A DNA stretch of 64,000 nt from the NCBI RefSeq assembly GCF_017310545.1, contig NZ_CP066203.1, positions 620,001-684,000 on the forward strand, read 5' to 3'. Numbering within the stretch: the first letter of the stretch is position 1; each line of letters begins with the position of its first letter. Of this stretch, positions 1 through 64,000 are shown in pieces. A program made the position numbers and the translations under genes. The DNA is from Methylacidimicrobium sp. B4 (GTDB lineage Bacteria; Verrucomicrobiota; Verrucomicrobiia; Methylacidiphilales; Methylacidiphilaceae). A model generated the notes under the pieces. The model had not been told where the DNA came from. It searched no databases and was given only the letters and a program-made list of their open reading frames with translations.

Positions 1-771
1 CCACTCCCGAACCGCCCTCTCCAGCGCGGGAGGCGGAGGCGGAACGGATTCCTCCGTCCGAGCCGTCGAATAGTAGAGGCCGTCGTTATCGTCCTTGTAG
101 CGCTCGCCATCGGTCCAATAATAGAGCTTTAGCCTTACGACCGCATCCCTGGGGACCTGGATCGGCTCCGTCTCCCAAATCGGCCAGCCGGCGTCGTTGC
201 GGTGGTCGGTGCGCCCGAGATCGATCTCCTTCGGCCCGGCGGCCTCCTGGCCTACGATGCGCCAATGCAGGACGATCCGCCCGACCTCGGGCGAGGCAGC
301 AACCTGTGCGGTGAAAACGCCGTCCCGAACGTCCGCTTGCCGCAGCTCGACCTGGAGCGACGGGAACCCGAAATGGAAATTGTGGCCGAAATCGCTGTCG
401 TAGCGCTTCGGGCCGTGGGGGCTTTCATATTCGAACCAGGCGGCCATTTCGCGCGCTCCCGCGGGAATCGCGGCATGGCCGACCAATACGCTTCCGTCGC
501 CGGTCTCGTCATAGTCGGGAGAGGTCAGCATTCCGGACGGGGAGTACAGCGGAGTGACGCTGACCACGTCGGTGGGCGGAAAGCGGAGATGCGCCGTGAT
601 CCGGTGGGCGGGGTCGCCGAAGATGTAGTGCTCCTCTGCCGGCACGATGCGCCTGGGATCGTAGCGCAAGGTCACAGTTTGCCCCGGCTGGAAATTGCCC
701 CTGACCAGCTCGTGGAAGTCGGCCGTGAAGGTAATGCGGGGCGGCAAGTTGCCGAAAGGTCGCGGGATCAT
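1..771 (-). CDS. Unknown protein, C-terminus beyond window edge
   Basis: The minus-strand frame is open from ATG at 771 to the window edge (257 codons), so the C-terminus is missing. An AAGGAG Shine-Dalgarno lies about 11 nt before the ATG, and the gene follows the GH31 stop by 25 nt, so the two are probably co-transcribed. No signal peptide or membrane segment is visible. The N-terminal part is beta-rich and reads like a repeated Ig-like or carbohydrate-binding fold; a phrase such as QTVTLRYDPRR followed by a second domain with LKLYYWTDGERYKDDNDG is reminiscent of DUF6209-type proteins, but that is from memory and uncertain. Its place behind a glucan-acting enzyme suggests a role in the same polysaccharide pathway. 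No function is assigned. Confidence 0.6.
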   Translation of the reverse strand, partial: MIPRPFGNLPPRITFTADFHELVRGNFQPGQTVTLRYDPRRIVPAEEHYIFGDPAHRITAHLRFPPTDVVSVTPLYSPSGMLTSPDYDETGDGSVLVGHAAIPAGAREMAAWFEYESPHGPKRYDSDFGHNFHFGFPSLQVELRQADVRDGVFTAQVAASPEVGRIVLHWRIVGQEAAGPKEIDLGRTDHRNDAGWPIWETEPIQVPRDAVVRLKLYYWTDGERYKDDNDGLYYSTARTEESVPPPPPALERAVREW

Positions 772-796
772 GGCAGGTCGAGCTCCTTGTCGAATT

Positions 797-3637
797 TCAA
801 TCACCTCTCCAGTCGTCTCTGGATCCATGTGGGCCGACTGCGATCGTAACCGAGGCCCGGTCGTCCATGACCTTGACGACGAGCGAGCGGGTGCCGGGAT
901 CCTGAGCGAACGCGTCTCCTGGCTGGTTGGCAAGCTGGTCGACGCTTGTGAGTTGCGGCAGCGTGCCCCCGTTCACGGTGACCGAGGCGGGCAAGCTCGC
1001 GGTAGTGGGATCGTACAGGACGCGCACGAGGAGATAGGGCTCCGCAGGGGTATAGGCATCGATCAGGCGTTGCACCACGATCGTCCGGACTCCCCCCTGG
1101 GACCTCTGGCTGATTCGTGTCGTTCGGTATTCCCCGTTGCTCTCCGCACGGGTGGTGAACCCGTCATCGAGGTACATCAGGTAATCGCGATCGGGGCCGG
1201 GATAGACGGTGATCTCGAGGGGATTCTGCGGCAGCTGCCCGACATACTGCTCGACCAGCGAGAGCATCGGCAGGATCGCGCCGGCGCGAATGTAGATCGG
1301 CACCTGGTCGAGGCCCGCCACCCAGTCCGGGATGTGGGTGCCCGCAGGGACCGCCGCGTCGAGCGGCGCCGTATTGTCCTTGAATGCGTACCAGGCAGCC
1401 GTGTTGGGAAGGTAGACGCTGCGCGTCGCGACGGGGGGATTCTGTTGCTGCGCCGGGAAGAGAATCGGGGCCACCAGAAAGTCGCGTCCGACGAAAAACT
1501 GATCCCCGAGATGGTGGTAGACCTCGGGATCCGAAGGGTCGTTCAGGAATAGGGCGCGCGCGGGCGGCATGCCGGTCTGCGTCCATTCGTACAGGGCATC
1601 GTAATGGATCTGCAGCATCCGGTAGCGCAGCTCCACGTATTTGCGGCAGTGGGTCGGGACCGGCTCCCCGTAGTTGTAGGGCTCCTGGAACTGCTTGTTG
1701 TATCCGTCGTAGTGATTGCGATACCAGGGCAGGAACGCGCCGAGGTGCATCCACCGCGTCAGCAGCTCGTAGTTGGTGACGCCGCCGTGGACGAAGCCGG
1801 GGCCATAGCTCGATTCGCCGACGCTGGCCGAGCCTTTCGCAAACCCGCCGATGTCGCAGCCCGAGATCGGCACGCCGGAGAGCCCGAGGTTGAGCACCTC
1901 AGGAAGGTTGACCGCGAGGAAGTCCCAGCTCGACGCGGAGTCCCCGGTCCAGAGCGCGCAGTAGCGCTGGATTCCAGCGAAACCGCCGCGGGCGATCATG
2001 AAGTTGCGCCGGTCGGGGCGGAGCGCGCGCAGGCCCTCCCAGGTCGCCTGGGCCAGGAAGAGCGCGTAGGCGTTGTGGCAGGCGCCGTTTGGCGCGTAGC
2101 CCACGCCGTCATTGACCATCAGCGTCAGCGGGAAGGTGTTGTACGCAAACTTCGTCGAATCGAGCGCCGGGCACATCATGTCCTGCCAGATCATGTCGAT
2201 CCCGACCTCCCGGATCAGATGGGCATATTGCTGGCCCCAAACCTGCCGCACGTCCGCTCGGCCAAGATCGGGGTAGTTCCCCGACGACGACAGAGGCATG
2301 TTTCCGTACTGGTTGGGAGTCAGCGGCGGGTACTGGTAGGGATTGAAGCGATTGAAGTTCACTCCGTAATTCACCCCACCAATGAAGAGGGAGCGGCTGG
2401 GTCCCTGCCCGACATAGGTCCCATAGATCAGGCCGCCCATGTTGAGGATGGCCTGGCGTTGCGCATAGACCATGGTCTTTCCGTTCTCGTCCAGCGCGTT
2501 GTCGGTCAGGAAGGGCGTGATGTTGGTCGAGCACTTGAAGCCTTGCGCATGAAGCTTCGCGAGCAGGGCCGGAGCATTGGGAAATTTGATCTCGCTATGG
2601 GTGAAGGTCCGATAGTTGTCCTGGAAGTCGACGTCGATATGCAGCCCGTCGCAGGGTATGCCGCTTTGGCGATAGGCATCCGCTGCGGCCTGCAGCCGGT
2701 TGTGATCGTAATAGCCATAGGCTCCCTGGTGAAACCCTAGTGCGTACCGCGGCGGCATCGGGCTGCGGCCGGTCAGCGTCGTGTATTGGGCCAGGACATC
2801 CTGTGCGTGATCGCCGAGCAGAAAGTAGGTGTCGAGCTCGCCGAAGAGCGCCCCATAATAGATCTTGCCATCCATGTTTGAATAGTCGTTCGATCCTAGG
2901 TTGAAGTAGGATTGCGAGCTATTGTCCAGGAACAACCCATAGGCATAGGGCGCGCCGGCAAATTCCTTGTTCGGGCTGGGATTCACTTCCAGAAGGAAAG
3001 GGATCGACACGTAGAGCGGCTCCGACGGATTGAGCGGCCCCGGGCCCGACGGCACGGTGACGCCCACGCTGTAGGTGTAGTTGTCGAAATTGAACTGCGT
3101 CAGCGTAAAGAGGCTCTTGTTCAGCTGTGCACCGGCCTTCTCGCCCAATCCAAAATACAGGGCCGTTTCCGGCCGTTGCCGGAAGTTGGCGATCACAAAA
3201 TGGCCCGGAATATAGACCAGGTTGTAGGTCGGTGGGTCGGCAGCAATCAGTTGCGCACCGCGGAAGACCTGCAAACGGTAGGGCTGCCGGTCGATCTGGA
3301 CGCGCATCGACCCGGTGTCGACGACCAGGCGAGCCGGCGAGTCTTCCGTGACGGTCAGGCTCACGGGCCCAAGATTGAGGTTCACCACGGCGGGCGAGCC
3401 CTGCGGCCCGTAGGTGGCCGTCGGATCCGGGTGGAAGCGAAGGCGGAAGCTCGTCGTCGACAGAAAGGAGAGCAGGATCCGGCGACCTCCCGCGAGTTCC
3501 AGCGTGAAGGTGTCGCCGTTCCGGGTCACGTTCTGAACGGGCCCGGCGGAAGTCCAGTCGCCGCGGTTCGGCGTGAAGTCATTCACCGGGGTGTAATCGA
3601 TGTCCGCAGGGTAAGCGAGGTTGGTCTGGGCGTCCAT
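797..3637 (-). CDS. Glycoside hydrolase family 31 enzyme (alpha-glucosidase or alpha-glucan lyase type)
   Basis: A 946-residue protein with no signal peptide, so probably cytoplasmic. An N-terminal beta-sandwich (about 40-290) precedes the TIM barrel: GLHIDVDFQD (331-340), the nucleophile motif DMIWQDMMCPA with Asp486, the acid/base motif LWTGDSASSWD with Asp566, and SGVPISGCDIGGF (587-599). A C-terminal beta domain follows. This order and both catalytic aspartates are those of GH31, which cleaves terminal alpha-glucosidic bonds. The nucleophile context W-Q-D-M-x-x-P-A differs from the common W-x-D-M-N-E and recalls alpha-1,4-glucan lyases and transglucosylases; that sub-assignment is inference. 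It lies 42 nt downstream of a cytochrome c-like gene and 25 nt upstream of an unknown gene, all on the minus strand. Confidence 0.9.
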   Translation of the reverse strand: MDAQTNLAYPADIDYTPVNDFTPNRGDWTSAGPVQNVTRNGDTFTLELAGGRRILLSFLSTTSFRLRFHPDPTATYGPQGSPAVVNLNLGPVSLTVTEDSPARLVVDTGSMRVQIDRQPYRLQVFRGAQLIAADPPTYNLVYIPGHFVIANFRQRPETALYFGLGEKAGAQLNKSLFTLTQFNFDNYTYSVGVTVPSGPGPLNPSEPLYVSIPFLLEVNPSPNKEFAGAPYAYGLFLDNSSQSYFNLGSNDYSNMDGKIYYGALFGELDTYFLLGDHAQDVLAQYTTLTGRSPMPPRYALGFHQGAYGYYDHNRLQAAADAYRQSGIPCDGLHIDVDFQDNYRTFTHSEIKFPNAPALLAKLHAQGFKCSTNITPFLTDNALDENGKTMVYAQRQAILNMGGLIYGTYVGQGPSRSLFIGGVNYGVNFNRFNPYQYPPLTPNQYGNMPLSSSGNYPDLGRADVRQVWGQQYAHLIREVGIDMIWQDMMCPALDSTKFAYNTFPLTLMVNDGVGYAPNGACHNAYALFLAQATWEGLRALRPDRRNFMIARGGFAGIQRYCALWTGDSASSWDFLAVNLPEVLNLGLSGVPISGCDIGGFAKGSASVGESSYGPGFVHGGVTNYELLTRWMHLGAFLPWYRNHYDGYNKQFQEPYNYGEPVPTHCRKYVELRYRMLQIHYDALYEWTQTGMPPARALFLNDPSDPEVYHHLGDQFFVGRDFLVAPILFPAQQQNPPVATRSVYLPNTAAWYAFKDNTAPLDAAVPAGTHIPDWVAGLDQVPIYIRAGAILPMLSLVEQYVGQLPQNPLEITVYPGPDRDYLMYLDDGFTTRAESNGEYRTTRISQRSQGGVRTIVVQRLIDAYTPAEPYLLVRVLYDPTTASLPASVTVNGGTLPQLTSVDQLANQPGDAFAQDPGTRSLVVKVMDDRASVTIAVGPHGSRDDWRGD

Positions 3638-3679
3638 GACAAGGATCCTGTGGTTGACGATTGCGGAGGCCCCAGGCGA

Positions 3680-5365
3680 TCAATGTGCGATGTCGATGAA
3701 GCCGGCGGGCCCGCGCGGCTTGGCCGGGGCCGAGTTTGGCAGCGGCGCCGTTTGCGCTTCAATCTGAAGGAGCCAGGAGAAGTTCCCGTTGCCGGTCTTC
3801 CCGAAATGCGAGTTCTCGCCAAAGATCGGGATCTTCCGCCCATTGCCGTCCCGCTTGAGGCTTCCGTCCTCGTTGGTCCGGAATCCAACGGCGGCGCCGG
3901 CGGAGTAGTGGCAGCCGACGCAGCTTTCCGTGCCGAACACCGGCGTGCTATCGATCGGCGGTGCGCCGTCTGCCAGTCGATCGTCCTGCTCCAGCGGGCC
4001 GGCCGGCTGCAGCCCTTTCTGGAAATAGGTCTCCATCGTCGTGTTCACCAGGAAGACAGGGACCATATCGCCGGGCGTCTTGTGCGTGATGCTCTCCGGT
4101 GCGCTCATGTTCCCCCCAGCAAAGGCGGGCGCGTTCGGGTGCACCGGCCACTGCGTCCCGATGAGCTCGTAATACTGGAAGACCGAATGCTCTCTGCGCA
4201 GCGCCGCCTGCACCTCCGCGTTGAGCGCCGCCGTCGAAGCGGCGATCTTCTTGTCGAGTGGATTGAGCGTTCCCTGGGTCGGCACCTCGACTCGCGTCAC
4301 CTGGACGGGGGTTGTGGTCAGATGCTCGATCCAAGTGGTGGCCTTGGCGGGGTCGGGCTCGATCACCGGCGACCCGCTCCTCGGATCGAGGGTCGCGTTC
4401 TTGGGCGGCAGCTGGTTGGGCGTAGCATGGGAATGCGGGTCGAAGAAGTTCGGATGGGATTCGCCTCCCCCGGGAAGGGGGTTGGAGCGCACGTTGTCGA
4501 TCTGCTCGAACGTGGCCCAGATCCATTCCGGCGACGAGCGGGTCCGCATCGCAATATGCATGCCCACCAATCCCGCATCGATCTCGCGTGTCGGTGGCTC
4601 CTGGCCGTCCGGAAAGGGCTCGGCGAGCTGGACGCGGACGCGGCGCGTGAAGAAGCGGCTGCGATCATCGTTAGCGCCGAGCTCCTTCCACGCAAACTTC
4701 ACCTCGATCGCGCCGCGCAGCCGTTTGGATGCCGAGCCGATGGGGAAGGAGATCTCGTTATCGTCGGCTTTCTGCGTATATTCGACTTGGCCGTCGAGGC
4801 TATAGAGCTTGTGGCTGACGAGGTAGTCGAACTCTTCCTTGTTCACCAGCACTTCGTAGCGGACCCATTTCCCGTTCTGATCGACCAGCGGGCCCGAAAA
4901 GGCCTGAAAATTCTGATCTGCGCTGGTCGTATGCTGCCGCCACGCCGCCTTCGGGCGGAAGAGGGAGCTCTCTTCCGCGGTCGCTTGGCTCGGGTTCCAA
5001 GGCCTGGGACGGGCCCCCTCCGTCAGGAAGATGGTGCTGGCGGGTCGCCAGAAGCTCCAGACCCGCTCCGCGAAGCCGTCGGCGATCGTCTTGCCTCGGG
5101 CCGGCTTTCCGTCGGACGCCGCAGGCCAGTTCAACGCGATGAAGGTCTGCCACGCGAGAATGTCAAACTCCCGTTGCGCTTCGAGCACTCGACCCTCTCG
5201 GTCGAGACGATCCACCACCGCCCGATCGACGTCGTAGGGAAGGTTTGAGGAGAACGGCAACGGGAAGGAGCGCCCAGCCGGCGATTGCGCAAACGCGGTT
5301 GAGGCGAATGCCAGAAGGCCGGCACCGAGAGCCGAGCGACAGAACCTGGTCCCCATAAACGCCAT
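3680..5365 (-). CDS. Exported mono-heme cytochrome c-family protein
   Basis: The start at 5365 is preferred over an upstream in-frame ATG at 5422 because GGAGGGG sits just before it and the protein then begins with a clean signal peptide (MAFMGTRFCR, then a hydrophobic stretch ending AFAQ). The mature protein of about 535 residues is therefore periplasmic. A single heme-binding CVGCH lies at about residues 482-486 of 561, near the C-terminus. A central stretch with GLVGMHIAMRT and WIWATFEQIDNV is typical of large cytochrome c-like proteins of unknown function that carry one C-terminal heme. It is the first gene of a run with the GH31 gene and an unknown gene. The pairing of a periplasmic cytochrome with a glucan enzyme is odd and may be only positional. 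Confidence 0.75.
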   Translation of the reverse strand: MAFMGTRFCRSALGAGLLAFASTAFAQSPAGRSFPLPFSSNLPYDVDRAVVDRLDREGRVLEAQREFDILAWQTFIALNWPAASDGKPARGKTIADGFAERVWSFWRPASTIFLTEGARPRPWNPSQATAEESSLFRPKAAWRQHTTSADQNFQAFSGPLVDQNGKWVRYEVLVNKEEFDYLVSHKLYSLDGQVEYTQKADDNEISFPIGSASKRLRGAIEVKFAWKELGANDDRSRFFTRRVRVQLAEPFPDGQEPPTREIDAGLVGMHIAMRTRSSPEWIWATFEQIDNVRSNPLPGGGESHPNFFDPHSHATPNQLPPKNATLDPRSGSPVIEPDPAKATTWIEHLTTTPVQVTRVEVPTQGTLNPLDKKIAASTAALNAEVQAALRREHSVFQYYELIGTQWPVHPNAPAFAGGNMSAPESITHKTPGDMVPVFLVNTTMETYFQKGLQPAGPLEQDDRLADGAPPIDSTPVFGTESCVGCHYSAGAAVGFRTNEDGSLKRDGNGRKIPIFGENSHFGKTGNGNFSWLLQIEAQTAPLPNSAPAKPRGPAGFIDIAH

Positions 5366-5419
5366 AGTTTCCCCTCCCGCCACACCCAAGCACTCAGCGT
5401 GCCTAAAACACTTAAAAAG

Positions 5420-5448
5420 CATTAAGCCTCATTCTTTCCGGAGGTCAA
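5420..5448 (-). promoter_or_regulatory. Candidate promoter for the cytochrome c/GH31 run
   Basis: On the minus strand TTGACC (5448-5443) is separated by 17 nt from TTAATG (5425-5420), in an AT-richer patch about 55 nt ahead of the cytochrome start. It matches sigma70 consensus only in part. Confidence 0.35.
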
Positions 5449-5950
5449 TCAGATTTCCCCCGAGTGCGATTGACCCATCCCCGGGCCACGAAGCCTCGTC
5501 CACTCCCCAGAAGGGAACTCGGCGTGACCGAGCACAAGGATTGGCGCCGGGAGCTTCAACCGAAACCGCTCCATCTCCTCCACCGCTGCGCATCTGCCTG
5601 GTGCGACTCACCGAGGGCCAAGGAAACCATCCTTATGACCAGAGCAGCGGTCAGGGGATCCACTACCTCCTGCACCGCTGCTGCGGACGACAGCTCCGCT
5701 GCGTCAGGACCGCTCCCCATCTCTTTTTCCGATCCGATCCTCAGGCGGGCGACGACCCTTGGCTTCCGGCCTTTGGAAGAGCAGACTTGTCCGAATCGAA
5801 GGACGGGAGTCCGTCGGGAGCTCCTCCAGGGGCGGGTGACCGGGGGGAGCCCGATGCGCCTGGCTTGGGCGCGCGAGCAAGAAGCAGCCAAGCGGCTCCC
5901 AAGGGCATTTTTTCGGTGGGCAGGGGCGCGGTAGTCTGCTAAGCGGGTTG
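5449..5950. other. Intergenic region, no gene seen
   Basis: About 500 nt between two divergent runs. Several overlapping open frames exist on both strands, but they are rich in Arg, Ala and Pro, lack ribosome binding sites and match no family I recognise. It probably holds only the promoters of the two flanking operons. Confidence 0.5.
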
Positions 5951-5951
5951 G

Positions 5952-8162
5952 ATGCAGGGACCGGGGACGAGATCGGGACGCGACGAGAGGCTCGATCCTC
6001 AGGGCCGCTTTCGTGCGGCGTGGAGGCCCGTAATGGCGGCCGTCCGCCAGTTGGGGCCGGAGGAGCTCGCTCGCCGCGCGACCGCGCTCAACCGCCTGAC
6101 CGACCTGGCCGGACCGTTCGGCGATGCGCCACGCTCCATCTACGATCCGCTGCCGGTCTTGCTGACCGCCAGCGAGTTTTCGGGGCTCGAGGCGGCGGTC
6201 CGAGGGCGGGCCCGCCTGCTGGGCCTGGTGCTCGAAGATCTCTACGGGCCCCAGAGCCTCCTCCGCCGGGGCCAGATTCCCCCCGCGCTCGTGCTCGGGC
6301 AGGGCCGGTTTCTGCGCGGCCTCCATACTCGGGCCCCCCTGGCGGCGCCCCGCCTTTCCCTCTACGCCGCCGACCTGATCCGCACCCCCGACAACCGGTT
6401 CCGACTCCTCCGGGATCATGCGGGGGCGATCTCGGGCCTCGGCCATGCGCTGAGCCTCCGCCGCCTGGCTGCGGGCATTCTTCCGGAGCTCTTTCCCGCT
6501 GGCGGCTTGCGCTCCCTGCGCCCGGCGCGCGAGATGCTGGTCGACCATCTCTACCGCGAAGCCGAGGGACGGCTCGTCGCCGTACTTTCCGCCAGCACCG
6601 CCTCGCGCCCGAGCCCGGAAGCGGTCGACGAGGCCCTCCTCGCCCGCTCCCTCGGGCTCCTGCGGATCGAGCCGGGCGACCTCGCCACGCGCAACGGCGG
6701 CTTGCACATGAAGACGCTGAGCGGCCTGCTTCCGATCGCCACCTTGATCCGCGGGATCTCCGGGGTCGACCTCGATCCGCTCGAGCAGGGCGGACGGCCG
6801 GCCCGGGGCGTCCCGGGCGCCTTCGGTGCCCTCCGCGCCGGGGTCCTGACCATGTGGAATGCCCCTGGGACGGCCCTGGTGGAGGCGGCGGAGCTCCTCC
6901 CCTTCCTCGACCAGCTCTGCGAGCCCTTGCTGGGCGAGGGTCCGCTGCTCTTGCGCGCCACCGAGGAGGATCGGGCGCTCGCCTCGCAGGCGCCTTTCGC
7001 TGACAACCAGGCCACCACCGCGGCCCCGATCGCCTTTCGGCTCTTCGCCTGGAATGACGGGACGGAGTGGCGGGTCTTGCCCGGCGGGCTCGGCCTGCCG
7101 CTCGAAGCTTCCGGGCCAGACACCCCCTCACCCGGTTTGAAGGATCTCTGGGTGCTCGAGTCGGAGGAAGACTCCTACATCGTCGGGCCTCCCCCGGTGG
7201 AACCGCCCGATCTTGGACCCTTCCTCGCCGCCGCCCACCTCCCCTCGCGGCTGGCCGACAACCTCTTCTGGCTCGGCCGCTCGGTCGAGCGGCTGGAGGC
7301 CGCCTGCCGCCTGCTCATGCTCGCCCTGCCGCGCCTCGAGTCGGGCACCTCGCTGCCGCGCGACATCGCCGAGCGCACCCTCCTCATCCATTGCCTCGCC
7401 CGGGCCGGGCTTTTGTCCGCCGACATCGCCGGGGGCGCCGTCTCAGGACGGCTGCTGCGCCAGACCCTGGCGCGCGGCCGGCCGATCGGAGGGCTAGTCA
7501 AGGAGGTCGACCGGCTGGTCAATGTTTCCTCCGAGCGGCTCTCGCCCTCGATGCTGGCCACGGTCCGCTTTGCCCTTCGGCAAGCGGCCGACAGCCTCCC
7601 CAACGAGGAGACCGCACTCCCCATGCTGCTCAGCTTCGCGGCCACCTTTGCGGGCATTGCGGCCGAGAACATGTCCCGCGATGGTGGATGGCTCTTCCTC
7701 GAAATGGGTCGGCGGCTCGAGCGCGGAGAGACGATGGCGGAGAGCTTCGCCATCCTGCTCGACGCCCCGCCCGAAAGGCTCGAGCCGGGGATGGCGCTGA
7801 GCATCGAGCTGGCCGATTCGGTCTTGAGCTACGATCTGCGCCACGCGGGCATCCTCTCTCCCGGCCCCGTGCTCTCGATGGTCCTGGCCGACCTCTTCAA
7901 CCCACGTTCGCTCGCCTTCCAGTGCGCAGCGCTGCGCGCCTGCCTCGAGCGCCTGGGCGCCGACGACGACGCGGAGACCGTCCACCAGCTGCAACGGGAG
8001 GTCACTAACCTGGTCGGTGTCGCCTCCGGCCTGGGCGAGCCTCTGCGGGAGGCGGCCGCCAAGCTCCGCCTCCTCTCCGACCGGATGCACCGGCGCTTCT
8101 TTGCGCTGCTGCCCGAAGCGCACGCCCTCGAGGAAAACGAAGTCCGCGAGCCTGCGCCATGA
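5952..8162 (+). CDS. Circularly permuted ATP-grasp / alpha-E domain fusion protein
   Basis: A 736-residue two-domain protein. The N-terminal half carries the permuted ATP-grasp pattern: an opening DERLDPQGRFRAAW, LGPEELARR, later NGGLHMKTLSG and FRLFAWNDGTEWRVLPGG. From about residue 425 the alpha-E helical domain (DUF403) begins with LPSRLADNLFWLGRSVER. In other genomes the two domains are often separate adjacent genes. The family is predicted to ligate or modify peptides together with transglutaminase-like partners, and its chemistry is not established. The next gene overlaps the stop by 4 nt (ATGA), and a third family member follows, so this is an operon. The start at 5952 keeps the conserved opening segment; the internal ATG at 6033 would remove it. 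Confidence 0.88.
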   Translation: MQGPGTRSGRDERLDPQGRFRAAWRPVMAAVRQLGPEELARRATALNRLTDLAGPFGDAPRSIYDPLPVLLTASEFSGLEAAVRGRARLLGLVLEDLYGPQSLLRRGQIPPALVLGQGRFLRGLHTRAPLAAPRLSLYAADLIRTPDNRFRLLRDHAGAISGLGHALSLRRLAAGILPELFPAGGLRSLRPAREMLVDHLYREAEGRLVAVLSASTASRPSPEAVDEALLARSLGLLRIEPGDLATRNGGLHMKTLSGLLPIATLIRGISGVDLDPLEQGGRPARGVPGAFGALRAGVLTMWNAPGTALVEAAELLPFLDQLCEPLLGEGPLLLRATEEDRALASQAPFADNQATTAAPIAFRLFAWNDGTEWRVLPGGLGLPLEASGPDTPSPGLKDLWVLESEEDSYIVGPPPVEPPDLGPFLAAAHLPSRLADNLFWLGRSVERLEAACRLLMLALPRLESGTSLPRDIAERTLLIHCLARAGLLSADIAGGAVSGRLLRQTLARGRPIGGLVKEVDRLVNVSSERLSPSMLATVRFALRQAADSLPNEETALPMLLSFAATFAGIAAENMSRDGGWLFLEMGRRLERGETMAESFAILLDAPPERLEPGMALSIELADSVLSYDLRHAGILSPGPVLSMVLADLFNPRSLAFQCAALRACLERLGADDDAETVHQLQREVTNLVGVASGLGEPLREAAAKLRLLSDRMHRRFFALLPEAHALEENEVREPAP

Positions 8163-9031
8163 CCCTCTACCGGCTCCACCACACCACGGTCTACGACTAT
8201 ACCGAGGACGCGGTGGTCCTGGGCACCCATTTCCTCCATCTCCTGCCGCGCGAGCGTCCCGGCCAGGCCGTCCTCGCCGCCCAGCTCGACATCTCCCCGA
8301 CTCCCGACAGCCGCCGGGACGAGATCGATCACTTCGGGAACTTGACCACGACCGTCTCGATTACCGGGGCGCACCGGGAGTTCCGGGTAGCGATGAGCGC
8401 CACGGTCGAAGTCGGCCAGCCGGCCCCTCCCGCCTCGACCCCGCCCTGGGAGGAGATCGCCGCCCGCGGCCTCGGCGACGTCGATCTGGCCGAGTTCTGC
8501 TTGCCGAGCGCGCTCGCGACACCCGATGCGGAGATCGCGGCCTATGCCGCCAGGAGCTTCCCGGCGGGCCGATCGATTCGGGATGCGCTGCTCGACCTCA
8601 ACGGGCGCCTCCACGCCGACATGACCTACGAGCCCGGGGCGACCGGCAGCGCCACCACCGCCTCCCAGGCGTTCGCCGGCCGCCGGGGCGTCTGCCAGGA
8701 CTACGCCCACCTCATGCTCGCCTGCCTCCGCGCGCTCGGGCTTCCGGCGCGCTACGTCTCGGGCTACCTGCGCACCCAGCCGCCGCCGGGGCAGGACAAG
8801 CTCCGGGGGGCCGATCAGTCGCACGCATGGATTTCCGCGTGGGCCGGACCGGAGGCGGGCTGGATCGACCTCGACCCGACCAACCGCCTGCTGGTCCGGG
8901 ACGAGCATGTGACCCTCGCCTGGGGACGCGACTTCCATGACGTCTCTCCCCTGCGGGGCATCATCGTGGGTGGCGGACGCCACACGGTACAGGTCCAGGT
9001 CGATCTCGACCCGCTCCTGCTCCCGCTCTGA
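8159..9031 (+). CDS. Transglutaminase-like cysteine protease-fold protein
   Basis: 290 residues. It starts with MTLYRLHHTTVYDYTEDAV, the N-terminal beta domain that typically precedes bacterial transglutaminase-like domains. The catalytic core is visible: Cys in GVCQDYAHLMLACLRALG, His in SHAWISAWAG and Asp in GWIDLDPTN, so the Cys-His-Asp triad is intact. No signal peptide is present, so it is cytoplasmic. It overlaps the ATP-grasp/alpha-E gene by 4 nt and is followed 72 nt later by the large transglutaminase/DUF2126 gene. This three-gene set is a recurrent bacterial locus thought to act on peptides or amide bonds, with unknown substrate. Confidence 0.9.
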   Translation: MTLYRLHHTTVYDYTEDAVVLGTHFLHLLPRERPGQAVLAAQLDISPTPDSRRDEIDHFGNLTTTVSITGAHREFRVAMSATVEVGQPAPPASTPPWEEIAARGLGDVDLAEFCLPSALATPDAEIAAYAARSFPAGRSIRDALLDLNGRLHADMTYEPGATGSATTASQAFAGRRGVCQDYAHLMLACLRALGLPARYVSGYLRTQPPPGQDKLRGADQSHAWISAWAGPEAGWIDLDPTNRLLVRDEHVTLAWGRDFHDVSPLRGIIVGGGRHTVQVQVDLDPLLLPL

Positions 9032-9103
9032 TCGGATGAGGAAATTCCTTTCCAAAGTCCTCCCGCCGTGCTGACTTTCTCCGGGAACAAGCCCGGAGAC
9101 CCG

Positions 9104-12100
9104 ATGTCGATCCACGCTGCGCTCACCCACCGCACCTCCTACCGCTACGACCGCCCGGTGATGCTGGGCCCACAGGTGATCCGGCTCCGCCCCGCCCCGC
9201 ACAGCCGCACCCCGATCCTCTCCTACTCCCTCCAGGTCGCCCCCAAGCCCCATTTCCTCAACTGGCAGCAGGACCCACAGGGCAACTTCCTGGCCCGCGT
9301 GATCTTTCCGGAGCGGGTCACCCACTTCGAGGTGACGGTCGACCTGGTCGCCGACCTGGCCACGATCAACCCCTTCGATTTCTTCTTGGAGCCGCAGGCG
9401 GAGTCGTGGCCTTTCTCCTACGATGAGACGCTCGCCGAGGAGCTGGCCCCCTTCCGGATCGTGCCGGAGCCCGGTCCCCTGCTTGCCGCGCTCTTGGGCG
9501 AGACCCGCAGCCGCTTCGGAAGCTCGCCTCCCCGCACGGTCGAGATGCTGGTCGCGATCAACCGCGCTCTCCACGAGCAGATCGCCTACGTGGTCCGCAC
9601 AGAGCCCGGCGTCTACGCCCCGGAGGAGACGCTCGCCCTGGCCCGAGGCTCCTGCCGCGACTCCGCCTGGCTGCTCGTCACCCTCCTCCGCCATCTCGGC
9701 TACGCGGCCCGCTTCGTCTCCGGCTATCTCATCCAGCTCGCGGCCGACACCAGGCCCGTCGACGGCGGTCCCGCCGGTCCGGAGGCCGACTTCACCGATC
9801 TCCATGCCTGGGCCGAAGCCTACCTGCCCGGAGCCGGCTGGGTCGGGCTCGACGCGACCTCGGGGCTCCTCGCGGGTGAAGGCCATCTCCCCCTGGCGGC
9901 GACCCCTTCGCCCCAGTCGGCCGCTCCCATTTCCGGCAGCTTCTCGGCCGAGGAGGGCGCCGGAAGCCGCTTTACCTTCGAGATGTCGGTCCGGCGCGTC
10001 TCGGAAACTCCGCGGGTCACCAAGCCCTACACCCCCCAGCAGTGGCAGGAGATCCTCGCGCGGGGTGCGGCCATCGACGCGGCCCTCCGCCAGGCCGATG
10101 TCCGCCTCTCGATGGGCGGGGAGCCCACCTTCGTCTCCGCCACCGACCGTGAAGCTGCCGAATGGAGCATCGAGGCGCTCGGCCCGACCAAGCGGACCTA
10201 CGCCGGACGGCTCCTCCGGAAGCTGGCTCCACTCTGGGCCCCGGGGGCGGCGCTCACCTACAGCCTGGGCAAGCAGTATCCGGGCGAGCCTTTGCCGCGC
10301 TGGGCGCTCCATGCCCACTGGAGGGCCGACGGCGAGCCCGTCTGGAACGACCCCGACCTGCTCGCCTCCGACGACGATGCCGACAATGCCGCAGCATCGG
10401 ATGCCGAGCGGTTCGCCCAGGCCCTGGCCGAACGGCTGGGCATACCTCCCGATCTCATCCGCCCGGCCTACGAGGACATCCATTACTACCTCTGGCGAGA
10501 AGCGCGGCTGCCGGCGAACCTCCTCGTCGAGGACGCCAAGCTTTCCGATCCCCTCGAGCGCGCTCGCTTCGCCCGGATCTTCAGCCGGGGGCTCGCCGCC
10601 CCGGTCGGCTCGGTCCTTCCCCTGCGCCGATCGCTCGGCAGCGGGCGGCCCCGCTGGGAGTCGGGCCGCTGGTTCTTCCGCGACGATGCGCTCTTCCTCG
10701 TCCCCGGCGACAGCCCGATCGGGCTCCGGCTTCCGCTGGCCAGCCTCCCTTGGGCCGACCCGGCGCGAATGGAAGGGCACCACGAGCTCGACCCGCTCGC
10801 CCCGCGGGAACCCTTCCCCCCACGCGCGGCTTGGCAGCCGAGGCGTTCGCGTGAGCCGCAACCCGAGGGCTTCGGCCCGGTCCCGCAGGAGACCCCGGTG
10901 CCGGGCCGCGAGGAACCAGGGATCGTCCGGACCGCCCTTTGCGTCGAGCCACGCGAGGGGCGCCTCCACGTCTTCTACCCGCCGCTCTCCGACGCCCTCG
11001 ACTGGGTCGAGCTCACCGCCGCAGTCGAGGAGACCGCTGCCGCCTTCGGCCGCAAGGTTGTGCTCGAGGGCTACCTGCCCCCCCGGGATCCGCGCCTGCT
11101 CCACTTCTCCGTGACCCCCGACCCGGGGGTGATCGAGGTCAACATCCACCCGGCGGCAAGCTGGGCCGAAATGGTGGAACGGACCCGCCAGCTCTACGAA
11201 GCGGCACGCGAAGTCGGCCTCTCGGCCGAGAAGTTCCTTCTCGATGGCCGTCACGTCGGCACCGGCGGCGGCAACCATGTGGCGATGGGAGGCCCATCCC
11301 CAGCAGAAAGCCCCTTCCTCCGCCGGCCGGACCTCTTGAAGTCCCTCCTCGGGTTCTGGCACAACCATCCCTCGCTCTCCTTCCTCTTCGCGGGCCTCTT
11401 CCTCGGCCCCTCCTCCCAGCATCCCCGCGTCGACGAGGCGCGGGAGGATGCGGTCAACGAGCTCGAGATCGCCTTCCGGCAGGTCGGAGAGCCGGCGCGG
11501 ACCCCACCGTGGCTCGTCGACCGGATCTTCCGAAACATCCTCTGCGACATGACCGGGAACACCCACCGGACCGAGTTCTGCATCGACAAGCTCTTTGCTC
11601 CCGAGAGCGCCTCCGGGCGGCAAGGCTTGGTCGAGTTCCGCGCCTTCGAGATGCCGCCCCATCCCGAGATGTCCTCGGCCCAGATGCTCCTGCTCCGCTC
11701 CGCGATCGCCGCCTTCTGGAAGCGGCCCTACGAACGGAGGCTCATCCGCTGGGGCACCCGGCTCCACGACGAGTTTTTGCTCCCCCACTATGCCGAGGCC
11801 GACCTCCGGGACGCTCTCGAGGAGCTGGGGAGCTACGGCTTCCCGCTCAACCCCGATTGGTTTGCCCCCCACATCGCCTTCCGCTTCCCCAAGCTCGGCG
11901 AGGTCGCGGTTCGCGATCTCCAGCTCGAGCTTCGCCAGGCGCTCGAGCCCTGGCATGTGCTCGGCGAGGAGCCGGCCGCTGGCGGCACGGCCCGCTACGT
12001 CGACAGCTCGCTCGAACGGCTCCAGGTCAAGGTGGAGGGCTGGGTGAGCGAACGCTACCTCCTCGCTTGCCATGGGGCCGCCCTGCCGCTCCAGCGGACC

Positions 12101-12424
12101 GAAACCCAAGGCCAATATGTCGCCGGGGTCCGCTACAAGGCCTGGCAGCCCTATTCGGCGCTCCATCCGACCATCCCGGCGCACGGACCGCTCATCTTCG
12201 ACGTCTACGACCGCTGGAACGGCCGGAGCCTGGGGGGCATGACCTACCATGTCGTACACCCCGGAGGGCGCGCCAACCTGGAGATCCCGGTCAACGCAAA
12301 CGCCGCCGAAGCTCGCCGCCGCGTCCGCTTCTGGCCCTTCGGCCACACTCCCGGCCCATGTCCCGAGCCACAGCCGCTCCCCGGCCCCGAAGAGCCGCGC
12401 ACGCTCGACCTGCGGCGACGCTAG
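9104..12424 (+). CDS. Large transglutaminase-like / DUF2126 protein
   Basis: I chose ATG 9104 (1106 residues) because a GGAGA lies just upstream and the protein then begins MSIHAALTHRTSYRYDRP, the usual N-terminus. An in-frame GTG at 9068 has no good ribosome site. Residues up to about 310 form a transglutaminase-like domain with Cys in GSCRDSAWLLVTLLRHLG, His in DLHAWAEAYLPG and Asp in GWVGLDATSG. The remaining roughly 780 residues match DUF2126, which has a glutamate-cysteine-ligase-like pattern, for example IEVNIHPAASWAEM and LDGRHVGTGGGNHVAMGG. The combination suggests peptide-bond or amide-bond chemistry with nucleotide use; this is inference. It is the last gene of the operon and converges on the DUF6607 gene. 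Confidence 0.9.
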   Translation: MSIHAALTHRTSYRYDRPVMLGPQVIRLRPAPHSRTPILSYSLQVAPKPHFLNWQQDPQGNFLARVIFPERVTHFEVTVDLVADLATINPFDFFLEPQAESWPFSYDETLAEELAPFRIVPEPGPLLAALLGETRSRFGSSPPRTVEMLVAINRALHEQIAYVVRTEPGVYAPEETLALARGSCRDSAWLLVTLLRHLGYAARFVSGYLIQLAADTRPVDGGPAGPEADFTDLHAWAEAYLPGAGWVGLDATSGLLAGEGHLPLAATPSPQSAAPISGSFSAEEGAGSRFTFEMSVRRVSETPRVTKPYTPQQWQEILARGAAIDAALRQADVRLSMGGEPTFVSATDREAAEWSIEALGPTKRTYAGRLLRKLAPLWAPGAALTYSLGKQYPGEPLPRWALHAHWRADGEPVWNDPDLLASDDDADNAAASDAERFAQALAERLGIPPDLIRPAYEDIHYYLWREARLPANLLVEDAKLSDPLERARFARIFSRGLAAPVGSVLPLRRSLGSGRPRWESGRWFFRDDALFLVPGDSPIGLRLPLASLPWADPARMEGHHELDPLAPREPFPPRAAWQPRRSREPQPEGFGPVPQETPVPGREEPGIVRTALCVEPREGRLHVFYPPLSDALDWVELTAAVEETAAAFGRKVVLEGYLPPRDPRLLHFSVTPDPGVIEVNIHPAASWAEMVERTRQLYEAAREVGLSAEKFLLDGRHVGTGGGNHVAMGGPSPAESPFLRRPDLLKSLLGFWHNHPSLSFLFAGLFLGPSSQHPRVDEAREDAVNELEIAFRQVGEPARTPPWLVDRIFRNILCDMTGNTHRTEFCIDKLFAPESASGRQGLVEFRAFEMPPHPEMSSAQMLLLRSAIAAFWKRPYERRLIRWGTRLHDEFLLPHYAEADLRDALEELGSYGFPLNPDWFAPHIAFRFPKLGEVAVRDLQLELRQALEPWHVLGEEPAAGGTARYVDSSLERLQVKVEGWVSERYLLACHGAALPLQRTETQGQYVAGVRYKAWQPYSALHPTIPAHGPLIFDVYDRWNGRSLGGMTYHVVHPGGRANLEIPVNANAAEARRRVRFWPFGHTPGPCPEPQPLPGPEEPRTLDLRRR

Positions 12425-12490
12425 GGAGCGGCAGGAGCTCGGAAAGGGGGAAGCCGGTCCCGCCTGGATCGGCGGGCGGATTCGACGGGA

Positions 12491-13483
12491 TCATTGACCC
12501 CCCTTGGGCACAAGGAAGCAGTGCTCCCCGATGAGCCCGAGGATCTCGTTCCACGCCTGCTCCTCGCTCTCCGTTGCCGGATCGAACGTCTCCGCGGCAG
12601 CAAAGAGGCTTTCCGCGAGCTCCTTGGCATCCCGCTTCCCCTTGTAGCCGACCTCCCGGTTCTGCTCGAGGATCCGGCTCCAAGCGGAACGGACCGACTT
12701 CCAGAAGGGACCGGTCTTTCGGAGGTAGCGGTCAGCCGCCGGAAAGTCGGCCCCCCTTCCCGTGCCGTAGGAAATGACGCCAAGCTCCCGGGCCAGGACC
12801 GACTCCCCCCCTTCTCCCCGGCTCACCTTGTCGTTCTCCTCCTCGAGGATCCAGCCGCCTCCAAAGGCCAGCTGATGCATCACCGAGCGCAGGAGGTCGT
12901 AATCCGACCTTCGGGTGAGCTCGCGCCGGGGAAGCGGCCGCCACAACGGATGGGAGACCCATTCCGAAACGCCTTCCGCGTGGCTCCATCGTCCGTAGCC
13001 CGCATACCGGGGCGCATCGTCGACATTCCAGACCGTCTGGGTCCAGCTCCCTTCGACCTCCTTTGGGCCCAAATCGAGGGACCTCCATCCCCCCTTCCCG
13101 GCATACTCCCAGAAGGAGCTCCTCTGGTAGTCCCAGTCCTGCCTCCAGTGCTTGGTCACCGCACCCTTCGCGTCCACGAGCAGATGCTGGAGGGCGATAT
13201 GCCCGCCCTTGTCCTCGAGGATGACGACCTTTTCAAACCCGCCGATCTTGTATGGAGGATGGAGGGCATATCCAGGCTTCCAGGACAGGATCTCCTCGAA
13301 CCGGTAGGAGACCCGCCACTCTCCGGCCATCGCCAGGATGGCCTTGCGATCCGCTTCGAAGGCAGCCTCGCGGGCACCGGCGGCCGCAGGCTCCCCATGG
13401 CGGGGAGGCACCTCCGCGCCAAATGCGGGCACTGCAGCCGCACCGAAAAGAAAGAGAGCCAGGATGGAGGAAGGCGGTGCCAT
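12491..13483 (-). CDS. Exported DUF6607-type protein
   Basis: 330 residues starting MAPPSSILALFLFGAAAVPA, a signal peptide ending near FGAEV. An upstream in-frame ATG at 13567 would bury this signal, so 13483 is preferred although no strong ribosome site precedes it. The mature part contains WRVSYRFEEIL, HWRQDWDYQRSSFWEYAG and SHPLWRPLPRRELTRRSDYD, a block I associate with DUF6607, a family of exported proteins of unknown function. It stands alone between two convergent or divergent neighbours. Confidence 0.75.
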   Translation of the reverse strand: MAPPSSILALFLFGAAAVPAFGAEVPPRHGEPAAAGAREAAFEADRKAILAMAGEWRVSYRFEEILSWKPGYALHPPYKIGGFEKVVILEDKGGHIALQHLLVDAKGAVTKHWRQDWDYQRSSFWEYAGKGGWRSLDLGPKEVEGSWTQTVWNVDDAPRYAGYGRWSHAEGVSEWVSHPLWRPLPRRELTRRSDYDLLRSVMHQLAFGGGWILEEENDKVSRGEGGESVLARELGVISYGTGRGADFPAADRYLRKTGPFWKSVRSAWSRILEQNREVGYKGKRDAKELAESLFAAAETFDPATESEEQAWNEILGLIGEHCFLVPKGGQ

Positions 13484-13661
13484 GCGATGGCGATGATACG
13501 CTCCCGCGCAAGCCAGCGCGAACCATTGGTGATCCGCCGTGGGCGGTCTTGCCTGGGCTCGCCCCAAGGAGCGCCAGCCACTTTTTCATCGCCCGGCGAA
13601 CGCCCGATCCGTTAGCCTCAAAGCCGCCCTGAGATCTCCTCAGGTCCTCCGCAACGAGCCC

Positions 13662-14984
13662 ATGACGCTGATCTACGACCGGCTCCAGTTCGCCTTCACG
13701 GTCAGCTTCCACTACCTCTTCCCCCAGCTGACCATGGGGCTCGCCCTCTTCCTGGCCCTCTTCCAGACGGCGGCCATCGTAGGGAAGGACCCACTGGCTG
13801 ACCGGGCGCTCCGGTTCTGGAGCAAGATCTTCGCGATCAACTTCGTCTTTGGGGTCGTGACCGGGATCGTCATGGAGTTCGAGTTCGGCACCAACTGGTC
13901 AGGCTTTTCTCGCTTCGCCGGGGAGACGGTCGGGCAGATGTTGGCGGTCGAAGGGACCTTCGCCTTCTTCCTCGAAAGCTCCTTCCTCGGGATCCTCCTG
14001 TTCGGGAGAGAGCGGGTCGGAAAGGGCCTCCAGCTCCTCTCTGCCTGGATGGTCTTTCTCGGGACCTGGCTCTCGGGCTTCTTCATCATCGGGGCCGACG
14101 CCTGGATGCAGCATCCGGTCGGCTACACGGTGGGGCCCGACGGGGTGGCCCATCCGAGCAGCCTTTGGGCTCTGTTGTTCAATTCCTGGGCCTTGACGCA
14201 ATATGCCCACAACATGGCCGCTTCGGTGGTCACCTCCTCGTTCGTGGTCGCCGCGGTCGGTGCCTTCTATCTTCTGAGCGGCATCCACCGGGAGGCGGCT
14301 TCCTACTTCCTGCGGCGGGGAGTCCTCCTGGGGCTCTTGAGCACCGTCCTGGTCATCTTCCCGACGGGGGACCGGGAGAGCCAGCAGGTCTTCGCCGGGC
14401 AGCCGACCAAGGCGGCGGCGATGGAGGGCCTCTTCCAGACCGAGAAGGGGGCCCCGCTGATCCTGATTGGTCAGCCCAACTTGAAGTCCGAGTCGTTGGA
14501 CAACCCGATCTACGTGCCCGAGCTCCTGAGCTTCCTCACCTACCATCGCTTCGCGGCGGATGTCAAAGGGCTCGAAGCCTTTCCGCGAAGCGACTGGCCC
14601 GACAACATCCCCCTGGTCTACTACGCCTACCATATCATGGTCGGGCTCGGGACGGTCTTTGTCGCCATCATGCTCGCCGCAGGGGTCTTGCTCGCGACGG
14701 GGCGGCTCGGGCAGAGCCGCTGGCTCTTGTGGACGATCCTGCTCTCCGTCCCATTTCCCTACATTGCGGCCACCGCCGGCTGGATCACCGCCGAGGCGGG
14801 ACGGCAGCCCTGGCTCGTCTACTCCCTCTTCCGGACCGCTCATGGCGCCTCCCCGGGAGTCAACGCGGGGAATGCCCTTTTTACCTTTCTCGGCTTTCTT
14901 GGGCTCTATCTCTTCCTCGGGCTCCTCTTCGTTTTCCTGATCGGGAAGCGGATCTCCGAGGGGCCTCCGGGAGATCCGGCGTAG
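13662..14984 (+). CDS. cydA: Cytochrome bd ubiquinol oxidase subunit I
   Basis: 440 residues from ATG 13662. The longer frame upstream adds an Arg-rich tail foreign to the family. CydA binds hemes b558, b595 and d and oxidises quinol, reducing O2 to water. Seen here: the N-terminal FHYLFPQLTMGLALF with its heme-ligand His, EFEFGTNWSGF, the His in NSWALTQYAHNMAAS, the short Q-loop around TKAAAMEGLFQTEKG, and the invariant GRQPW near residue 385. The Q-loop is short, as in the cyanide-insensitive-like branch. It is a multi-pass inner membrane protein. cydB follows after 8 nt. No cydX-like small gene is seen after cydB. Confidence 0.95.
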   Translation: MTLIYDRLQFAFTVSFHYLFPQLTMGLALFLALFQTAAIVGKDPLADRALRFWSKIFAINFVFGVVTGIVMEFEFGTNWSGFSRFAGETVGQMLAVEGTFAFFLESSFLGILLFGRERVGKGLQLLSAWMVFLGTWLSGFFIIGADAWMQHPVGYTVGPDGVAHPSSLWALLFNSWALTQYAHNMAASVVTSSFVVAAVGAFYLLSGIHREAASYFLRRGVLLGLLSTVLVIFPTGDRESQQVFAGQPTKAAAMEGLFQTEKGAPLILIGQPNLKSESLDNPIYVPELLSFLTYHRFAADVKGLEAFPRSDWPDNIPLVYYAYHIMVGLGTVFVAIMLAAGVLLATGRLGQSRWLLWTILLSVPFPYIAATAGWITAEAGRQPWLVYSLFRTAHGASPGVNAGNALFTFLGFLGLYLFLGLLFVFLIGKRISEGPPGDPA

Positions 14985-14992
14985 GGCATCCC

Positions 14993-16033
14993 ATGGAGAC
15001 CCTCTGGTTCGTTCTCTTGGTCGTCCTCGTCGGCGGCTATGTCGTCCTCGACGGATTCGACTTCGGCATGGGGATCCTCCTCCCCTGGCTCGCGCGGACG
15101 GAGGGAGAGAAGCGGATGCTCTACCGGGCGATCGGCCCCGTCTGGGACGGCAACGAGGTCTGGCTGATCGCAGGAGGGGGACTCCTCTTCTTCGCCTTTC
15201 CCAAGGCCTATGCCTCGGCCGCGAGCGGCTTTTACCTGGCGATCATGATCTTCCTCTGGGTGCTCATCCTGCGGGGGATCTCGATCGAGATCCGCTCCCA
15301 GCTCGCCCATCCGCTCTGGCACAGCTTCTGGGACGGAATCTTCTTCCTGGCCAGCCTGCTCGCCGCCCTCGTCCTCGGCGGGTTTCTCGGGAACCTGGTG
15401 ACGGGCGTCCCGATCGAGGAGAGCCGAAGCTGGTTCTTGCCGCTCTGGACCTATTTCGTCCCCTCTTCCCGCCACGGGATCTTCGACGCGCTCACCCTGC
15501 TCTTTAGCCTCCTTTCCGTGGTGAGCCTCGGTCGGCATGGGGCCACCTACCTGATCCTGAAGACCGAGGGGGAGATCCGGGAGAGGATCCGGCGGCTCGC
15601 TCTCCAGTGGTGGAACGCCGAGGTCGCCCTCGTCCTCCTCTCGGTCGTCCTCATGCTCTCGACCCACCATCTCCTCCTCGCGCGGTGCGCGCACCGGCCG
15701 CTGGGGGTGGCCTTCCTCGCGCTGGCGGCGCTCTCGCTCCCCCTGGTTCTCTTCTTCCTTCGACGCCAGCGGGAGCTTCTCGCCTTCGTCTGCTCCTCGC
15801 TCTTTCTCCTTTCCGCCATCGGAGCGACCGCGGTCGGCCTCTACCCCTGCCTCTTGCTCTCCTCCTTGGACCGGGCCAAGAGCCTGACCATCTTCAACGC
15901 GGCGGCCAGCACGCCCGCGCTCCGGATGGGGCTCCTCTGGTTTGGGATTGGAGCTTTGCTGATCCTCGGCTACACCTTCCTTTCGTATTGGAGCTTCCGG
16001 GGGAAGGTGCGGAGCGAGGGCGAAGGCTACTGA
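14993..16033 (+). CDS. cydB: Cytochrome bd ubiquinol oxidase subunit II
   Basis: 346 residues opening METLWFVLLVVLVGGYVVLDGFDFG, the typical first helix with the GFDFG motif, then PVWDGNEVWLIAGGG, which is highly conserved in CydB. About eight to nine hydrophobic segments follow. It starts 8 nt after cydA and partners it in the bd oxidase, giving high-affinity O2 reduction and protection against oxygen; in this window it is the obvious electron sink for the hydrogenase. The end is basic (SFRGKVRSEGEGY). Confidence 0.95.
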   Translation: METLWFVLLVVLVGGYVVLDGFDFGMGILLPWLARTEGEKRMLYRAIGPVWDGNEVWLIAGGGLLFFAFPKAYASAASGFYLAIMIFLWVLILRGISIEIRSQLAHPLWHSFWDGIFFLASLLAALVLGGFLGNLVTGVPIEESRSWFLPLWTYFVPSSRHGIFDALTLLFSLLSVVSLGRHGATYLILKTEGEIRERIRRLALQWWNAEVALVLLSVVLMLSTHHLLLARCAHRPLGVAFLALAALSLPLVLFFLRRQRELLAFVCSSLFLLSAIGATAVGLYPCLLLSSLDRAKSLTIFNAAASTPALRMGLLWFGIGALLILGYTFLSYWSFRGKVRSEGEGY

Positions 16034-16209
16034 GGCCACTGCCGGCCGAAGAGAGCGGCTTGGGGCGCCTTCAGCGGGAGCCGCATCGCCCGCTCACCGC
16101 CAGCCCGGCCCTGCGACGAGAGGGGAGCCGCACCGCCTTGGCGCATGGCCCTCCCTGAATCGAATGGAATTGCCCTACCCCGGAACGACCGCTCAACCGT
16201 TCCATGCCG

Positions 16210-16238
16210 TTGGCATCCTCTCCGGTTCGTGGTAGATT
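16210..16238 (+). promoter_or_regulatory. Candidate sigma70 promoter of the bicupin gene
   Basis: TTGGCA (16210-16215), a 17-nt spacer and TAGATT (16233-16238). This would give a leader of roughly 110 nt. Confidence 0.45.
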
Positions 16239-16244
16239 GAGATT

Positions 16245-16354
16245 TAGCTCACTCGTCTCGGGCGCCGGACGCTCCCGTCCGAAAAGGGGAGCGACCCGGG
16301 CCCCGGTGGCCGGGTCACGCAGCCGAGCGGGGAATAGTCGCGGAGGATAGACCG
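16245..16354 (+). other. GC-rich structured leader ahead of the bicupin gene
   Basis: Two perfect short hairpins: CGGACG/CGTCCG at 16266-16281 with a 4-nt loop, and GACCCGG/CCGGGTC at 16293-16316. The ribosome site GGAGGA lies just before the ATG. I recognise no known riboswitch class. The rest of the stretch from 16034 shows nothing else. Confidence 0.35.
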
Positions 16355-17290
16355 ATGAATCCCGAACAGACGCAGGAGCTCCTCTCCGAGGAGACGCTTG
16401 AAAAAGAAGCGCTCCTCTTCGAATACAGCCAGGCGGCCGATCCGATCGGCTCCGGAGTGACTCCGAAAGTTCCCGTCAAGCAGTTCCTTCCCGGGGCCTA
16501 TCTCTTCGGAAAGACCGTTCTGGCTTCCTTGGACCTTTCGGGCGAGCTCGGAGTTCCCTATCCGGCGACGAGCCCGAGCCTGCTCGCCGGCTTTGCCGAG
16601 ATTCGCGGGGCGGAGTCCCTGGCGACCTCCCCCGATGCCACAAGCCAGCTCCTCTACGTCATCGAGGGCTCGGGCTTCACCGAGACCGAGTGGGGAGCCA
16701 TCCCCTGGAGGAAGGGGGACATCCTCGTGCTTCCGGGCACGGCAGCGGTTCACCGGGCGGAGGAGGATGCCCGCTTTTACCTGGTCGACGACAGCCCGCT
16801 CCTGGCCTACCTGGGCGTGACCCGCCTCCAGGGCCGCTTCCTCCCCCTCCTCTTCCGCGGGGAATCGATCCGCCAGGCGCTCGCCAGGGCGCAGGCCGAC
16901 CCGGAAGCGGCCCGGAGGAGCCGGGTGAGCGTGCTCCTGGCCAACCGGCAGTTCCCGCAGACCCTGACCGTGACGCACTGCTTGTGGGCCATGTTCGGGA
17001 TCATCCTTCCGGGGACGCGGCAAAAGCCCCACCGCCACCAGTCGGTTGCCCTCGACTTCGTGGTCGAGGGGAGGCCGGGCGTCTACACCCGGGTCGGAGG
17101 GGAGCTCGAAGCCGACGGATCGATCCGGGAGCCCGCGCGCATCGACTGGGTGAGCAGCTCCGCCTTCGTCACCCCTCCGGGCTACTGGCATGAGCATGTG
17201 AACGAGTCAGACGGGCCCGCTTATATCCTGCCGATCCAGGATGCGGGGCTCCACACCTACCTGCGGACGCTCGACATCCGATTTGCGTAG
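16355..17290 (+). CDS. Bicupin protein, gentisate-dioxygenase-like
   Basis: 311 residues with two cupin modules. The first (about 70-150) reads SQLLYVIEGSGFTETEWGAI then WRKGDILVLPG. The second (about 210-300) has the metal-binding set: PHRHQSVALDFVVEG with two His, and TPPGYWHEHVNES with two further His. This order resembles gentisate 1,2-dioxygenases and related Fe(II) ring-cleaving enzymes, but I cannot tell the substrate. It has an upstream candidate promoter, a structured leader and a GGAGGA ribosome site, and it is monocistronic: the next gene is convergent. Confidence 0.75.
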   Translation: MNPEQTQELLSEETLEKEALLFEYSQAADPIGSGVTPKVPVKQFLPGAYLFGKTVLASLDLSGELGVPYPATSPSLLAGFAEIRGAESLATSPDATSQLLYVIEGSGFTETEWGAIPWRKGDILVLPGTAAVHRAEEDARFYLVDDSPLLAYLGVTRLQGRFLPLLFRGESIRQALARAQADPEAARRSRVSVLLANRQFPQTLTVTHCLWAMFGIILPGTRQKPHRHQSVALDFVVEGRPGVYTRVGGELEADGSIREPARIDWVSSSAFVTPPGYWHEHVNESDGPAYILPIQDAGLHTYLRTLDIRFA

Positions 17291-17358
17291 GTGCGGGAGG
17301 CCCGGCCGAGGAGCGCCATCCGCGCCTCGGAGCTGGAGCCGTTCCCGCCTGCACAGCC

Positions 17359-17901
17359 TCAGCGAGCGGGGTCGCTCGCGGCCTTCGGCGCTTCGGCGCC
17401 GATTGCGGAGGGCACCTTCTCGACCGATGCGGCGATCCCGTTTTCATCGTACCGGACCCGGTAGAGCGTGAGCTTGCTCTTGTGGATGAGAATCCTCGCC
17501 TCCCGGCTGGCGAGCGAGAGGCCCGAGGTGAAGACCGCCGTGGCAATGGTCGCAGCGCCGATCTGCGGCTCCCGATACTTGGAGCCATCGGGAGAGAACG
17601 CATAGACATCCTCGCACGCCGAGCCCTTCCCCTGCGTGGCGTTCGGGGGCCCAAGGACGGCGTGGATCCGCTGGCGCGAGATCCCCGCCTGAAGGACCGC
17701 CGGGTCATACTGGATCGATGGATCCTTGCCCGACATCTTCTGCCGCACCTGACCCAGCCGCCCGCGGACCCGGCCCAGAATCCCGCCCGACTCCGACTCA
17801 CCGGCGTCGGAAGATTGGGCGAAGGCGGCCAGTGCTCCGGCCCAGAGGAGCGCCAGCGTGGCCAGGACGGGCCAGCTGCTGCCGAGGAGGGGGAAACGCA
17901 T
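17359..17901 (-). CDS. Exported protein with a BamE/SmpA-like domain
   Basis: 180 residues from ATG 17901. The start is chosen because the protein then begins MRFPLLGSSWPVLATLALLW, a signal peptide ending AAFAQ. The mature part contains LQAGISRQRIHAVLGPPN, similar to the opening helix of BamE/OmlA-type domains, then a short beta region. There is no lipobox Cys at the cleavage site, so it is probably a soluble periplasmic or cell-surface protein. It is divergent from the serine hydrolase gene at 18005. Function unknown. Confidence 0.6.
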   Translation of the reverse strand: MRFPLLGSSWPVLATLALLWAGALAAFAQSSDAGESESGGILGRVRGRLGQVRQKMSGKDPSIQYDPAVLQAGISRQRIHAVLGPPNATQGKGSACEDVYAFSPDGSKYREPQIGAATIATAVFTSGLSLASREARILIHKSKLTLYRVRYDENGIAASVEKVPSAIGAEAPKAASDPAR

Positions 17902-18004
17902 GCCCGAGGCTAAGATCGGGAGATCGCTCCGAGCGAGGAAGAAATGGTCGACCGGGTGCGAACGGTCTACGATCGCCCTCACAAGCTTCCCGGGGAGGAT
18001 CACC

Positions 18005-19132
18005 ATGGACCGCCGTCGGTTTTTGCGGCTGGTCAGCCTGGCCGCCATCGCATCCCGCGCCCCCACCGTTGCCGTAGAGGCATCCGGCGGGGAGGCTGGC
18101 GGTCTCGACGCATCCCTGACCCGACTCCTCACGGAAGTGATGGATCGGGCGGAGATTCCGGGAGCGATCGTCGGAGTGTGGCAGGGTGCCGCTCGGCTCT
18201 ACCATCGCGCTCTCGGCGTCCGCCATCTCGCGACCGGCGCTCCCATGGAGAAAGGCCTCTCCCTGTGCATCGGCAGCGAAACGAAGACCTTCACCGTCAC
18301 GGCCCTGTTGCAGCTGGCCGATCGGAAGAGGCTCTCTCTCGATGATCCGATCGCACAATATCTCCCGAAGGTGCCCAACGGAGAGAAGATCACCTTGCGG
18401 GACTTGGCGGCAATGCGGAGCGGCCTGCCCTGCTACACGAAGAACACGCAGTGGCAGGCGATCTGGATCGAGCAGCCCTGCCGAGAGTGGGCTCCGGAAG
18501 AGCTGCTCCGCTATGCCTTCGCCCAGGATCCGCTCTTCCCGCCGGGAGAAAGGTACTACTATTCCAATACCAACGCCATTCTCCTGGGCCGAGTCGTGGA
18601 GATCGTGAGCGGCAGACCGCTGGCGGACTTTCTGGCCAGGCAGATTCTACGACCCTGCCATCTGAGCCACTCCTCTCTCCCGCAAGGCGCGGAGATTCGT
18701 TCCCCTCACGCCGACGGCTATACGAAGCAGATGGCGACGGGGGAGAGGGTCAATGCGACGCACTGGAACCGCTCCTGGGCATGGGCCGCGGGGGCGCTGA
18801 TCTCCCATGCGGAGGATCTGCGACGCTGGGCCGCGATCGTGGCCAAGGGAACGCTGCTGAGCAGGGCAACCCAAGAGGAACGGCTGCGCTTCCTCCCGAC
18901 CGACGATCCCAAGGTGGAATATGGCCTCGGTCTCTTTCGGGTCAATGGCTGGATCGGGCATAATGGTTCGCTGCCCGGTTACCAGAGCGTGGTGATCTAT
19001 CTCCCGGAGAAGGATCTCACCTTGGTGGTGCTGGTCAACTCCGACATTCCGCAGGGAAACGACCTGCCCAGCACGCTCTTGGCCTACACCGTGACGAAAT
19101 CGATCACGCCCCAGAATCTCTATCCACTTTGA
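18005..19132 (+). CDS. Exported class C beta-lactamase-family serine hydrolase
   Basis: 375 residues from ATG 18005, with GGGGAGGATC as ribosome site. The N-terminus MDRRRFLRLVSLAA is a twin-arginine signal, so the protein is probably exported folded. Penicillin-binding-fold motifs are intact: SETK (nucleophile Ser and Lys), YSN in YYYSNTNAILLG, and HNGSLPGY near residue 320. Such proteins are D-Ala-D-Ala carboxypeptidases, esterases or beta-lactamases, and the sequence does not say which. Its stop overlaps that of the convergent DUF1828 gene by 13 nt. Confidence 0.85.
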   Translation: MDRRRFLRLVSLAAIASRAPTVAVEASGGEAGGLDASLTRLLTEVMDRAEIPGAIVGVWQGAARLYHRALGVRHLATGAPMEKGLSLCIGSETKTFTVTALLQLADRKRLSLDDPIAQYLPKVPNGEKITLRDLAAMRSGLPCYTKNTQWQAIWIEQPCREWAPEELLRYAFAQDPLFPPGERYYYSNTNAILLGRVVEIVSGRPLADFLARQILRPCHLSHSSLPQGAEIRSPHADGYTKQMATGERVNATHWNRSWAWAAGALISHAEDLRRWAAIVAKGTLLSRATQEERLRFLPTDDPKVEYGLGLFRVNGWIGHNGSLPGYQSVVIYLPEKDLTLVVLVNSDIPQGNDLPSTLLAYTVTKSITPQNLYPL

Positions 19133-19572
19133 AGGGGAACCCGGCCCCCTTCTGCCGGGCAATGGGCCTCATGCCGGTAAGCCAGGTGAGCGATCGCCAC
19201 CAACGCCTCGCCGAAGAGGTGCACATCAAGCCCGACCAGGGGCAGCCGAATCCGGCGCTGCAATTCGAAGCCATCCTGCTTCAGCTCGAAGGCCTCCAGA
19301 CGCGACTGCAACAGCTCGCCCGTCTGCCCGCCTTCCCAGTTGACCCGTTGATCCTGCAGCCAGCCCAGCGTGCGCCCTTGATCGGTGAGGATCGCTTGGT
19401 CTCGAGAGACCGGTTCGACAAAGAGCTGAACTTGCCATCCGTCCGGATAGAGGAGGGGAAGCGCCAGGGCGAGGCCTTCGCCCGTCTCGACGATCTCCGT
19501 CTGCTCCGTCCAGAATTGAAACAGCGCCTTGCGGCACGTATCCTCGCTCAGCAACTTTTCGGTCGTTTTCAT
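19120..19572 (-). CDS. DUF1828 domain protein
   Basis: 150 residues. GGAGGAG five nt before ATG 19572 fixes the start. The segment LPLLYPDGWQVQLFVEPVS followed by QAILTDQGRTLGWLQDQ fits DUF1828, a small domain often seen in phage-linked or defence-linked genes, of unknown function. The C-terminal third has no motif I know. It converges on the serine hydrolase with a 13-nt overlap. No partner antitoxin or toxin gene is visible next to it. Confidence 0.65.
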   Translation of the reverse strand: MKTTEKLLSEDTCRKALFQFWTEQTEIVETGEGLALALPLLYPDGWQVQLFVEPVSRDQAILTDQGRTLGWLQDQRVNWEGGQTGELLQSRLEAFELKQDGFELQRRIRLPLVGLDVHLFGEALVAIAHLAYRHEAHCPAEGGRVPLQSG

Positions 19573-19874
19573 CACAGCTCCTCCACGGGATATGGAATGT
19601 TCCAATGAAGGCAGACTTTTCGGAAGAAACCTTTCCAGTCGGTCGGCGCAAAGCTTTCTCATCGCTGATGCTGGTTTTGGCGGCCGTCTCGATCGGGCAA
19701 GTTGGGATCGATCAGGTTTTCCTGCCATCCCTTCGGAACATGCTCCGAGTACCATCCTCTTCTCCCCGTCGCCGAGTCGCCAATGCCGCGGACTCGTTCT
19801 TCCGCCAGAAGCAATGCGGCCTCGCAAGTCGATCGGCTCGTCGAGCTCCCGCAAAGCCTTGAGGGACCCCGCGA
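19573..19874. other. Intergenic region with a possible coding relic
   Basis: About 300 nt between two minus-strand genes. One minus-strand frame reads LLLAEERVRGIGDSATGRR and continues GWYSEHVPKGWQENLIDPN before a stop. This looks more protein-like than the usual shadow frames, but it has no convincing start and I cannot name it. Confidence 0.25.
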
Positions 19875-20663
19875 CTATTGGCTCCCCAAGCGCTCTCCGA
19901 TGTACTGGAGCACGGCGGTCGAGGTCGGCTGGCCGCCGTCGACGCCGATCACCTGGCCCGTGATCCAGGACGCGCCATCCGAGCAGAGGAAGGCCACGAC
20001 CTCGACAATCTTCTCTGGCTGCCCCAGGCCGCCAAGCGGGGTAACCGCGGCGCACCGCCGGAGGAGGTCGGGCGGGAAGGTCTCCACCGCCATCGCCGTC
20101 TGAGTCGTGCCGGGAGCGACCGCATTGACGGTGATCCCGCGGGGGCCGAGCTCGATCGCGTGGCTCCGGGTGAGCGACTCGACCGCAGCCTTGGTCGCGG
20201 CATAGACCGAGCCTCCGGGCGAAGGAAGGCGGCCCGCAATCGAGCTCAGGTTGACGATCCGCCCGCGGCGGCTCCGGCTCAAAAGCACAAACTCCTTCGT
20301 CGCAAAGAGGACCGAGCCGATGTTGAGGGAGAGGAGCCGGAGGACGGACTGCTCCTCGAGATCCTCGATGGCACCCCCGTCGCCCGCAGCGGCGTTGTTG
20401 ACCAGGATGTCCAGGGCGCCGAACTCGGAGAAGGCAGCGCGCACCACGTCCCGGGCACCAGCCGCAGACGAGAGATCGCCCTGTACGGCGGCGGCTTTCC
20501 CTCCGTTCCGCTCGATCTCCCGGGCGATCTCCTCCGCCGCTCGGGCGGTCCGGTTCGCGTGGAGGACGACCCAGGCTCCTGCCTCGGCCAGCCTCCGCGC
20601 AATCGCCGCCCCGATGCCCCGCGAGGAACCGGTCACGAGCGCGGTGCTTCCGTTCAAGCTCAT
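19875..20663 (-). CDS. Short-chain dehydrogenase/reductase
   Basis: 262 residues with all classical SDR marks: cofactor-binding TGSSRGIGAAIARRLAEAG near the N-terminus with a following NRT that favours NADP(H), the NNAA structural motif, catalytic Ser in NLSSIAGR, and YAATK with Tyr and Lys about 165. The C-terminal SWITGQVIGVDGGQ is standard. The substrate is unknown. It is divergent from the MarR-wrbA pair, and the palindromic operator between them could also control it. Confidence 0.9.
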   Translation of the reverse strand: MSLNGSTALVTGSSRGIGAAIARRLAEAGAWVVLHANRTARAAEEIAREIERNGGKAAAVQGDLSSAAGARDVVRAAFSEFGALDILVNNAAAGDGGAIEDLEEQSVLRLLSLNIGSVLFATKEFVLLSRSRRGRIVNLSSIAGRLPSPGGSVYAATKAAVESLTRSHAIELGPRGITVNAVAPGTTQTAMAVETFPPDLLRRCAAVTPLGGLGQPEKIVEVVAFLCSDGASWITGQVIGVDGGQPTSTAVLQYIGERLGSQ

Positions 20664-20742
20664 GGGAGGATCCTACCGGTTCGCAGGCGGATCTTCGAGC
20701 CTTCGGGCTCCGCCGTCGCCGAAACCCATGGGGAAGGTCCGC

Positions 20743-20771
20743 TTGACAGAAAGGAGGGATCTTTTTATTTT
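20743..20771 (+). promoter_or_regulatory. Promoter of the marR-wrbA operon
   Basis: A perfect TTGACA (20743-20748), a 17-nt spacer and TATTTT (20766-20771). The region is sharply AT-rich compared with its surroundings. The expected transcript start is only about 20 nt before the ATG, and no Shine-Dalgarno is visible there. Confidence 0.6.
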
Positions 20772-20795
20772 GATTTAAAATCATTTTAATTCAAA
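20769..20795. promoter_or_regulatory. Palindromic operator, probable MarR autoregulatory site
   Basis: A 27-nt near-perfect inverted repeat centred on 20782: two 13-nt arms, left TTTGATTTAAAAT, with a single mismatched pair. It overlaps the -10 box and the likely transcript start, where a repressor would block transcription. It lies between the divergent SDR and MarR genes. Confidence 0.65.
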
Positions 20796-20799
20796 CGAT

Positions 20800-21294
20800 A
20801 TGCCGACCCACTACCAAGGTCCGCTTCCCGAGGTTCGGGCGCTCAACTGCTACATCAAGCTGACTCGCGCCTCGGAGAGGCTCGCTGCGGCCTTGCGCGG
20901 CCCCCTCTCCCGCGAGGGGCTGACCACAGGGCAGCTCGGCGTCCTCGAAGCGCTCCTCCACATTGGCCCGATGAAGGAGCGGGAGCTCGGCCGCAAGCTC
21001 TTGCGGAGCGGAGGCAACGTCACGGTCGTCGTCGACAACTTGGAGAGGCGGGGCCTGGTCCGTCGTGCCAGGAATCCGGAGGACCGGCGCTGTGTAATTG
21101 TCACCCTCACCCCGGAGGGAGAACGGCTCATCCAGCGGGTCTTTCCCGGTCATGCGGCGAGGATCACCGCAGCAATGAGCGTCTTAAGCCGATGGGAGCA
21201 GGACGAGCTGGGCAGGCTCTGCCGGAAGCTCGGGCGAGGCGTCGAGGAACGCAGCGCCCTGGCCGAGCCCATATCGACTCTCGAAAACCAATAA
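20800..21294 (+). CDS. MarR-family transcriptional regulator
   Basis: 164 residues with a winged-helix core: LTTGQLGVLEALLHIGPMKE, then the recognition helix region SGGNVTVVVDNLERRGLVRR and the wing NPEDRRCVIVTLTPEG. MarR proteins usually repress their own operon and respond to phenolics, quinones or oxidants. The gene is followed 21 nt later by wrbA and sits beside a palindromic site covering its own promoter, which together suggest quinone-responsive derepression. The start has no clear ribosome site; the transcript may be nearly leaderless. Confidence 0.88.
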   Translation: MPTHYQGPLPEVRALNCYIKLTRASERLAAALRGPLSREGLTTGQLGVLEALLHIGPMKERELGRKLLRSGGNVTVVVDNLERRGLVRRARNPEDRRCVIVTLTPEGERLIQRVFPGHAARITAAMSVLSRWEQDELGRLCRKLGRGVEERSALAEPISTLENQ

Positions 21295-21315
21295 GCCGAA
21301 ACAGGAGGATCCCCT

Positions 21316-21939
21316 ATGTCAACCAAGGTGCTCGTGGTCTTCTACAGCATGTATGGACATGTCTATGCACTCGCCGAGGCGATCGCTGCTGGCGCCCGCG
21401 AGGTTCCCGACACCGTGGTCGAGCTTCGGCAGGTCGCTGAGCTCGTGCCCGAAGCCGTGCTGGAACGGAGCGGAGCCCAGGCGGCCCGGCAGGCATTCGC
21501 CCATGTCCCGGCCGCCCGGGTCGACGAGCTGGCCGAGGCCGACGCGATCCTCTTTGGCACGCCGACCCGCTTTGGCAACATGGCGGCTCAGATGCGCAAC
21601 TTCCTCGATCAGACCGGGGGGCTCTGGATGAAGGGGGCACTCGTCGGGAAGGTGGGGAGCGTCTTTGTCAGCACGGCCAGCCAGCACGGTGGCCAGGAGA
21701 CGACGATCACGAGCTTCCACACCACCCTGCTCCACCACGGGATGGTGATCGTGGGGGTCCCCTACACCGTGCCGGCACTCACCAACATGGCCGAGATCAC
21801 CGGAGGCACTCCCTACGGCGCATCGACGCTGGCGGGCATTGACGGCTCCCGCCGGCTTTCGGAGAACGAGCGGGAGATCGCCCGCTGCCAAGGCCGCCAT
21901 GTGGCGGAGATCGCCAAGCGCCTCAAGGGTGGGAGCTGA
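21316..21939 (+). CDS. wrbA: NAD(P)H:quinone oxidoreductase, WrbA type
   Basis: 207 residues with an excellent AGGAGG ribosome site. The FMN-binding flavodoxin-like pattern is clear: [20 protein letters not shown] at the N-terminus, [19 protein letters not shown] near residue 80, and [12 protein letters not shown] near 115. WrbA reduces quinones by two electrons, avoiding semiquinone radicals. Co-transcribed with the MarR regulator 21 nt upstream. Confidence 0.93.
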
Positions 21940-22229
21940 GGCCGGAGCCAAAGCAAGGAGCGATCCTGTGGACCATCCGGAAGAGCGAAGAGCGCGGGAG
22001 GACCGCGGGACGAGGGGTCGCGCACAGTCTCGCCCGACGGGGCGGAGGGCTCCCGGTGGCGCGCGGCGCCGTGCGGGCGAACGGCCATGAGCTTTGCGAG
22101 GGCGACGGCGCCGCCCTTGCGGAGGAGAGGACGATCCGGATGGGGGGCGTGGCCGCGGCGGAGCTCCTTGTCTTCGATCTTCCTTGAGGCATCAGGAACC
22201 ATTCGCGTTTTCAGAGGGAAGGGATAGGT
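21940..22229. other. Intergenic, no convincing gene
   Basis: 290 nt between wrbA and the glutathionyl-hydroquinone reductase gene. A 41-codon GTG-started frame (21969, with AAGGAG upstream) encodes a very Arg-rich peptide and is probably chance. A polypurine stretch (AGAGGGAAGGGATAGG) lies just before the next gene. Confidence 0.4.
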
Positions 22230-22238
22230 TTGCTCGAG

Positions 22239-23219
22239 ATGGTCCTCCGAGCCCAATTTCCTGGCGAGCAGTCGGACGAAGGCGCCTTCGTCCGGCAGCG
22301 CGATGCGTTCCGCGGCTGGGTGAGTGCGGACGGCCGCTCCGGCTTCCCCGCCGAGGCGGGGCGCTACCATCTCTACGTCTCCCGGGCCTGTCCCTGGGCT
22401 CACCGGACCATCCTCGGACGGAAGCTCAAGCGGCTGGAAGGGGTCATCGGGATGACCGTCGTCGACCCGATCCGCGATGAGCGGGGCTGGGCCTTCCGGG
22501 AGGTGCCCGGAGCCTCAGCCGATCCGATCCACGGCTTCCGGTTCCTCAGCGAGGCCTATCTTGCCACCGACCCGGCCTACCGGGGCCGCGTCACCGTTCC
22601 GGTGCTCTGGGACACGCGGACCCGGCGCATCGTGAGCAACTCGGACGACGACATCCTGCGGATGTTCTCGCTCTGCTTCGGCGCCTGGGCGGATCCCTCG
22701 GTCGATCTCTATCCCAACGGCCTGCGGACGGAGATCGATGCGCTCAACGACTGGCTCTACGAACGGATCAACGACGGGGTCTACCGCGCGGGCTTTGCCA
22801 CGAGCCAGAGAGTCTATGAGGCGGCGGTCCGCCTCCTCTTCGACTCCTTGGACGCGCTCGAGAAGCGGCTGGCCATGACCCGCTACCTCTTTGGGCCAAA
22901 GCCGGTCGAAAGCGACCTGCGGCTCTTCGTCACCCTCATCCGCTTCGACGCCGTCTACCACGGCCACTTCAAGTGCAACCTCCGCCGGATCGTCGACTAT
23001 CCGAACCTCTCGGGCTACCTGCGGGACCTCTACCAGTGGGACGGAGTCGCCGAGACCGTCGACTTCGACCAGATCAAGCGCCACTACTACATCACGCACG
23101 ACGACATCAACCCGACGCGCATCGTTCCTCTCGGGCCCATCCAGGATCTGACCGCGCCCCACGGCCGGGAAGCAATCGGCGGCTGCCTGAGCCGACCGGG
23201 TCGCGCGACAAGTCATTGA
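22239..23219 (+). CDS. Glutathionyl-hydroquinone reductase (Xi-class GST)
   Basis: 326 residues from ATG 22239; a TTG at 22230 would add three residues and has slightly better ribosome-site spacing. The N-terminal thioredoxin-fold domain holds the active site YVSRACPWAHRT with its Cys, and the C-terminal helical domain contains PNGLRTEIDALNDWLYERIN and LFGPKPVESDLRLFVTLIRF. INPTRIVPLGP at the end is characteristic. The enzyme removes glutathione from glutathionyl-hydroquinones. With MarR, WrbA and SDR nearby it forms a quinone-stress neighbourhood. Its last 113 nt overlap the antisense end of the metalloprotease gene. Confidence 0.92.
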   Translation: MVLRAQFPGEQSDEGAFVRQRDAFRGWVSADGRSGFPAEAGRYHLYVSRACPWAHRTILGRKLKRLEGVIGMTVVDPIRDERGWAFREVPGASADPIHGFRFLSEAYLATDPAYRGRVTVPVLWDTRTRRIVSNSDDDILRMFSLCFGAWADPSVDLYPNGLRTEIDALNDWLYERINDGVYRAGFATSQRVYEAAVRLLFDSLDALEKRLAMTRYLFGPKPVESDLRLFVTLIRFDAVYHGHFKCNLRRIVDYPNLSGYLRDLYQWDGVAETVDFDQIKRHYYITHDDINPTRIVPLGPIQDLTAPHGREAIGGCLSRPGRATSH

Positions 23220-23898
23220 GCCGGCGCTGCCGCACCCGCCAGTCGGGCAGGAAGCGGTCGAGAAGGGCCTTGAACCGGTGGTCATGCCAGCGGACCAGAA
23301 GATGCGCCATCTCGTGGACCACCACGTATTCGAAGCAGTCGACCGGCTTTTTCGCGAGCTCGCTGTTGAGCCGGATCCGCCGGTCGCGGATGTTGCAGCT
23401 CCCCCAGCGCCTCTTCATCCTCTGGACGAAGAGGCGGGCGACACGGACCCCCAGGCGGGGCTCCCACTGCGCGATCAGGCGAGCGGCCGCCTGCCGGACG
23501 AGACCGCGGTACCAGAGGGCGAGCAGAGCTCCCCTCCTCTCTCGCGATGTTCCCGGTGGAACTTGGAGGCGGATCGCGCCCGCCGAGAGCCCCACCCAGG
23601 CGGGACCCGCTCTTTCGACCAGCCGGAGCGGATGGCGCTCCCCCCAAAGATCGTGACCTTCGCCGTCGCTGTAGGCAAAGGCGATCGCCGAGGGACGGCG
23701 AACCTCCGCCTGCTTCCGTCGGATCCAGTCGAGCTGGGAAGCCGCAAAGGCGTAAGCGGCCTCGAGCGGCATCCGGTCGGGGGTCGAGAGGGTCGCCCTC
23801 CCGTCCGGCGGGGAGACCCGGAGGTCAAGGTTCCGAATCCGCTTGCGCCGGAGGACCACCTCGACCTCCCCGAGCCGAAGCAGGATCGCGGGGTTCAC
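23107..23898 (-). CDS. YgjP/M48-like metal-dependent protease
   Basis: 263 residues from GTG 23898, whose GTGA overlaps the stop of the upstream serine hydrolase, indicating translational coupling. Longer in-frame extensions upstream are shadows of that gene. The zinc motif HEMAH with a later His in VRWHDHRFKALLDRFLPDW, and MKRRWGSCNIRDRRIRLN before it, define the DUF45/YgjP family of cytoplasmic metalloproteases. The C-terminal 25 or so residues run antisense through the end of the hydroquinone reductase gene, which is unusual. Confidence 0.85.
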   Translation of the reverse strand: MNPAILLRLGEVEVVLRRKRIRNLDLRVSPPDGRATLSTPDRMPLEAAYAFAASQLDWIRRKQAEVRRPSAIAFAYSDGEGHDLWGERHPLRLVERAGPAWVGLSAGAIRLQVPPGTSRERRGALLALWYRGLVRQAAARLIAQWEPRLGVRVARLFVQRMKRRWGSCNIRDRRIRLNSELAKKPVDCFEYVVVHEMAHLLVRWHDHRFKALLDRFLPDWRVRQRRLNDLSRDPVGSGSRRLLPGRGARSDPGWAREERCASG

Positions 23899-25091
23899 CC
23901 GCTCTCCTCCGACCGCTTCCTCGCGGCGTAGACCGCGCTCTCGAAATCGAGGTAGCCGCCGGCGGCGGTCGGATCGCCGAAGGGCAGCACCTGGGTGGCC
24001 CAGTAGCCGCCGATTCCGTTCCGGCGATCGATCCAGAAGAAGGTGTTGGCGAGGCCCGCCCAGCTGAGGGAGCCCGCGGGACGGCCCGTCGAAAGATCCT
24101 GCCCATCGATCAGAAAGCCCAAGCCCCAGGATTTCGTGGGTCCGGGGAGGAGCTCCGCGAGGCGGGGATGGCGCGAGGCGGCGCCGGGAAAAGGAGCGAT
24201 CGGGCCGCTGCCGAGATGGTTTTGCTCGGCCATCCGGACCGTCTCCGGCCGGAGCACCCGGCCCCGGTCGCCCATTCCGTCGTTGACCCACATCCGGATG
24301 AGCTTGAGGAAGTCGCCGACCGTTCCGTAGAGGGCATGGCCGCCCATCTCCACCTCGGGATTGGCGGGCAGCTCGAAGTCGGTCGGCAGCAGCGACCCAT
24401 CCGGGCTCCGCTTGTGAAGGGCCGCGAGCTTGGCCCGCATCGGAGCGGTGAGGACGAAGCCCGTGCTCTCGATCCCGAGCGGCTCGAAGAGATCGGACTC
24501 AAAGACCTCCCCGAGACGGCGGCCGGCGATCCTCTCGATGATTTGGCCGCACCAGTCCATGCTCGTCCCGTACTCCCATCTCTCCCCGGGCTCGAAGAGG
24601 AGCGGGGTCATGAGGCTCGCCTTCAGCCCGGAGACGCTTGCGGGCTGACCTCGGGTCCGGTGGAGCCGGAGGTAGACCGGGTGGAAGAACTCGTAGCCGA
24701 ATCCCGCCGTATGGGTGAGGAGCATCCGGGTCGTAATCGCCCGCTTCGGGGGACGCAAGATCGGCTCGCCGCTCCGATCGAAGCCTTCGATCCGCGGGAG
24801 CGTCCCGATCTCCGGCGCATACCGCGCCGCCGGAGCGTCCAGGTCGAGGCGACCCTCCTCCACGAGCCGCAAGGCGGCCGTCGCCGTGAACGCCTTGGTG
24901 GTCGAATAGAGAGCGAAGACGGTGTCGGCCCTCATCTCCTCCGGACGATCGATCCGCCGCTTCCCCGCCACTCCCTCGTAGAGGGTTCCCCGGCGGCCCG
25001 TCACCATCGCGACCACTCCGGGCACGCCCGGCCGGCCGGTGACCGTGCGCTCGAGGATCGGATCGAGCGCGGATCGAAAATCGGGAGCCAT
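23895..25091 (-). CDS. Beta-lactamase-family serine hydrolase (esterase-like)
   Basis: 398 residues from ATG 25091 (MAPDFRSALDP), chosen because the upstream extension is Arg/Ser-rich and family members start here. The nucleophile motif is LYSTTKAFTA (S-T-T-K), the second motif is YGTSMDWCGQ, and WAGLANTFFWIDR occupies the third motif position. The pattern resembles class C-type esterases rather than true beta-lactamases. No signal peptide, so cytoplasmic. It lies between the MDR dehydrogenase and the metalloprotease on the same strand. Confidence 0.85.
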   Translation of the reverse strand: MAPDFRSALDPILERTVTGRPGVPGVVAMVTGRRGTLYEGVAGKRRIDRPEEMRADTVFALYSTTKAFTATAALRLVEEGRLDLDAPAARYAPEIGTLPRIEGFDRSGEPILRPPKRAITTRMLLTHTAGFGYEFFHPVYLRLHRTRGQPASVSGLKASLMTPLLFEPGERWEYGTSMDWCGQIIERIAGRRLGEVFESDLFEPLGIESTGFVLTAPMRAKLAALHKRSPDGSLLPTDFELPANPEVEMGGHALYGTVGDFLKLIRMWVNDGMGDRGRVLRPETVRMAEQNHLGSGPIAPFPGAASRHPRLAELLPGPTKSWGLGFLIDGQDLSTGRPAGSLSWAGLANTFFWIDRRNGIGGYWATQVLPFGDPTAAGGYLDFESAVYAARKRSEESG

Positions 25092-25203
25092 CGAGCGTTC
25101 CAGTCCGATTGTTCCCGCCGGAGCGGCCGCAGGCGAACCAAAAAGGGGAGCGCAACCGGAGGAGTGCCGCGGAAAGCCGCTGGAGCGGATGAGAGCGCGC
25201 TTC

Positions 25204-26211
25204 CTAGAACGCGAGGCAGATCTTGGCGACATGCTTGCCCGACTCCTGGTAGCGGAAGGCGTCGGCGATCTCGGCCAAGGCGAACGTCCGATCGATCACC
25301 GGCCGGAGGCCCGTCGCTTCCATCGCCCGCACCATCTCGCTCTGGTGACGGCGGCTCCCGACGACCAGCCCCTGGAGCCGGATCTGCCGCTGCATCAGGA
25401 GTGCGGTCCGGACGGGCCCCTCGATTCCGGTGAGAACCCCGATGAGAGCGATGCGGCCGCCAACCCGAGAGGCCCGGATCGACTGGTCCAGGGTACCGGG
25501 GCCCCCCACCTCGACCACATGGTCGACCCCTCGCCCCTCGGTCCAACGGAGGACCTCGGTGGCCCACCGAGGCTCCCGGCGATAGTCGATCGCCTGATCG
25601 GCGCCGAGGGCGAAAAGCTTCTCGATCTTCTCCTCCGAGGAGGAGGTGGCGATCACGCGGGCTCCCATCGCCTTGGCGATCTGGAGCGCGTAGATCGAGA
25701 CGCCGCCGGTGCCCAGCACGAGCACGGTGTCGCCGGCCTTGAGCCCGCCTTCGACCACGAGCGCCCGCCAGGCGGTGAGGCCGGCGGTCGTGAGGGTCGC
25801 GGCCTCTTCGGGAGTCCAGCCGGCCGGCGACCGCGTGAACCAGGAAGCCGGGGCGACCACCGCTTCCCGGGCATATCCATCGATCCCGTCCCCGGGGACC
25901 TGGGAGAAATCTCCGGTGACCGGATCACCGTCCTGCCAGCGCGGGAAGAAGCAGGAGACGACCGCATCGCCCCTCGAAACGTCCAGGACCCCCTCCCCGA
26001 CCTCCTCCACGAATCCGGCACCGTCCGACATCGGGATGCGGCCCTCTTCCGTTGGCAGCTTTCCCGAGGCGACGAGGTAGTCGTGAAAGTTGAGCGAGCT
26101 GGCATGGAGGCGGACACGGATCTCCCCCGGTCCCGGGACCCCCGGGTCCGCGCGCTCGACCATTCGCAGCCGTTCCAGGCCGCCGGGATGCTCCAGAATC
26201 ACCGCGTTCAT
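25204..26211 (-). CDS. Medium-chain NAD(P)-dependent alcohol dehydrogenase/quinone reductase family
   Basis: 335 residues from ATG 26211. N-terminal GroES-like part with LHASSLNFHDYLVASGKLP and MSDGAGFVEEVGEG, then a Rossmann domain with VLVLGTGGVSIYALQIAKAMG. The catalytic-zinc Cys of true alcohol dehydrogenases is replaced in SSLNFHDY, so this is probably a zinc-free MDR reductase acting on enones or quinones. It is the first gene of the minus-strand trio with the serine hydrolase and YgjP-type protease; the substrate is unknown. Confidence 0.85.
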   Translation of the reverse strand: MNAVILEHPGGLERLRMVERADPGVPGPGEIRVRLHASSLNFHDYLVASGKLPTEEGRIPMSDGAGFVEEVGEGVLDVSRGDAVVSCFFPRWQDGDPVTGDFSQVPGDGIDGYAREAVVAPASWFTRSPAGWTPEEAATLTTAGLTAWRALVVEGGLKAGDTVLVLGTGGVSIYALQIAKAMGARVIATSSSEEKIEKLFALGADQAIDYRREPRWATEVLRWTEGRGVDHVVEVGGPGTLDQSIRASRVGGRIALIGVLTGIEGPVRTALLMQRQIRLQGLVVGSRRHQSEMVRAMEATGLRPVIDRTFALAEIADAFRYQESGKHVAKICLAF

Positions 26212-26430
26212 CGCGAGTCGCCTTCCCTGCCCATGCCCGATGCGCCGGAGAGACGCAAGCCCAATGCGCGGGCCGGGGCCCGCGCCCGGTGGCCTCCTCC
26301 CTGGTGCGGCCGAATGGCGGCTTCTCCCCGCGCTTGGGCTCTGCGGGATCGGTAGGGCCGAGTGCAGCCTTGACCAAGCCAAGCATCGTGGTTAGGGTGG
26401 CGCGAGGCGCACTTCGCACTCCGGGGAGGG

Positions 26431-28038
26431 ATGGCTCAGCTTTCGACGCAAGACAACTCCCTGCCCAAGCCCATGGAGCGGACGATCGCCGGCGGAGGAA
26501 AGCGGGGCTTTGTCCTCTTCGGCCTCGTCGTCCTGATGGGAACCGCCTACACGGCGGTCCACTTCTTCCGAGATCTCTCCGGTTCCCACCCGCTGGCCTT
26601 CCTGCCGTTCCTGCTGCTCGCGGTGGCCCTGCTGACCGCTCTCTCCTTCGAGTTCGTCAATGGCTTCCACGACACCGCCAATGCGGTAGCGACCGTCATC
26701 TACACACGCACCCTCCGCCCCGGAGCCGCCGTCCTCTGGTCAGGAGCCTGGAACTTCCTGGGGGTGCTCGCCTCCTCGGGCATGGTGGCCTTCAACATCG
26801 TGGCACTCCTGCCGCCCGATCTCGTCCTCCATGTCAGCACCCAGGCCGGATTCGCCATGATTTTCGCCCTGCTCTCCTCGGCGATCCTCTGGAACCTCGG
26901 GACCTGGTACCTGGGGCTTCCCTCCTCGAGCTCCCATACGCTGATCGGTTCGGTGATCGGCGTCGGCCTGGCCAGCCGGCTCGGCTCGGGCCGAGGGGGC
27001 CTCTCCGGGATCGACTGGTCGCAGGCGATCAACGTCGGGAAGGCACTCGTCCTCTCGCCGCTGATCGGCTTCGTCCTCGCCTGGCTTCTTCTCGTCGTCG
27101 CCAAGGCGCTGATCCGTGATCCCCGGCTCTACCTCCCTCCGGTAGGGGAACGACCTCCGCCCCTCTGGATCCGTTTCCTCCTGCTCCTGACCTGCACGGG
27201 GGTGAGCTTCGCCCACGGTTCCAACGACGGGCAGAAGGGCATGGGGCTCATCATGCTCATCTTGATCGGGGTCGTCCCCACCGTCTACGCCCTCAACCAT
27301 GCCCTTCCGGAGCGGGAAACCCAGGGGATGCTGCTCGAGACCGAGGCTTGCATCCGCGTCCTCGACCGCTACGCCCCTCCCGGAGCGATTTCCGAGGCCG
27401 ATCCCGCCGCCCGGGCGACGGCTTTTGTCCAGAGCCGGAAGATTCAGCCGGGGACCGTTCCCGCGATCCGCCAACTGCTCCAGGATGTCGCCGCGCAGCT
27501 CCATTCGTGCAAGTCGTTCGCGGAGGTTCCCGCGGCCCAGGTCGCCAACATCCGGAACAAGCTTTTCGTCTTGAACCAGTCGCTGCGCGCGCTCACGAAA
27601 GCTCCACAGATCGGGCTGAGCGCAGGCGACCGGGAGGCTCTCACCGCCTATCGCCACCAGATGGACCGCGCGATCCAGTTCATCCCCGCCTGGGTCAAGG
27701 TGGCGGTCGCTCTCGCCCTCGGCCTGGGCACGATGGTCGGCTGGAAGCGCATCGTCGTGACGGTGGGAGAGAAGATCGGGAAGGAGCACCTCACCTATGC
27801 GCAGGGAGCGGCGGCCGAGATCACGGCGATGACGACGATCGGCTGCGCCGACCTCTTCGGCCTCCCGGTGAGCACGACCCACGTCCTCTCCTCGGGGGTG
27901 GCGGGAACGATGACCGCCAACGGCGCCGGGCTGCAATGGGCAACCGTCCGGAACTTGGCGGCGGCCTGGCTGCTGACGCTTCCGGCCTCGATCCTGCTCT
28001 CCGGCCTGCTCTTCACCCTCCTGCGCTGGGGGAGCTGA
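26431..28038 (+). CDS. pit: Inorganic phosphate transporter, Pit family
   Basis: 535 residues, multi-pass membrane protein. The two Pit repeats are seen: FEFVNGFHDTANAVATVIYT near 70 and TCTGVSFAHGSNDGQKGMGL near 255, plus the second-half signature LFGLPVSTTHVLSSGVAG near 475. A hydrophilic loop of roughly 140 residues (about 290-430) separates the halves. Transport is low-affinity, proton-coupled uptake of metal-phosphate. It appears monocistronic and ends at a hairpin. Confidence 0.93.
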   Translation: MAQLSTQDNSLPKPMERTIAGGGKRGFVLFGLVVLMGTAYTAVHFFRDLSGSHPLAFLPFLLLAVALLTALSFEFVNGFHDTANAVATVIYTRTLRPGAAVLWSGAWNFLGVLASSGMVAFNIVALLPPDLVLHVSTQAGFAMIFALLSSAILWNLGTWYLGLPSSSSHTLIGSVIGVGLASRLGSGRGGLSGIDWSQAINVGKALVLSPLIGFVLAWLLLVVAKALIRDPRLYLPPVGERPPPLWIRFLLLLTCTGVSFAHGSNDGQKGMGLIMLILIGVVPTVYALNHALPERETQGMLLETEACIRVLDRYAPPGAISEADPAARATAFVQSRKIQPGTVPAIRQLLQDVAAQLHSCKSFAEVPAAQVANIRNKLFVLNQSLRALTKAPQIGLSAGDREALTAYRHQMDRAIQFIPAWVKVAVALALGLGTMVGWKRIVVTVGEKIGKEHLTYAQGAAAEITAMTTIGCADLFGLPVSTTHVLSSGVAGTMTANGAGLQWATVRNLAAAWLLTLPASILLSGLLFTLLRWGS

Positions 28039-28044
28039 CCGCAA

Positions 28045-28074
28045 GGGGGATCTTCCTGGATGGGCAGATCCCCC
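28045..28074. terminator. Strong hairpin between convergent genes
   Basis: GGGGGATCT (28045-28053) pairs perfectly with AGATCCCCC (28066-28074), loop 12 nt, six nt after the phosphate transporter stop. An outer CCGCA/TGCGG pairing may extend it. There is no T-run, so termination is inferred from position only. Confidence 0.4.
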
Positions 28075-28112
28075 CGGGTCGCCGGCTAGCGCCTCTGCGG
28101 GAAAGACCGGGG

Positions 28113-28442
28113 TTAGAGACCCATGTCCTTTTCCGCTTTCTTGAGGGAGCTCTTCTCCTTCTTGCTCTTGCTGTGGAGATGCTTCTTGGCGTTCTTCTCG
28201 TCCTTCTTCGTGCTCTTCTCGACCTTCTTCTCCTCCTGCTTGCCCTCGTTCTCTACCTTCTTTTCTTCCTTCTGAGCATCCTTTTGGACCTCACCCTCCG
28301 CCTTCTGTGCCTGGCCTTGCGCCTGCTGCTCCACCCCGGACGCCGAGGGCATCCCCTGGGCGAGCGCATGCCCGGAGATTCCACAACCGAGACCCGAGAG
28401 CGCGCTGCAGATCAAGAACCGCGACAACCACTTCGTTTTCAT
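28113..28442 (-). CDS. Small exported lysine/glutamate-rich protein
   Basis: 109 residues from ATG 28442, with GGAGGAG immediately before it. A signal peptide (MKTKWLSRFLICSALSGLGC then AISGHALAQ-like end) is followed by a low-complexity region of alternating K, E and Q, with repeats such as QKEEKKVE and KKVEKS. The region would form a highly charged helix or coiled coil. No family recognised. Possibly a cell-envelope structural or metal/acid-stress protein. The gene stands alone. Confidence 0.65.
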   Translation of the reverse strand: MKTKWLSRFLICSALSGLGCGISGHALAQGMPSASGVEQQAQGQAQKAEGEVQKDAQKEEKKVENEGKQEEKKVEKSTKKDEKNAKKHLHSKSKKEKSSLKKAEKDMGL

Positions 28443-28756
28443 GCTCCTCCTACGACCGCCCGGAAGGGTTGGTTTCCGGACCCTCCTCCCGAGGAATCCC
28501 CTGCTCGCGCTTTCCCGTCGCCGGAGAAGCGCCTTCTCGGAACGGCTTCCCTTCGTATGAACTCGGGCCCCATCGTTGTCAACCCCATCCCCAAGACCCC
28601 GGGCGGTGGACGGCCGCCCCTTTGGCGAAGGCCGCGACGCGGAGAGGCTTCTTTTCCCTCCCCTCCTTCCTTGACGCGCAGGGAAGAAAGCGGTTTGCTT
28701 GTGTTCTCGATCCCGTCGCAAGGGATCTTTTTCGGGGCATCGGTCGGATGGCACGC

Positions 28757-28839
28757 GCCGGCGTGGCGGAATGGCAGACGCGCCAGACTCAAAATCTGGT
28801 CTCGGCAACGGGGTGTGGGTTCGAGTCCCTCCGCCGGCA
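28757..28839 (+). tRNA. tRNA-Leu (anticodon CAA)
   Basis: Acceptor GCCGGCG pairs with CGCCGGC; discriminator A at 28839. The anticodon loop CTCAAAA sits between CCAGA and TCTGG, giving anticodon CAA. A long variable arm fits tRNA-Leu. CCA is not encoded. The T stem has one T-T opposition, a small oddity. Confidence 0.92.
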
Positions 28840-28861
28840 GACCTCAAGCTCCGGCGCGGCC

Positions 28862-29379
28862 TCAACGATCCGCCCGCGCCACCCCCCGAAGACTGCAGCG
28901 GCGCGATCGGGCGACCCGATCCTGATCCCGGATCGGCGGAAGGACTGCCGCCTCATCCCCCATTCCATCGCTAGCGCAAGAAACGGTCACCGAGGGCAAG
29001 CGACCGCCCTGCTGGTTGACCGGCTTTTCGAGCAACGTGGGCCGCGAGGATGCCAAATTGACGTCGACAAGAAGGTTAAGGCGATTCTCCAGCTGGTAGA
29101 ACTTGGCCACCGTCTGAGCGGGAAGCTTGGCGCTGAACTCCTGGAAATCCTTCTTCCTCACGTCGAGGCGGCGCTGCTCGAAGGCGAACATGCGCCTCAC
29201 CCTCTCCTTGGCTTGTACGTCGGCCGGCAAGGGTGCATGGCCGAGCTCCCATCCGGCTGCGACGCTTCGCCGGTGGGCTGCGCGTGAATGGTTGAGGGCA
29301 GGAGGAGAAAAGCGGCGAGAGCGGCCGAGAAGATCGGCGTTTCCCAAGGTTTCCTTCCACTGGCCGCAGGCTTGCGCAT
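28862..29379 (-). pseudogene. Frameshifted exported-protein gene
   Basis: From ATG 29379 one frame encodes a signal peptide (MRKPAASGRKPWETPIFSAA, ending IHAQPTGE) and then runs into a stop at about 29197. In a neighbouring frame the continuation reads PLPADVQAKERVRRMFAFEQ and then FYQLENRLNLLVDVNLASS, a helical region like a small periplasmic Spy/CpxP-type or unknown exported protein. The two parts join at about 29210-29250 only if one frameshift is allowed. Either the gene is broken or the sequence has an error here. The end at 28862 is the stop of the second frame. Confidence 0.5.
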
Positions 29380-29541
29380 GGACCAGATTGCCTTGGCGGG
29401 CGAACCGTACAGGGAATCTCGAACGCCCTGAACCCGTACCGTGCGCTCTCGACACGGAGTTCGGCCCCATCGTTGCGGGCCCCGGGCTCCCGAAGGGATT
29501 TGCGGAAACCGGGTCGCTTGTGCGATTTTCCGATAAAGGCG

Positions 29542-30078
29542 ATGAACAACGGTGCGAAAGCGGCTGCCGCTCTGCTGGCCCTTGCCGGATGGGTCGTCCT
29601 CGTGGTTGCGACAGCGTCCGCGTTCTCGGTCGGCGCATCCCTTTGGCTTTCGCTCCCTCACGCTTCTCTAGCCGATACGCTGCAGACTCTCCCCTGGCAG
29701 AATGCCGTATGGGCTCTTGCGGCTGCAGGGGCCTGGCTCGGCTTGCGCAAGCTGCGCCTGCGCCTCGAGGCGCGGATCTCGGCCGAGCCGGAACCGAGGA
29801 GCTTGGAAGCGAGGGAAGAGCGTCTGAGAAGCGGCCGCATCTACCAATGGTTCCTCATCGTCGTGACCTCCGTGATCGTCCTGACGGCGTGGAGCCTCCA
29901 TGGCGCTCTGGCTGCCAGCCGCGAGCGATTCAACGAGATCTTGCTCTGGCTTTTTGCGGCTCAAGCGCTCTTAACCGCCGGAACCTTCGCGTTCTTCGCC
30001 TACGGCGTGGATATCCGCCAGCTCTTTCGGCGCAGGACGGGCCCAAGCAGGAACGAATCGAGCGGCGGGGATGGCTAG
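29542..30078 (+). CDS. Unknown membrane protein with four transmembrane segments
   Basis: 178 residues from ATG 29542. Hydrophobic segments at about 6-30, 45-65, 97-118 and 133-155 are separated by an Arg/Glu-rich cytoplasmic loop (LRLRLEARISAEPEPRS) and followed by a basic C-terminus. No family recognised. It is divergent from the broken exported-protein gene. Confidence 0.6.
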   Translation: MNNGAKAAAALLALAGWVVLVVATASAFSVGASLWLSLPHASLADTLQTLPWQNAVWALAAAGAWLGLRKLRLRLEARISAEPEPRSLEAREERLRSGRIYQWFLIVVTSVIVLTAWSLHGALAASRERFNEILLWLFAAQALLTAGTFAFFAYGVDIRQLFRRRTGPSRNESSGGDG

Positions 30079-30296
30079 GCCGCCTACGGCGCTAAGGGTC
30101 CTGGGTGATCGGGTTCGCTGCCTGGCCTTCTGATCCTCCCCTTGGCCTCGGGCAAGTTCGCTCGCCTGCTTTCCCGCTGAGCAAGCAAATGGGCACTAAG
30201 AAGAAGCTCGCTCGCCGCGTCGCCGAGCCGGCGGTAGCGCAGCTCTTCGGTTTCCTGGCCAACCAAGGAACGGCGCGCGCTGCCTCTCCGGGATGC

Positions 30297-31010
30297 CTAC
30301 TTCTCCGGTGCGAACTCGAGGAAGTACTGGTAGGGGAGGAAGTCATGCTCCTGCACGACGCGATAGCCGGCCTGCCGGAACTCCTCCTTGGCTTCCGCCT
30401 CGAGGATTCGATGCGCGGGGGGCGGACCGACAGGCGAATTCGGCTTGAAGTCGATCAGGACGACCCTCCCCTCGGGCTTGAGAGCGCCCGAGAGCTTCCG
30501 GAGATATTCGATCCGGTTGTCGACGTGGTGGAGAACCACGCAAAAGAAGATCCGGTCGACCGATTGGGGCTCGAGATCGGCGCTGCCCGGCTTGACCAGG
30601 CGAACCGTCACGTTCTGGAGACCCTTCTCCTTGACCTCCTTTCTCAAGTAGTCGGCCATCGCGGGCTCGGAGTCGATCGCGTAGACCTTCCCTTCCGCTC
30701 CCACCGCCTGGGAAAACCTCCGGGTGAAATAGCCCGTTCCCGCGCCGATGTCGGCCACCACGGACCCCGGCTTCAGGTTGAGAGCCTCGATCACCCGATC
30801 GGGCTCCTGCCACTTGTCCCTCTCCTTCGATTCAAAGAGCCGGGCATACTTCCCCACGTCATGAAAGCTGTGGTGATAGCCATGCATCGCCTTCGGCTCG
30901 GTCGCCGGAGCCTCCGACTCCTGTCCATAGAGGGTCGTGCCACTCCCCAGCAGAAGAAAGGCGGCCCATCGGATGAGCGGCTGACGCATCGTCGGGAAGA
31001 GATCAGTCAT
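30297..31010 (-). CDS. Exported SAM-dependent methyltransferase
   Basis: 237 residues from ATG 31010, fixed by AAGGAGC eight nt upstream. The N-terminus LIRWAAFLLLGSGTTLYGQ looks like a signal peptide or signal anchor. The catalytic domain has the class I methyltransferase glycine motif VVADIGAGTGYFTRRFSQ, the acidic YAIDSEP and VLHHVDNRIEYL. A His-rich MHGYHHSFHDV precedes it. A secreted SAM enzyme is unexpected because SAM is cytoplasmic; the same family with N-terminal hydrophobic leader is common, so membrane anchoring facing inward is possible. Substrate unknown. Confidence 0.8.
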   Translation of the reverse strand: MTDLFPTMRQPLIRWAAFLLLGSGTTLYGQESEAPATEPKAMHGYHHSFHDVGKYARLFESKERDKWQEPDRVIEALNLKPGSVVADIGAGTGYFTRRFSQAVGAEGKVYAIDSEPAMADYLRKEVKEKGLQNVTVRLVKPGSADLEPQSVDRIFFCVVLHHVDNRIEYLRKLSGALKPEGRVVLIDFKPNSPVGPPPAHRILEAEAKEEFRQAGYRVVQEHDFLPYQYFLEFAPEK

Positions 31011-31121
31011 CGGGGAAAGCTCCTTGGGGGGTTTTGGGACGAGAAGCCGATAAGACATGGCGCAGTTCGGGCGGCGGCGCCCGTCGTGTCATGACAAGCA
31101 TGGACGCCCGCGCTCGCCCGC

Positions 31122-32180
31122 TCAAGAAAGTTTTTTCATCGGGCCGGAAGCGATTGCCTGTTGCGAAGCGTCGCTCCCCGCGCCGGAGGGACGCATCCGG
31201 ATCCGAGCCGCCCCGAGCGCCGGCAGATGCGCACGCAGTGCGCTCTCGACGGCCGAGGAGACTCGCTCCGCCTCCTGGAGGGTGGCACGGCCATCCATCG
31301 CCACGTCGATCTCGGCCGCGAGCCGGTGGCCCAGCCAGCGGGCCCGCACCTCGAGCAGCCGGTGAACGGGGACCGCGTGCCCGGCGGCATGGCGAATGGC
31401 CTCGACCACTTCCGGCTCGACCCCGTCGAGCATCCGCAGGAAAGCCGTCCTGGCCGACTGCCAGACGATGCCCAGGATCGCGGCGGTGATCCCGAGGCCG
31501 ATGATCGGGTCGGCGAGCGGGAAGCCGAGCCGGGCACCGATGGCGCCCAGAACCACGGCCAGGCTCGTCAGTCCGTCCGTGCGGGCATGATAGCCGTCGG
31601 CGATCAGCGCAGCGCTCTGGATCCGCCGGCCCACCCGGATCCGGTAGAGCGCGACAAGCTCGTTGCCGAGAAAGCCGGCCACGCCCGCGGCAGCCACCCA
31701 GCCGAGGAGAGCCACCGGCTGCGGGTGAACGAGTCGATGGGCCGCCTCATAGCCCGAGACCAGGGCGCTGAAGAGAATGATGGCGACGATCGCCAGCCCC
31801 GCCAGGTCCTCGACCCGGCCGAGGCCGTAGGAGAAGCGCGCCGTCGGCTTGCGCTGGGCCAGGCGGAAGGCGACCCCGAGCGGGAGCGCGGTCGCCGCGT
31901 CGCCGATGTTGTGGATCGCATCGGCGAGCAGCGCCACGCTGCCCGAAAGGAGAACGATCCCGAATTGCACCGCAGCGGTAAGCAGAAGGATGAAAAAGGA
32001 TCGTTGGACGGCCTGGAGCCCTTGTTGACTCGCCGCGATCGCGGGATCAAGGACCCCATGAGCGTGGCCATGGCGGTGGTTCGTTGCGCAACGCGGTGCT
32101 TCAGGAGGATCTCCCACTTCCGAGAAATGCTCGAGCGGCCGGGGCGGCAAGGCGGAGGGGGTGAGCTCGCCCATCCCCAC
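31122..32180 (-). CDS. Cation diffusion facilitator family metal exporter
   Basis: 352 residues. An N-terminal His cluster (NHRHGHAHG) is followed by six transmembrane helices and a C-terminal cytoplasmic ferredoxin-like domain. Metal-site motifs: LLADAIHNIGDAATAL in helix II and GYHARTDGLTSLAVV in helix V. These HxxxD patterns fit Zn/Co/Ni-type exporters using proton antiport. It lies downstream of nothing obvious and may be monocistronic. Confidence 0.9.
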   Translation of the reverse strand: MGMGELTPSALPPRPLEHFSEVGDPPEAPRCATNHRHGHAHGVLDPAIAASQQGLQAVQRSFFILLLTAAVQFGIVLLSGSVALLADAIHNIGDAATALPLGVAFRLAQRKPTARFSYGLGRVEDLAGLAIVAIILFSALVSGYEAAHRLVHPQPVALLGWVAAAGVAGFLGNELVALYRIRVGRRIQSAALIADGYHARTDGLTSLAVVLGAIGARLGFPLADPIIGLGITAAILGIVWQSARTAFLRMLDGVEPEVVEAIRHAAGHAVPVHRLLEVRARWLGHRLAAEIDVAMDGRATLQEAERVSSAVESALRAHLPALGAARIRMRPSGAGSDASQQAIASGPMKKLS

Positions 32181-32402
32181 AATCCTAATCGACCTCCAAG
32201 CGCGGAGAAAGCCTCAAGAAGCGGGTCTTCCGGAAAACCCGGAGGTAGATAGGGGTCGTTCCCTGCCGGAGAGAGGCCCTCCAATCCCGTCAAGCCTGGG
32301 CGCGGATGCCTCCCGGGGCATTTTCTGAAACTTCGGAGGAAACATTGATCCCGCCAGCTGGATTGGATCTAAAGATAGCAACCGAACCATCCTCCTTCAT
32401 CT

Positions 32403-33071
32403 ATGAAAGCCACCATCGAGATCCCGGACGACCTCTACCGGAAGATCCAGGCCAAGAGTGGCGCTCTTGGCAAGCCGCTCCAGGAATTGACGATCAACCT
32501 CCTCGAGCAGTGGCTCAGCGAAAAGGAAAAACGCTTCCAGGAATTGGTGCCAGCCGGGCTCGATTCTCGGCTTCCTGCCGTGGACGAGGCGATTCAAGCT
32601 GCCCCTTCCGTAATCCTCAGAAGAGCAAGGAGCGAGGATGTCCCCGCTCTTGTCCCTCTCCTCCAAAGCCTTTTTTCCCAAGAAGAGGAATTTGCGCCAA
32701 ACGGCGCACTCCAGGAGCGGGGCTTGCGCGCGATCCTCTCCGATCCGCGGCTCGGAGACGTCTTGCTCGCCGAGGAAGATGGACGAGCGATCGGGATGGT
32801 GAGCCTTCTCTACACGGTTTCCACCGCTCTCGGAGCTCCTGTCGCCATCCTGGAAGACATGGTCGTCGATCCCTCTCGGCGGGGAGCCGGGATCGGCAGC
32901 GCCATTCTCGCCCGGGCGCTTCGGCTCTGCCGGGAACGGGGATGCGCCCGGGTGACCCTGCTCACCGACGCCCGAAACACAGGAGCCCAGAGATTCTATG
33001 AGAAGTCTGGATTCGCCCAGTCGGTGATGATTCCGTTGCGACTGATCCTGCGAGAAGAAGCGCGGCCTTGA
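32403..33071 (+). CDS. Ribbon-helix-helix/antitoxin-like domain fused to GNAT acetyltransferase
   Basis: 222 residues in one uninterrupted frame. Residues 1-42 (MKATIEIPDDLYRKIQAKSG then LQELTINLLEQWL) look like the beta-strand plus two-helix DNA-binding part of VapB/CopG-type antitoxins. From about residue 68 a GNAT domain runs, with VILRRARSEDVPALVPLLQ, the acetyl-CoA loop RRGAGIGSAILARALRL, and NTGAQRFYEKSGFAQ at the end. The acetyl-group acceptor is unknown. The fusion unites in one protein what toxin-antitoxin loci such as TacA-TacT keep as two genes. The insertion sequence starts 102 nt downstream. Confidence 0.75.
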   Translation: MKATIEIPDDLYRKIQAKSGALGKPLQELTINLLEQWLSEKEKRFQELVPAGLDSRLPAVDEAIQAAPSVILRRARSEDVPALVPLLQSLFSQEEEFAPNGALQERGLRAILSDPRLGDVLLAEEDGRAIGMVSLLYTVSTALGAPVAILEDMVVDPSRRGAGIGSAILARALRLCRERGCARVTLLTDARNTGAQRFYEKSGFAQSVMIPLRLILREEARP

Positions 33072-33165
33072 ACGAGCCGGCTTGGGCCGCTCCTGCGGCT
33101 TCGGACGGGGCGGCACGCCTTCTCGCGCACCGCCCCTCCAAAGGAAAGCGCGAAACTTCCGGAGC

Positions 33166-33173
33166 CCCTTGAT
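33166..33173 (+). repeat. Target-site duplication, left of ISL3 copy 1
   Basis: CCCTTGAT, identical to 34589-34596 on the other side. Eight nt is the usual ISL3-family duplication, so this copy is a simple undisturbed insertion. Confidence 0.85.
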
Positions 33174-34588
33174 GGCTCCTCGCTGAATTGAGTGGGTAAG
33201 GGGGGGAGCGGATTTCGGTTAAGGGATGGCAAGAAGCGGGGTTCTTGCCCTCCGTCTTCGACGGATTTTTGGGGAGAGAGGAAGCCGTCAAGGACACTTC
33301 GACTTCGTCGATCCTCCTTGACGGCGGATTGCCAGACCGGGCTGCCTGGTGGATGCTTGCGGGATGGCTGCGAACAAGCTTTTTTGCTGCGGCGCTGCAA
33401 CTAGGTTCGGAAGGGAAGGTGAGCCGGAGTGAGCTCTCCGCGAAGGAGCACACTCTGAAGATCTGGCTCGGGTTTGGAGCAAGGTCATCGGTTCACCTCT
33501 CCGGAATGTCGAAGAGCTTCCCCCGTACACGACACGGTGGAGAAGCGGTGGAGGCAGATGCACTTCGAGCAGTACCGGACCGAGTGGATCGCTCGGGTTC
33601 CTCGGATCAACTGTCCGGAGCAGGGAGTTCGGCTGGTGGAGGTTCCTTGGGCCAGGGCGGGGAGCGGGTTTACTCTCATGATGGAGGCGGTCATTTGGAT
33701 GCTTTCCCGGGAGATGTCGGTTTCCGCGATGGCGGAGATGCTCAAGGAGCAAGATACCCGGCTCTGGCGGGTCTTGGGGCATTCCGTGGAAAAGGCCTAC
33801 CGACGCGAGGACTGGAGCGGGGTCAAGAAGATCCTGGTGGATGAGACCAGGAGCAAGCGGGGCCACCGTTCCGTGACGGTCGTTACCGATGCGGAGAGCC
33901 GGAAGCTGCTCTTCCTTGCCGAGGGGAGAGGAAAGGAGGCTCTGGAGGCCTTCGCCAAGGAGAGGAAGGAACAGAATGCCGATCCGGGGCAGATCGAAGC
34001 GATCTGCATGGAGATGAGCCCCTCCTCCATCTCTGGAGCCCGGGAGGTTTTTCCGAAGGCGGAGAGGATTTTCGATCCTTTCCCGCTCATGCCGATGGCG
34101 GGAGACGCGGTCGACCAGGTGCGCAAGGAGTTCGGGCGTCAAGGGTTGCTGCCGAAAGGAAGCCTCTGGGCGCTCCGAGGCAACGAATGGACGCAAAGCT
34201 AGGAGCAGAAGGGTCTGCGGAGTTCCCTTTGCGCCGCCTATCCTCGATTGGGAAGAGCCATTGGGTTGCGGGAGGCTCTCCAAAAGATCCTCTCCCAGGA
34301 GGATCCCCAAGAGCTCCGCTGGTGGTTCCGGTGGGCGGATCGCAGTCGGCTTGCTCCCTTCCGAAGACTCTCGAAAACCATCCAAGAGCATCTGGGGGGA
34401 ATCATCGCCTTTCTCCAGAGCCGGATCACCAACGGAACCATCGAAGCGATCAACGGGCTGATCCAGCTGGCCAAAAGGATGGCCAGAGGCTTTCGGAGCT
34501 TCCGCTACCTAAGAATTGCCGCGTTCCTCAAAGCCGGAAAGTTGCGGCTCGATCTTCCCGCTCTACCCACTTGAAACAGCGAAGAGGC
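33174..34588 (+). mobile_element. ISL3-family insertion sequence, copy 1 (defective)
   Basis: 1415 bp. Left end starts GGCTCCTCGCTGAATTG; the reverse complement of the right end starts GCCTCTTCGCTGTTTCAAG; both continue to a shared GTGGGTA, giving imperfect terminal inverted repeats of about 25 nt. Flanked by perfect 8-nt direct repeats CCCTTGAT. The transposase has three lesions (see the pseudogene entry). Copy 2 at 39712-41126 has exactly the same length in the opposite orientation. Confidence 0.9.
33364..34574 (+). pseudogene. ISL3-family transposase, broken
   Basis: The intended protein starts near ATG 33364 (MAANKLF...). Three lesions: an extra T in the T6 run near 33385; an extra G at about 33475, where TTTGGAG must read TTTGAG to join KEHTLKIWLGF to QGHRFTSPECRRASPVHD; and a TAG at 34200-34202 where copy 2 has GAG. 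The DDE domain is recognisable on both sides: KILVDETRSKRGHRSVTVVT, then TNGTIEAINGLIQLAKRMAR and GFRSFRYLRIAAFLKAGKL, the ISL3 C-terminal signature. No single intact frame exists, so it cannot move by itself. Confidence 0.9.
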
Positions 34589-34596
34589 CCCTTGAT
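34589..34596 (+). repeat. Target-site duplication, right of ISL3 copy 1
   Basis: CCCTTGAT, matching 33166-33173. Confidence 0.85.
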
Positions 34597-34700
34597 CAAG
34601 GCTCCTTGTCGTGCATCATCGCCTCTTCCTTCGCTGCTTCTTCGGCGTGTGCCTGGGCGTTCTTGCTATGCCGTTCCTAAAAACATAGACAAACATTCCA

Positions 34701-35656
34701 CTACCAGGGAAGGTCGTCGATGACGTCGGCCGAACCGTTCTGCCGACGGTTCGCGTGCCGGGATTGCGCCGGCAATGCCCAGGTTGCGCCCAATGCCCGC
34801 GTTTCCGGGAGCAAAGGCGCGGGCGGCTCTCGCAAGCCTCCCGACCGGGCATGCGCTGCCTGCGCCGCTTTGAGCCTCCTCCGAACCTCCGACCAGAACG
34901 ACCACACAGGCTTCGCCCGATTCCTCGCGGGTAGGGCAAAGGTGAGGTGGCTGCCATTGCGGGCCGGCGCGGGCGGCCTCCCGCACGGTCGGACGCTTGG
35001 GAGAGGCCCAAGCCTCTCCTGGCCACGGCATAGGCCGCGCCCTGGTGAGAACCGATGCCGTGACGACGCGCGTGGTTCATGGCACCCATCATGGAAGTAT
35101 AGGCCGGATCGACTTCGATCCCCTCGACTCCGGCTCGAAAACACCCCACCTTGAGCAGGGAAATGGTCTTGGAGTAGCCAAACGACGAGATCTTCCTGGC
35201 GGCGGATGGACTCGCCACCTCAAGCTCAGCCCTTCTTTTCTTGAGATCCAGCCGCTCAAGGACCAGGGGAAGACCACGCTCCCGGGCCATCTCCACAATC
35301 ATCCTCGCCGCGTCGCCGATGATCGCCTTGGCTTGATCTTCGGTCTTGCCGTAGAGGTTGAGATCCACCCGAAGGGCCCGCCGCAGGTTGCCGAACCGTT
35401 CCGTCTCCGCCACGGCCAGATGGTCGTGGTTGATGTCGATCCCAACCGCTCCCGCCAGACGGCTTGTCGCAACGGGAACGGGCCTGGCCGGGACGCTCGC
35501 GAAGACCCGCCAGCCCTTCCGGTCCCTTAAAAAGCGGTAGCTTACCGCCACTCCCTCCCGCTTCCGGACAGGCTTGCCCGTCTTGGTCTGCGACAGAACG
35601 ATCCGGCTCGCGGCAAGCCCCTGAAGGATCTCCTCCTGGCCGTAGGCGAATCGCAC
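34701..35656 (-). pseudogene. Truncated, frameshifted TnpB-related gene (IS200/IS605 group)
   Basis: The frame begins abruptly at about 35656-35673 with VIPGVRFAYGQEEI, a segment that lies in the middle of TnpB-related proteins, so the N-terminal third is missing. RuvC-like residues follow: GAVGIDINHDHLAVAE and LVLERLDLKKRRAE. After AYTSMMGAMNHARRHGIGSH the frame is lost at about 34970-35030, and the C-terminal part (SHLTFALPARNRAKPVWSFW) continues in another frame to a stop at 34701. Truncation coincides with the start of the neighbouring tnpB element. Confidence 0.8.
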
Positions 35657-35673
35657 GCCGGGAATGACCGGGT

Positions 35674-35710
35674 GCGCGACAAGCCCCGTCCTTCAGGGCG
35701 GGGAAGGATA
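35674..35710 (+). repeat. 37-nt hairpin repeat, copy A
   Basis: GCGCGACAAGCCCCGTCC then TTCAGGGCGGGGAAGGATA; CCCCGTCC pairs with GGGCGGGG around TTCA. Nearly the same sequence occurs at 41654-41690 on the minus strand, where a group II intron starts right after it. Probably the end of an IS200/IS605-type element. Confidence 0.7.
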
Positions 35711-35828
35711 GCGCGGTCGTCCTTAGCTTTGGCTGGGTGTCTGTTGCTGGATGGACTCGTCACTGGACATTCCACGGAGACCAAGGAACGTTTGCATCCA
35801 TCATGATACGCCCGTATGATTGAGCGCA

Positions 35829-37118
35829 ATGCGGCGGCTGCAAGCCTTCCAGTACCAACTGCGGCCAGACGGCCAGCAAGAGAGGCAAATGCGCCGCTTC
35901 GCTGGCTCGTGCCGGGTTGTGTTCAACGAGGCGTTGCACTTGCAGATGGCGCGTTACGATGCCGGGGAGAAAAAGCTCAGTTACGCCGGGCTGTGCAAGG
36001 AGCTTACGAAATGGCGTAACGGCGAGCCCATGCCTTCCGGGCGTGTCGCGGCATGGCTGGCCGATGCGCCTGTTCATCCCTTGCCACAGGCGCTCAAGGA
36101 TTTGGAGCGGGCCTACAGTAACTTCTTTGCCCAGCGGGCCGACTTCCCGCGCTTCAAGAGGAAGGGCCAGTCGGATCGCTTCCGTTACCCCGACCCGAAA
36201 CAGATCAAGCTCGACCAGGCAAATAGCCGCCTGTTCCTGCCCAAGCTGGGCTGGCTGCGGGTCCGCCTCAGCCGGCAGGCGCTTGGGACGGTGAAGAACG
36301 TCACCGTCAGCCAGTCCTGCGGCAAGTGGTACGTGAGCATCCAGACCGAGCGCGAAGTCGAGCAACCCATCCCGAAGGGCGGCGCGGTCGGCATCGACAT
36401 GGGTGTGGCACGGTTTGCCACCCTCTCGGATGGCACGTTCTATGCGCCACTCAAGAGCTTCAAGCGGCATGAAACCGCCCTGTGCAAGGCGCAGCAGGCC
36501 ATGAGCCGCAAGATCAAGTGCAGCAACAACTGGAAGAAGGCCAAGGCCCGAATCCAGAAGATTCATTCCCGCATCGGCAATGCCCGCCGCGACTCCCTGC
36601 ACAAAGTCACGACCACGATCAGCAAAAACCACGCGATGGTGTGCATCGAGGAGTTGCAGGTGCGGAACGTGTCCAAGTCGGCTTCGGGCACGGCGGATGC
36701 GCCGGGAAGAAACGTTCGGGCCAAGCCTGGACTGAACAAGTCCATCCTCGACCAAGGCTGGTTCGAGTTCCGGCGGCAGCTGGAGCACAAGATGGAGTGG
36801 AGAGGCGGCTGGCTCCTTGTCGTGCCGCCGCAGAACACGAGCCGGACCTGTCCGTGTTGCGGCCATGTGTCGGCGGACAACCGTCGGACGCAAGCCCGGT
36901 TCGAGTGCGTGGAGTGCGGTTTTGAGGAAAACGCCGATCTGGTCGGCGCGATCCATGTTCTAAGGGCGGGACACGCCCGGATCGCCTGTGAAGTGAGCGG
37001 CATCGAGTCGCCAGCAGCAGGAACCCGCCGAAGCGGCTCATTCCGGTTCAAGCCCGGATTGAGCGCCGTAGGAATCTCCGGGCTTTGGGCCGGGGAGGAT
37101 GTCAAAGAAACGGGATGA
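35829..37118 (+). CDS. tnpB: TnpB RNA-guided nuclease (IS200/IS605 group), apparently intact
   Basis: About 429 residues from ATG 35829; a TTG at 35820 is possible. The N-terminal helical part begins MRRLQAFQYQLRPDGQQERQ. All RuvC nuclease residues are present: Asp in VGIDMGVARFATLSDG, Glu in VCIEELQVRNVS, Asp in ENADLVGAIHVLRAGHA. The zinc ribbon TCPCCGHVSADNRR ... FECVECGF is complete. TnpB cuts DNA guided by an omega-RNA from the element's right end and promotes element retention. No TnpA transposase is present nearby, so this copy cannot transpose alone. The frame reads through the predicted right-end hairpin at about 37070-37105. Confidence 0.88.
   Translation: MRRLQAFQYQLRPDGQQERQMRRFAGSCRVVFNEALHLQMARYDAGEKKLSYAGLCKELTKWRNGEPMPSGRVAAWLADAPVHPLPQALKDLERAYSNFFAQRADFPRFKRKGQSDRFRYPDPKQIKLDQANSRLFLPKLGWLRVRLSRQALGTVKNVTVSQSCGKWYVSIQTEREVEQPIPKGGAVGIDMGVARFATLSDGTFYAPLKSFKRHETALCKAQQAMSRKIKCSNNWKKAKARIQKIHSRIGNARRDSLHKVTTTISKNHAMVCIEELQVRNVSKSASGTADAPGRNVRAKPGLNKSILDQGWFEFRRQLEHKMEWRGGWLLVVPPQNTSRTCPCCGHVSADNRRTQARFECVECGFEENADLVGAIHVLRAGHARIACEVSGIESPAAGTRRSGSFRFKPGLSAVGISGLWAGEDVKETG
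36950..37106 (+). ncRNA. Probable omega-RNA and right end of the tnpB element
   Basis: The 3' part of tnpB ends in GGAATCTCCGGGCTTTGG followed by GCCGGGGAGGATGTCAAAG, a typical IS605-group right end with an imperfect hairpin. In characterised systems the omega-RNA scaffold overlaps this region and its guide comes from just beyond the end. The 5' limit given is a guess. Confidence 0.4.
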
Positions 37119-37534
37119 ATGGCGCGGAGAAAGTGCGCATCGCCTTCGTAGGCAAGTCCGCGCCGAATCGCAAGGATGCCGTTATTCACGCTGCCGCGCC
37201 TTCAGTGTGCTCCAGTGTTTCGAGAAACCACAACCGCCTTGCGAGCACAGTGCTGCCATAGTCGTGGTGCCCGGCGTTCGGTCGCAGGGATGTCGGGGCT
37301 TTGGGCGATGCGCCAGTGGATGATGTCCAGTCGAGCAACGGCGGTCTGCCACACCTGGGATTCGGGAAAGCCGCCCATCCGACCACCAAATGGCATTCCC
37401 CAAGCAATTCCAAGGCATTGGGCGTTTTCACCGGCGGCCTCCGTTCGGGGAAAGCCTTAAATAAGCAAGACGTTGATTGGCAATGGTATTGAGTCGGCAT
37501 CGGCTGCATGGCCCTGTTCGCTATTAAATAAGCA
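37119..37534. other. Element debris, no gene supported
   Basis: 416 nt between the tnpB end and the AlbA_2/ATPase stop. Several short frames exist on both strands but none has a recognisable domain or good start. A type I hsdR gene would be expected about here and is absent. Confidence 0.4.
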
Positions 37535-38944
37535 TTAGGCCCAGGACGGCAGATACCGGGCGAACTTCCTGGAACCGCCGACGCTCTCGTCAGCTTTGAT
37601 TAGGCGGGCCTCGATCGTGGCTGCGATCACCTGAGAGGCAATGGTCGCCTTGTCTTCGCCCAGGTGAAATCGTTCGCGCAACGACTGGTTGGTCATGCGC
37701 TCCGACCGCACCCACTTCAGGACGCAGTGCTGGTAGCAGGCACGCACCCGGTCATTGCGATCCATCGCCTCGAATGGGCGCGGTCCGTAGATCGTCACCG
37801 ACGTGCGCCGGAAACCCGAGCGGAAGTCCGGCGCTGGCAACTGGTAGAACTCGGCCGCTTGTACGACCCGGTCGATGCCGCTGCTCTTTTCCTCGCAAAC
37901 GCCCATACGGCGCATCAGATCCGCCAGGCGTTCATTGCGCGATTGGTAGCCGTCGATGAAGCGCTCTACAGGCACCAGTGGTTCGCCGGGATTCGATATT
38001 TCCACGCGATTGCTATAGATCTCGACCATTACTGCCGCACCGCTCACCAGGAAGTCCTGGTGGATCAGCGCATTGGCAACCAGCTCGCGGATCACGACGT
38101 CCGGCACCAGCTTGACCTCTTTGCGCAGCGCGTCCTCGATCACTTCGTTTTGCGGAAGCTGTGTCATCACGAAGCGCACCAATCCCTGGAAGCCTACTGC
38201 GTAGCCACGGGTGCCCGCCCAGTCCAGGCGGGTCTCTAGTTTCGACGAGCCAGCATAGACAACTACACGGGGCACCTTGCGTGACACGTCCGGAAACTGT
38301 TTCAGGTCACGTGCCAGCAGTAGCGCACCCAGTCTACGGATCGTGTACGTGCCGTCGGCTTTGTCTACCAGCCGTTCGCACACGAGCCGATCGAGCACGC
38401 CGATTCGGTCGGTCGGGTACGGCAGCTTGAGCAGCTCGAAGAAGGTTTGCGTGTCGAGCAGATCCACGACCTGCTGCGCATCAAGGCCGGTGCGCGACGG
38501 CTCTTCGAGCCAGTCTGGCTGCCCCTCGGCGAATATGCGCCGCAGTTGATCTTCGCTCATAGGCACCAAGGCTTCGCCAGCGCGCATGAGGTATTTGCCA
38601 TCGTGGTGGTAGGCCGTGCCGCGCGGTCGCGAAGGAATGTGAAAGACGAGCACGCGCCCTTCTGGATGTTCTACCGCCTCAATGTCTACGCGGAAGCCGA
38701 CTGACTGGAAGAGCTTTTCGGCCGTTCGGATGGTGTCTGGGAATGCCTGCGTGCCGACTACTGGGCGCGGCGGCTTATCGGCTACACCGAGCAGCAGCAC
38801 TCCGCCCCCTTCGTTAGCTAGCGCGACGCAGTACTCGCTGAGCTTGCGGGTGTCAATCTGGTTCTTCGCTTCTTTAAACTCGAGATGCTGGTGCTCTGAC
38901 GCAGCCTGCCGCCACAGGTCGATCTGTTCGGGGTTCGTGGACAT
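37535..38944 (-). CDS. AlbA_2 (Schlafen-like) and histidine-kinase-type ATPase domain protein
   Basis: 469 residues from ATG 38944. The N-terminal AlbA_2 domain (about 15-130) shows HLEFKEAKNQID, CVALANEGGGVLLLGVAD and VFHIPSRPRGTAYHHDGKYL with RAG after it. The C-terminal ATPase-like domain has VIRELVANALIHQDF, VEIYSNRVEISNPGEP and EEKSSGIDRVV, the GHKL pattern. A winged-helix segment follows. Such genes are common inside type I restriction operons and act as regulators or defence effectors of unclear role. The start overlaps the hsdS stop (TGATG), so the two were one operon. Confidence 0.85.
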   Translation of the reverse strand: MSTNPEQIDLWRQAASEHQHLEFKEAKNQIDTRKLSEYCVALANEGGGVLLLGVADKPPRPVVGTQAFPDTIRTAEKLFQSVGFRVDIEAVEHPEGRVLVFHIPSRPRGTAYHHDGKYLMRAGEALVPMSEDQLRRIFAEGQPDWLEEPSRTGLDAQQVVDLLDTQTFFELLKLPYPTDRIGVLDRLVCERLVDKADGTYTIRRLGALLLARDLKQFPDVSRKVPRVVVYAGSSKLETRLDWAGTRGYAVGFQGLVRFVMTQLPQNEVIEDALRKEVKLVPDVVIRELVANALIHQDFLVSGAAVMVEIYSNRVEISNPGEPLVPVERFIDGYQSRNERLADLMRRMGVCEEKSSGIDRVVQAAEFYQLPAPDFRSGFRRTSVTIYGPRPFEAMDRNDRVRACYQHCVLKWVRSERMTNQSLRERFHLGEDKATIASQVIAATIEARLIKADESVGGSRKFARYLPSWA

Positions 38945-39711
38945 CAGACGATTTCCTCGACGAACTTTCCGGCGTCCTTCGCGCGTAGCTCGCCAGAGAT
39001 CAGCTTGGGCGGCAGGGTGTCGCGCAGGGTGGCGAAGGTACAGGACGGATGGATTGTCGCTGACATACTGTCGACCAACGATCGGACAATCTCTCCGAAT
39101 GCAGCGGCAACGGGCTCGGAAGGACGCGTGATGGCGTAGTGTGCCATATCTGCCCATCTCGTGCGCGGCATTTTCGTCCCGCTGGACCCTGCGTTCCTAT
39201 ATTCGACGAAATCGACACTCGAAACGTGGCCCAGCACGAACCCAAACCATTTTTGGCTTTTGGGTGCAATCACAAGTATGTCCGTGGAGCACACGCCATC
39301 CAGGGGCGCTACCCCCACTTTATGGAAGTAGGGGCGCAGCTTTCCAAACAGGATTTCACCTTTGTTGAATGCGAACTTATTGCTTTCCAATCCGTCCGCG
39401 AACCCCCAGTCGGATAAAGCGATGTGACGCCTTGGCATGTGCTCCAACGCGATATAGGCCGTGTCTGGCTCAATGCTCTCTGGTTGTACGCTCCGACGAA
39501 GATGTTCCGCCTCGTCACCAAGCGTGCAAACCCGCCACCCCTTCGGAATCAACCCCAACTCCAACACCTCGAACTTGTCGGGAAATAGGGCTGCGGTAGC
39601 TGCACCCATGCCCTCGGGCGTGCGGCCTTCCATCTTGGAGCGCACGGGTTCAAAGTCCACAAACCACGCCTTGAACAAGGCGCGGGCCATCGCCTCCAGC
39701 GTTTCGTTCTG
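38944..39711 (-). pseudogene. hsdS: Type I restriction specificity subunit, 5' half lost
   Basis: The frame enters from the insertion sequence at 39711 as QNETLEAMARALFKAWFVDF, which is the central conserved helix of HsdS, then a linker and the second target recognition domain starting LGLIPKGWRVCTLGDEAEHL, and ends FVEEIV. About 255 residues remain of an expected 400 or more; the first recognition domain is missing. Without it the methylase or nuclease could not recognise its site normally. HsdM and HsdR genes are not in the window. Confidence 0.88.
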
Positions 39712-41126
39712 CGCCTCTTCGCTGCTTCAAGCGGGTAGAGCGGGAAGATCGAGCCGCAACTTTCCGGCTTTGAGGAACGCGGCAATTCTCAGGTAGCGGA
39801 AGCTCCGAAAGCCTCTGGCCATCCTTTTGGCCAGCTGGATCAGCCCGTTGATCGCTTCGATGGTTCCGTTGGTGATCCGGCTCTGGAGAAAGGCGATGAT
39901 TCCCCCAGATGCTCTTGGATGGTTTTCGAGAGTCTTCGGAAGGGAGCAAGCCGACTGCGATCCGCCCACCGGAACCACCAGCGGAGCTCTTGGGGATCCT
40001 CCTGGGAGAGGATCTCTTGGAGAGCCTCTCGCAACCCAATGGCTCTTCCCAATCGAGGATAGGCGGCGCAAAGGGAACTCCGCAGACCCTTCTGCTCCTC
40101 GCTTCGCGTCCATTCGTTACCTCGGAGCGCCCAGAGGCTTCCTTTCGGCAGCAACCCTTGACGCCCGAACTCCTTGCGCACCTGGTCGACCGCGTCTCCC
40201 GCCATCGGCATGAGCGGGAAAGGATCGAAAATCCTCTCCGCCTTCGGAAAAACCTCCCGGGCTCCAGAGATGGAGGAGGGGCTCATCTCCATGCAGATCG
40301 CTTCGATCTGCCCCGGATCGGCATTCTGTTCCTTCCTCTCCTTGGCGAAGGCCTCCAGAGCCTCCTTTCCTCTCCCCTCGGCAAGGAAGAGCAGCTTCCG
40401 GCTCTCCGCATCGGTAACGACCGTCACGGAACGGTGGCCCCGCTTGCTCCTGGTCTCATCCACCAGGATCTTCTTGACCCCGCTCCAGTCCTCGCGTCGG
40501 TAGGCCTTTTCCACGGAATGCCCCAAGACCCGCCAGAGCCGGGTATCTTGCTCCTTGAGCATCTCCGCCATCGCGGAAACCGACATCTCCCGGGAAAGCA
40601 TCCAAATGACCGCCTCCATCATGAGAGTAAACCCGCTCCCCGCCCTGGCCCAAGGAACCTCCACCAGCCGAACTCCCTGCTCCGGACAGTTGATCCGAGG
40701 AACCCGAGCGATCCACTCGGTCCGGTACTGCTCGAAGTGCATCTGCCTCCACCGCTTCTCCACCGTGTCGTGTACGGGGGAAGCTCTTCGACATTCCGGA
40801 GAGGTGAACCGATGACCTTGCTCCAAACCCGAGCCAGATCTTCAGAGTGTGCTCCTTCGCGGAGAGCTCACTCCGGCTCACCTTCCCTTCCGAACCCAGT
40901 GGCAGCGCCGCAGCAAAAAGCTTGTTCGCGTCCATCCCGCCAGCATTAAGCAAGCAGCCCGGTCTGGCCATCCGCCGTCAAGGAGGATCGACGAAATCGA
41001 AGTCTCCTTGACGGCTTCCTCTCTCCCCAAAAATCCGTCGAAGACGGAGGGCAAGAACCCCGCTTCTTGCCATCCCTTAACGGAAAATCCGCTCCCCCCC
41101 TTACCCACTCAATTCAGCGAGGAGCC
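39712..41126 (-). mobile_element. ISL3-family insertion sequence, copy 2 (defective)
   Basis: 1415 bp, reverse orientation to copy 1 and nearly identical, with the same terminal repeats. It separates the hsdS remnant (left) from a group II intron 5' end (right). The adjacent 8-nt sequences CGTTCTGC and CGTTAGCA do not match, so unlike copy 1 this copy lacks a clean target-site duplication and probably took part in a rearrangement. Confidence 0.88.
39727..40935 (-). pseudogene. ISL3-family transposase, broken
   Basis: Starts at ATG 40935 (MDANKLFAAALPLGSEGK), where the T-run is the normal length, unlike copy 1. The extra G within TTTGGAG is shared with copy 1, so the N-terminal segment is out of frame with the DDE domain. 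A run of five G at 39902-39906 (six in copy 1) shifts the frame again after KTIQEHLG, losing the C-terminal signature. The DDE region between reads cleanly for 328 residues from a TTG, and here the copy 1 stop codon is GAG. Confidence 0.9.
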
Positions 41127-41276
41127 CGTTAGCAAATCGCCTCGCCCCAAGCCTTCTTGTTGTTGACGCGCCGGGCGTGCTTCATCACGAGCCACATCGA
41201 CACGGGCTTCACTCGCGCCAACAGTGTCCCGCCCTGGTTGCCCAGGTTTCTGATGCGATGCACTTCCAAGGGTCAT
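41127..41276 (-). pseudogene. Group II intron-encoded protein, N-terminal fragment
   Basis: Fifty codons from ATG 41276: MTLGSASHQKPGQPGRDTVG up to QQEGLGRGDLLT, then the insertion sequence. This is the variable N-terminal leader of intron reverse transcriptases, before the first polymerase motif. Confidence 0.65.
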
Positions 41277-41652
41277 AACTTCCAGCTCTCCTTCTCGTTT
41301 GGCCCTTCGCCGGCTGCCCGGCTACTACGGCCTCTGCTGACTTCTCGCCCCGGCTTGCGCCGTCACCCTTTCAGGCATCAGGCGAGATCTCCCCTGGTAA
41401 GAACGCGATCCTTCCCCGCACAACCGCCAGATCTACGCGATTTGACATTGACCACGAAAGCTTCGCAGTGATAGGCCTGCTCGCCTTGCCCAGTCGCGCC
41501 TCATATCCAGTTCTTGTCCATCGGCTCGCGGGTTCATTCCATGCTTCCTTCCCACGCTCGGTCACCCTCACGCAGTTGCACTTCCTTTCGTTCGCTGTGG
41601 TCAGCTCACGGGAGTACTTTCACCTCCAAGATCGCGCCCATGCTGGGCGCAC
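41127..41652 (-). mobile_element. Group II intron, 5' fragment
   Basis: On the minus strand the sequence begins GTGCGCCCAGCATGGGCGCG at 41652, the group II intron 5' consensus, and continues through a typical domain I (GGTGAAAGTACTCC, GAACGAAAGGAAGTGCAAC) to GTCAGCAGAGGCCGTAGTAG. An intron-encoded protein starts at 41276 and is cut off by ISL3 copy 2 at 41127. Domains IV-VI and the reverse transcriptase core are missing, so it cannot splice or move. The 5' exon is the 37-nt hairpin repeat. Confidence 0.8.
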
Positions 41653-41653
41653 C

Positions 41654-41690
41654 TATCCTTCCCCGCCCTGAACGGCGAGGCTTGTCGCGC
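41654..41690 (-). repeat. 37-nt hairpin repeat, copy B
   Basis: On the minus strand GCGCGACAAGCCTCGCCG then TTCAGGGCGGGGAAGGATA, differing from copy A (35674-35710) at three or four positions. The group II intron follows after one nt. Confidence 0.7.
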
Positions 41691-41757
41691 TCCCGGTCCA
41701 ACGGAAAGCGCTTCGCCGGGAAGCCTCGAGCCTGCGCGCGGATGGAGCTTTCCCCTA

Positions 41758-41913
41758 TCATTTCGGTCTTGGAAACCGCGAGACGAGAATCGTCCTTCCG
41801 AAAGGCGCGGCCTGCTTGAGAAAGCGATTGATGTTCTGGCCTTCGATGTGCTTAAAACAGGCAATCTTGCTGTCCTCAAGGAGGGTTGCGGCGTAGAATG
41901 CGGAGAATTGCGT
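41758..41913 (-). pseudogene. C-terminal gene relic
   Basis: A minus-strand frame without start reads QFSAFYAATLLEDSKIACFK, then HIEGQNINRFLKQAAPFGRT, and ends at TGA 41758-41760, followed by the hairpin repeat. It looks like the last 50 residues of a lost gene. I cannot name the family. An upstream in-frame TAG at 41914 closes it. Confidence 0.3.
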
Positions 41914-41964
41914 CTAATAGGAACGAGGGAAAAGCGTCCCACCCTGAATCCCGGGCCTGAGCCA

Positions 41965-42207
41965 ATGAGACACATTCGCTTTTCGCAGAAGGGGTTGCTT
42001 TTCGCCGCCCTGTCTTTCTGTTTCTACGCCGCGGGAGCGAGCGGAGAGACGACCCTCATGAAGACCTCGAAGGGCTACCGGCTGTCGATCCTTCCGGCAA
42101 TGGGTGCGGAGAAGGTCGAGCACAAGCCGCGGGAAGCCAAAGGAAAGGTCCGGATCGAGACCTTGAAGGAGACGGTCTACGGCAAAGCTGAGGCGCCCAA
42201 GCAGTAG
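41965..42207 (+). CDS. Small exported protein, unknown
   Basis: 80 residues from ATG 41965. A signal peptide (MRHIRFSQKGLLFAALSFCF, ending YAAGASGE) is followed by about 55 basic residues including EHKPREAKGKVRIETLKET. An upstream in-frame start at 41848 would hide the signal. No cysteines remain after the signal. No family recognised. Confidence 0.55.
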   Translation: MRHIRFSQKGLLFAALSFCFYAAGASGETTLMKTSKGYRLSILPAMGAEKVEHKPREAKGKVRIETLKETVYGKAEAPKQ

Positions 42208-42397
42208 CGCCGACCGTGGAAGCCCGCTCGAGGAAGGCTGCGGCAGGGATCAAGAGCTCAGCCTTCCCAAAGCGAACGAGCGGCTTCGGCTTCGTAAGCC
42301 ACTGGAGAGAGCTTTAGCTTCCCATCCAAACGGCTGATTTTGCCAGCCACCGTGGACCGCCGCCATCCGGTCCGCGGGATGGGCTCAGGGGATGCGT

Positions 42398-43378
42398 TTA
42401 AGGAGAGGGAGCCGCAAGCTTTTGAGAGAGCTCCTTGCCCATTGCGGGATCGAGCTCCTGAACCTTTTGGCTCGCTGCGGCCATCTTTTCTTTCTGACCC
42501 GTTGCCTTGTACAGGGTCGCGAGATTGTACCAGGCCGCTCCATAATCGGGCTTGAGGTGCACCGCCTTCTTGGTTGCCGCGATCGCCGGATCGTACTTCT
42601 TCAATTCGGCATAGGCGCATCCGAGATTGCACCAGGCCTCGGGAAGGTCGGAGCGGAGCTGCGTCGCTTTTTCCAAGGCCGTGACCGCCTCCTGGTGGCG
42701 CCCAAGCTCCACATAGGCCGCACCGAGGTCTGACCAGGCCCTGCCGAAGTCCTCCTTTTGCGCTACGGCCGTCTTCAGGGCATCGACCGCTTCCGAGTAT
42801 TGGCCGAGGTAGGCATAGCAGGTCCCCAAGTTGCACCACGCCTTGGCGAACTCCCGCTTCTTCTGGATCGCTTCCCGATAGGCCCGGATGGCCTCGTGAT
42901 ACTGGGTCAGCTTCTCGTAGGAGAGCCCGAGGAAGAACCAGGCGGCCGCCTCCTTCGGGTAGGCGCTCGTCCATTTCCGGGAGAGATCGAGCAGCCGCCT
43001 CCACTCCTTCTTATCTTCCAGGGTGATCGCACGCTCGAAATAGGGCAGCTCCAGATCCTCGCCCCCCTGCGTCCCGTGCACCCCCGTAATGTCCGATTGG
43101 CGAAAGTGGCTCTCGGAGATCTCCTCAACAGGGACGGCGACGTCCCGAATGGCCGAGCCCTCGGAAAGGACCTGGTCCCCGACCGGCGAGGAAGAGAAGG
43201 CCGCCGGGCCTTCGCCCGCGGTCGATGCCCCGACCGCAACAGGAAGCAGCCCGAGTCCCGCCGCGAGGCAGAGGAGGAAGGAGAAGCCGGACGCCCGCTC
43301 GCGTTCCTGACGGGCGCTCCTCCCTCTCCCGGAGGATGACCCGCGGAAACCAAAGAGATCCTGGCAAAGAGCTTTCAT
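42398..43378 (-). CDS. Exported TPR-repeat protein
   Basis: 326 residues from ATG 43378. A basic N-terminus is followed by a hydrophobic segment (FSFLLCLAAGLGLLPVAVGA), so it is exported or membrane-anchored. From about residue 120 there are five to six tetratricopeptide repeats: AAAWFFLGLSYEKLTQYHEA, AKAWCNLGTCYAYLGQYSEA, GRAWSDLGAAYVELGRHQEA, PEAWCNLGCAYAELKKYDPA and GAAWYNLATLYKATGQKEKM. Repeats serve protein binding; no catalytic domain is present. No strong ribosome site at this start. Confidence 0.82.
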   Translation of the reverse strand: MKALCQDLFGFRGSSSGRGRSARQERERASGFSFLLCLAAGLGLLPVAVGASTAGEGPAAFSSSPVGDQVLSEGSAIRDVAVPVEEISESHFRQSDITGVHGTQGGEDLELPYFERAITLEDKKEWRRLLDLSRKWTSAYPKEAAAWFFLGLSYEKLTQYHEAIRAYREAIQKKREFAKAWCNLGTCYAYLGQYSEAVDALKTAVAQKEDFGRAWSDLGAAYVELGRHQEAVTALEKATQLRSDLPEAWCNLGCAYAELKKYDPAIAATKKAVHLKPDYGAAWYNLATLYKATGQKEKMAAASQKVQELDPAMGKELSQKLAAPSP

Positions 43379-43649
43379 CGGAAGAAGCGCCGCAAGATGA
43401 GTTCTGGGAGGCAATTCCATCTACATCTATGGATTGTCGTTTTGTTCCCAGGGAGTATGGCCGGAGGAAGCCTGTTTGCCAAAGGAATAAACGCAAGGCC
43501 GGATATTTTTTGCCGGGCTGCGCGAAGAGTCGGCGGACGACAACCGAAGCGCCGACCTCGATCGGTGAGCACGACCAAAGGGATTGCCGTTTTCCCGGCA
43601 TGGCGGCATAAGGGTGGGGCAAAGGCAATTGGACGACCTCCTGCCGCGG
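43379..43649. other. Intergenic, nothing seen
   Basis: 270 nt between divergent genes; no promoter box good enough to report and no open frame with a family match. Confidence 0.4.
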
Positions 43650-44099
43650 ATGGCCCTCTTCTTCCTCGATCTCACCCAGCGCCCGCCACGCAGCCCGCGG
43701 CTGCGCCTGGGAGGCCACGCCTGCCTCCCTCGCCTGCTCGACAAGGGGCGAGCCCAGCTCGCCGGCAAGGCGGGCGACTACCGGTACAACTGCCCGCTCG
43801 ATCAACGCTGGTTTGCCTTTACCGGCCTCTCGGCCGATGCCCTTCTCGCCGAGATGGCCAAGGAACGGAGCGATGGCGAGCTATTGGCCTGGATCGCCAC
43901 AAACGCACCTCTCCACCGCGACCCATGGGAGATCGCCTCCTGGTCGGCCTTCATGGAGGCCCGCGCTCCCGGGGACGCCGAATCGCACCAGATCTTCGCA
44001 GAACGGATCCAGAAGCTCGCCCCGAATCGGGAAGATGTCGTCACCTGGTTCGATCTCCTCGACCTGGATGACTACGTCTCCTTCGGCGGAAAGGCCTAG
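43650..44099 (+). CDS. DUF5069 domain protein
   Basis: 149 residues from ATG 43650. The opening FFLDLTQRPPRSPRLRLGG, then LPRLLDKGRAQLAGKAG and YNCPLDQRWFAFTGL, is the DUF5069 signature, a small soluble family of unknown function found often in Verrucomicrobiota and Planctomycetota. Its TAG stop shares the CTAG palindrome with the stop of the convergent VOC-NUDIX gene. Confidence 0.8.
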   Translation: MALFFLDLTQRPPRSPRLRLGGHACLPRLLDKGRAQLAGKAGDYRYNCPLDQRWFAFTGLSADALLAEMAKERSDGELLAWIATNAPLHRDPWEIASWSAFMEARAPGDAESHQIFAERIQKLAPNREDVVTWFDLLDLDDYVSFGGKA

Positions 44100-45076
44100 C
44101 CGGCCAGCCGGGCGAGCAGCCGATGCACGAGATCTCCGTTCGGCCCCGCCTCGATCCCCGGATGAGGAGATGCGAGCTTCTCCTCGAGGAGCCGGCAGGC
44201 CGCCAGGATGATCTGCCGATGATCGAAGGCCAGTGGCGGCAGGTCGGGCAGAGGAAACCAACGGACCGCAGCCGCATCGCTGCCGGCGGTGGCATCGACC
44301 GAAGCCGGATCGGCCCAGGCCAGATGGGCGACGCTGACGACGGGGCCGCGCGGATCGCGCCCGGCTTTTCCAAAGACCCCGACCTCCCAGAGGGTGAGCC
44401 CGGCGACCCCCGTCTCCTCGAACAGCTCCCGGGCCGCGGCCTGGCGCGGCTCCTCCCCCGCCTCGACAAAGCCTCCCGGCAACGCCCAGCCGCCCGCAAA
44501 AGGGGGATTCTTCCGCTCGACCAGGAGGACCGAGATCTCCTCCCGGCGGAGGCCGAGCACGACGGCGTCGGCGGTGAGGGCAAAACGCGCGATGTCGGCC
44601 CGAAGGCCGGGGGGCGGCGCTGATGCGGCCTTCATCCCTTCCTCGGGAGCCGAACGCTCCCGCTCCTCGGTCCGAAAGACGATCCCCTCCTTCTGGATCT
44701 CCCGGTAGGGCAGCAGCCAGACAAGAGACTCGTCATGGAGGTCGACGACCTGGATCCGATTGCCCCACGGGTCGCGAAAGTCGCAGCGAAAGCCGGGAAT
44801 GAGCGAAAGGCCATACTTCCGGGTGATCTTCTCTCGGACCTCGGCGATCTGCGCCTCGTCCCGGACGAGGAGCCCGAAATGGCGCTCCGAGTCGCGCCGG
44901 ATCTCGGGCACCACGAAAAGGGCGAGGAACTGGTGCTCCCCGAGCGCAAAGAAGGCGTCGCCCTCCCCTTGGTCGAGCAGCTCCAGCCCGAAGACATCCC
45001 GGTAGAAGGCGATCGCCTCCTCCCGGCTCCCGACCTCGATCGCGACATGGTTGCACCCATAGACCCGGACGCTCAT
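44096..45076 (-). CDS. VOC (glyoxalase-fold) / NUDIX hydrolase fusion
   Basis: 326 residues in one frame with no internal stop. Residues 1-130 form a VOC domain: VYGCNHVAIEVGSREEAIAF, then FFALGEHQFLALFVVP and DFRDPWGNRIQVVDLHD. From about residue 150, after an internal Met that could be an alternative start, a NUDIX domain follows: VLLVERKNPPFAGGWALPGG, and the Nudix box GGFVEAGEEPRQAAARELFEETG with its REXXEE core. The C-terminal helix is ADP-ribose-pyrophosphatase-like. If a single polypeptide is made, it joins a metal-dependent small-molecule domain to a nucleotide-sanitising one. Alternatively, the internal Met makes a separate NUDIX protein. Confidence 0.75.
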   Translation of the reverse strand: MSVRVYGCNHVAIEVGSREEAIAFYRDVFGLELLDQGEGDAFFALGEHQFLALFVVPEIRRDSERHFGLLVRDEAQIAEVREKITRKYGLSLIPGFRCDFRDPWGNRIQVVDLHDESLVWLLPYREIQKEGIVFRTEERERSAPEEGMKAASAPPPGLRADIARFALTADAVVLGLRREEISVLLVERKNPPFAGGWALPGGFVEAGEEPRQAAARELFEETGVAGLTLWEVGVFGKAGRDPRGPVVSVAHLAWADPASVDATAGSDAAAVRWFPLPDLPPLAFDHRQIILAACRLLEEKLASPHPGIEAGPNGDLVHRLLARLAG

Positions 45077-45132
45077 GGAACGATTTTCCGCAAGCCGGCG
45101 GCGAAGCGCAACCCCCATTCGGGACACCGCTC

Positions 45133-45588
45133 CTACTCCGGGGAGTCGCGGCTCGAGCGGAGCCAGAAGGTGACCGGGCCCGCGTTGACCAGCGCAACGT
45201 CCATTTCGGCACCGAAGATTCCGCTCGCGACCCGGCCGTGGCGGTCGCGCGCCCGCTCGACCAGGTAGGTGAAGAGCGCCCGTCCGACCTCCGGAGCGGC
45301 GGCGGGGGAGAAGCTCGGGCGGGTGCCCTTCCGGGTGTCGGCGGCGAGCGTGAATTGCGGAACCAGGAGCAGGCCGCCACCGGTCTCGGAGAGCGAGCGG
45401 CCCATCCGTCCGGCTTCGTCGGGAAAGATCCGATACCTCAGCATCCGTTCGAGGAGCCTCTCCGCCGCCGCCTCCCGGTCTTCCCGCTCGACGGCGACAA
45501 AGCCGAGGAGCCCCGACTCGATCTCGGCGACCAGCTTCCCCGCCACCAGGACGCGGGCCTCCCGCACCCGCTGAATCAGCGCAATCAT
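45133..45588 (-). CDS. dtd: D-aminoacyl-tRNA deacylase
   Basis: 151 residues from ATG 45588, with GGAGGAGAGGGA upstream. N-terminal MIALIQRVREARVLVAGKLV, the catalytic LLLVPQFTLAADTRKGTRPSF near residue 75, and the Gly-cis-Pro motif in NAGPVTFWL near the C-terminus. Dtd hydrolyses D-amino acids, and mischarged glycine, from tRNA in the cytoplasm. The family norm NDGPVT is NAGPVT here. It lies 56 nt upstream of the VOC-NUDIX gene on the same strand, probably in one operon. Confidence 0.93.
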   Translation of the reverse strand: MIALIQRVREARVLVAGKLVAEIESGLLGFVAVEREDREAAAERLLERMLRYRIFPDEAGRMGRSLSETGGGLLLVPQFTLAADTRKGTRPSFSPAAAPEVGRALFTYLVERARDRHGRVASGIFGAEMDVALVNAGPVTFWLRSSRDSPE

Positions 45589-45792
45589 TCCCTCTCCTCC
45601 CAATCGAGGCTCGAAACTCGGGCCCGACGCCTCCTGGCCCACTTCCCACCGGAAACCGAAGGAGAATTGCCAGGAATTAAGCTTGCCAGCAATCCGCTTC
45701 GGACGTAGACGAAGGGAATCGGTTCAATCGCCTCAAGCGTAGGAATGCTCCGAAGTCGTTGGACCAGAAAACCGTTTAAGGAGGGAAACGAC

Positions 45793-46017
45793 ATGAAGGA
45801 TCGTAGCATTGCGCTCCTGACGGCAGCCGCCTTCGCCGGCCTACTGGCGGGATCGGCCCTGCGCGCCAGCGGAGCGGATCTCACCACCGAATCGGGCAGC
45901 GCGCACGCCCAGATGACGGCGGAAAAGGGAAGCTGCGGACAGTGCAGCAGCAAGAAAGAGAAGAAGTCGAAGAAGAAGAAAAAGAGCAAAGAGGGAGAGC
46001 AGGGCACCCAGCAGTAG
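45793..46017 (+). CDS. Putative MNIO-modified RiPP precursor (atypical bufferin-like peptide)
   Basis: 74 residues with AAGGAGG nine nt before ATG 45793. The signal peptide-like part is MKDRSIALLTAAAFAGLLAG to about ASGADL. The remainder carries EKGSCGQCSSKKEKKSK, the only two cysteines of the peptide, in a CxxC, then a poly-Lys stretch ending EGEQGTQQ. It precedes a DUF692 (MNIO) gene and a DUF2063 gene, the arrangement of bufferin loci, whose precursors have a signal peptide and Cys that the MNIO converts to heterocycles that bind copper. Known precursors have more cysteines or EGKCG repeats, so this one is atypical; the role as precursor is inference. Confidence 0.6.
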   Translation: MKDRSIALLTAAAFAGLLAGSALRASGADLTTESGSAHAQMTAEKGSCGQCSSKKEKKSKKKKKSKEGEQGTQQ

Positions 46018-46055
46018 GCGGCCCGTCGGCTCGCCGCTCGAGGGTTCTTCCTGCG

Positions 46056-46085
46056 AAGGCAGGCGGGGCGACTCGCCTGCCTTTT
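46056..46085 (+). terminator. Intrinsic terminator or attenuator between precursor and MNIO genes
   Basis: AAGGCAGGCG (46056-46065) pairs perfectly with CGCCTGCCTT (46074-46083) around an 8-nt loop, followed by T residues to 46085. It would let the precursor be made in excess over the enzymes. Confidence 0.7.
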
Positions 46086-46119
46086 CCCTCCCCGGCGGAC
46101 TGCTCTCTGCCTGGCCGGC

Positions 46120-46977
46120 ATGCCTCTCAACCGCTTCAACGCCCACTCTCGATACGGCATCGGCGTCGGCCTCCGTCTGCCCCACTACGATCACATCCTG
46201 CGGGAGAAGCCGGTGGTCGGCTGGTTTGAGCTCCTCTCCGAGAATTTCTTGTCCGAGGGCGGGAGGCAGCGGGCCGTGCTCGACCAGATCCTCGAGCAAT
46301 ACCGCGTCGTTCTCCATGGCCTCGGGCTCTACTTCGGCTCCGCTGGCCCCCTCGATCGCGACCACCTCCGGAAGCTCAAGGCGCTCGTCCGCCGGACGGA
46401 GACTCCCTGGTTCTCGGACCATCTCTGCTGGGGGAGCGCGGACGGACGCTATAGCCACGACCTCCTTCCCCTGCCGTTTACGATGGCGACCGCCCGTCAT
46501 ACCGCGGCCAAGATCCGCCAGGCCGCAGACTTCCTGGAGGTTCCCCTCTCCGTGGAGAACATCAGCAGCTACATGGAGCTGAGAGCGTCCACCATGACCG
46601 AATGGGAGTTCCTCTCCGAGGTCGCGGAACAGGCCGACTGCGGGATCTTGCTCGATGTCAACAATATCTACGTCGTAAGCCAAAACCACGGCTTCGATCC
46701 CTACACCTACCTCGACCAGGTCCCGCGCGATCGCGTCGCCCAGATCCACATCGGGGGCCATAGCCGCCTCTCGACCCACCTTCTCGACACCCACGATCAG
46801 CCGGTCGCCGATCCGGTCTGGAAGCTCTACGCCCACGCAATCGGCCGATTCGGTTTCACCCCCACCCTTCTCGAGTGGGACGACCGCATCCCCCCTTTTG
46901 AAGAAGTCCATCGTGAAGCCCACAAAGCCGACCGCTTCCTCGCCTCCCTCGCCCCGACCCCTGCCCCGGGCGGATAG
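46120..46977 (+). CDS. DUF692/MNIO-family multinuclear iron oxidase
   Basis: 285 residues starting MPLNRFNAHSRYGIGVGLRL. It has the TIM-barrel metal motifs of DUF692: VVLHGLGLYFGS (His66), HLCWG (about 101-105), RYSHDLLPLPF (His113), PLSVENISSYM (Glu146), LLDVNNIYVVSQNHGFDP (Asp179, Asn181), and QIHIGGH (His210). These ligate two or three iron ions. MNIO enzymes modify cysteine in ribosomal peptides (MbnB, TglH, BufB). The neighbouring DUF2063 protein is the usual partner. Together with the upstream small peptide this is a complete minimal set of precursor, enzyme and partner. Confidence 0.9.
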   Translation: MPLNRFNAHSRYGIGVGLRLPHYDHILREKPVVGWFELLSENFLSEGGRQRAVLDQILEQYRVVLHGLGLYFGSAGPLDRDHLRKLKALVRRTETPWFSDHLCWGSADGRYSHDLLPLPFTMATARHTAAKIRQAADFLEVPLSVENISSYMELRASTMTEWEFLSEVAEQADCGILLDVNNIYVVSQNHGFDPYTYLDQVPRDRVAQIHIGGHSRLSTHLLDTHDQPVADPVWKLYAHAIGRFGFTPTLLEWDDRIPPFEEVHREAHKADRFLASLAPTPAPGG

Positions 46978-47806
46978 CCTCGAGGAGCTCCGCGAGCTCC
47001 AGCGCCTCCTCTTCTCCTGCCTCACCAGGCCGCTCGGCCCGGAGGATCGGGTGCAAGGAGAACGCAATCCAGAGGAAAGCCTGGTTGCGCTGGCGGCGCG
47101 GCTCATCCGTCCCTCGGACCGGCTCGCCCCCTTCGATCGGCTCGAGATCTACCATCGCCAATACTGGCTCCGGCTCCGCGAGGCCCTCTCGGAGGACTAT
47201 CCGGCCCTGGAGCGCCTGCTCGGCACCGAGCGCTTCCGCGAGCTCGCCCACGCCTATTTTCTCCACCATCCCCCCCGCTCCCCGATGCTCCGGGAGATCG
47301 GCTCCCGGCTCCCCCGCTTCCTCCGCGAGGAGCCCGATTGGGCGGCTCCCCTCCCGCACCGGCTCGTCGTCGACCTCGCCCGATTCGAATGGGCCAAGAT
47401 CTCGGCCTTCCACGCGCCCGAGCATCCGCTTCCTCGCCGGGAGGAGATGACCACGCCAGAGATCCGGCTCTTTCTCCAGCCCCACCTGAGCCTCCTCGAT
47501 CTCCGCTACCCGGTCGAAGCAGAGAGCCCGGAGGCGCTCTCCCCCGCCTCCGCTCCCCTCCCCAAGCCCCGCCGGGTCGTCGTCCACCGGCAGGGGGCAA
47601 CCGTCTACCACAAGCTTCTCCCGCCCGAGGCATTCTTCCTGCTGGGCTCCTTTGCCAAGGGGCTTTCGCTCCTCCAGGCCTGCGAGCGGACGGCCGGGAG
47701 GTTCCCTCGCCTCGCTCCGGAACGCGCCCGGGATTGGCTCCAGGAATGGTCCTCGCTCGGCTGGCTGACGACCTCTCCCTCCCCGCGGGCCTCCAAGACT
47801 TCTTGA
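46898..47806 (+). CDS. DUF2063 (BufC/HvfC-type) partner protein
   Basis: 302 residues. Overlaps the MNIO gene by 80 nt; the first in-frame ATG is at 46898 and I see no later start before the conserved part. The N-terminal DUF2063 helical domain reads LEELRELQRLLFSCL, then RLEIYHRQYWLRLREALSED and YPALERLLGTERFRELAHAY. A C-terminal winged domain contains AFFLLGSFAKGLSLLQACER. DUF2063 proteins bind the precursor and MNIO and are needed for modification. No signal peptide, so the maturation is cytoplasmic. Confidence 0.85.
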   Translation: MKKSIVKPTKPTASSPPSPRPLPRADSLEELRELQRLLFSCLTRPLGPEDRVQGERNPEESLVALAARLIRPSDRLAPFDRLEIYHRQYWLRLREALSEDYPALERLLGTERFRELAHAYFLHHPPRSPMLREIGSRLPRFLREEPDWAAPLPHRLVVDLARFEWAKISAFHAPEHPLPRREEMTTPEIRLFLQPHLSLLDLRYPVEAESPEALSPASAPLPKPRRVVVHRQGATVYHKLLPPEAFFLLGSFAKGLSLLQACERTAGRFPRLAPERARDWLQEWSSLGWLTTSPSPRASKTS

Positions 47807-47859
47807 CCTTTGCCGCCTTGTCGGATTTGGTTTGGCTGCCGCACGGCACCACACCCTCC

Positions 47860-48393
47860 ATGGAGCTTCCTGAGACTGTCTTGCCGCGCTGGGAATTCGG
47901 TCGGGGAACGGTGCAGAAGGCCCTCCTCCGCTTCTTCCGGATCGCGGTCGCCGCGGCCTTCAACCTGATCATCCTCCTGCTCCTCTTCGGCTTGGGCATC
48001 GAAATCGTCCGGAGCGTCTGGGAGCTCGCCCCGACGCTCGTCGGAGCCGCCCCGGCCTGGAGCTTCCGGAACCTGGTCGGGCGCACGCTTTCGCTCGTGG
48101 TGCTCCTCGAGCTCCTGCGCGCCTTCGTCGAGTACTTCCAGTTCGACCGGATTCGCCTCCATGTGCTCCTGGAGGCGGCGGCGGCCTTCGTCCTGCGGGA
48201 GCTGATGCTCTCGCTCTTCGACGAGAAGATCACCGGCATCAACGTCCTGATCTGGAGCGTCGCGGTCGTCGTCCTCGTCCTGGGGCGGACGGTGGCGCTC
48301 TTTTCCCCCCCGCTCCCCGGCGCCGCGCCGAAGCGGACGCTCCCGGGAACGCAGCCGGAGGAGCCGGAGGAAAAGCGGCCGCCGGCGAGCTAG
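47860..48393 (+). CDS. PsiE-family membrane protein
   Basis: 177 residues from ATG 47860. Four hydrophobic segments with the PsiE-like RIAVAAAFNLIILLLLFGLG, LSLVVLLELLRAFVEYFQFD, VLLEAAAAFVLRELMLSLFD and VLIWSVAVVVLVLGRTVALF. The Asp/Arg pattern in the middle is typical. Function in phosphate starvation is only named by association. It ends in a Pro-rich tail and its stop overlaps the convergent hypE stop by 4 nt. It could be the last gene of the MNIO run. Confidence 0.7.
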   Translation: MELPETVLPRWEFGRGTVQKALLRFFRIAVAAAFNLIILLLLFGLGIEIVRSVWELAPTLVGAAPAWSFRNLVGRTLSLVVLLELLRAFVEYFQFDRIRLHVLLEAAAAFVLRELMLSLFDEKITGINVLIWSVAVVVLVLGRTVALFSPPLPGAAPKRTLPGTQPEEPEEKRPPAS

Positions 48394-49427
48394 CAGATCC
48401 GCGGGAGCTGCTCCCCGGGGAGGAGCGGGAGCGGGCGCCTGCCGCCGATCGCGCTTCGCAGGAGCGTCTTGCCCGGGTGCTCGGCCGCCACCCGACCGAT
48501 GGCAGCGGCCTGCGGCCATCCGCTCTGCTGGATCTCGAGCAGCGCTTCCTCGGCGATCTCGGGCGCCACGACCGCAACGAAGCGCCCTTCGCAGGCCACA
48601 TAGAGGGGATCGAGCCCCAGGAGCTCGCAAGCGGAGCCGACCTCCTCTCCCACGGGAATGCGCGCTTCCTCGACCTCGATTCCCTTGCCCCCCTGCTGAG
48701 CCGCCTCGGCCAGCACGGTCGCCACTCCGCCCCGGGTCGCATCCCGCAGAAAGTGGATTCGGGATCCGAACCGGTCGAGCAGCCGGAGCACGGTCCGATG
48801 CAGCGGGGCGGTGTCGCTCTCGATCGCCGATTCGAAGGAGAGTCCTTCGCGCACCGAGAGGATCGCCACCCCATGGTCCCCCACCGGCCCATTGAGCAGG
48901 ATCCGGTCGCCCACCTCCATCCTCCGGGCGGAAATCGCGGCCTCCGGATGGAGATCGCCCACCCCGGTCGTATGGAGGAAGATCCGGTCGCCCTTGCCCC
49001 GCTCGACGACCTTGGTGTCCCCGGTCACGATCGCCACCGAGCAGTCGTTGGCCGCCTGGCCGATCGAGCAGAGCACCTTCCAGAGCTCGGCGATCGGAAG
49101 CCCCTCTTCCAGGATCAGGCCGAGCGCCAGATAACGGGGCCGGGCGCCGCACATCGCCAGGTCGTTGACCGTCCCGTGGACGGCGAGCGTTCCGATGTCC
49201 CCGCCCGGAAAGAAAAGGGGAGAGACGACGAAGCTGTCGGTCGTGATCGCGATCCGGCCCGCCGTAGAGACGATCGCCCCGTCATGCTGCTCGGCCAGCG
49301 CGGGATGGGAGAAGAGTCCGAAAAGGGGCTCGAGGAGCTTTTGCATCAGCATCCCCCCGCTCCCATGGCCGAGCTGGATCTCCGAGAAGTCGAGCTTCGG
49401 GAGCGGGCAGGAGAACGCGGGATTCAT
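48390..49427 (-). CDS. hypE: Hydrogenase maturation protein HypE
   Basis: 345 residues. [19 protein letters not shown] and AEQHDGAIV near the N-terminus, [17 protein letters not shown], and the essential C-terminal Cys in LPRIC. HypE dehydrates the carbamoyl group placed on this Cys by HypF to make the thiocyanate that becomes the Fe cyanide ligands. The ATG overlaps the hypD stop (ATGA). Cytoplasmic. Confidence 0.95.
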
Positions 49428-50548
49428 GGGGCAGAGGCTGCGGATTCTTTGGTCTCGGCGCCCGAGGCGACCCCGGCGAAATGGAAGTAGGCGGCGCAGG
49501 CTCCCTCCGAGGAGACCATCGGCGCCCCCTTGGGGGCGATCGGGGTGCACTCCTTCCCGAAGAGCGGGCATTGGGGCGGCTTGAGGATCCCCTTGAGGAT
49601 CTTTCCCGCCTGGCACTCCCCCGCTTCCTCGCTCCTTTCCGGATCGAGAGCAAACTTGACGCGCGCGTCGAAGGCCTTCCACTCGGAGCGCAGGTCGAGC
49701 CCGCTCCCCGGGATCGTTCCGATCCCCCTCCACTCCCGGTCGACTCGCGCGAAGATCCTCGTGAGCAGGGCTCGCGCCTCCGGATTCCCCTCCCGCCGGA
49801 CGACGCGACCGTAGGCGTTTTTCGCCTCCGCCCTTCCCTCTTCCAGAAGAATGACCAGCTCGAGGATCCCTTGGAGAAGGTCGAGCGGCTCAAAGCCCGT
49901 CACCACGATCGGGACCCGGTGGCGCGCCGCCAAAGCCTCGTACTCCTCGCAGCCCATCACCGTACAGACATGGCCCGCGGCCAAGAAGCCGTCGATCCGG
50001 CAGTCGGGGTCGGTCAAGAGCGCCTCCATGGCGGGCGGGACGAGCACATGGGCCGAAAGCAGAGAAAAGTTCCGCAGCCCCTCCCGGGCCGCATGGGCGA
50101 CCGCCAGGCCGTTGGCGGGGGCCGTCGTCTCGAAGCCGACCGCAAAGAAGACAACCTCTCTTCCGGGGTTCTCCCGGGCGATCCGAACCGCCTCGAGCGG
50201 AGAGTAGAGCATCCGGACGTCGGCTCCGCCGGCCTTGGCTTCCCGGAGGCTCTTCCGCGACCCGGGCACCCGGAGCATATCCCCGTAGGAGCAGAGGACG
50301 ACTCCCCGCTCCGCGAGCTCCACCGCCTGGTCGATCAGCCGCCGGGGCGTGACGCAGACGGGGCAGCCCGGTCCATGGACGAGCGTGATCGCCTGGGGGA
50401 GAAGGGAGAGGATCCCATACTTGACCAGGTTGTGGGTCTGGCCCCCGCAAACCTCCATGATCCGCCACGAACGGGTGAGTGGCTCCTCGATCTTGCCCAG
50501 CAGCCGGCGGACGAGCTCGGGATCGCGGTACTCGGAGAGCAGCTTCAT
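49424..50548 (-). CDS. hypD: Hydrogenase maturation protein HypD
   Basis: 374 residues. [34 protein letters not shown], and [14 protein letters not shown] and [17 protein letters not shown] are the HypD signature Cys motifs, with four C-terminal Cys ([21 protein letters not shown]) for the [4Fe-4S] cluster. HypD with HypC assembles the Fe(CN)2CO unit. Overlaps both hypC (ATGA at start) and hypE. Confidence 0.95.
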
Positions 50549-50841
50549 GGCGATCCCTCTTCTCCCGCTCCGGCAGCGGTCGCAGGCGCAGCTTCTGCCC
50601 CGAGCTCCTCGAGCTCCCCCATCTCCCGAAGCAGGGCGAAGGTCTTCTCCGCCTCGTCCGCATCGACCCGGGCGATCGCCAGCCCCACGTGGACCAGGAC
50701 ATAATCGCCCACCCGGGCCTCCGGCAGCAGCTCGAGGTTGACCTCCTTGACTACCCCGCCAAAGCTCGCCCTTCCCATCCGGAAGCCGTCCGGAAAGGGG
50801 GTGTAGATCTCCTTCAATTCCCCAGGAATCGCCAAGCACAT
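50545..50841 (-). CDS. hypC: Hydrogenase assembly chaperone HypC
   Basis: 98 residues beginning [12 protein letters not shown], with Cys2 that carries the iron. [20 protein letters not shown] and [17 protein letters not shown] complete the family pattern. The C-terminal tail of about 15 residues is Ala/Gly-rich and longer than usual. Overlaps hypD by 4 nt. Confidence 0.95.
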
Positions 50842-50844
50842 CGC

Positions 50845-53223
50845 CTAACTCCCTTCCTTGTGGAGCGCCGGGAGCGCCACCCTTCGCCCCGCCGGCACCC
50901 GGTTGTCCTCTTTGAGCTCTCCGTTCGCCCAGGCCGAGGCGATCATCTGGCCGAAGGAGATGCTCTCGTCGTTGGGCGAAAGGTCCCGGCAACTATAGAC
51001 CGAGAACCGCTCTCCCCACAAAGCCTCGATCAGGTCGACCAGAAGCCCGTTCTGGAAGACCCCCCCGGCGAGCGCCAGCTTCTGGCCGCCCACCGATTCG
51101 GCGACCCGCCCCGCAAGCTCGGCGAGCGAACGATGGAAGCGGAAGGCGATCTCCTCTGGGGGAGCACTGCGAGCCAGATCCCCGGCGATCCCTGCGCGCA
51201 GGCCCTCGAGGCTCACCACCCCTCCGGAGAGGAGCGGCAGCGGGTAGGGTTGCTCCTCCCTCCACCTCGCCACTCCACCGAGCGATCGCGCATAGCGGAG
51301 GGCCTTCGTCTCGAGCCGGCCCGCCGCCTCGCCCTCGTAGGAGGCGCGGTCGCAGAGGCCCAGGAGGCTGGCCACCCCGTCGAAGAGCCGACCGACGCTC
51401 GTCGTCCGAAAAAACCGGCCTTGTGCGAGAAGGCCCTGGTAGATCGGCCATTCGGCTGGCCGGAACCTCGCCTCCAACCGCTCCCGCATGGACGCGCAGG
51501 AGCCCCAGAGGGCGAGTGCCGAGAGGCGCGGCTCCCGGATCGCCTTCTCGCCCAGGAGCAGCGGAAACTCCTCCAGATGGGCCATCCGTTCCATCTGCCC
51601 TTCCCTCCAGAGGAAAAACTCGCCTCCCCAGATCGTCCCATCCTCGCCGAGCCCGGTCCCGTCCCAGACCGCGCCCAGAACCGGCTGCCGTTCCCAAAGG
51701 AGGGAGTGCTCCGCCAAGACCGCCCAGAAATGGGCCCGGTGGTGTTGCACCCTCTCCACGGGGAGCCCCCGCTCCCGCGCGCGGGCGAGGCCCTCCTCGA
51801 CCGAGGCGTAGCCGGGATGGAGATCGACCACGATCCGCCGGGGCTCGAAGGCGAGCAGCCGGCAGAGATGGGCGACCTGCCGGCGGAAGTTCTCCTGCGC
51901 CTCCCAGCTCTCGAGATCCCCCAGGTCCTGGGAGAGCGTGAGGTTCCCTTGGTGGGCCAGGGTGACGGTCGCCTTCCGCTGCGCCCCCATCGCGAGGATG
52001 GCCGCGTCCGGGTCGACCGCGAAGCCCCCGGGCAGGAAGAGCGGGGCAAAGCCTCGGGCCCGGCGGAGGAGAAGGGGCTTGGCCAAAAAAGGAGAAAGCC
52101 GGACCACCGAATCATCCAGGGCGCTCTCGATCCCCCGGTTGTGGCTCAGGACCGCATCGACGACGCTCCCCAGGGAACCCAGGAGCTCTTCCTCGGTCGC
52201 CAGGATCGGGGACTCCGAGAGGTTCGCGCTCGTCGCCACGACCGGACCCCTCAGCCGGTCGAGAAGCAGGGCAGGCAGCGGAGCCGAGGGGAGCATGATG
52301 CCCAGGGTCTCCTCTCCCGGAGCGACTCCGGCGGCGATCCGGCTCGGCCCCTCCCTTCGACCGAGGATCACGACCGGCTTCTCGCGGCAAAGGAGCCACC
52401 GCTCCTCTTCCGGGCCGACCCGGGCTTCCCTCCGGGCCGCCGCGAGGTCAGGAAAGAGGAGCGCAAAGGGCTTGGAGGGCCTCCGCTTCCGCCGGCGCAG
52501 CTCGGCGACCGCCCGCGGATCGGTCGCATCGACCAGCAGCAGGTAGCCCCCGACTCCCTTGAGCGCGACGATCTCCCCCCGTCCGATCCGCTGCGCCGCC
52601 TCCTCGATCGCCCCGCTTCCGGAGGCCAGCGGCGTCCCCCGCGGATCGAGCAGCTCGACCCTGACCCCGCAAGAGGGGCAGGAGTTGGTCTGGGAGTGGA
52701 AGCGCCGGTCGGCGGGGTCTCCATATTCCCGGGCGCATTCCGGACACATCCGGAAGGGCTCCATCGTCGTCCGCTCCCGGTCGTAGGGCAGCCCGCGGAG
52801 GATCGAGTAGCGGGGGCCGCATTCGGTGCAGGTGATGAAGGGATAGTGGAAGCGGCGGTTCCCCGGGTCGTTCATCTCCTGCCGGCAGCGCTCGCAGAGG
52901 TCGAGATCGGGAAGGAGCAGGACCGTCGCCCTCCCGACCCGGCGGCTCTCTCGGACCACGAACCCACCATCCTCGCCCAAGGGCGCCTCCTCGATCTCGG
53001 CCCGGGTCACCACGGCGATCGGCGGATAGTCCCGGAGCAGGGCTGCGCAAAAGCGATCGAGCGCCTCGACCTCCCCCTCCACCCGGATGTCGACCCCGTC
53101 GAGGCCGTTGCTCACCCAGCCTGCCAGCCCCGACTCGCGCGCCAGCCGGTAGACGAAGGGGCGGAAGCCGACTCCCTGGACCTTGCCGTCCAGATGGATC
53201 CGCCGCGCCGCCCGGGAGGTCAC
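50845..53223 (-). CDS. hypF: Carbamoyltransferase HypF
   Basis: 792 residues from GTG 53223; the start lies 1 nt after the stop of the nickel permease gene, so translation is coupled. Domains in order: acylphosphatase-like ([19 protein letters not shown]), two zinc motifs ([49 protein letters not shown]), a YrdC-like domain ([17 protein letters not shown]) and a Kae1-like domain ([26 protein letters not shown]). HypF makes carbamoyl-adenylate and loads HypE, the first step of cyanide ligand synthesis. The length is normal. Confidence 0.95.
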
Positions 53224-53224
53224 C

Positions 53225-53893
53225 CTAGATCCCTCCCGTCCAGAGCCAGAAGACGCCGATCCCGATGGCAAAAGCCCCGGTCGCCAGGCGGGCGGCACGA
53301 AAGCCGCGACTCCCGCGTGCGGCGGGAAGGAGCACCCATCTGCCCAGCACCCAGGAAAAGAGCGCCATCCCGAGGATCGCCCCCAGCCCGAAACCGGCGA
53401 TGTATCCCGCGGCCGCCACCCCATTCGGCAGGGCGAGCACCGGGAGGGCGGCGAGAAAATGGTGGCTGCCCGCCACGCCGTGGAGGAGCCCGATGCCAAG
53501 CGGGGCATGGGAGTGCCGGTGCGCCCCGCCCGCTTCCCGGTCGGAAGAGAGCGTTCCCTTCGGCTGAGCGACCGGAAAGGGGATCTGGCTCCGGAGAGCG
53601 CGCCGACAGGACCAGAGGCCGATCGCCACGAGCACGACGCCGACCAGCCGTTCGCCCCAGTGCGCGAGGGGTGCCGTCGGCAAGGCGTCCCGCAGCCAGA
53701 AGACGAGCAGGCTCAGGATCCAGACTCCGCCGCTGTGCCCGAGCCCCCAGGAAAGTCCCACCCGCCAGGCATCGCTCCGCCTCTCGATCGAGAGCGGCGC
53801 GATCGCCGCCAGGTGATCCGGCCCGGTGAGCGCATGCACGACTCCGGCAATGACGCCCGCGCCCGTAGCGGCGGCAACCAGCGAGTCGACCAT
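53225..53893 (-). CDS. Membrane metal transporter (UreH/NicO-like), probable nickel permease
   Basis: 222 residues, six or so membrane helices. The first repeat has VVHALTGPDHLAAIAPLSIE and GLSWGLGHSGGVWIL; a His-rich loop GGAHRHSHAPLGIGLLHGV follows; the second repeat shows GSHHFLAALPVLALPNG. The HxxxxDH pattern is that of UreH/NicO-type Ni/Co transporters. Its position inside the hyp operon, between hypB and hypF, supports nickel supply for the hydrogenase active site. Confidence 0.82.
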   Translation of the reverse strand: MVDSLVAAATGAGVIAGVVHALTGPDHLAAIAPLSIERRSDAWRVGLSWGLGHSGGVWILSLLVFWLRDALPTAPLAHWGERLVGVVLVAIGLWSCRRALRSQIPFPVAQPKGTLSSDREAGGAHRHSHAPLGIGLLHGVAGSHHFLAALPVLALPNGVAAAGYIAGFGLGAILGMALFSWVLGRWVLLPAARGSRGFRAARLATGAFAIGIGVFWLWTGGI

Positions 53894-53908
53894 CTCCGTT
53901 CCGCCCCT

Positions 53909-54673
53909 TCAACGAGTCACCGGCTCCGCATGGTACGAAGCCTTTGCGCGAAGCCATCCCCCCTCCACCCAGCGGAGCCACTCCTCCAGCCCCTCCCCCG
54001 TCTTTGCCGAGAGCAGCAGCGGGTCGAGGCCGGGCCGGAGCCGATGGGCGAACTCGACACACTGCTCTACGGAAAAATCGACATAGGGCAGGAGATCCGC
54101 CTTCGAGAGGAGGAGAAGGTCGGCTCCATGAAAGGCTTCGGGATACTTGCGGGGCTTGTCCTCCCCTTCGGTCACCGAGAGGATCACCACCCGCTTCCCC
54201 TCCCCCAGGTCGAAGAGAGCCGGGCAGATCAGGTTGCCCACATTCTCGATCCAGAGGATCCCCCGCACGGGGAGCGGGAGATCTTCGAGCGCGTGGCCCA
54301 CCGCATGGGCGTCGAGGTGGCAGCTCTTGCCCGTCTGAATCTGCCGGACCGAAACTCCCGTGGCGCGGATCCGCTCGGCATCGAGCTCGGTCTGCTGATC
54401 CCCTTCGATGACCGCCATCGGGATCTTCTCCCGAAGCGCCTCGAGAGTGCGCACCAGAAGGGTCGTCTTGCCCGAGCCGGGGCTCGAGATCAGGTTTACC
54501 GCGAAGATGCCGTTCCGGCGAAAGACCTCCCGATTCTGGCGAGCGAAGGCGGCGTTGGCTTCGAGCAGGTCGGCCTCGAGGTCGATCCGCCTCCCGCCCC
54601 CCGCCCCGTGGTGATGGTCGTGCGCATGGGCATGTTCGTGTCCTTCTCCTCCGCATCCGCAAGTGGCGCACAT
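53909..54673 (-). CDS. hypB: Hydrogenase nickel incorporation GTPase HypB
   Basis: 254 residues with a Cys/His-rich N-terminus (MCATCGCGGEGHEHAHAHD) that binds nickel, then a G domain: NLISSPGSGKTTLLVRTLEA (P-loop), EGDQQTELDAERI and GKSCHLDAH, and LSKADLLPYVD. GTP hydrolysis drives nickel transfer to HypA and the hydrogenase large subunit. Cytoplasmic. hypA lies 64 nt upstream. Confidence 0.95.
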   Translation of the reverse strand: MCATCGCGGEGHEHAHAHDHHHGAGGGRRIDLEADLLEANAAFARQNREVFRRNGIFAVNLISSPGSGKTTLLVRTLEALREKIPMAVIEGDQQTELDAERIRATGVSVRQIQTGKSCHLDAHAVGHALEDLPLPVRGILWIENVGNLICPALFDLGEGKRVVILSVTEGEDKPRKYPEAFHGADLLLLSKADLLPYVDFSVEQCVEFAHRLRPGLDPLLLSAKTGEGLEEWLRWVEGGWLRAKASYHAEPVTR

Positions 54674-54737
54674 CGCGTTCTTTCCTTTCCTCTTTCGTTT
54701 TCTCTTCCGTTTCCTTTGGGCCGCCCCTCGCTTCGGC

Positions 54738-55079
54738 TCAATCGACCTCGATCTCTCCGAGACGGAGCCCGATGTCCTCCTCGAGCATCAGCCGATAGCT
54801 CCCGCAACGCGGGCAGGCTTGCGCAAGCTTCTCCACCTTTCCTTCGTAGGAGCAGTCGAGGCAGGCCGCCTGGGCCGGGACCGGCCGGATCTCGAGAAGC
54901 GCCCCTTCGGCCAGGGTGCCGCGGGAGGCGACCCCGAACGAGAAGGCCATGACCTCCGGCTCCACCATCGCCCGGGGCCCCACGCGCAGCTCGATCCGGC
55001 GGACGCTCTTGTAGTGGTGCTGCTCGGCCTGCTCCTGGAGAATCGCGAGAATCGATCGACAGAGCGCGAGCTCGTGCAT
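54738..55079 (-). CDS. hypA: Hydrogenase nickel metallochaperone HypA
   Basis: 113 residues from ATG 55079: an upstream in-frame ATG at 55127 adds 16 Arg-rich residues and lacks support. The protein begins MHELALCRSILAILQEQAEQ with the nickel-binding Met-His-Glu, and has a structural zinc site CLDCSYEG and CPRCGSYRLM. First gene of the leftward hyp operon. Confidence 0.93.
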   Translation of the reverse strand: MHELALCRSILAILQEQAEQHHYKSVRRIELRVGPRAMVEPEVMAFSFGVASRGTLAEGALLEIRPVPAQAACLDCSYEGKVEKLAQACPRCGSYRLMLEEDIGLRLGEIEVD

Positions 55080-55290
55080 CCGTGTCCCTCTCCCTTCCCG
55101 GAGGGCGCCGCCTCGTGTCCGGCGCATGTCAGTACAGCTTCGCTCCGATCCGCTCCGGCGTCAGCAGAAAAAGCGCGCGGGCCCGCGCCACCAGATCTGC
55201 TTCCGCGTCATCTCCTGCAATCGCTCGTTTTGGGTTGCCTTCGTCGTCATGACAACACTAGGATAAAGCTAAGGAGCGCGGAGGGTGCCT
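55080..55290. other. Divergent hyp/hydrogenase intergenic region
   Basis: About 210 nt separating hypA (leftward) and the small subunit gene (rightward). AT-richer at the right end, with TTGCCT/TAGGAT spaced 18 nt ahead of the hydrogenase start as a weak sigma70 candidate. I see no clear operator. Confidence 0.4.
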
Positions 55291-56538
55291 ATGCGAGTCT
55301 TCGGGAGAGGCGAAGGGGGGGGTTCGGCCGACGGGATCGGGGCGAGGAGCGAGTCCGAATACGAAGCGCTCCGCCGCCGGTGCGAAGAGCGCCTCCGGGA
55401 GCTCGAGGCTACCGAGCCGCTCAAGCAGGTCCATCTCCCCTCCCTCCTGCGGAGCGAGGGGATGAGCCGGCGCACCTTTCTCAAGTGGGCCTCGGCGACG
55501 ACCGCTCTTCTCTTCCTGCCTGCGAGCTTCGAGAAGCTCGTCGCCCGTGCGGCAGCGGTCATGAACCGGGTGCCGGTCATCTGGGTCGAGTACCAGGATT
55601 GCGCGGGCAACTCGGAGGCCATCCTCCGCGCCGACGGCCCGACCATCGACGAGCTTCTCCTGGACGTGATCTCCCTCGAATACCATGAGACCCTGATGGC
55701 CCCGTCGGGCTTCCAGGCCGAGGCCCAGCTCGAGGATGCCCTCCAGGCATTCCGGGGGAAGTATATCCTGATCGTCGAAGGGTCGATTCCGACCGAAGGC
55801 GGCTTCGGGTTCAACGGCCCGCGCGGGGAGAGCTTCCTCGAGAACCTCAAGCGGCTCTCCCGGGATGCCCTGGCCGTCATCGCCGTGGGGAGCTGCGCCT
55901 CCTATGGCGGCATCCCCGCCGCCTATCCCAACCCGACCAAGGCGATGGGCGTCTGGGACATCGTCAAGGGAAAGCCGATCGTCAACATCCCCGCCTGCCC
56001 GATGAACCCCGCCAACCTGATCGGGGTCGTCCTCCACTATGTCCTGACCGGCACGCTCCCCGAGCTCGACTACCTCCTCCGGCCCAAGTTCGCCTTCGGC
56101 TACCGCATCCATGACAACTGCGAGCGACGCGCTCACTTCGACGCGGGCGAATATGTGGAGCAGTGGGGAGATGAGGGCGCCCGGAACAACTTCTGCCTCT
56201 ACAAGATGGGCTGCAAAGGCCCGATGACCTTCAACAACTGCTCGATCATCCGCTACAACGACGGGACCAACTGGCCGATCGGGGTCGGCCGGGGATGCAT
56301 CGGCTGCTCGGAGCCCGGCTTTTGGGACAAGTATGCGTACGAGCGTCCGATGGCCGGAGCCAACATTCCGGTTCCCGGCCTCTGGAACATGGGCATCGAG
56401 CGGAGCGTCGACCTTCTCGGCGTGGGCCTCTTGACCGCAGCCGGGGCCGGCATCGCGATCCACGCCTTCCTGAGCGCCAAATATGGGAAGAAATCGGACG
56501 AAGGCGCGCCCGGTGCCCCTCCCAAGGAGAAGTCATGA
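55291..56538 (+). CDS. hyaA: [NiFe] uptake hydrogenase small subunit
   Basis: 415 residues from ATG 55291, with GGAGGG seven nt upstream; a GTG at 55285 is less likely. A hydrophilic extension of about 57 residues precedes the Tat signal SRRTFLKWAS (59-68). FeS ligands seen: proximal Cys104, Cys202, Cys236; distal His274, Cys277, Cys302, Cys308; medial Cys317, Cys336, Cys339. The usual second proximal Cys of CxxC is Asn107 (DCAGNSEA), so this cluster has only three Cys. A C-terminal membrane anchor (SVDLLGVGLLTAAGAGIAI) fits a periplasm-facing, cytochrome b-coupled enzyme. The stop overlaps the large subunit start. Confidence 0.93.
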   Translation: MRVFGRGEGGGSADGIGARSESEYEALRRRCEERLRELEATEPLKQVHLPSLLRSEGMSRRTFLKWASATTALLFLPASFEKLVARAAAVMNRVPVIWVEYQDCAGNSEAILRADGPTIDELLLDVISLEYHETLMAPSGFQAEAQLEDALQAFRGKYILIVEGSIPTEGGFGFNGPRGESFLENLKRLSRDALAVIAVGSCASYGGIPAAYPNPTKAMGVWDIVKGKPIVNIPACPMNPANLIGVVLHYVLTGTLPELDYLLRPKFAFGYRIHDNCERRAHFDAGEYVEQWGDEGARNNFCLYKMGCKGPMTFNNCSIIRYNDGTNWPIGVGRGCIGCSEPGFWDKYAYERPMAGANIPVPGLWNMGIERSVDLLGVGLLTAAGAGIAIHAFLSAKYGKKSDEGAPGAPPKEKS

Positions 56539-58235
56539 GCAAGCGCATCGTCGTCGACCCGATCACCCGCATTGAAGGCCACCTCCGGATCGAGGCGCGG
56601 CTCGACGACACCAACACGATCCAGGATGCCTACGCCTCGGGAACGATGTTCCGCGGGATCGAGACGATTCTCCAGGGCCGCGATCCCCGGGATGCCGGGC
56701 TCCTGGCGATGCGGATCTGCGGCGTCTGCACCGGGGTCCACTACTGGACGAGCATCCGAGCGGTCGAGGACGCCTTCGGAGTCCGCGTCCCGAACAACGC
56801 CCGGCTGGTCCGCAACCTGATCGCGGGCTCCCTCTACCTCCACGACCATCCGGTCCACTTCTACCATCTCCATGCGCTCGACTGGGTCGATGTCTTGTCG
56901 GCCCTCAAGGCCGATCCGAAGAAGGCGGTCGATGTCGCCTACCAGTTCACCGACACGCCCTGGAACGCGAGCGTCGAGCACTACCGGAAGGTGCAGCAGC
57001 GGCTCGGTGGCTTTGCCGCGCAAGGGCGCCTGGGGATCTTTGCCGGCGGCTACTGGGGCAATCCGAGCTACCGCTTCTCGCCCGAGGAGAATCTCGTCGC
57101 CCTCTCCCACTATCTCGATGCGCTGGCGATGCAGCGGGGTGCCGCCAAGATGATGGCGATCTTCGGCGGAAAGAACCCCCACCCGCAGTCGATCGTCGTC
57201 GGCGGGGTCACCTGCGTCCAGGACATTGAGAACCCGAGCCGGATCTCCCTCTTCCAGACCCTGCTCGAGGAGCAGCACCGCTTCATTCGGCAAGCCTACC
57301 TCCCGGATATCCTGATGGCCGCCCATGTCTACCGCGAGGAGGGCCTGGCCGGTATCGGGTCGGGCCTCAAGTCCTACCTGGCCTACGGCTTCTTCGACAT
57401 GGACAACGAGGGTCCCGGCCGGGGCAAGACCCTCTACCCGAGCGGGATGGTGCTGGGAGGCGATCTCTCGAAGGTCTACGATTTCGACCCGGCGAAGGTG
57501 ACCGAGGATCTCCTCCACTCCTGGTACCAGGGGAGCGACGGCCTCCACCCCTACGTCGGCCTCACCCATCCCGCCTTCAGCGGCCTGCGCAAGGAAGGGG
57601 AGATCGCCTATCTCGATACCGAGGGCAAGTATAGCTGGATCAAGGCGCCGACCTACGACGGCCATCGGGTCGAGACCGGCCCCCTCGCCCGCTTGATCGT
57701 CGGCTATGCGCGAGGCGATGCGCGGATCCGGGAGGCGGTCGACGGGATGCTCCAGCGCGGAGGCCTGCCCACCACCGTCCTCTTCAGCACGCTCGGCCGG
57801 ACGGCGGCGCGGGCGATCGAGACCGATCTGATTGCCGAGGCCTTGGCCGGCTGGGCGCAAGAGCTCGCGAAGAACACGGCAGCCGGGGATCTCTTGACCT
57901 GGACCCCCTTCGATTTTGCGAAGGTCTCCCGCGAGGCGCAAGGCTGCGGCCTATCCGAGGCCCCCAGGGGAGCGCTCGGCCACTGGGTCAAGATCCGTGA
58001 GGGGAAGATCGAGAACTACCAGGCGGTCGTCCCGACCACCTGGAATGCCTCCCCCCGCGATCGCCAGGGCAGAAGGGGAGCCTACGAGGAGGCGCTCCTG
58101 GGCACTCGGCTCGCCAACGCCGACCAGCCCCTGGAGATCCTCCGGACCATCCACAGCTTCGACCCCTGCCTCGCCTGCTCGGTCCACCTGGTCGACTTTC
58201 GCGGGAGAGATCTGGGTACCTGGCGGGTTCTTTGA
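56535..58235 (+). CDS. hyaB: [NiFe] uptake hydrogenase large subunit
   Basis: 566 residues. The N-terminal L1 motif RICGVCTGVHYWTSIRAVED and the C-terminal L2 motif FDPCLACSVH hold the four Cys that bind nickel and iron. RIEGHLRIEA at the N-terminus is conserved. After the L2 His, 15 residues (LVDFRGRDLGTWRVL) remain as the C-terminal peptide removed by the maturation protease. ATGA overlap with the small subunit. H2 is split here, and electrons go through the FeS chain. The length and motifs place it in group 1; I cannot assign the subgroup. Confidence 0.95.
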   Translation: MSKRIVVDPITRIEGHLRIEARLDDTNTIQDAYASGTMFRGIETILQGRDPRDAGLLAMRICGVCTGVHYWTSIRAVEDAFGVRVPNNARLVRNLIAGSLYLHDHPVHFYHLHALDWVDVLSALKADPKKAVDVAYQFTDTPWNASVEHYRKVQQRLGGFAAQGRLGIFAGGYWGNPSYRFSPEENLVALSHYLDALAMQRGAAKMMAIFGGKNPHPQSIVVGGVTCVQDIENPSRISLFQTLLEEQHRFIRQAYLPDILMAAHVYREEGLAGIGSGLKSYLAYGFFDMDNEGPGRGKTLYPSGMVLGGDLSKVYDFDPAKVTEDLLHSWYQGSDGLHPYVGLTHPAFSGLRKEGEIAYLDTEGKYSWIKAPTYDGHRVETGPLARLIVGYARGDARIREAVDGMLQRGGLPTTVLFSTLGRTAARAIETDLIAEALAGWAQELAKNTAAGDLLTWTPFDFAKVSREAQGCGLSEAPRGALGHWVKIREGKIENYQAVVPTTWNASPRDRQGRRGAYEEALLGTRLANADQPLEILRTIHSFDPCLACSVHLVDFRGRDLGTWRVL

Positions 58236-58263
58236 GCGGGAGGGCGTTCCGGAGGATGATGCG

Positions 58264-58992
58264 ATGAACGGAGAAGCGAGCGGGACGATCGTCCGGGTGA
58301 CCCGGATGCCGAAGAGCTGGCGGATCTTCCACTGGGTCAACTTCCTCGCGGTGTTCGCGGCGGTCGTCACGGGGATCTACATCGCCCGCCCCTACTACCA
58401 GGCGATGATCGCCGAGCCGGCGGTCCGGAAGTTCGTGATGGGATGGAATCGGGCGATCCACCTCTATGCGGCGATCACGATCGATGTCCTCTGCGTCGTC
58501 TCCTTCTACCTCTATTTCCTGAGCCGCTTCGAGCGACCGGTCCGCAAGCTCCTGCCGACCAGAGAGCATGGCCGGGAGTTCTTCGAGGTCCTGGCGAACT
58601 TCTTCACCTTCAACCGGAGGAAGCGCTTCGATTCGGCCGAGCTCGATACCTTCAACGCCGCCTGGTTCACCCTGCTCCATCTCCTCCTCCTCTTCCAGCT
58701 CTTCACCGGCCTCCAGCTCTACGTCTACAGCCTGGAGAGCGGCTTGAGCTCGGTCGGTGGCTGGTGGCCCTGGCTCATGCACGTCGCGACCGATTGGACC
58801 TACTGGGCCTTTGGCGGCCGGATGGGAGTGCGCTGGGTCCACCACTTCACGATGTACCTGCTCCTGGCCTGGATCGCCTTCCACGTCTACTATGAGATCT
58901 GGCGAACTGTCTATTGGCGCGAAGGCGACATCGCCATCGCCTTCGGTGGCGAGAAGATCGCACGCCGGCTCCCGGGAACGGCCGCCGAGTAA
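58264..58992 (+). CDS. hyaC: Hydrogenase b-type cytochrome subunit
   Basis: 242 residues from ATG 58264 with CGGAGGATG upstream. Four to five membrane helices: SWRIFHWVNFLAVFAAVVTG, NRAIHLYAAITIDVLCVVSF, WFTLLHLLLLFQLFTGLQLY and WVHHFTMYLLLAWIAFHVYY; the His in helices 1, 2 and 4 are the likely heme b ligands. It passes electrons from the FeS subunit to the quinone pool. It sits 28 nt after the large subunit. Confidence 0.92.
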   Translation: MNGEASGTIVRVTRMPKSWRIFHWVNFLAVFAAVVTGIYIARPYYQAMIAEPAVRKFVMGWNRAIHLYAAITIDVLCVVSFYLYFLSRFERPVRKLLPTREHGREFFEVLANFFTFNRRKRFDSAELDTFNAAWFTLLHLLLLFQLFTGLQLYVYSLESGLSSVGGWWPWLMHVATDWTYWAFGGRMGVRWVHHFTMYLLLAWIAFHVYYEIWRTVYWREGDIAIAFGGEKIARRLPGTAAE

Positions 58993-58999
58993 CCTGGCC

Positions 59000-59518
59000 G
59001 TGATCGGCTTGGGGAACGTGATCCTGCGCGACGAGGGACTGGGCGTGCTGGCCACCTGGGCTCTGGAAGCCAATTACGCCTTTGCTCCCGAAGTCCGCTT
59101 CTTCGACGGCGGGGTCCTGGGGCTCGATCTCGTCTCCGAGCTCGAGCTCCATGCGCAGATCCTCGTCCTTGATGCGATCGCGAGCCTCGACCCGCCGGGC
59201 ACGATCTACCGCTTTCCGGGCGAAGCGCTCTGGAAGCGGGAAGGCCCGGCGAGAACCGCACACGAGGTCGATCTCCTCGATGTGCTCAAGGTCGCAAGCC
59301 TCCTCGGCCCGGTCCCCGACCTGGTTCTCCTCGGCATGGTCCCCGCCGAGGTCGGCGGACCCGCGCTCGGCCTCTCCCCCGCCATCGAAAAGCCCTTTGC
59401 CCGCTTCCTGAGCCGGGTGCTCCGGGAAATGCGGAGCCTCGGGATCCGCATCCGGAAAAGGGCCGACACCTCCCTCCCCGAGATCCTCGAAGCCAAGATG
59501 CGGATCCGGCGGCCATGA
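59000..59518 (+). CDS. hyaD: Hydrogenase maturation endopeptidase
   Basis: 172 residues from GTG 59000, 7 nt after the cytochrome stop; no ATG exists in the right place and a CTG at 58994 is the other option. VIGLGNVILRDEGLGVLA (nickel-sensing Glu) and FFDGGVLGLDLVSELELH (Asp) with ILVLDAIASLD are the M52-family motifs. It cuts the C-terminal peptide from the large subunit after nickel insertion. Cytoplasmic. Confidence 0.9.
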   Translation: MIGLGNVILRDEGLGVLATWALEANYAFAPEVRFFDGGVLGLDLVSELELHAQILVLDAIASLDPPGTIYRFPGEALWKREGPARTAHEVDLLDVLKVASLLGPVPDLVLLGMVPAEVGGPALGLSPAIEKPFARFLSRVLREMRSLGIRIRKRADTSLPEILEAKMRIRRP

Positions 59519-60279
59519 GCGGCTCCTCGGCCCTCCTTCTCCTTCGGCTCGACCGGCTCGATCCGGAGAGCGGCCTCTTCGCCTCCTTTCCTGCTCAGCC
59601 CCGCGTCCCCCTGCTCCGCTTTGCTCCACTCCCCACCCATGGAGCTCGCATCCTGGAAGCGATCGCCGCCCTCGACGAAAACGCGGCACGGCTCCTGCTC
59701 CACTTCCGGAAACGCTTCCCGGCGATCTACGAGGCGGTCGAAGCGATCGGCCACGGCCTCCCGGAGGGTGAGGAGGGGAGCCTCTTCTTCTTTCTCTCGG
59801 TCTGCAGCATCGCTCTCCAGGTCGAAGAGGCGGATATTCAGGAAGCTGCCTCGCTCCCCTCCGGCCTGCAGATCGACTATGCCCTCGTTGCCCAAGGGGA
59901 GCGCTGGTGGATCGACACCCGGACGACCCTCCGCAGCCTCTGGAGCTACAAGCTGGCCGAGGTCCCGGGCGCGGTTCTCCTCTTCTCGCTCTTCGACTCC
60001 CTCGGCCAGGTGGTGGGAGCCTTTGCGGGCCGCTGCGGCGATCTGTTGCAGACCCAAGCGCTCCGGCTCTCGGGAGATCTCGCGGCCCACCCGTTTCTCC
60101 GCACGGGCCTCCGTCGCGGGCTCCCCCGGAAGTTTGCGATCGAGGAGGCGCCGACGATCGGCATCCTCTCTCCGGACGGGCTCAAGGCTTCCGGGCCAGG
60201 GACCGGGAGCTCCGACCCCGTTTCTCCTCCGGCCGCTCCCGCGGCGGGAGAAAGAGGGCCAGGCCGAGCAGAAGGCTAA
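59515..60279 (+). CDS. Unknown protein of the hydrogenase operon
   Basis: 254 residues; ATG overlaps the protease stop by 4 nt. No signal peptide or membrane helix. Alternating charged and hydrophobic segments; visible parts include PTHGARILEAIAALDENAAR and WWIDTRTTLRSLWSYKLAEV. The end (from about 225) is Pro/Gly/Ala-rich low complexity. It does not match HupE, HupF, HupH or HupJ motifs that I know. Position suggests an assembly or regulatory role. It converges with the TetR gene, overlapping its stop by 4 nt. Confidence 0.75.
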   Translation: MSGSSALLLLRLDRLDPESGLFASFPAQPRVPLLRFAPLPTHGARILEAIAALDENAARLLLHFRKRFPAIYEAVEAIGHGLPEGEEGSLFFFLSVCSIALQVEEADIQEAASLPSGLQIDYALVAQGERWWIDTRTTLRSLWSYKLAEVPGAVLLFSLFDSLGQVVGAFAGRCGDLLQTQALRLSGDLAAHPFLRTGLRRGLPRKFAIEEAPTIGILSPDGLKASGPGTGSSDPVSPPAAPAAGERGPGRAEG

Positions 60280-60941
60280 GAACGATCAAGGCCATCCTCT
60301 TTCCTCTCCTCGTCTTGCTCCCACACTTCGGGCTTCACGAGCGCCCGCTCGAGCGCCCGAAAGACCACTCCGAACAGCTGAGGCGCACCCAGAAGGCCCA
60401 TCATCGCCGTTGCCAGGAGCGCCGCTCCATCCGCGGGCGCAATCTCGGGGCGAAAGGCCCCCTCCTCCGTCCCCTTCCGGAGCATCGCCTCGAGGTCGCT
60501 TCTCCACTCGGCCAAGAGCCGCTGGAGGATCCGGGCGATCGCCGGAGACCGGCGGGCGCGGTGGATGAGCTCCTGCATGACGAGCAAGAGCCTCCGCTCC
60601 TTGGCCCAGTAAAAGTCGCCGTCGGCAAACTCCTGCCGGAGCCGAGCCAGCCCCGGGTTCCGCGCCCGGGGAGGCCCCGGCGCATGAAGCGTCCGAAAGC
60701 GCTCCCCCAAGTAGTCCGCCAGGCCCTCGATCAGCTTTTCCTTGGTCGCAAAGTAGTAGTGGAGGGTGGCGACATTGACGCCCGCCCGCTCGGCCACCCT
60801 CCGCGTCCGAAGCCCTTCGAAGCCATGCTCGACCAGCACCGTGATCGTGGCCTCGATGAGCTGGCTCCTCCGGTCGGAGGGGACCCTCCGGCCTGACCGC
60901 GTCGGTCCCTCCCTTTCCTGTACCGTCTGGCGAGCCTTCAC
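60276..60941 (-). CDS. TetR-family transcriptional regulator
   Basis: 221 residues from GTG 60941, 7 nt after the methyltransferase stop. The helix-turn-helix region reads RSQLIEATITVLVEHGFEGL, then RTRRVAERAGVNVATLHYYF and ATKEKLIEGLADYL, a textbook TetR N-terminus. The ligand-binding half has no recognised class. It is the second gene of a two-gene operon and may control it through the inverted repeat at 62048-62059. Confidence 0.85.
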   Translation of the reverse strand: MKARQTVQEREGPTRSGRRVPSDRRSQLIEATITVLVEHGFEGLRTRRVAERAGVNVATLHYYFATKEKLIEGLADYLGERFRTLHAPGPPRARNPGLARLRQEFADGDFYWAKERRLLLVMQELIHRARRSPAIARILQRLLAEWRSDLEAMLRKGTEEGAFRPEIAPADGAALLATAMMGLLGAPQLFGVVFRALERALVKPEVWEQDEERKEDGLDRS

Positions 60942-60948
60942 CGTTTCG

Positions 60949-61980
60949 CTAGTCTGTCCCGCGGGAGGCGACGAGCAGCGGGGAGTGGGAACCAATCTCG
61001 AAGGATTCCACCTTGGGGAATCCCACCTCGGCCAGCCACTCGGCATACTCTTCCGCCGAGAAGACCCCGCCCTCCTCCGTGTTGAGGAACATCCGCAGCC
61101 CAAAGAGCACCGGGTCGAGCGGCCCCGTCCGCTCCCGGTTGGGAAGAAACTCGAGGATTGCGATCCTCCCCCCGGGCCGCAGCGCCTTGGCCACCCGCCC
61201 GAGGAGCTTGCGCGACTTCCCTTCCCCCTCGCTGTGAAGGATGTGGCCCAGGATCGCCAGGTCGTAGTGGGCCTCGGGCAGGACCACCTCCTGGACGTTA
61301 CCCGGAAGATATTCGTACCGCCCGGCCAGTCCGTGGCGCTCCCCATAGCGCCGGGTGTAGGCGAGCACGCCGGGAAAATCGACCGCGGTAATCCTGGCCT
61401 CGGGATCGGCGTCCGCGACGGCAAGGCTCCAGACTCCCGATCCGCAGGCCAGGTCGAGCACCCGCAGTCCTCGATGGCCAGTACCCGCTCCGAGCGCCCG
61501 CGCAGCCGCAATCGCCGGAGTCCGGTTGACGACGTGCAGGAAGCGGATCAGCACCGGGAAAAACTCCTCGGCCCGCTTCTGGCGCTCGACCGGCTCGGCC
61601 GCCTCTGCCAGCCCTCCCTTTCTCACCGCCTCGGTGAGATGATCCCACGCCTCGTCCAGGATGGAGCCTTGGACCAGGTCGCCCAGGTAATCGGGGCTTC
61701 CCGGCACCAAGAGCGCTTGGGCGATCGGCAGGAGCCGGTAGGAGCCCTTCTCCTTCCCGAGAAGCCCCAGGGCCGTCAGGCCATCGAGGAGCAGACGGGT
61801 CCCACGCACGCTCACCCCGAGCGCACCGGCGACTCGCTCCGCAGGAGCGGCCGCCTTGACGAGCTGGGGGAAGACGCCGAGATCGACCGCCGCCCGCACG
61901 ATCCGCGAGCCCCGGACGCTGTCCAGGCAAAAGAGAAAGGGAGCGACATCGAAGTCGAGGGAGAGCTTGCGTGCATCCAT
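60949..61980 (-). CDS. O-methyltransferase-type SAM-dependent methyltransferase
   Basis: 343 residues from ATG 61980, with AGGAGGA four nt upstream. An N-terminal winged-helix dimerisation domain (SRIVRAAVDLGVFPQLVKAA, then RGTRLLLDGLTALGLLG) and a class I SAM domain with VLDLACGSGVWSLAVADADP and LPEAHYDLAILGHILHSEG. This architecture is that of small-molecule O-methyltransferases such as acetylserotonin-type and polyketide-modifying enzymes; the acceptor is unknown. Operon with the TetR regulator. Confidence 0.88.
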   Translation of the reverse strand: MDARKLSLDFDVAPFLFCLDSVRGSRIVRAAVDLGVFPQLVKAAAPAERVAGALGVSVRGTRLLLDGLTALGLLGKEKGSYRLLPIAQALLVPGSPDYLGDLVQGSILDEAWDHLTEAVRKGGLAEAAEPVERQKRAEEFFPVLIRFLHVVNRTPAIAAARALGAGTGHRGLRVLDLACGSGVWSLAVADADPEARITAVDFPGVLAYTRRYGERHGLAGRYEYLPGNVQEVVLPEAHYDLAILGHILHSEGEGKSRKLLGRVAKALRPGGRIAILEFLPNRERTGPLDPVLFGLRMFLNTEEGGVFSAEEYAEWLAEVGFPKVESFEIGSHSPLLVASRGTD

Positions 61981-62047
61981 GAATTCCTCCTGGTTGGTTG
62001 TGATGGACCGCGGGAGCCTGGTCCGGCTCAAAAGTTCGCTGCGAGTG

Positions 62048-62059
62048 AATCAACTGATT
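62048..62059. promoter_or_regulatory. Inverted repeat overlapping the methyltransferase promoter
   Basis: AATCAACTGATT, a perfect 5-nt arm palindrome with a 2-nt centre, overlapping the -10 region. A plausible half of a TetR operator. Confidence 0.4.
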
Positions 62060-62083
62060 AGTCCAGTGGCGGGAGATTGTCAA
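62055..62083 (-). promoter_or_regulatory. Promoter of the methyltransferase-tetR operon
   Basis: On the minus strand a perfect TTGACA (62083-62078), a 17-nt spacer and TAATCA (62060-62055), about 75 nt ahead of the ATG. Confidence 0.5.
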
Positions 62084-62292
62084 CCGCTCTTTGGCGTCCA
62101 GAGGGGAGAGGCGCTCCATCGTCCCAGGGCGACGACAAAATCGAGGTCTCGGTCGCCTCCGCACGGGCTGGCTCCCGTAGAGAAAAAAAGGCCGCCCTCT
62201 GCTTCTCGGGAAAGCCGCTGGCCCAGCAGGGCTGCCAGAGGGAAGCAGCCGTAAGACAGCTTGTATCGATGATGGGGAAGGCTCTGCCAGAG

Positions 62293-62365
<73 letters not shown>

Positions 62366-62824
62366 AAGACAGCGTCCTAGTTTGGTCGGGGGGGAGCGTT
62401 GAGGCAAGAGGAAAAGATGCTTCCCTCGCGTGCCCATTGGCCATCGAGGACGTCAGGATCCCCTTCCGTAAGCGCCTGCTTGGCACTCTCGCCTCTCCCT
62501 TCTCCTCCGGGGACGGTGCGGCCGTGCGGTGGGCTGACCCCTGTCCGAAGATGCCTACGGAGCGGGCTTGACCCTGGCCCGGAGATTGCGATAATCTGAT
62601 GCTCCACCAATCGGCCCGTCACAGCCCCAAGAGACTCTTGCCGCCGTGCTCGACCGACATGCAAACGGGGAGCCGCGTGAACGGAAAGCGACAGCCTGGG
62701 GGCTGACAAAAGGGGCGAAGGCAGACGATGGATCGCGGATTCCCCAAGGGTCTAAGAGTCCAAGGGTCGGTCGTCGACCTGACAACAGAGTGTAACCTAC
62801 GTATCGATCGAAGGAGTTATCCAG
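62366..62824. other. Intergenic region before RuBisCO
   Basis: 460 nt between tRNA-Gly and cbbM. Open frames on both strands are short and Arg-rich. No LysR-type (CbbR) gene lies next to cbbM in this window; I see no obvious T-N11-A operator. Confidence 0.4.
62779..62807 (+). promoter_or_regulatory. Weak candidate promoter of cbbM
   Basis: CTGACA (62779-62784), a 17-nt spacer and TATCGA (62802-62807), 17 nt before the start. Confidence 0.3.
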
Positions 62825-64000
62825 ATGGCTTATGATCAGTCTCACCGCTACAGCAATTTGAAGCTGGAGGAAGCGAAGCTCATTGCCGAGGGCAACCATG
62901 TCCTCTGCGCCTACCGGATCCAGCCGAAACCCGGCCACGGCTTCCTGGCGACGGCGGCGCACGTCGCTGCGGAATCTTCCACAGGAACCAATGTGGAGGT
63001 GAGCACGACCGACGACTTCACCCGTGGCGTCGATGCCCTGGTCTACTCGGTCGATGAGCGGGCCTTCGGTGATGGCGACGGCTTGATCAAGATTGCCTTT
63101 CCGCTGGAGCTCTTCGATCGCAACCTCACCGATGGACGCATGATGCTCTCCCAGTTCACGAGCCTCATCATCGGCAACAACCAGGGCATGGCCGACTTCG
63201 TCGGCTTGCGTCTTCTCGATGTCTACCTGCCTCCCAAGGCCTTGACTCTTTTCGACGGCCCGGCCGTCAACATCCGAGAGCTCTGGCGCATCCTCGGCCG
63301 GGCTCCCGTCGACGGCGGCTTCCTGGTGGGTACGATCATCAAGCCCAAGCTGGGCCTGCGTCCCAAGCCCTTTGCCGATGCCGCCTACGACTTTTGGCTG
63401 GGCGGGGATTTCATCAAGAATGACGAGCCCCAGGGCAATCAGCCCTTCTGTCCGATGCGGGAGGTCATTCCCCTCATGGCCGACGCCCTGCGCCGCGCCC
63501 AGGACAAGACGGGCGAGGCCAAGCTCTTCTCGGCCAACATCACGGCGGATGATCCCCGGGAAATCATCGCCCGCGGGGAGTATATCCTCGAGACTTTCGG
63601 CAACGAGGCCAATCACGTGGCCTTCCTGGTCGATGGCTTTGTCGCCGGACCGGCCGGTGTCGCCACGGTCCGCCGGCACTTCCCGAGCACCTTCCTGCAT
63701 TACCACCGGGCCGGCCACGGAGCCATCACCTCGGGGGTCAACCCTCGCGGCTATTCGACCTTCGTCCACATCAAGCTCTCCCGGCTCCTCGGTGCATCGG
63801 GCATCCACGTCGGCACCATGGGCTACGGCAAGATGGAAGGGGGCAAGGAAGACCGCGACATCGCCTACATGATCGAGCAGGACAGCGCAGATGGTCCCTA
63901 TTTCCATCAGGAGTGGCATGGCATGAGGGCGACGACCCCGATCATCTCCGGTGGAATGAACGCGGTCCGGGCCCCGGGCTTCTTTGATAACCTGGGCCAC
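62825..64000 (+). CDS. cbbM: Ribulose-bisphosphate carboxylase, form II (C-terminus beyond window)
   Basis: 392 codons are present of about 460. ATG 62825 follows AAGGAG. Form II sequence throughout, beginning [20 protein letters not shown]. Catalytic residues visible: Lys173 in [12 protein letters not shown], the carbamylated Lys198 with Asp200 and Glu201 in [16 protein letters not shown], and His294 in HYHRAGHGA. It carboxylates ribulose bisphosphate in the Calvin cycle; form II enzymes suit high CO2 and low O2. No small-subunit gene is needed. Together with the hydrogenase it suggests H2-driven CO2 fixation. Confidence 0.96.

Follow-up and report, generated by a model that had tools for sequence, protein, structure and literature searches.

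A probable two-cysteine variant of the bufferin family in the methanotroph genus Methylacidimicrobium

Introduction

Several families of exported peptides are modified by an MNIO enzyme together with a DUF2063 partner. In the characterised relatives of the system described here, this pair converts Cys into 5-thiooxazole with the loss of 4 H, and the products bind Cu(I) (PMC12452194, PMC13097082, PMC13419390, PMC12538549). The signal peptide doubles as the leader in the HvfBC and bufferin systems (PMC13419390), and bufferins protect cells under copper stress (PMC12452194). Two modified sites appear to be a plausible minimum, because bulbicupramide, a fragment with two thiooxazoles, binds Cu(I) (PMC12538549) and because FonBC acted on a substrate with two repeats but left one with a single repeat unmodified (PMC13097082). 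In an EGKCG background, FonBC tolerated only small residues after the Cys. The initial annotation of the DNA studied here had described published MNIO precursors as carrying several Cys or EGKCG repeats. This is too narrow: a survey records precursors that have a signal peptide and 1-18 Cys, a small CxxxxC family and CxxC precursors that lack signal peptides (PMC12452194), and a two-Cys precursor is therefore not a new kind as such.

The window analysed here, a stretch of 64,000 nucleotides from Methylacidimicrobium sp. B4, covers positions 620001-684000 of a complete 2.37-Mb genome. Its locus shares with the Buf2/BufA2 bufferins (Buf_6/12Cys, the Cys-Lys captophorins; NF050166) the bufA-bufB-bufC order, a Sec signal peptide with a homologous signal/leader, a BufB-type MNIO with the Asp that marks the Cys-Lys class, and a DUF2063 partner. 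It departs from them in having two Cys rather than six or twelve, no Cys-Lys, CxxC spacing, a longer Lys run and no adjoining DoxX gene. The Buf_EGKCG/oxazolin (HvfABC), fontiphorin (FonABC) and bulbicupramide (MmrABC) systems likewise combine MNIO, DUF2063 protein and exported Cys peptide, and their products contain thiooxazole and bind Cu(I), two-site units being sufficient; however, they are built on EGKCG repeats, and in FonB, Phe and an Arg pair take the place of the Asp and Arg-Leu of the Methylacidimicrobium MNIO. The adjamnio-7 CxxC and the CxxxxC precursors (PMC12452194) are also MNIO-linked and poor in Cys. Both are set apart by their descriptions: adjamnio-7 falls into a different MNIO cluster and is made without a signal peptide, and the CxxxxC precursors differ in spacing and often have a Lactamase_B_2 neighbour.

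Results

The precursor gene (Table 1) starts with ATG behind the ribosome-binding site AAGGAGG and encodes MKDRSIALLTAAAFAGLLAGSALRASGA followed by DLTTESGSAHAQMTAEKGSCGQCSSKKEKKSKKKKKSKEGEQGTQQ, with two Cys and a Lys-rich tail; by eye, the signal peptide is predicted to be cleaved after residue 28. Open reading frames and domain matches agree with the initial annotation in placing a 74-residue exported peptide with CGQC and a Lys-rich tail directly before an MNIO and a DUF2063 gene. Orthologues of 72-76 aa, each with exactly two Cys, a Lys-rich tail and SKEGE, occur in all seven sampled genomes of the genus. Both Cys are invariant, while the residues between them vary (G/N/S, then Q/H), so that the motif reads CGQC, CNQC, CSQC or CSHC. 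Pooled pN/pS over the seven species is 0.195 for the precursor and 0.237 for its mature part: this is a real gene under purifying selection. Because the Lys tail is of low complexity and the genome rich in G+C, one might have suspected a chance reading frame in front of an ordinary MNIO pair, but retention in 7/7 genomes at this pN/pS, the ribosome-binding site, the signal peptide and a profile match (see below) leave next to no room for that explanation.

Table 1. Coordinates of the features in the window
Feature	Position	Strand	Evidence
Upstream block CTTGCCAGCAATCCGCTTCGGACGTA, conserved; candidate operon promoter	45682..45707	+	Recurrence upstream of bufA
bufA-like precursor gene, 74 aa, two Cys	45793..46017	+	Conserved in 7/7 Methylacidimicrobium genomes; profile match
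Sec signal peptide / RiPP leader MKDRSIALLTAAAFAGLLAGSALRASGA	45793..45876	+	Match to signal-only profile from outside relatives
CGQC, putative sites of modification	45934..45945	+	No variation of either Cys codon among 7 species
Lys-rich tail KKEKKSKKKKKSK	45952..45990	+	Sequence, 7-species comparison
bufA-bufB intergenic hairpin, probable leaky terminator/attenuator	46057..46082	+	13-pair stem, conservation
MNIO (DUF692, BufB-type), 285 aa	46120..46977	+	PF05114, NCBIfam MNIO_BufB, 3BWW
DUF2063 (PME type 1 / RRE) partner, overlaps MNIO gene	46913..47806	+	PF09836; model matches
PsiE-family membrane protein, likely fourth operon gene in the genus	47860..48393	+	PF06146, E 1e-7

Two database labels for the peptide, HPE1_fam_CxxC (NCBIfam; E 2e-4, 21.5 bits, cut-off 45) and Pfam WCOB (E 0.15), were rejected as low-complexity or signal-peptide matches. 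The peptide matches neither the NF050166 Cu_RiPP_BufA2 model nor Buf1 (DUF2282, PF10048), which is also without a match in 13 genomes of the family. Instead of the six or twelve Cys with Cys-Lys motifs that define BufA2, it has two Cys, followed by G/N/S and by S in 7/7 species. It nevertheless displays the broader traits of a bufferin-type precursor, namely a Sec signal peptide, Cys, the bufABC order and homology to bufferin precursors.

The MNIO matches PF05114 (349.8 bits) and NCBIfam MNIO_BufB (337.2 bits, above the cut-off of 310). Among solved structures, 3BWW comes nearest in sequence (E 3e-59; TM 0.76 by model), and the top structural matches of the predicted MNIO model are 3BWW, TglH and MbnB. 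A methanobactin-type enzyme is not what we find: the MbnB match reaches 33.5 bits against a cut-off of 325, and the partner is a DUF2063 protein. The MNIO is 97% identical to its counterpart in strain LP2A, and those of Methylacidimicrobium tartarophylax and M. cyclopophantes follow at 81-84%, in keeping with a Methylacidimicrobium host. The partner, whose start is most likely the GTG at 46913 common to the genus and possibly the TTG at 46898, scores 76 bits with PF09836 and 72 bits with NCBIfam HvfC, where the cut-off of 142 is not reached. Sequence and profile searches of the PDB with this protein gave nothing relevant; its predicted model did match, being closest to the MNIO partners 3DEE (E 2.7e-6) and TglI (E 5e-6) and weakly similar to RRE-leader complexes.

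How is the peptide related to known precursors? At about 100 related loci in Verrucomicrobiota and Acidobacteriota, the MNIO gene is directly preceded by the gene for an exported peptide, whose signal peptide is of the AAAxAGLxxGS type and whose Cys, usually six in number, follow the pattern CKGKNSCKGKGGCKSGDNGCKGKNSCKGKGGC, with CKGKxxCKGKGGCK repeats. This family is of the BufA2 (Cys-Lys) type, because one six-Cys member is recognised by the NCBIfam BufA2 model at E 3e-9, though its 36.8 bits stay under the cut-off of 60. A profile of 93 BufA2-like precursors from outside the family was searched against 1595 open reading frames of the window and the family loci; it retrieved all Methylacidimicrobium and Methylacidiphilum peptides and nothing else below E 2, the window peptide scoring E 1.6e-7 and the next window frame E 2.5, with statistics that are limited by the G+C-rich, lysine-rich sequence. 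When 13 whole genomes were searched with a 20-row profile of outside relatives, each of the 11 MNIO-bearing genomes gave one match, always in the gene adjoining the MNIO gene, and the two family genomes without MNIO gave none. A signal-only profile of outside relatives picked out the window peptide (E 9.5e-6), with all other window frames at E 8 or higher. Judged by these comparisons, the Methylacidimicrobium peptide is a homologue of the BufA2 (Cys-Lys) class of bufferin precursors found in Verrucomicrobiota and Acidobacteriota. Together with the BufB-type MNIO and the DUF2063 partner, this bears out the view of the initial annotation that the locus is bufferin-like.

Precursor, MNIO and DUF2063 partner are all present in 11 and all absent in 2 of the 13 family genomes (G008 and the Methylacidiphilum genome G012), MNIO and partner each being single copy. 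The initial annotation had taken the peptide to be the substrate of the MNIO, and this is very probably so, because the peptide is homologous to BufA2-type precursors, is present in one copy per genome and co-occurs strictly with the enzyme pair. Conceivably, the peptide might be an unmodified dithiol or a residual precursor and the MNIO might work in trans on another substrate, since the known Cys-flanking motifs have been lost and certain MNIO operons lack a recognisable precursor (PMC12452194). We regard this as very unlikely in view of the single precursor-type gene per genome, the lack of any BufA2/DUF2282 match above cut-off elsewhere in the genus genomes, the purifying selection with both Cys invariant, and the conserved hairpin and gene order.

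The core of the peptide has been remodelled. Outside Methylacidimicrobium, the precursors have 3-11 Cys, most often six (58 of 101 loci), the exception being an apparently frameshifted precursor with two (L056); Methylacidimicrobium always has two, and the initial annotation was right to call a two-cysteine precursor unusual, exceptional as it is among about 100 close relatives. Lys follows Cys in about 470 of about 620 cases at the other loci and in none in Methylacidimicrobium, whose peptide contains neither a Cys-Lys nor a Lys-Cys pair. Split profiles matched Methylacidimicrobium via the signal peptide and Methylacidiphilum via the mature part, where the best E value is about 5e-4, which argues that Methylacidimicrobium kept the leader and rebuilt the core. 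Because the mature-only profile of outside relatives showed similarity for Methylacidiphilum and none for Methylacidimicrobium, homology of the latter rests mostly on signal/leader and gene position. The precursor of the sister genus Methylacidiphilum, SCKGKQSCKGKKK, is an orthologue by position, enzyme tree and profile and shares the Lys-rich tail; it differs in having three or four Cys, two of them in CKGK and one or two C-terminal, and in lacking a conserved strong hairpin before the MNIO gene. Its core, SCKGKQSCKGKKKGKKGEK, looks like an intermediate between the CKGK-repeat relatives and a single CxxC. The initial annotation had held that related genomes with the MNIO/DUF2063 pair and without this peptide would speak against it. 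Half of this was found: related genera pair MNIO and DUF2063 protein with a Cys-richer homologue, and the peptide is therefore best described as a reduced version of a known precursor.

Two loci of another Verrucomicrobiota family (L122 and L124, f11) have divergent MNIO-adjoining precursors, L124 with LAGKDKDKDDCPGKDKEKKEET repeats of one Cys each and L122 with CSTKEGCSTKEKK; in their MNIOs, Asp255 is replaced by Gly or Ala. Two relatives from the same order (L002 and L004, family f3) have CSGKDGCPAKK repeats with almost no Cys-Lys and an MNIO with Ala at the Asp255 site.

The Lys-rich tail had also been read as a sign of a different product. Mature net charge averages +4.9 in Methylacidimicrobium and +6.6 in the family, Lys content is 25% against 20%, and only the longest stretch of Lys is extended (4-7 residues against 1-3). 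In charge and composition, the tail is ordinary for the family. The proposal of a different modification substrate thus holds up in part: the Cys-flanking residues fit neither published motif class, but Lys-richness is no mark of a different product.

Does the enzyme mirror these changes? H66, H101, E146, D179, N182, H210, D223, H225, E252 and D254 are invariant wherever aligned (112 sequences); candidate iron ligands and a putative catalytic Asp254 can be assigned among the MNIO residues by analogy to HvfB, MbnB and FonB. Asp255 of Cys-Lys MNIOs has been modelled to contact the substrate Lys (PMC13097082). Methylacidimicrobium retains this class marker though its substrate has lost that Lys, and a Lys three residues past the second Cys (CSSK/CSGK) may act as a stand-in. 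As a tracker of Cys-Lys content, Asp255 was rejected: Ala or Gly is found in the Cys-Lys-poor L002, L004, L122 and L124 and also in the Cys-Lys-rich L048, L085 and L121, and the correlation is weak because of the latter three and because Methylacidimicrobium keeps Asp without any Cys-Lys.

Fifteen MNIO positions are nearly exclusive to Methylacidimicrobium, including HIGGH between two conserved His, which reads HIAGH in the other 104 aligned sequences. In a quick tree, the MNIOs of Methylacidimicrobium and Methylacidiphilum are sisters (SH-aLRT 91) with stems of 0.58 each, which points to vertical descent with faster change in both genera. One might propose from the long genus stem, the genus-exclusive changes, notably HIGGH, and the lack of Lys after any Cys that the core has drifted towards another modification or the modification of one Cys only, and that its product has a different soft metal as partner or another mode of action. 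We consider such a change improbable: the candidate ligands and catalytic residues are unaltered, Methylacidiphilum has an equally long stem yet kept CKGK, and the MNIO changes may be neutral, because they belong to a single lineage.

The initial annotation had noted a hairpin between the first two genes, and a 13-pair stem is indeed found there in 7/7 genus genomes, with GGCAGGCGG and CGCCTGCC flanking a loop and followed by a T-rich, C-interrupted tail; there is one G-U variant (L017). By stem length, the hairpin beats 99% of dinucleotide shuffles, and it is conserved while its flanks diverge, at a single site in the genome of the window. The whole bufA-bufB gap folds no better than shuffled sequence (z -1.25); the signal lies in the stem and its conservation. 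A simple terminator scan did not detect the hairpin, because the T-tract in the window is short and interrupted by C. In a survey of about 96 BufA2-type operons of Verrucomicrobiota and Acidobacteriota (L002-L123), stems of at least 10 pairs occur in 56 of 96 bufA-bufB gaps and in 2 of 96 control segments of equal length within MNIO genes; 27 of these gap stems, about half, are followed by a T-tract (at least 5 T in 10). The simplest reading is a leaky terminator that probably favours precursor over enzyme, and such a dosage device between precursor and enzyme seems general for BufA2-type operons.

Gene order in the genus is dtd / bufABC - PsiE-family gene / hypE-D-C-F. The hydrogenase maturation genes hypE, hypD, hypC and hypF (48390-53508, minus strand) are convergent to the buf operon. 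Upstream, CTTGCCAGC and most of the block CTTGCCAGCAATCCGCTTCGGACGTA recur before bufA in the seven genus genomes, the pattern being single in the genome, and the block is a candidate operon promoter. It has the form CTTGCCAGC-N13-CGTA, in which CGTA is reminiscent of an ECF-type -10 element; a scan for the sigma-70 consensus found no promoter. DoxX is the usual membrane partner in bufferin clusters. Neither DoxX, which is encoded elsewhere, nor a copper gene adjoins the Methylacidimicrobium operon. The PsiE-family gene lies directly 3' of bufC on the same strand at every genus locus with enough sequence and is replaced by an ArsC/Spx-like gene at Methylacidiphilum loci; possibly, its product is functionally linked to bufABC as a substitute for DoxX.

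Discussion

Methylacidimicrobium probably harbours a lineage-specific, two-cysteine variant of the bufferins, a widespread family of peptides that are modified by an enzyme and probably bind copper. We envision a reduced bufferin (captophorin) operon, an account to which we assign a probability of roughly 0.6. In this scenario, the DUF2063 partner would bind the conserved signal/leader of the 74-residue precursor, and the iron-dependent MNIO would turn both Cys of the single CxxC into 5-thiooxazoles, with an expected loss of 4 H per Cys or about 8.06 Da in all. The modified peptide would then be exported by the Sec system, and its two thiooxazole thiolates would bind Cu(I), about one per peptide. 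In this way, copper would be buffered in an acidophilic methanotroph that depends on pMMO. Owing to a leaky terminator 3' of bufA, far more precursor than enzyme would be made. The residues that follow the Cys here (Gly/Asn/Ser, then Ser) would fit the tolerance of FonBC in part.

Alternatively, the same modification might serve copper acquisition or delivery, in a chalkophore-like manner for pMMO, rather than protection from copper excess. Verrucomicrobial methanotrophs depend on a copper-dependent pMMO and lack sMMO (PMC8498564, PMC7907005), and the search for a methanobactin-type MNIO gave only a distant MbnB match, so that another copper ligand could serve uptake. We nonetheless deem acquisition unlikely, given that homologues are widespread in non-methanotrophic Verrucomicrobiota and Acidobacteriota, that characterised relatives respond to excess copper and that the Methylacidiphilum genome G012 does without the whole operon.

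Building on the reduced bufferin operon, we tentatively suggest, as a possibility that we rate as rather doubtful, a minimal one-metal bufferin: an MNIO with a remodelled HIGGH loop in its active site, no longer in need of contact with a Cys-Lys pair, would turn the CxxC into neighbouring thiooxazoles, two in number, and stoichiometry or metal preference would be unlike those of characterised bufferins.

A search of a literature library found no paper naming MNIO together with Verrucomicrobia. Our comparison now documents that, throughout a genus of methanotrophs, a bufferin with CKGK repeats has been reduced to one CxxC lacking Cys-Lys, accompanied by changes in the enzyme. New traits are that no Cys-Lys pair is left, that the Cys are spaced as CxxC, that the run of Lys is longer and that the enzyme has the genus-specific HIGGH. 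The path of the core can be followed from the CKGK repeats of relatives via SCKGKQSCKGK in Methylacidiphilum to the single CxxC, with leader and enzyme still recognisable. It thus represents a natural experiment on how few modified Cys a bufferin can carry and on how an MNIO changes its substrate rules. A 46-residue product with two sites should be far simpler to characterise than bufferins with 6-12 Cys and offers a convenient minimal test case, and it would tie extremely acidophilic methanotrophs that depend on pMMO copper to the bufferin copper system.
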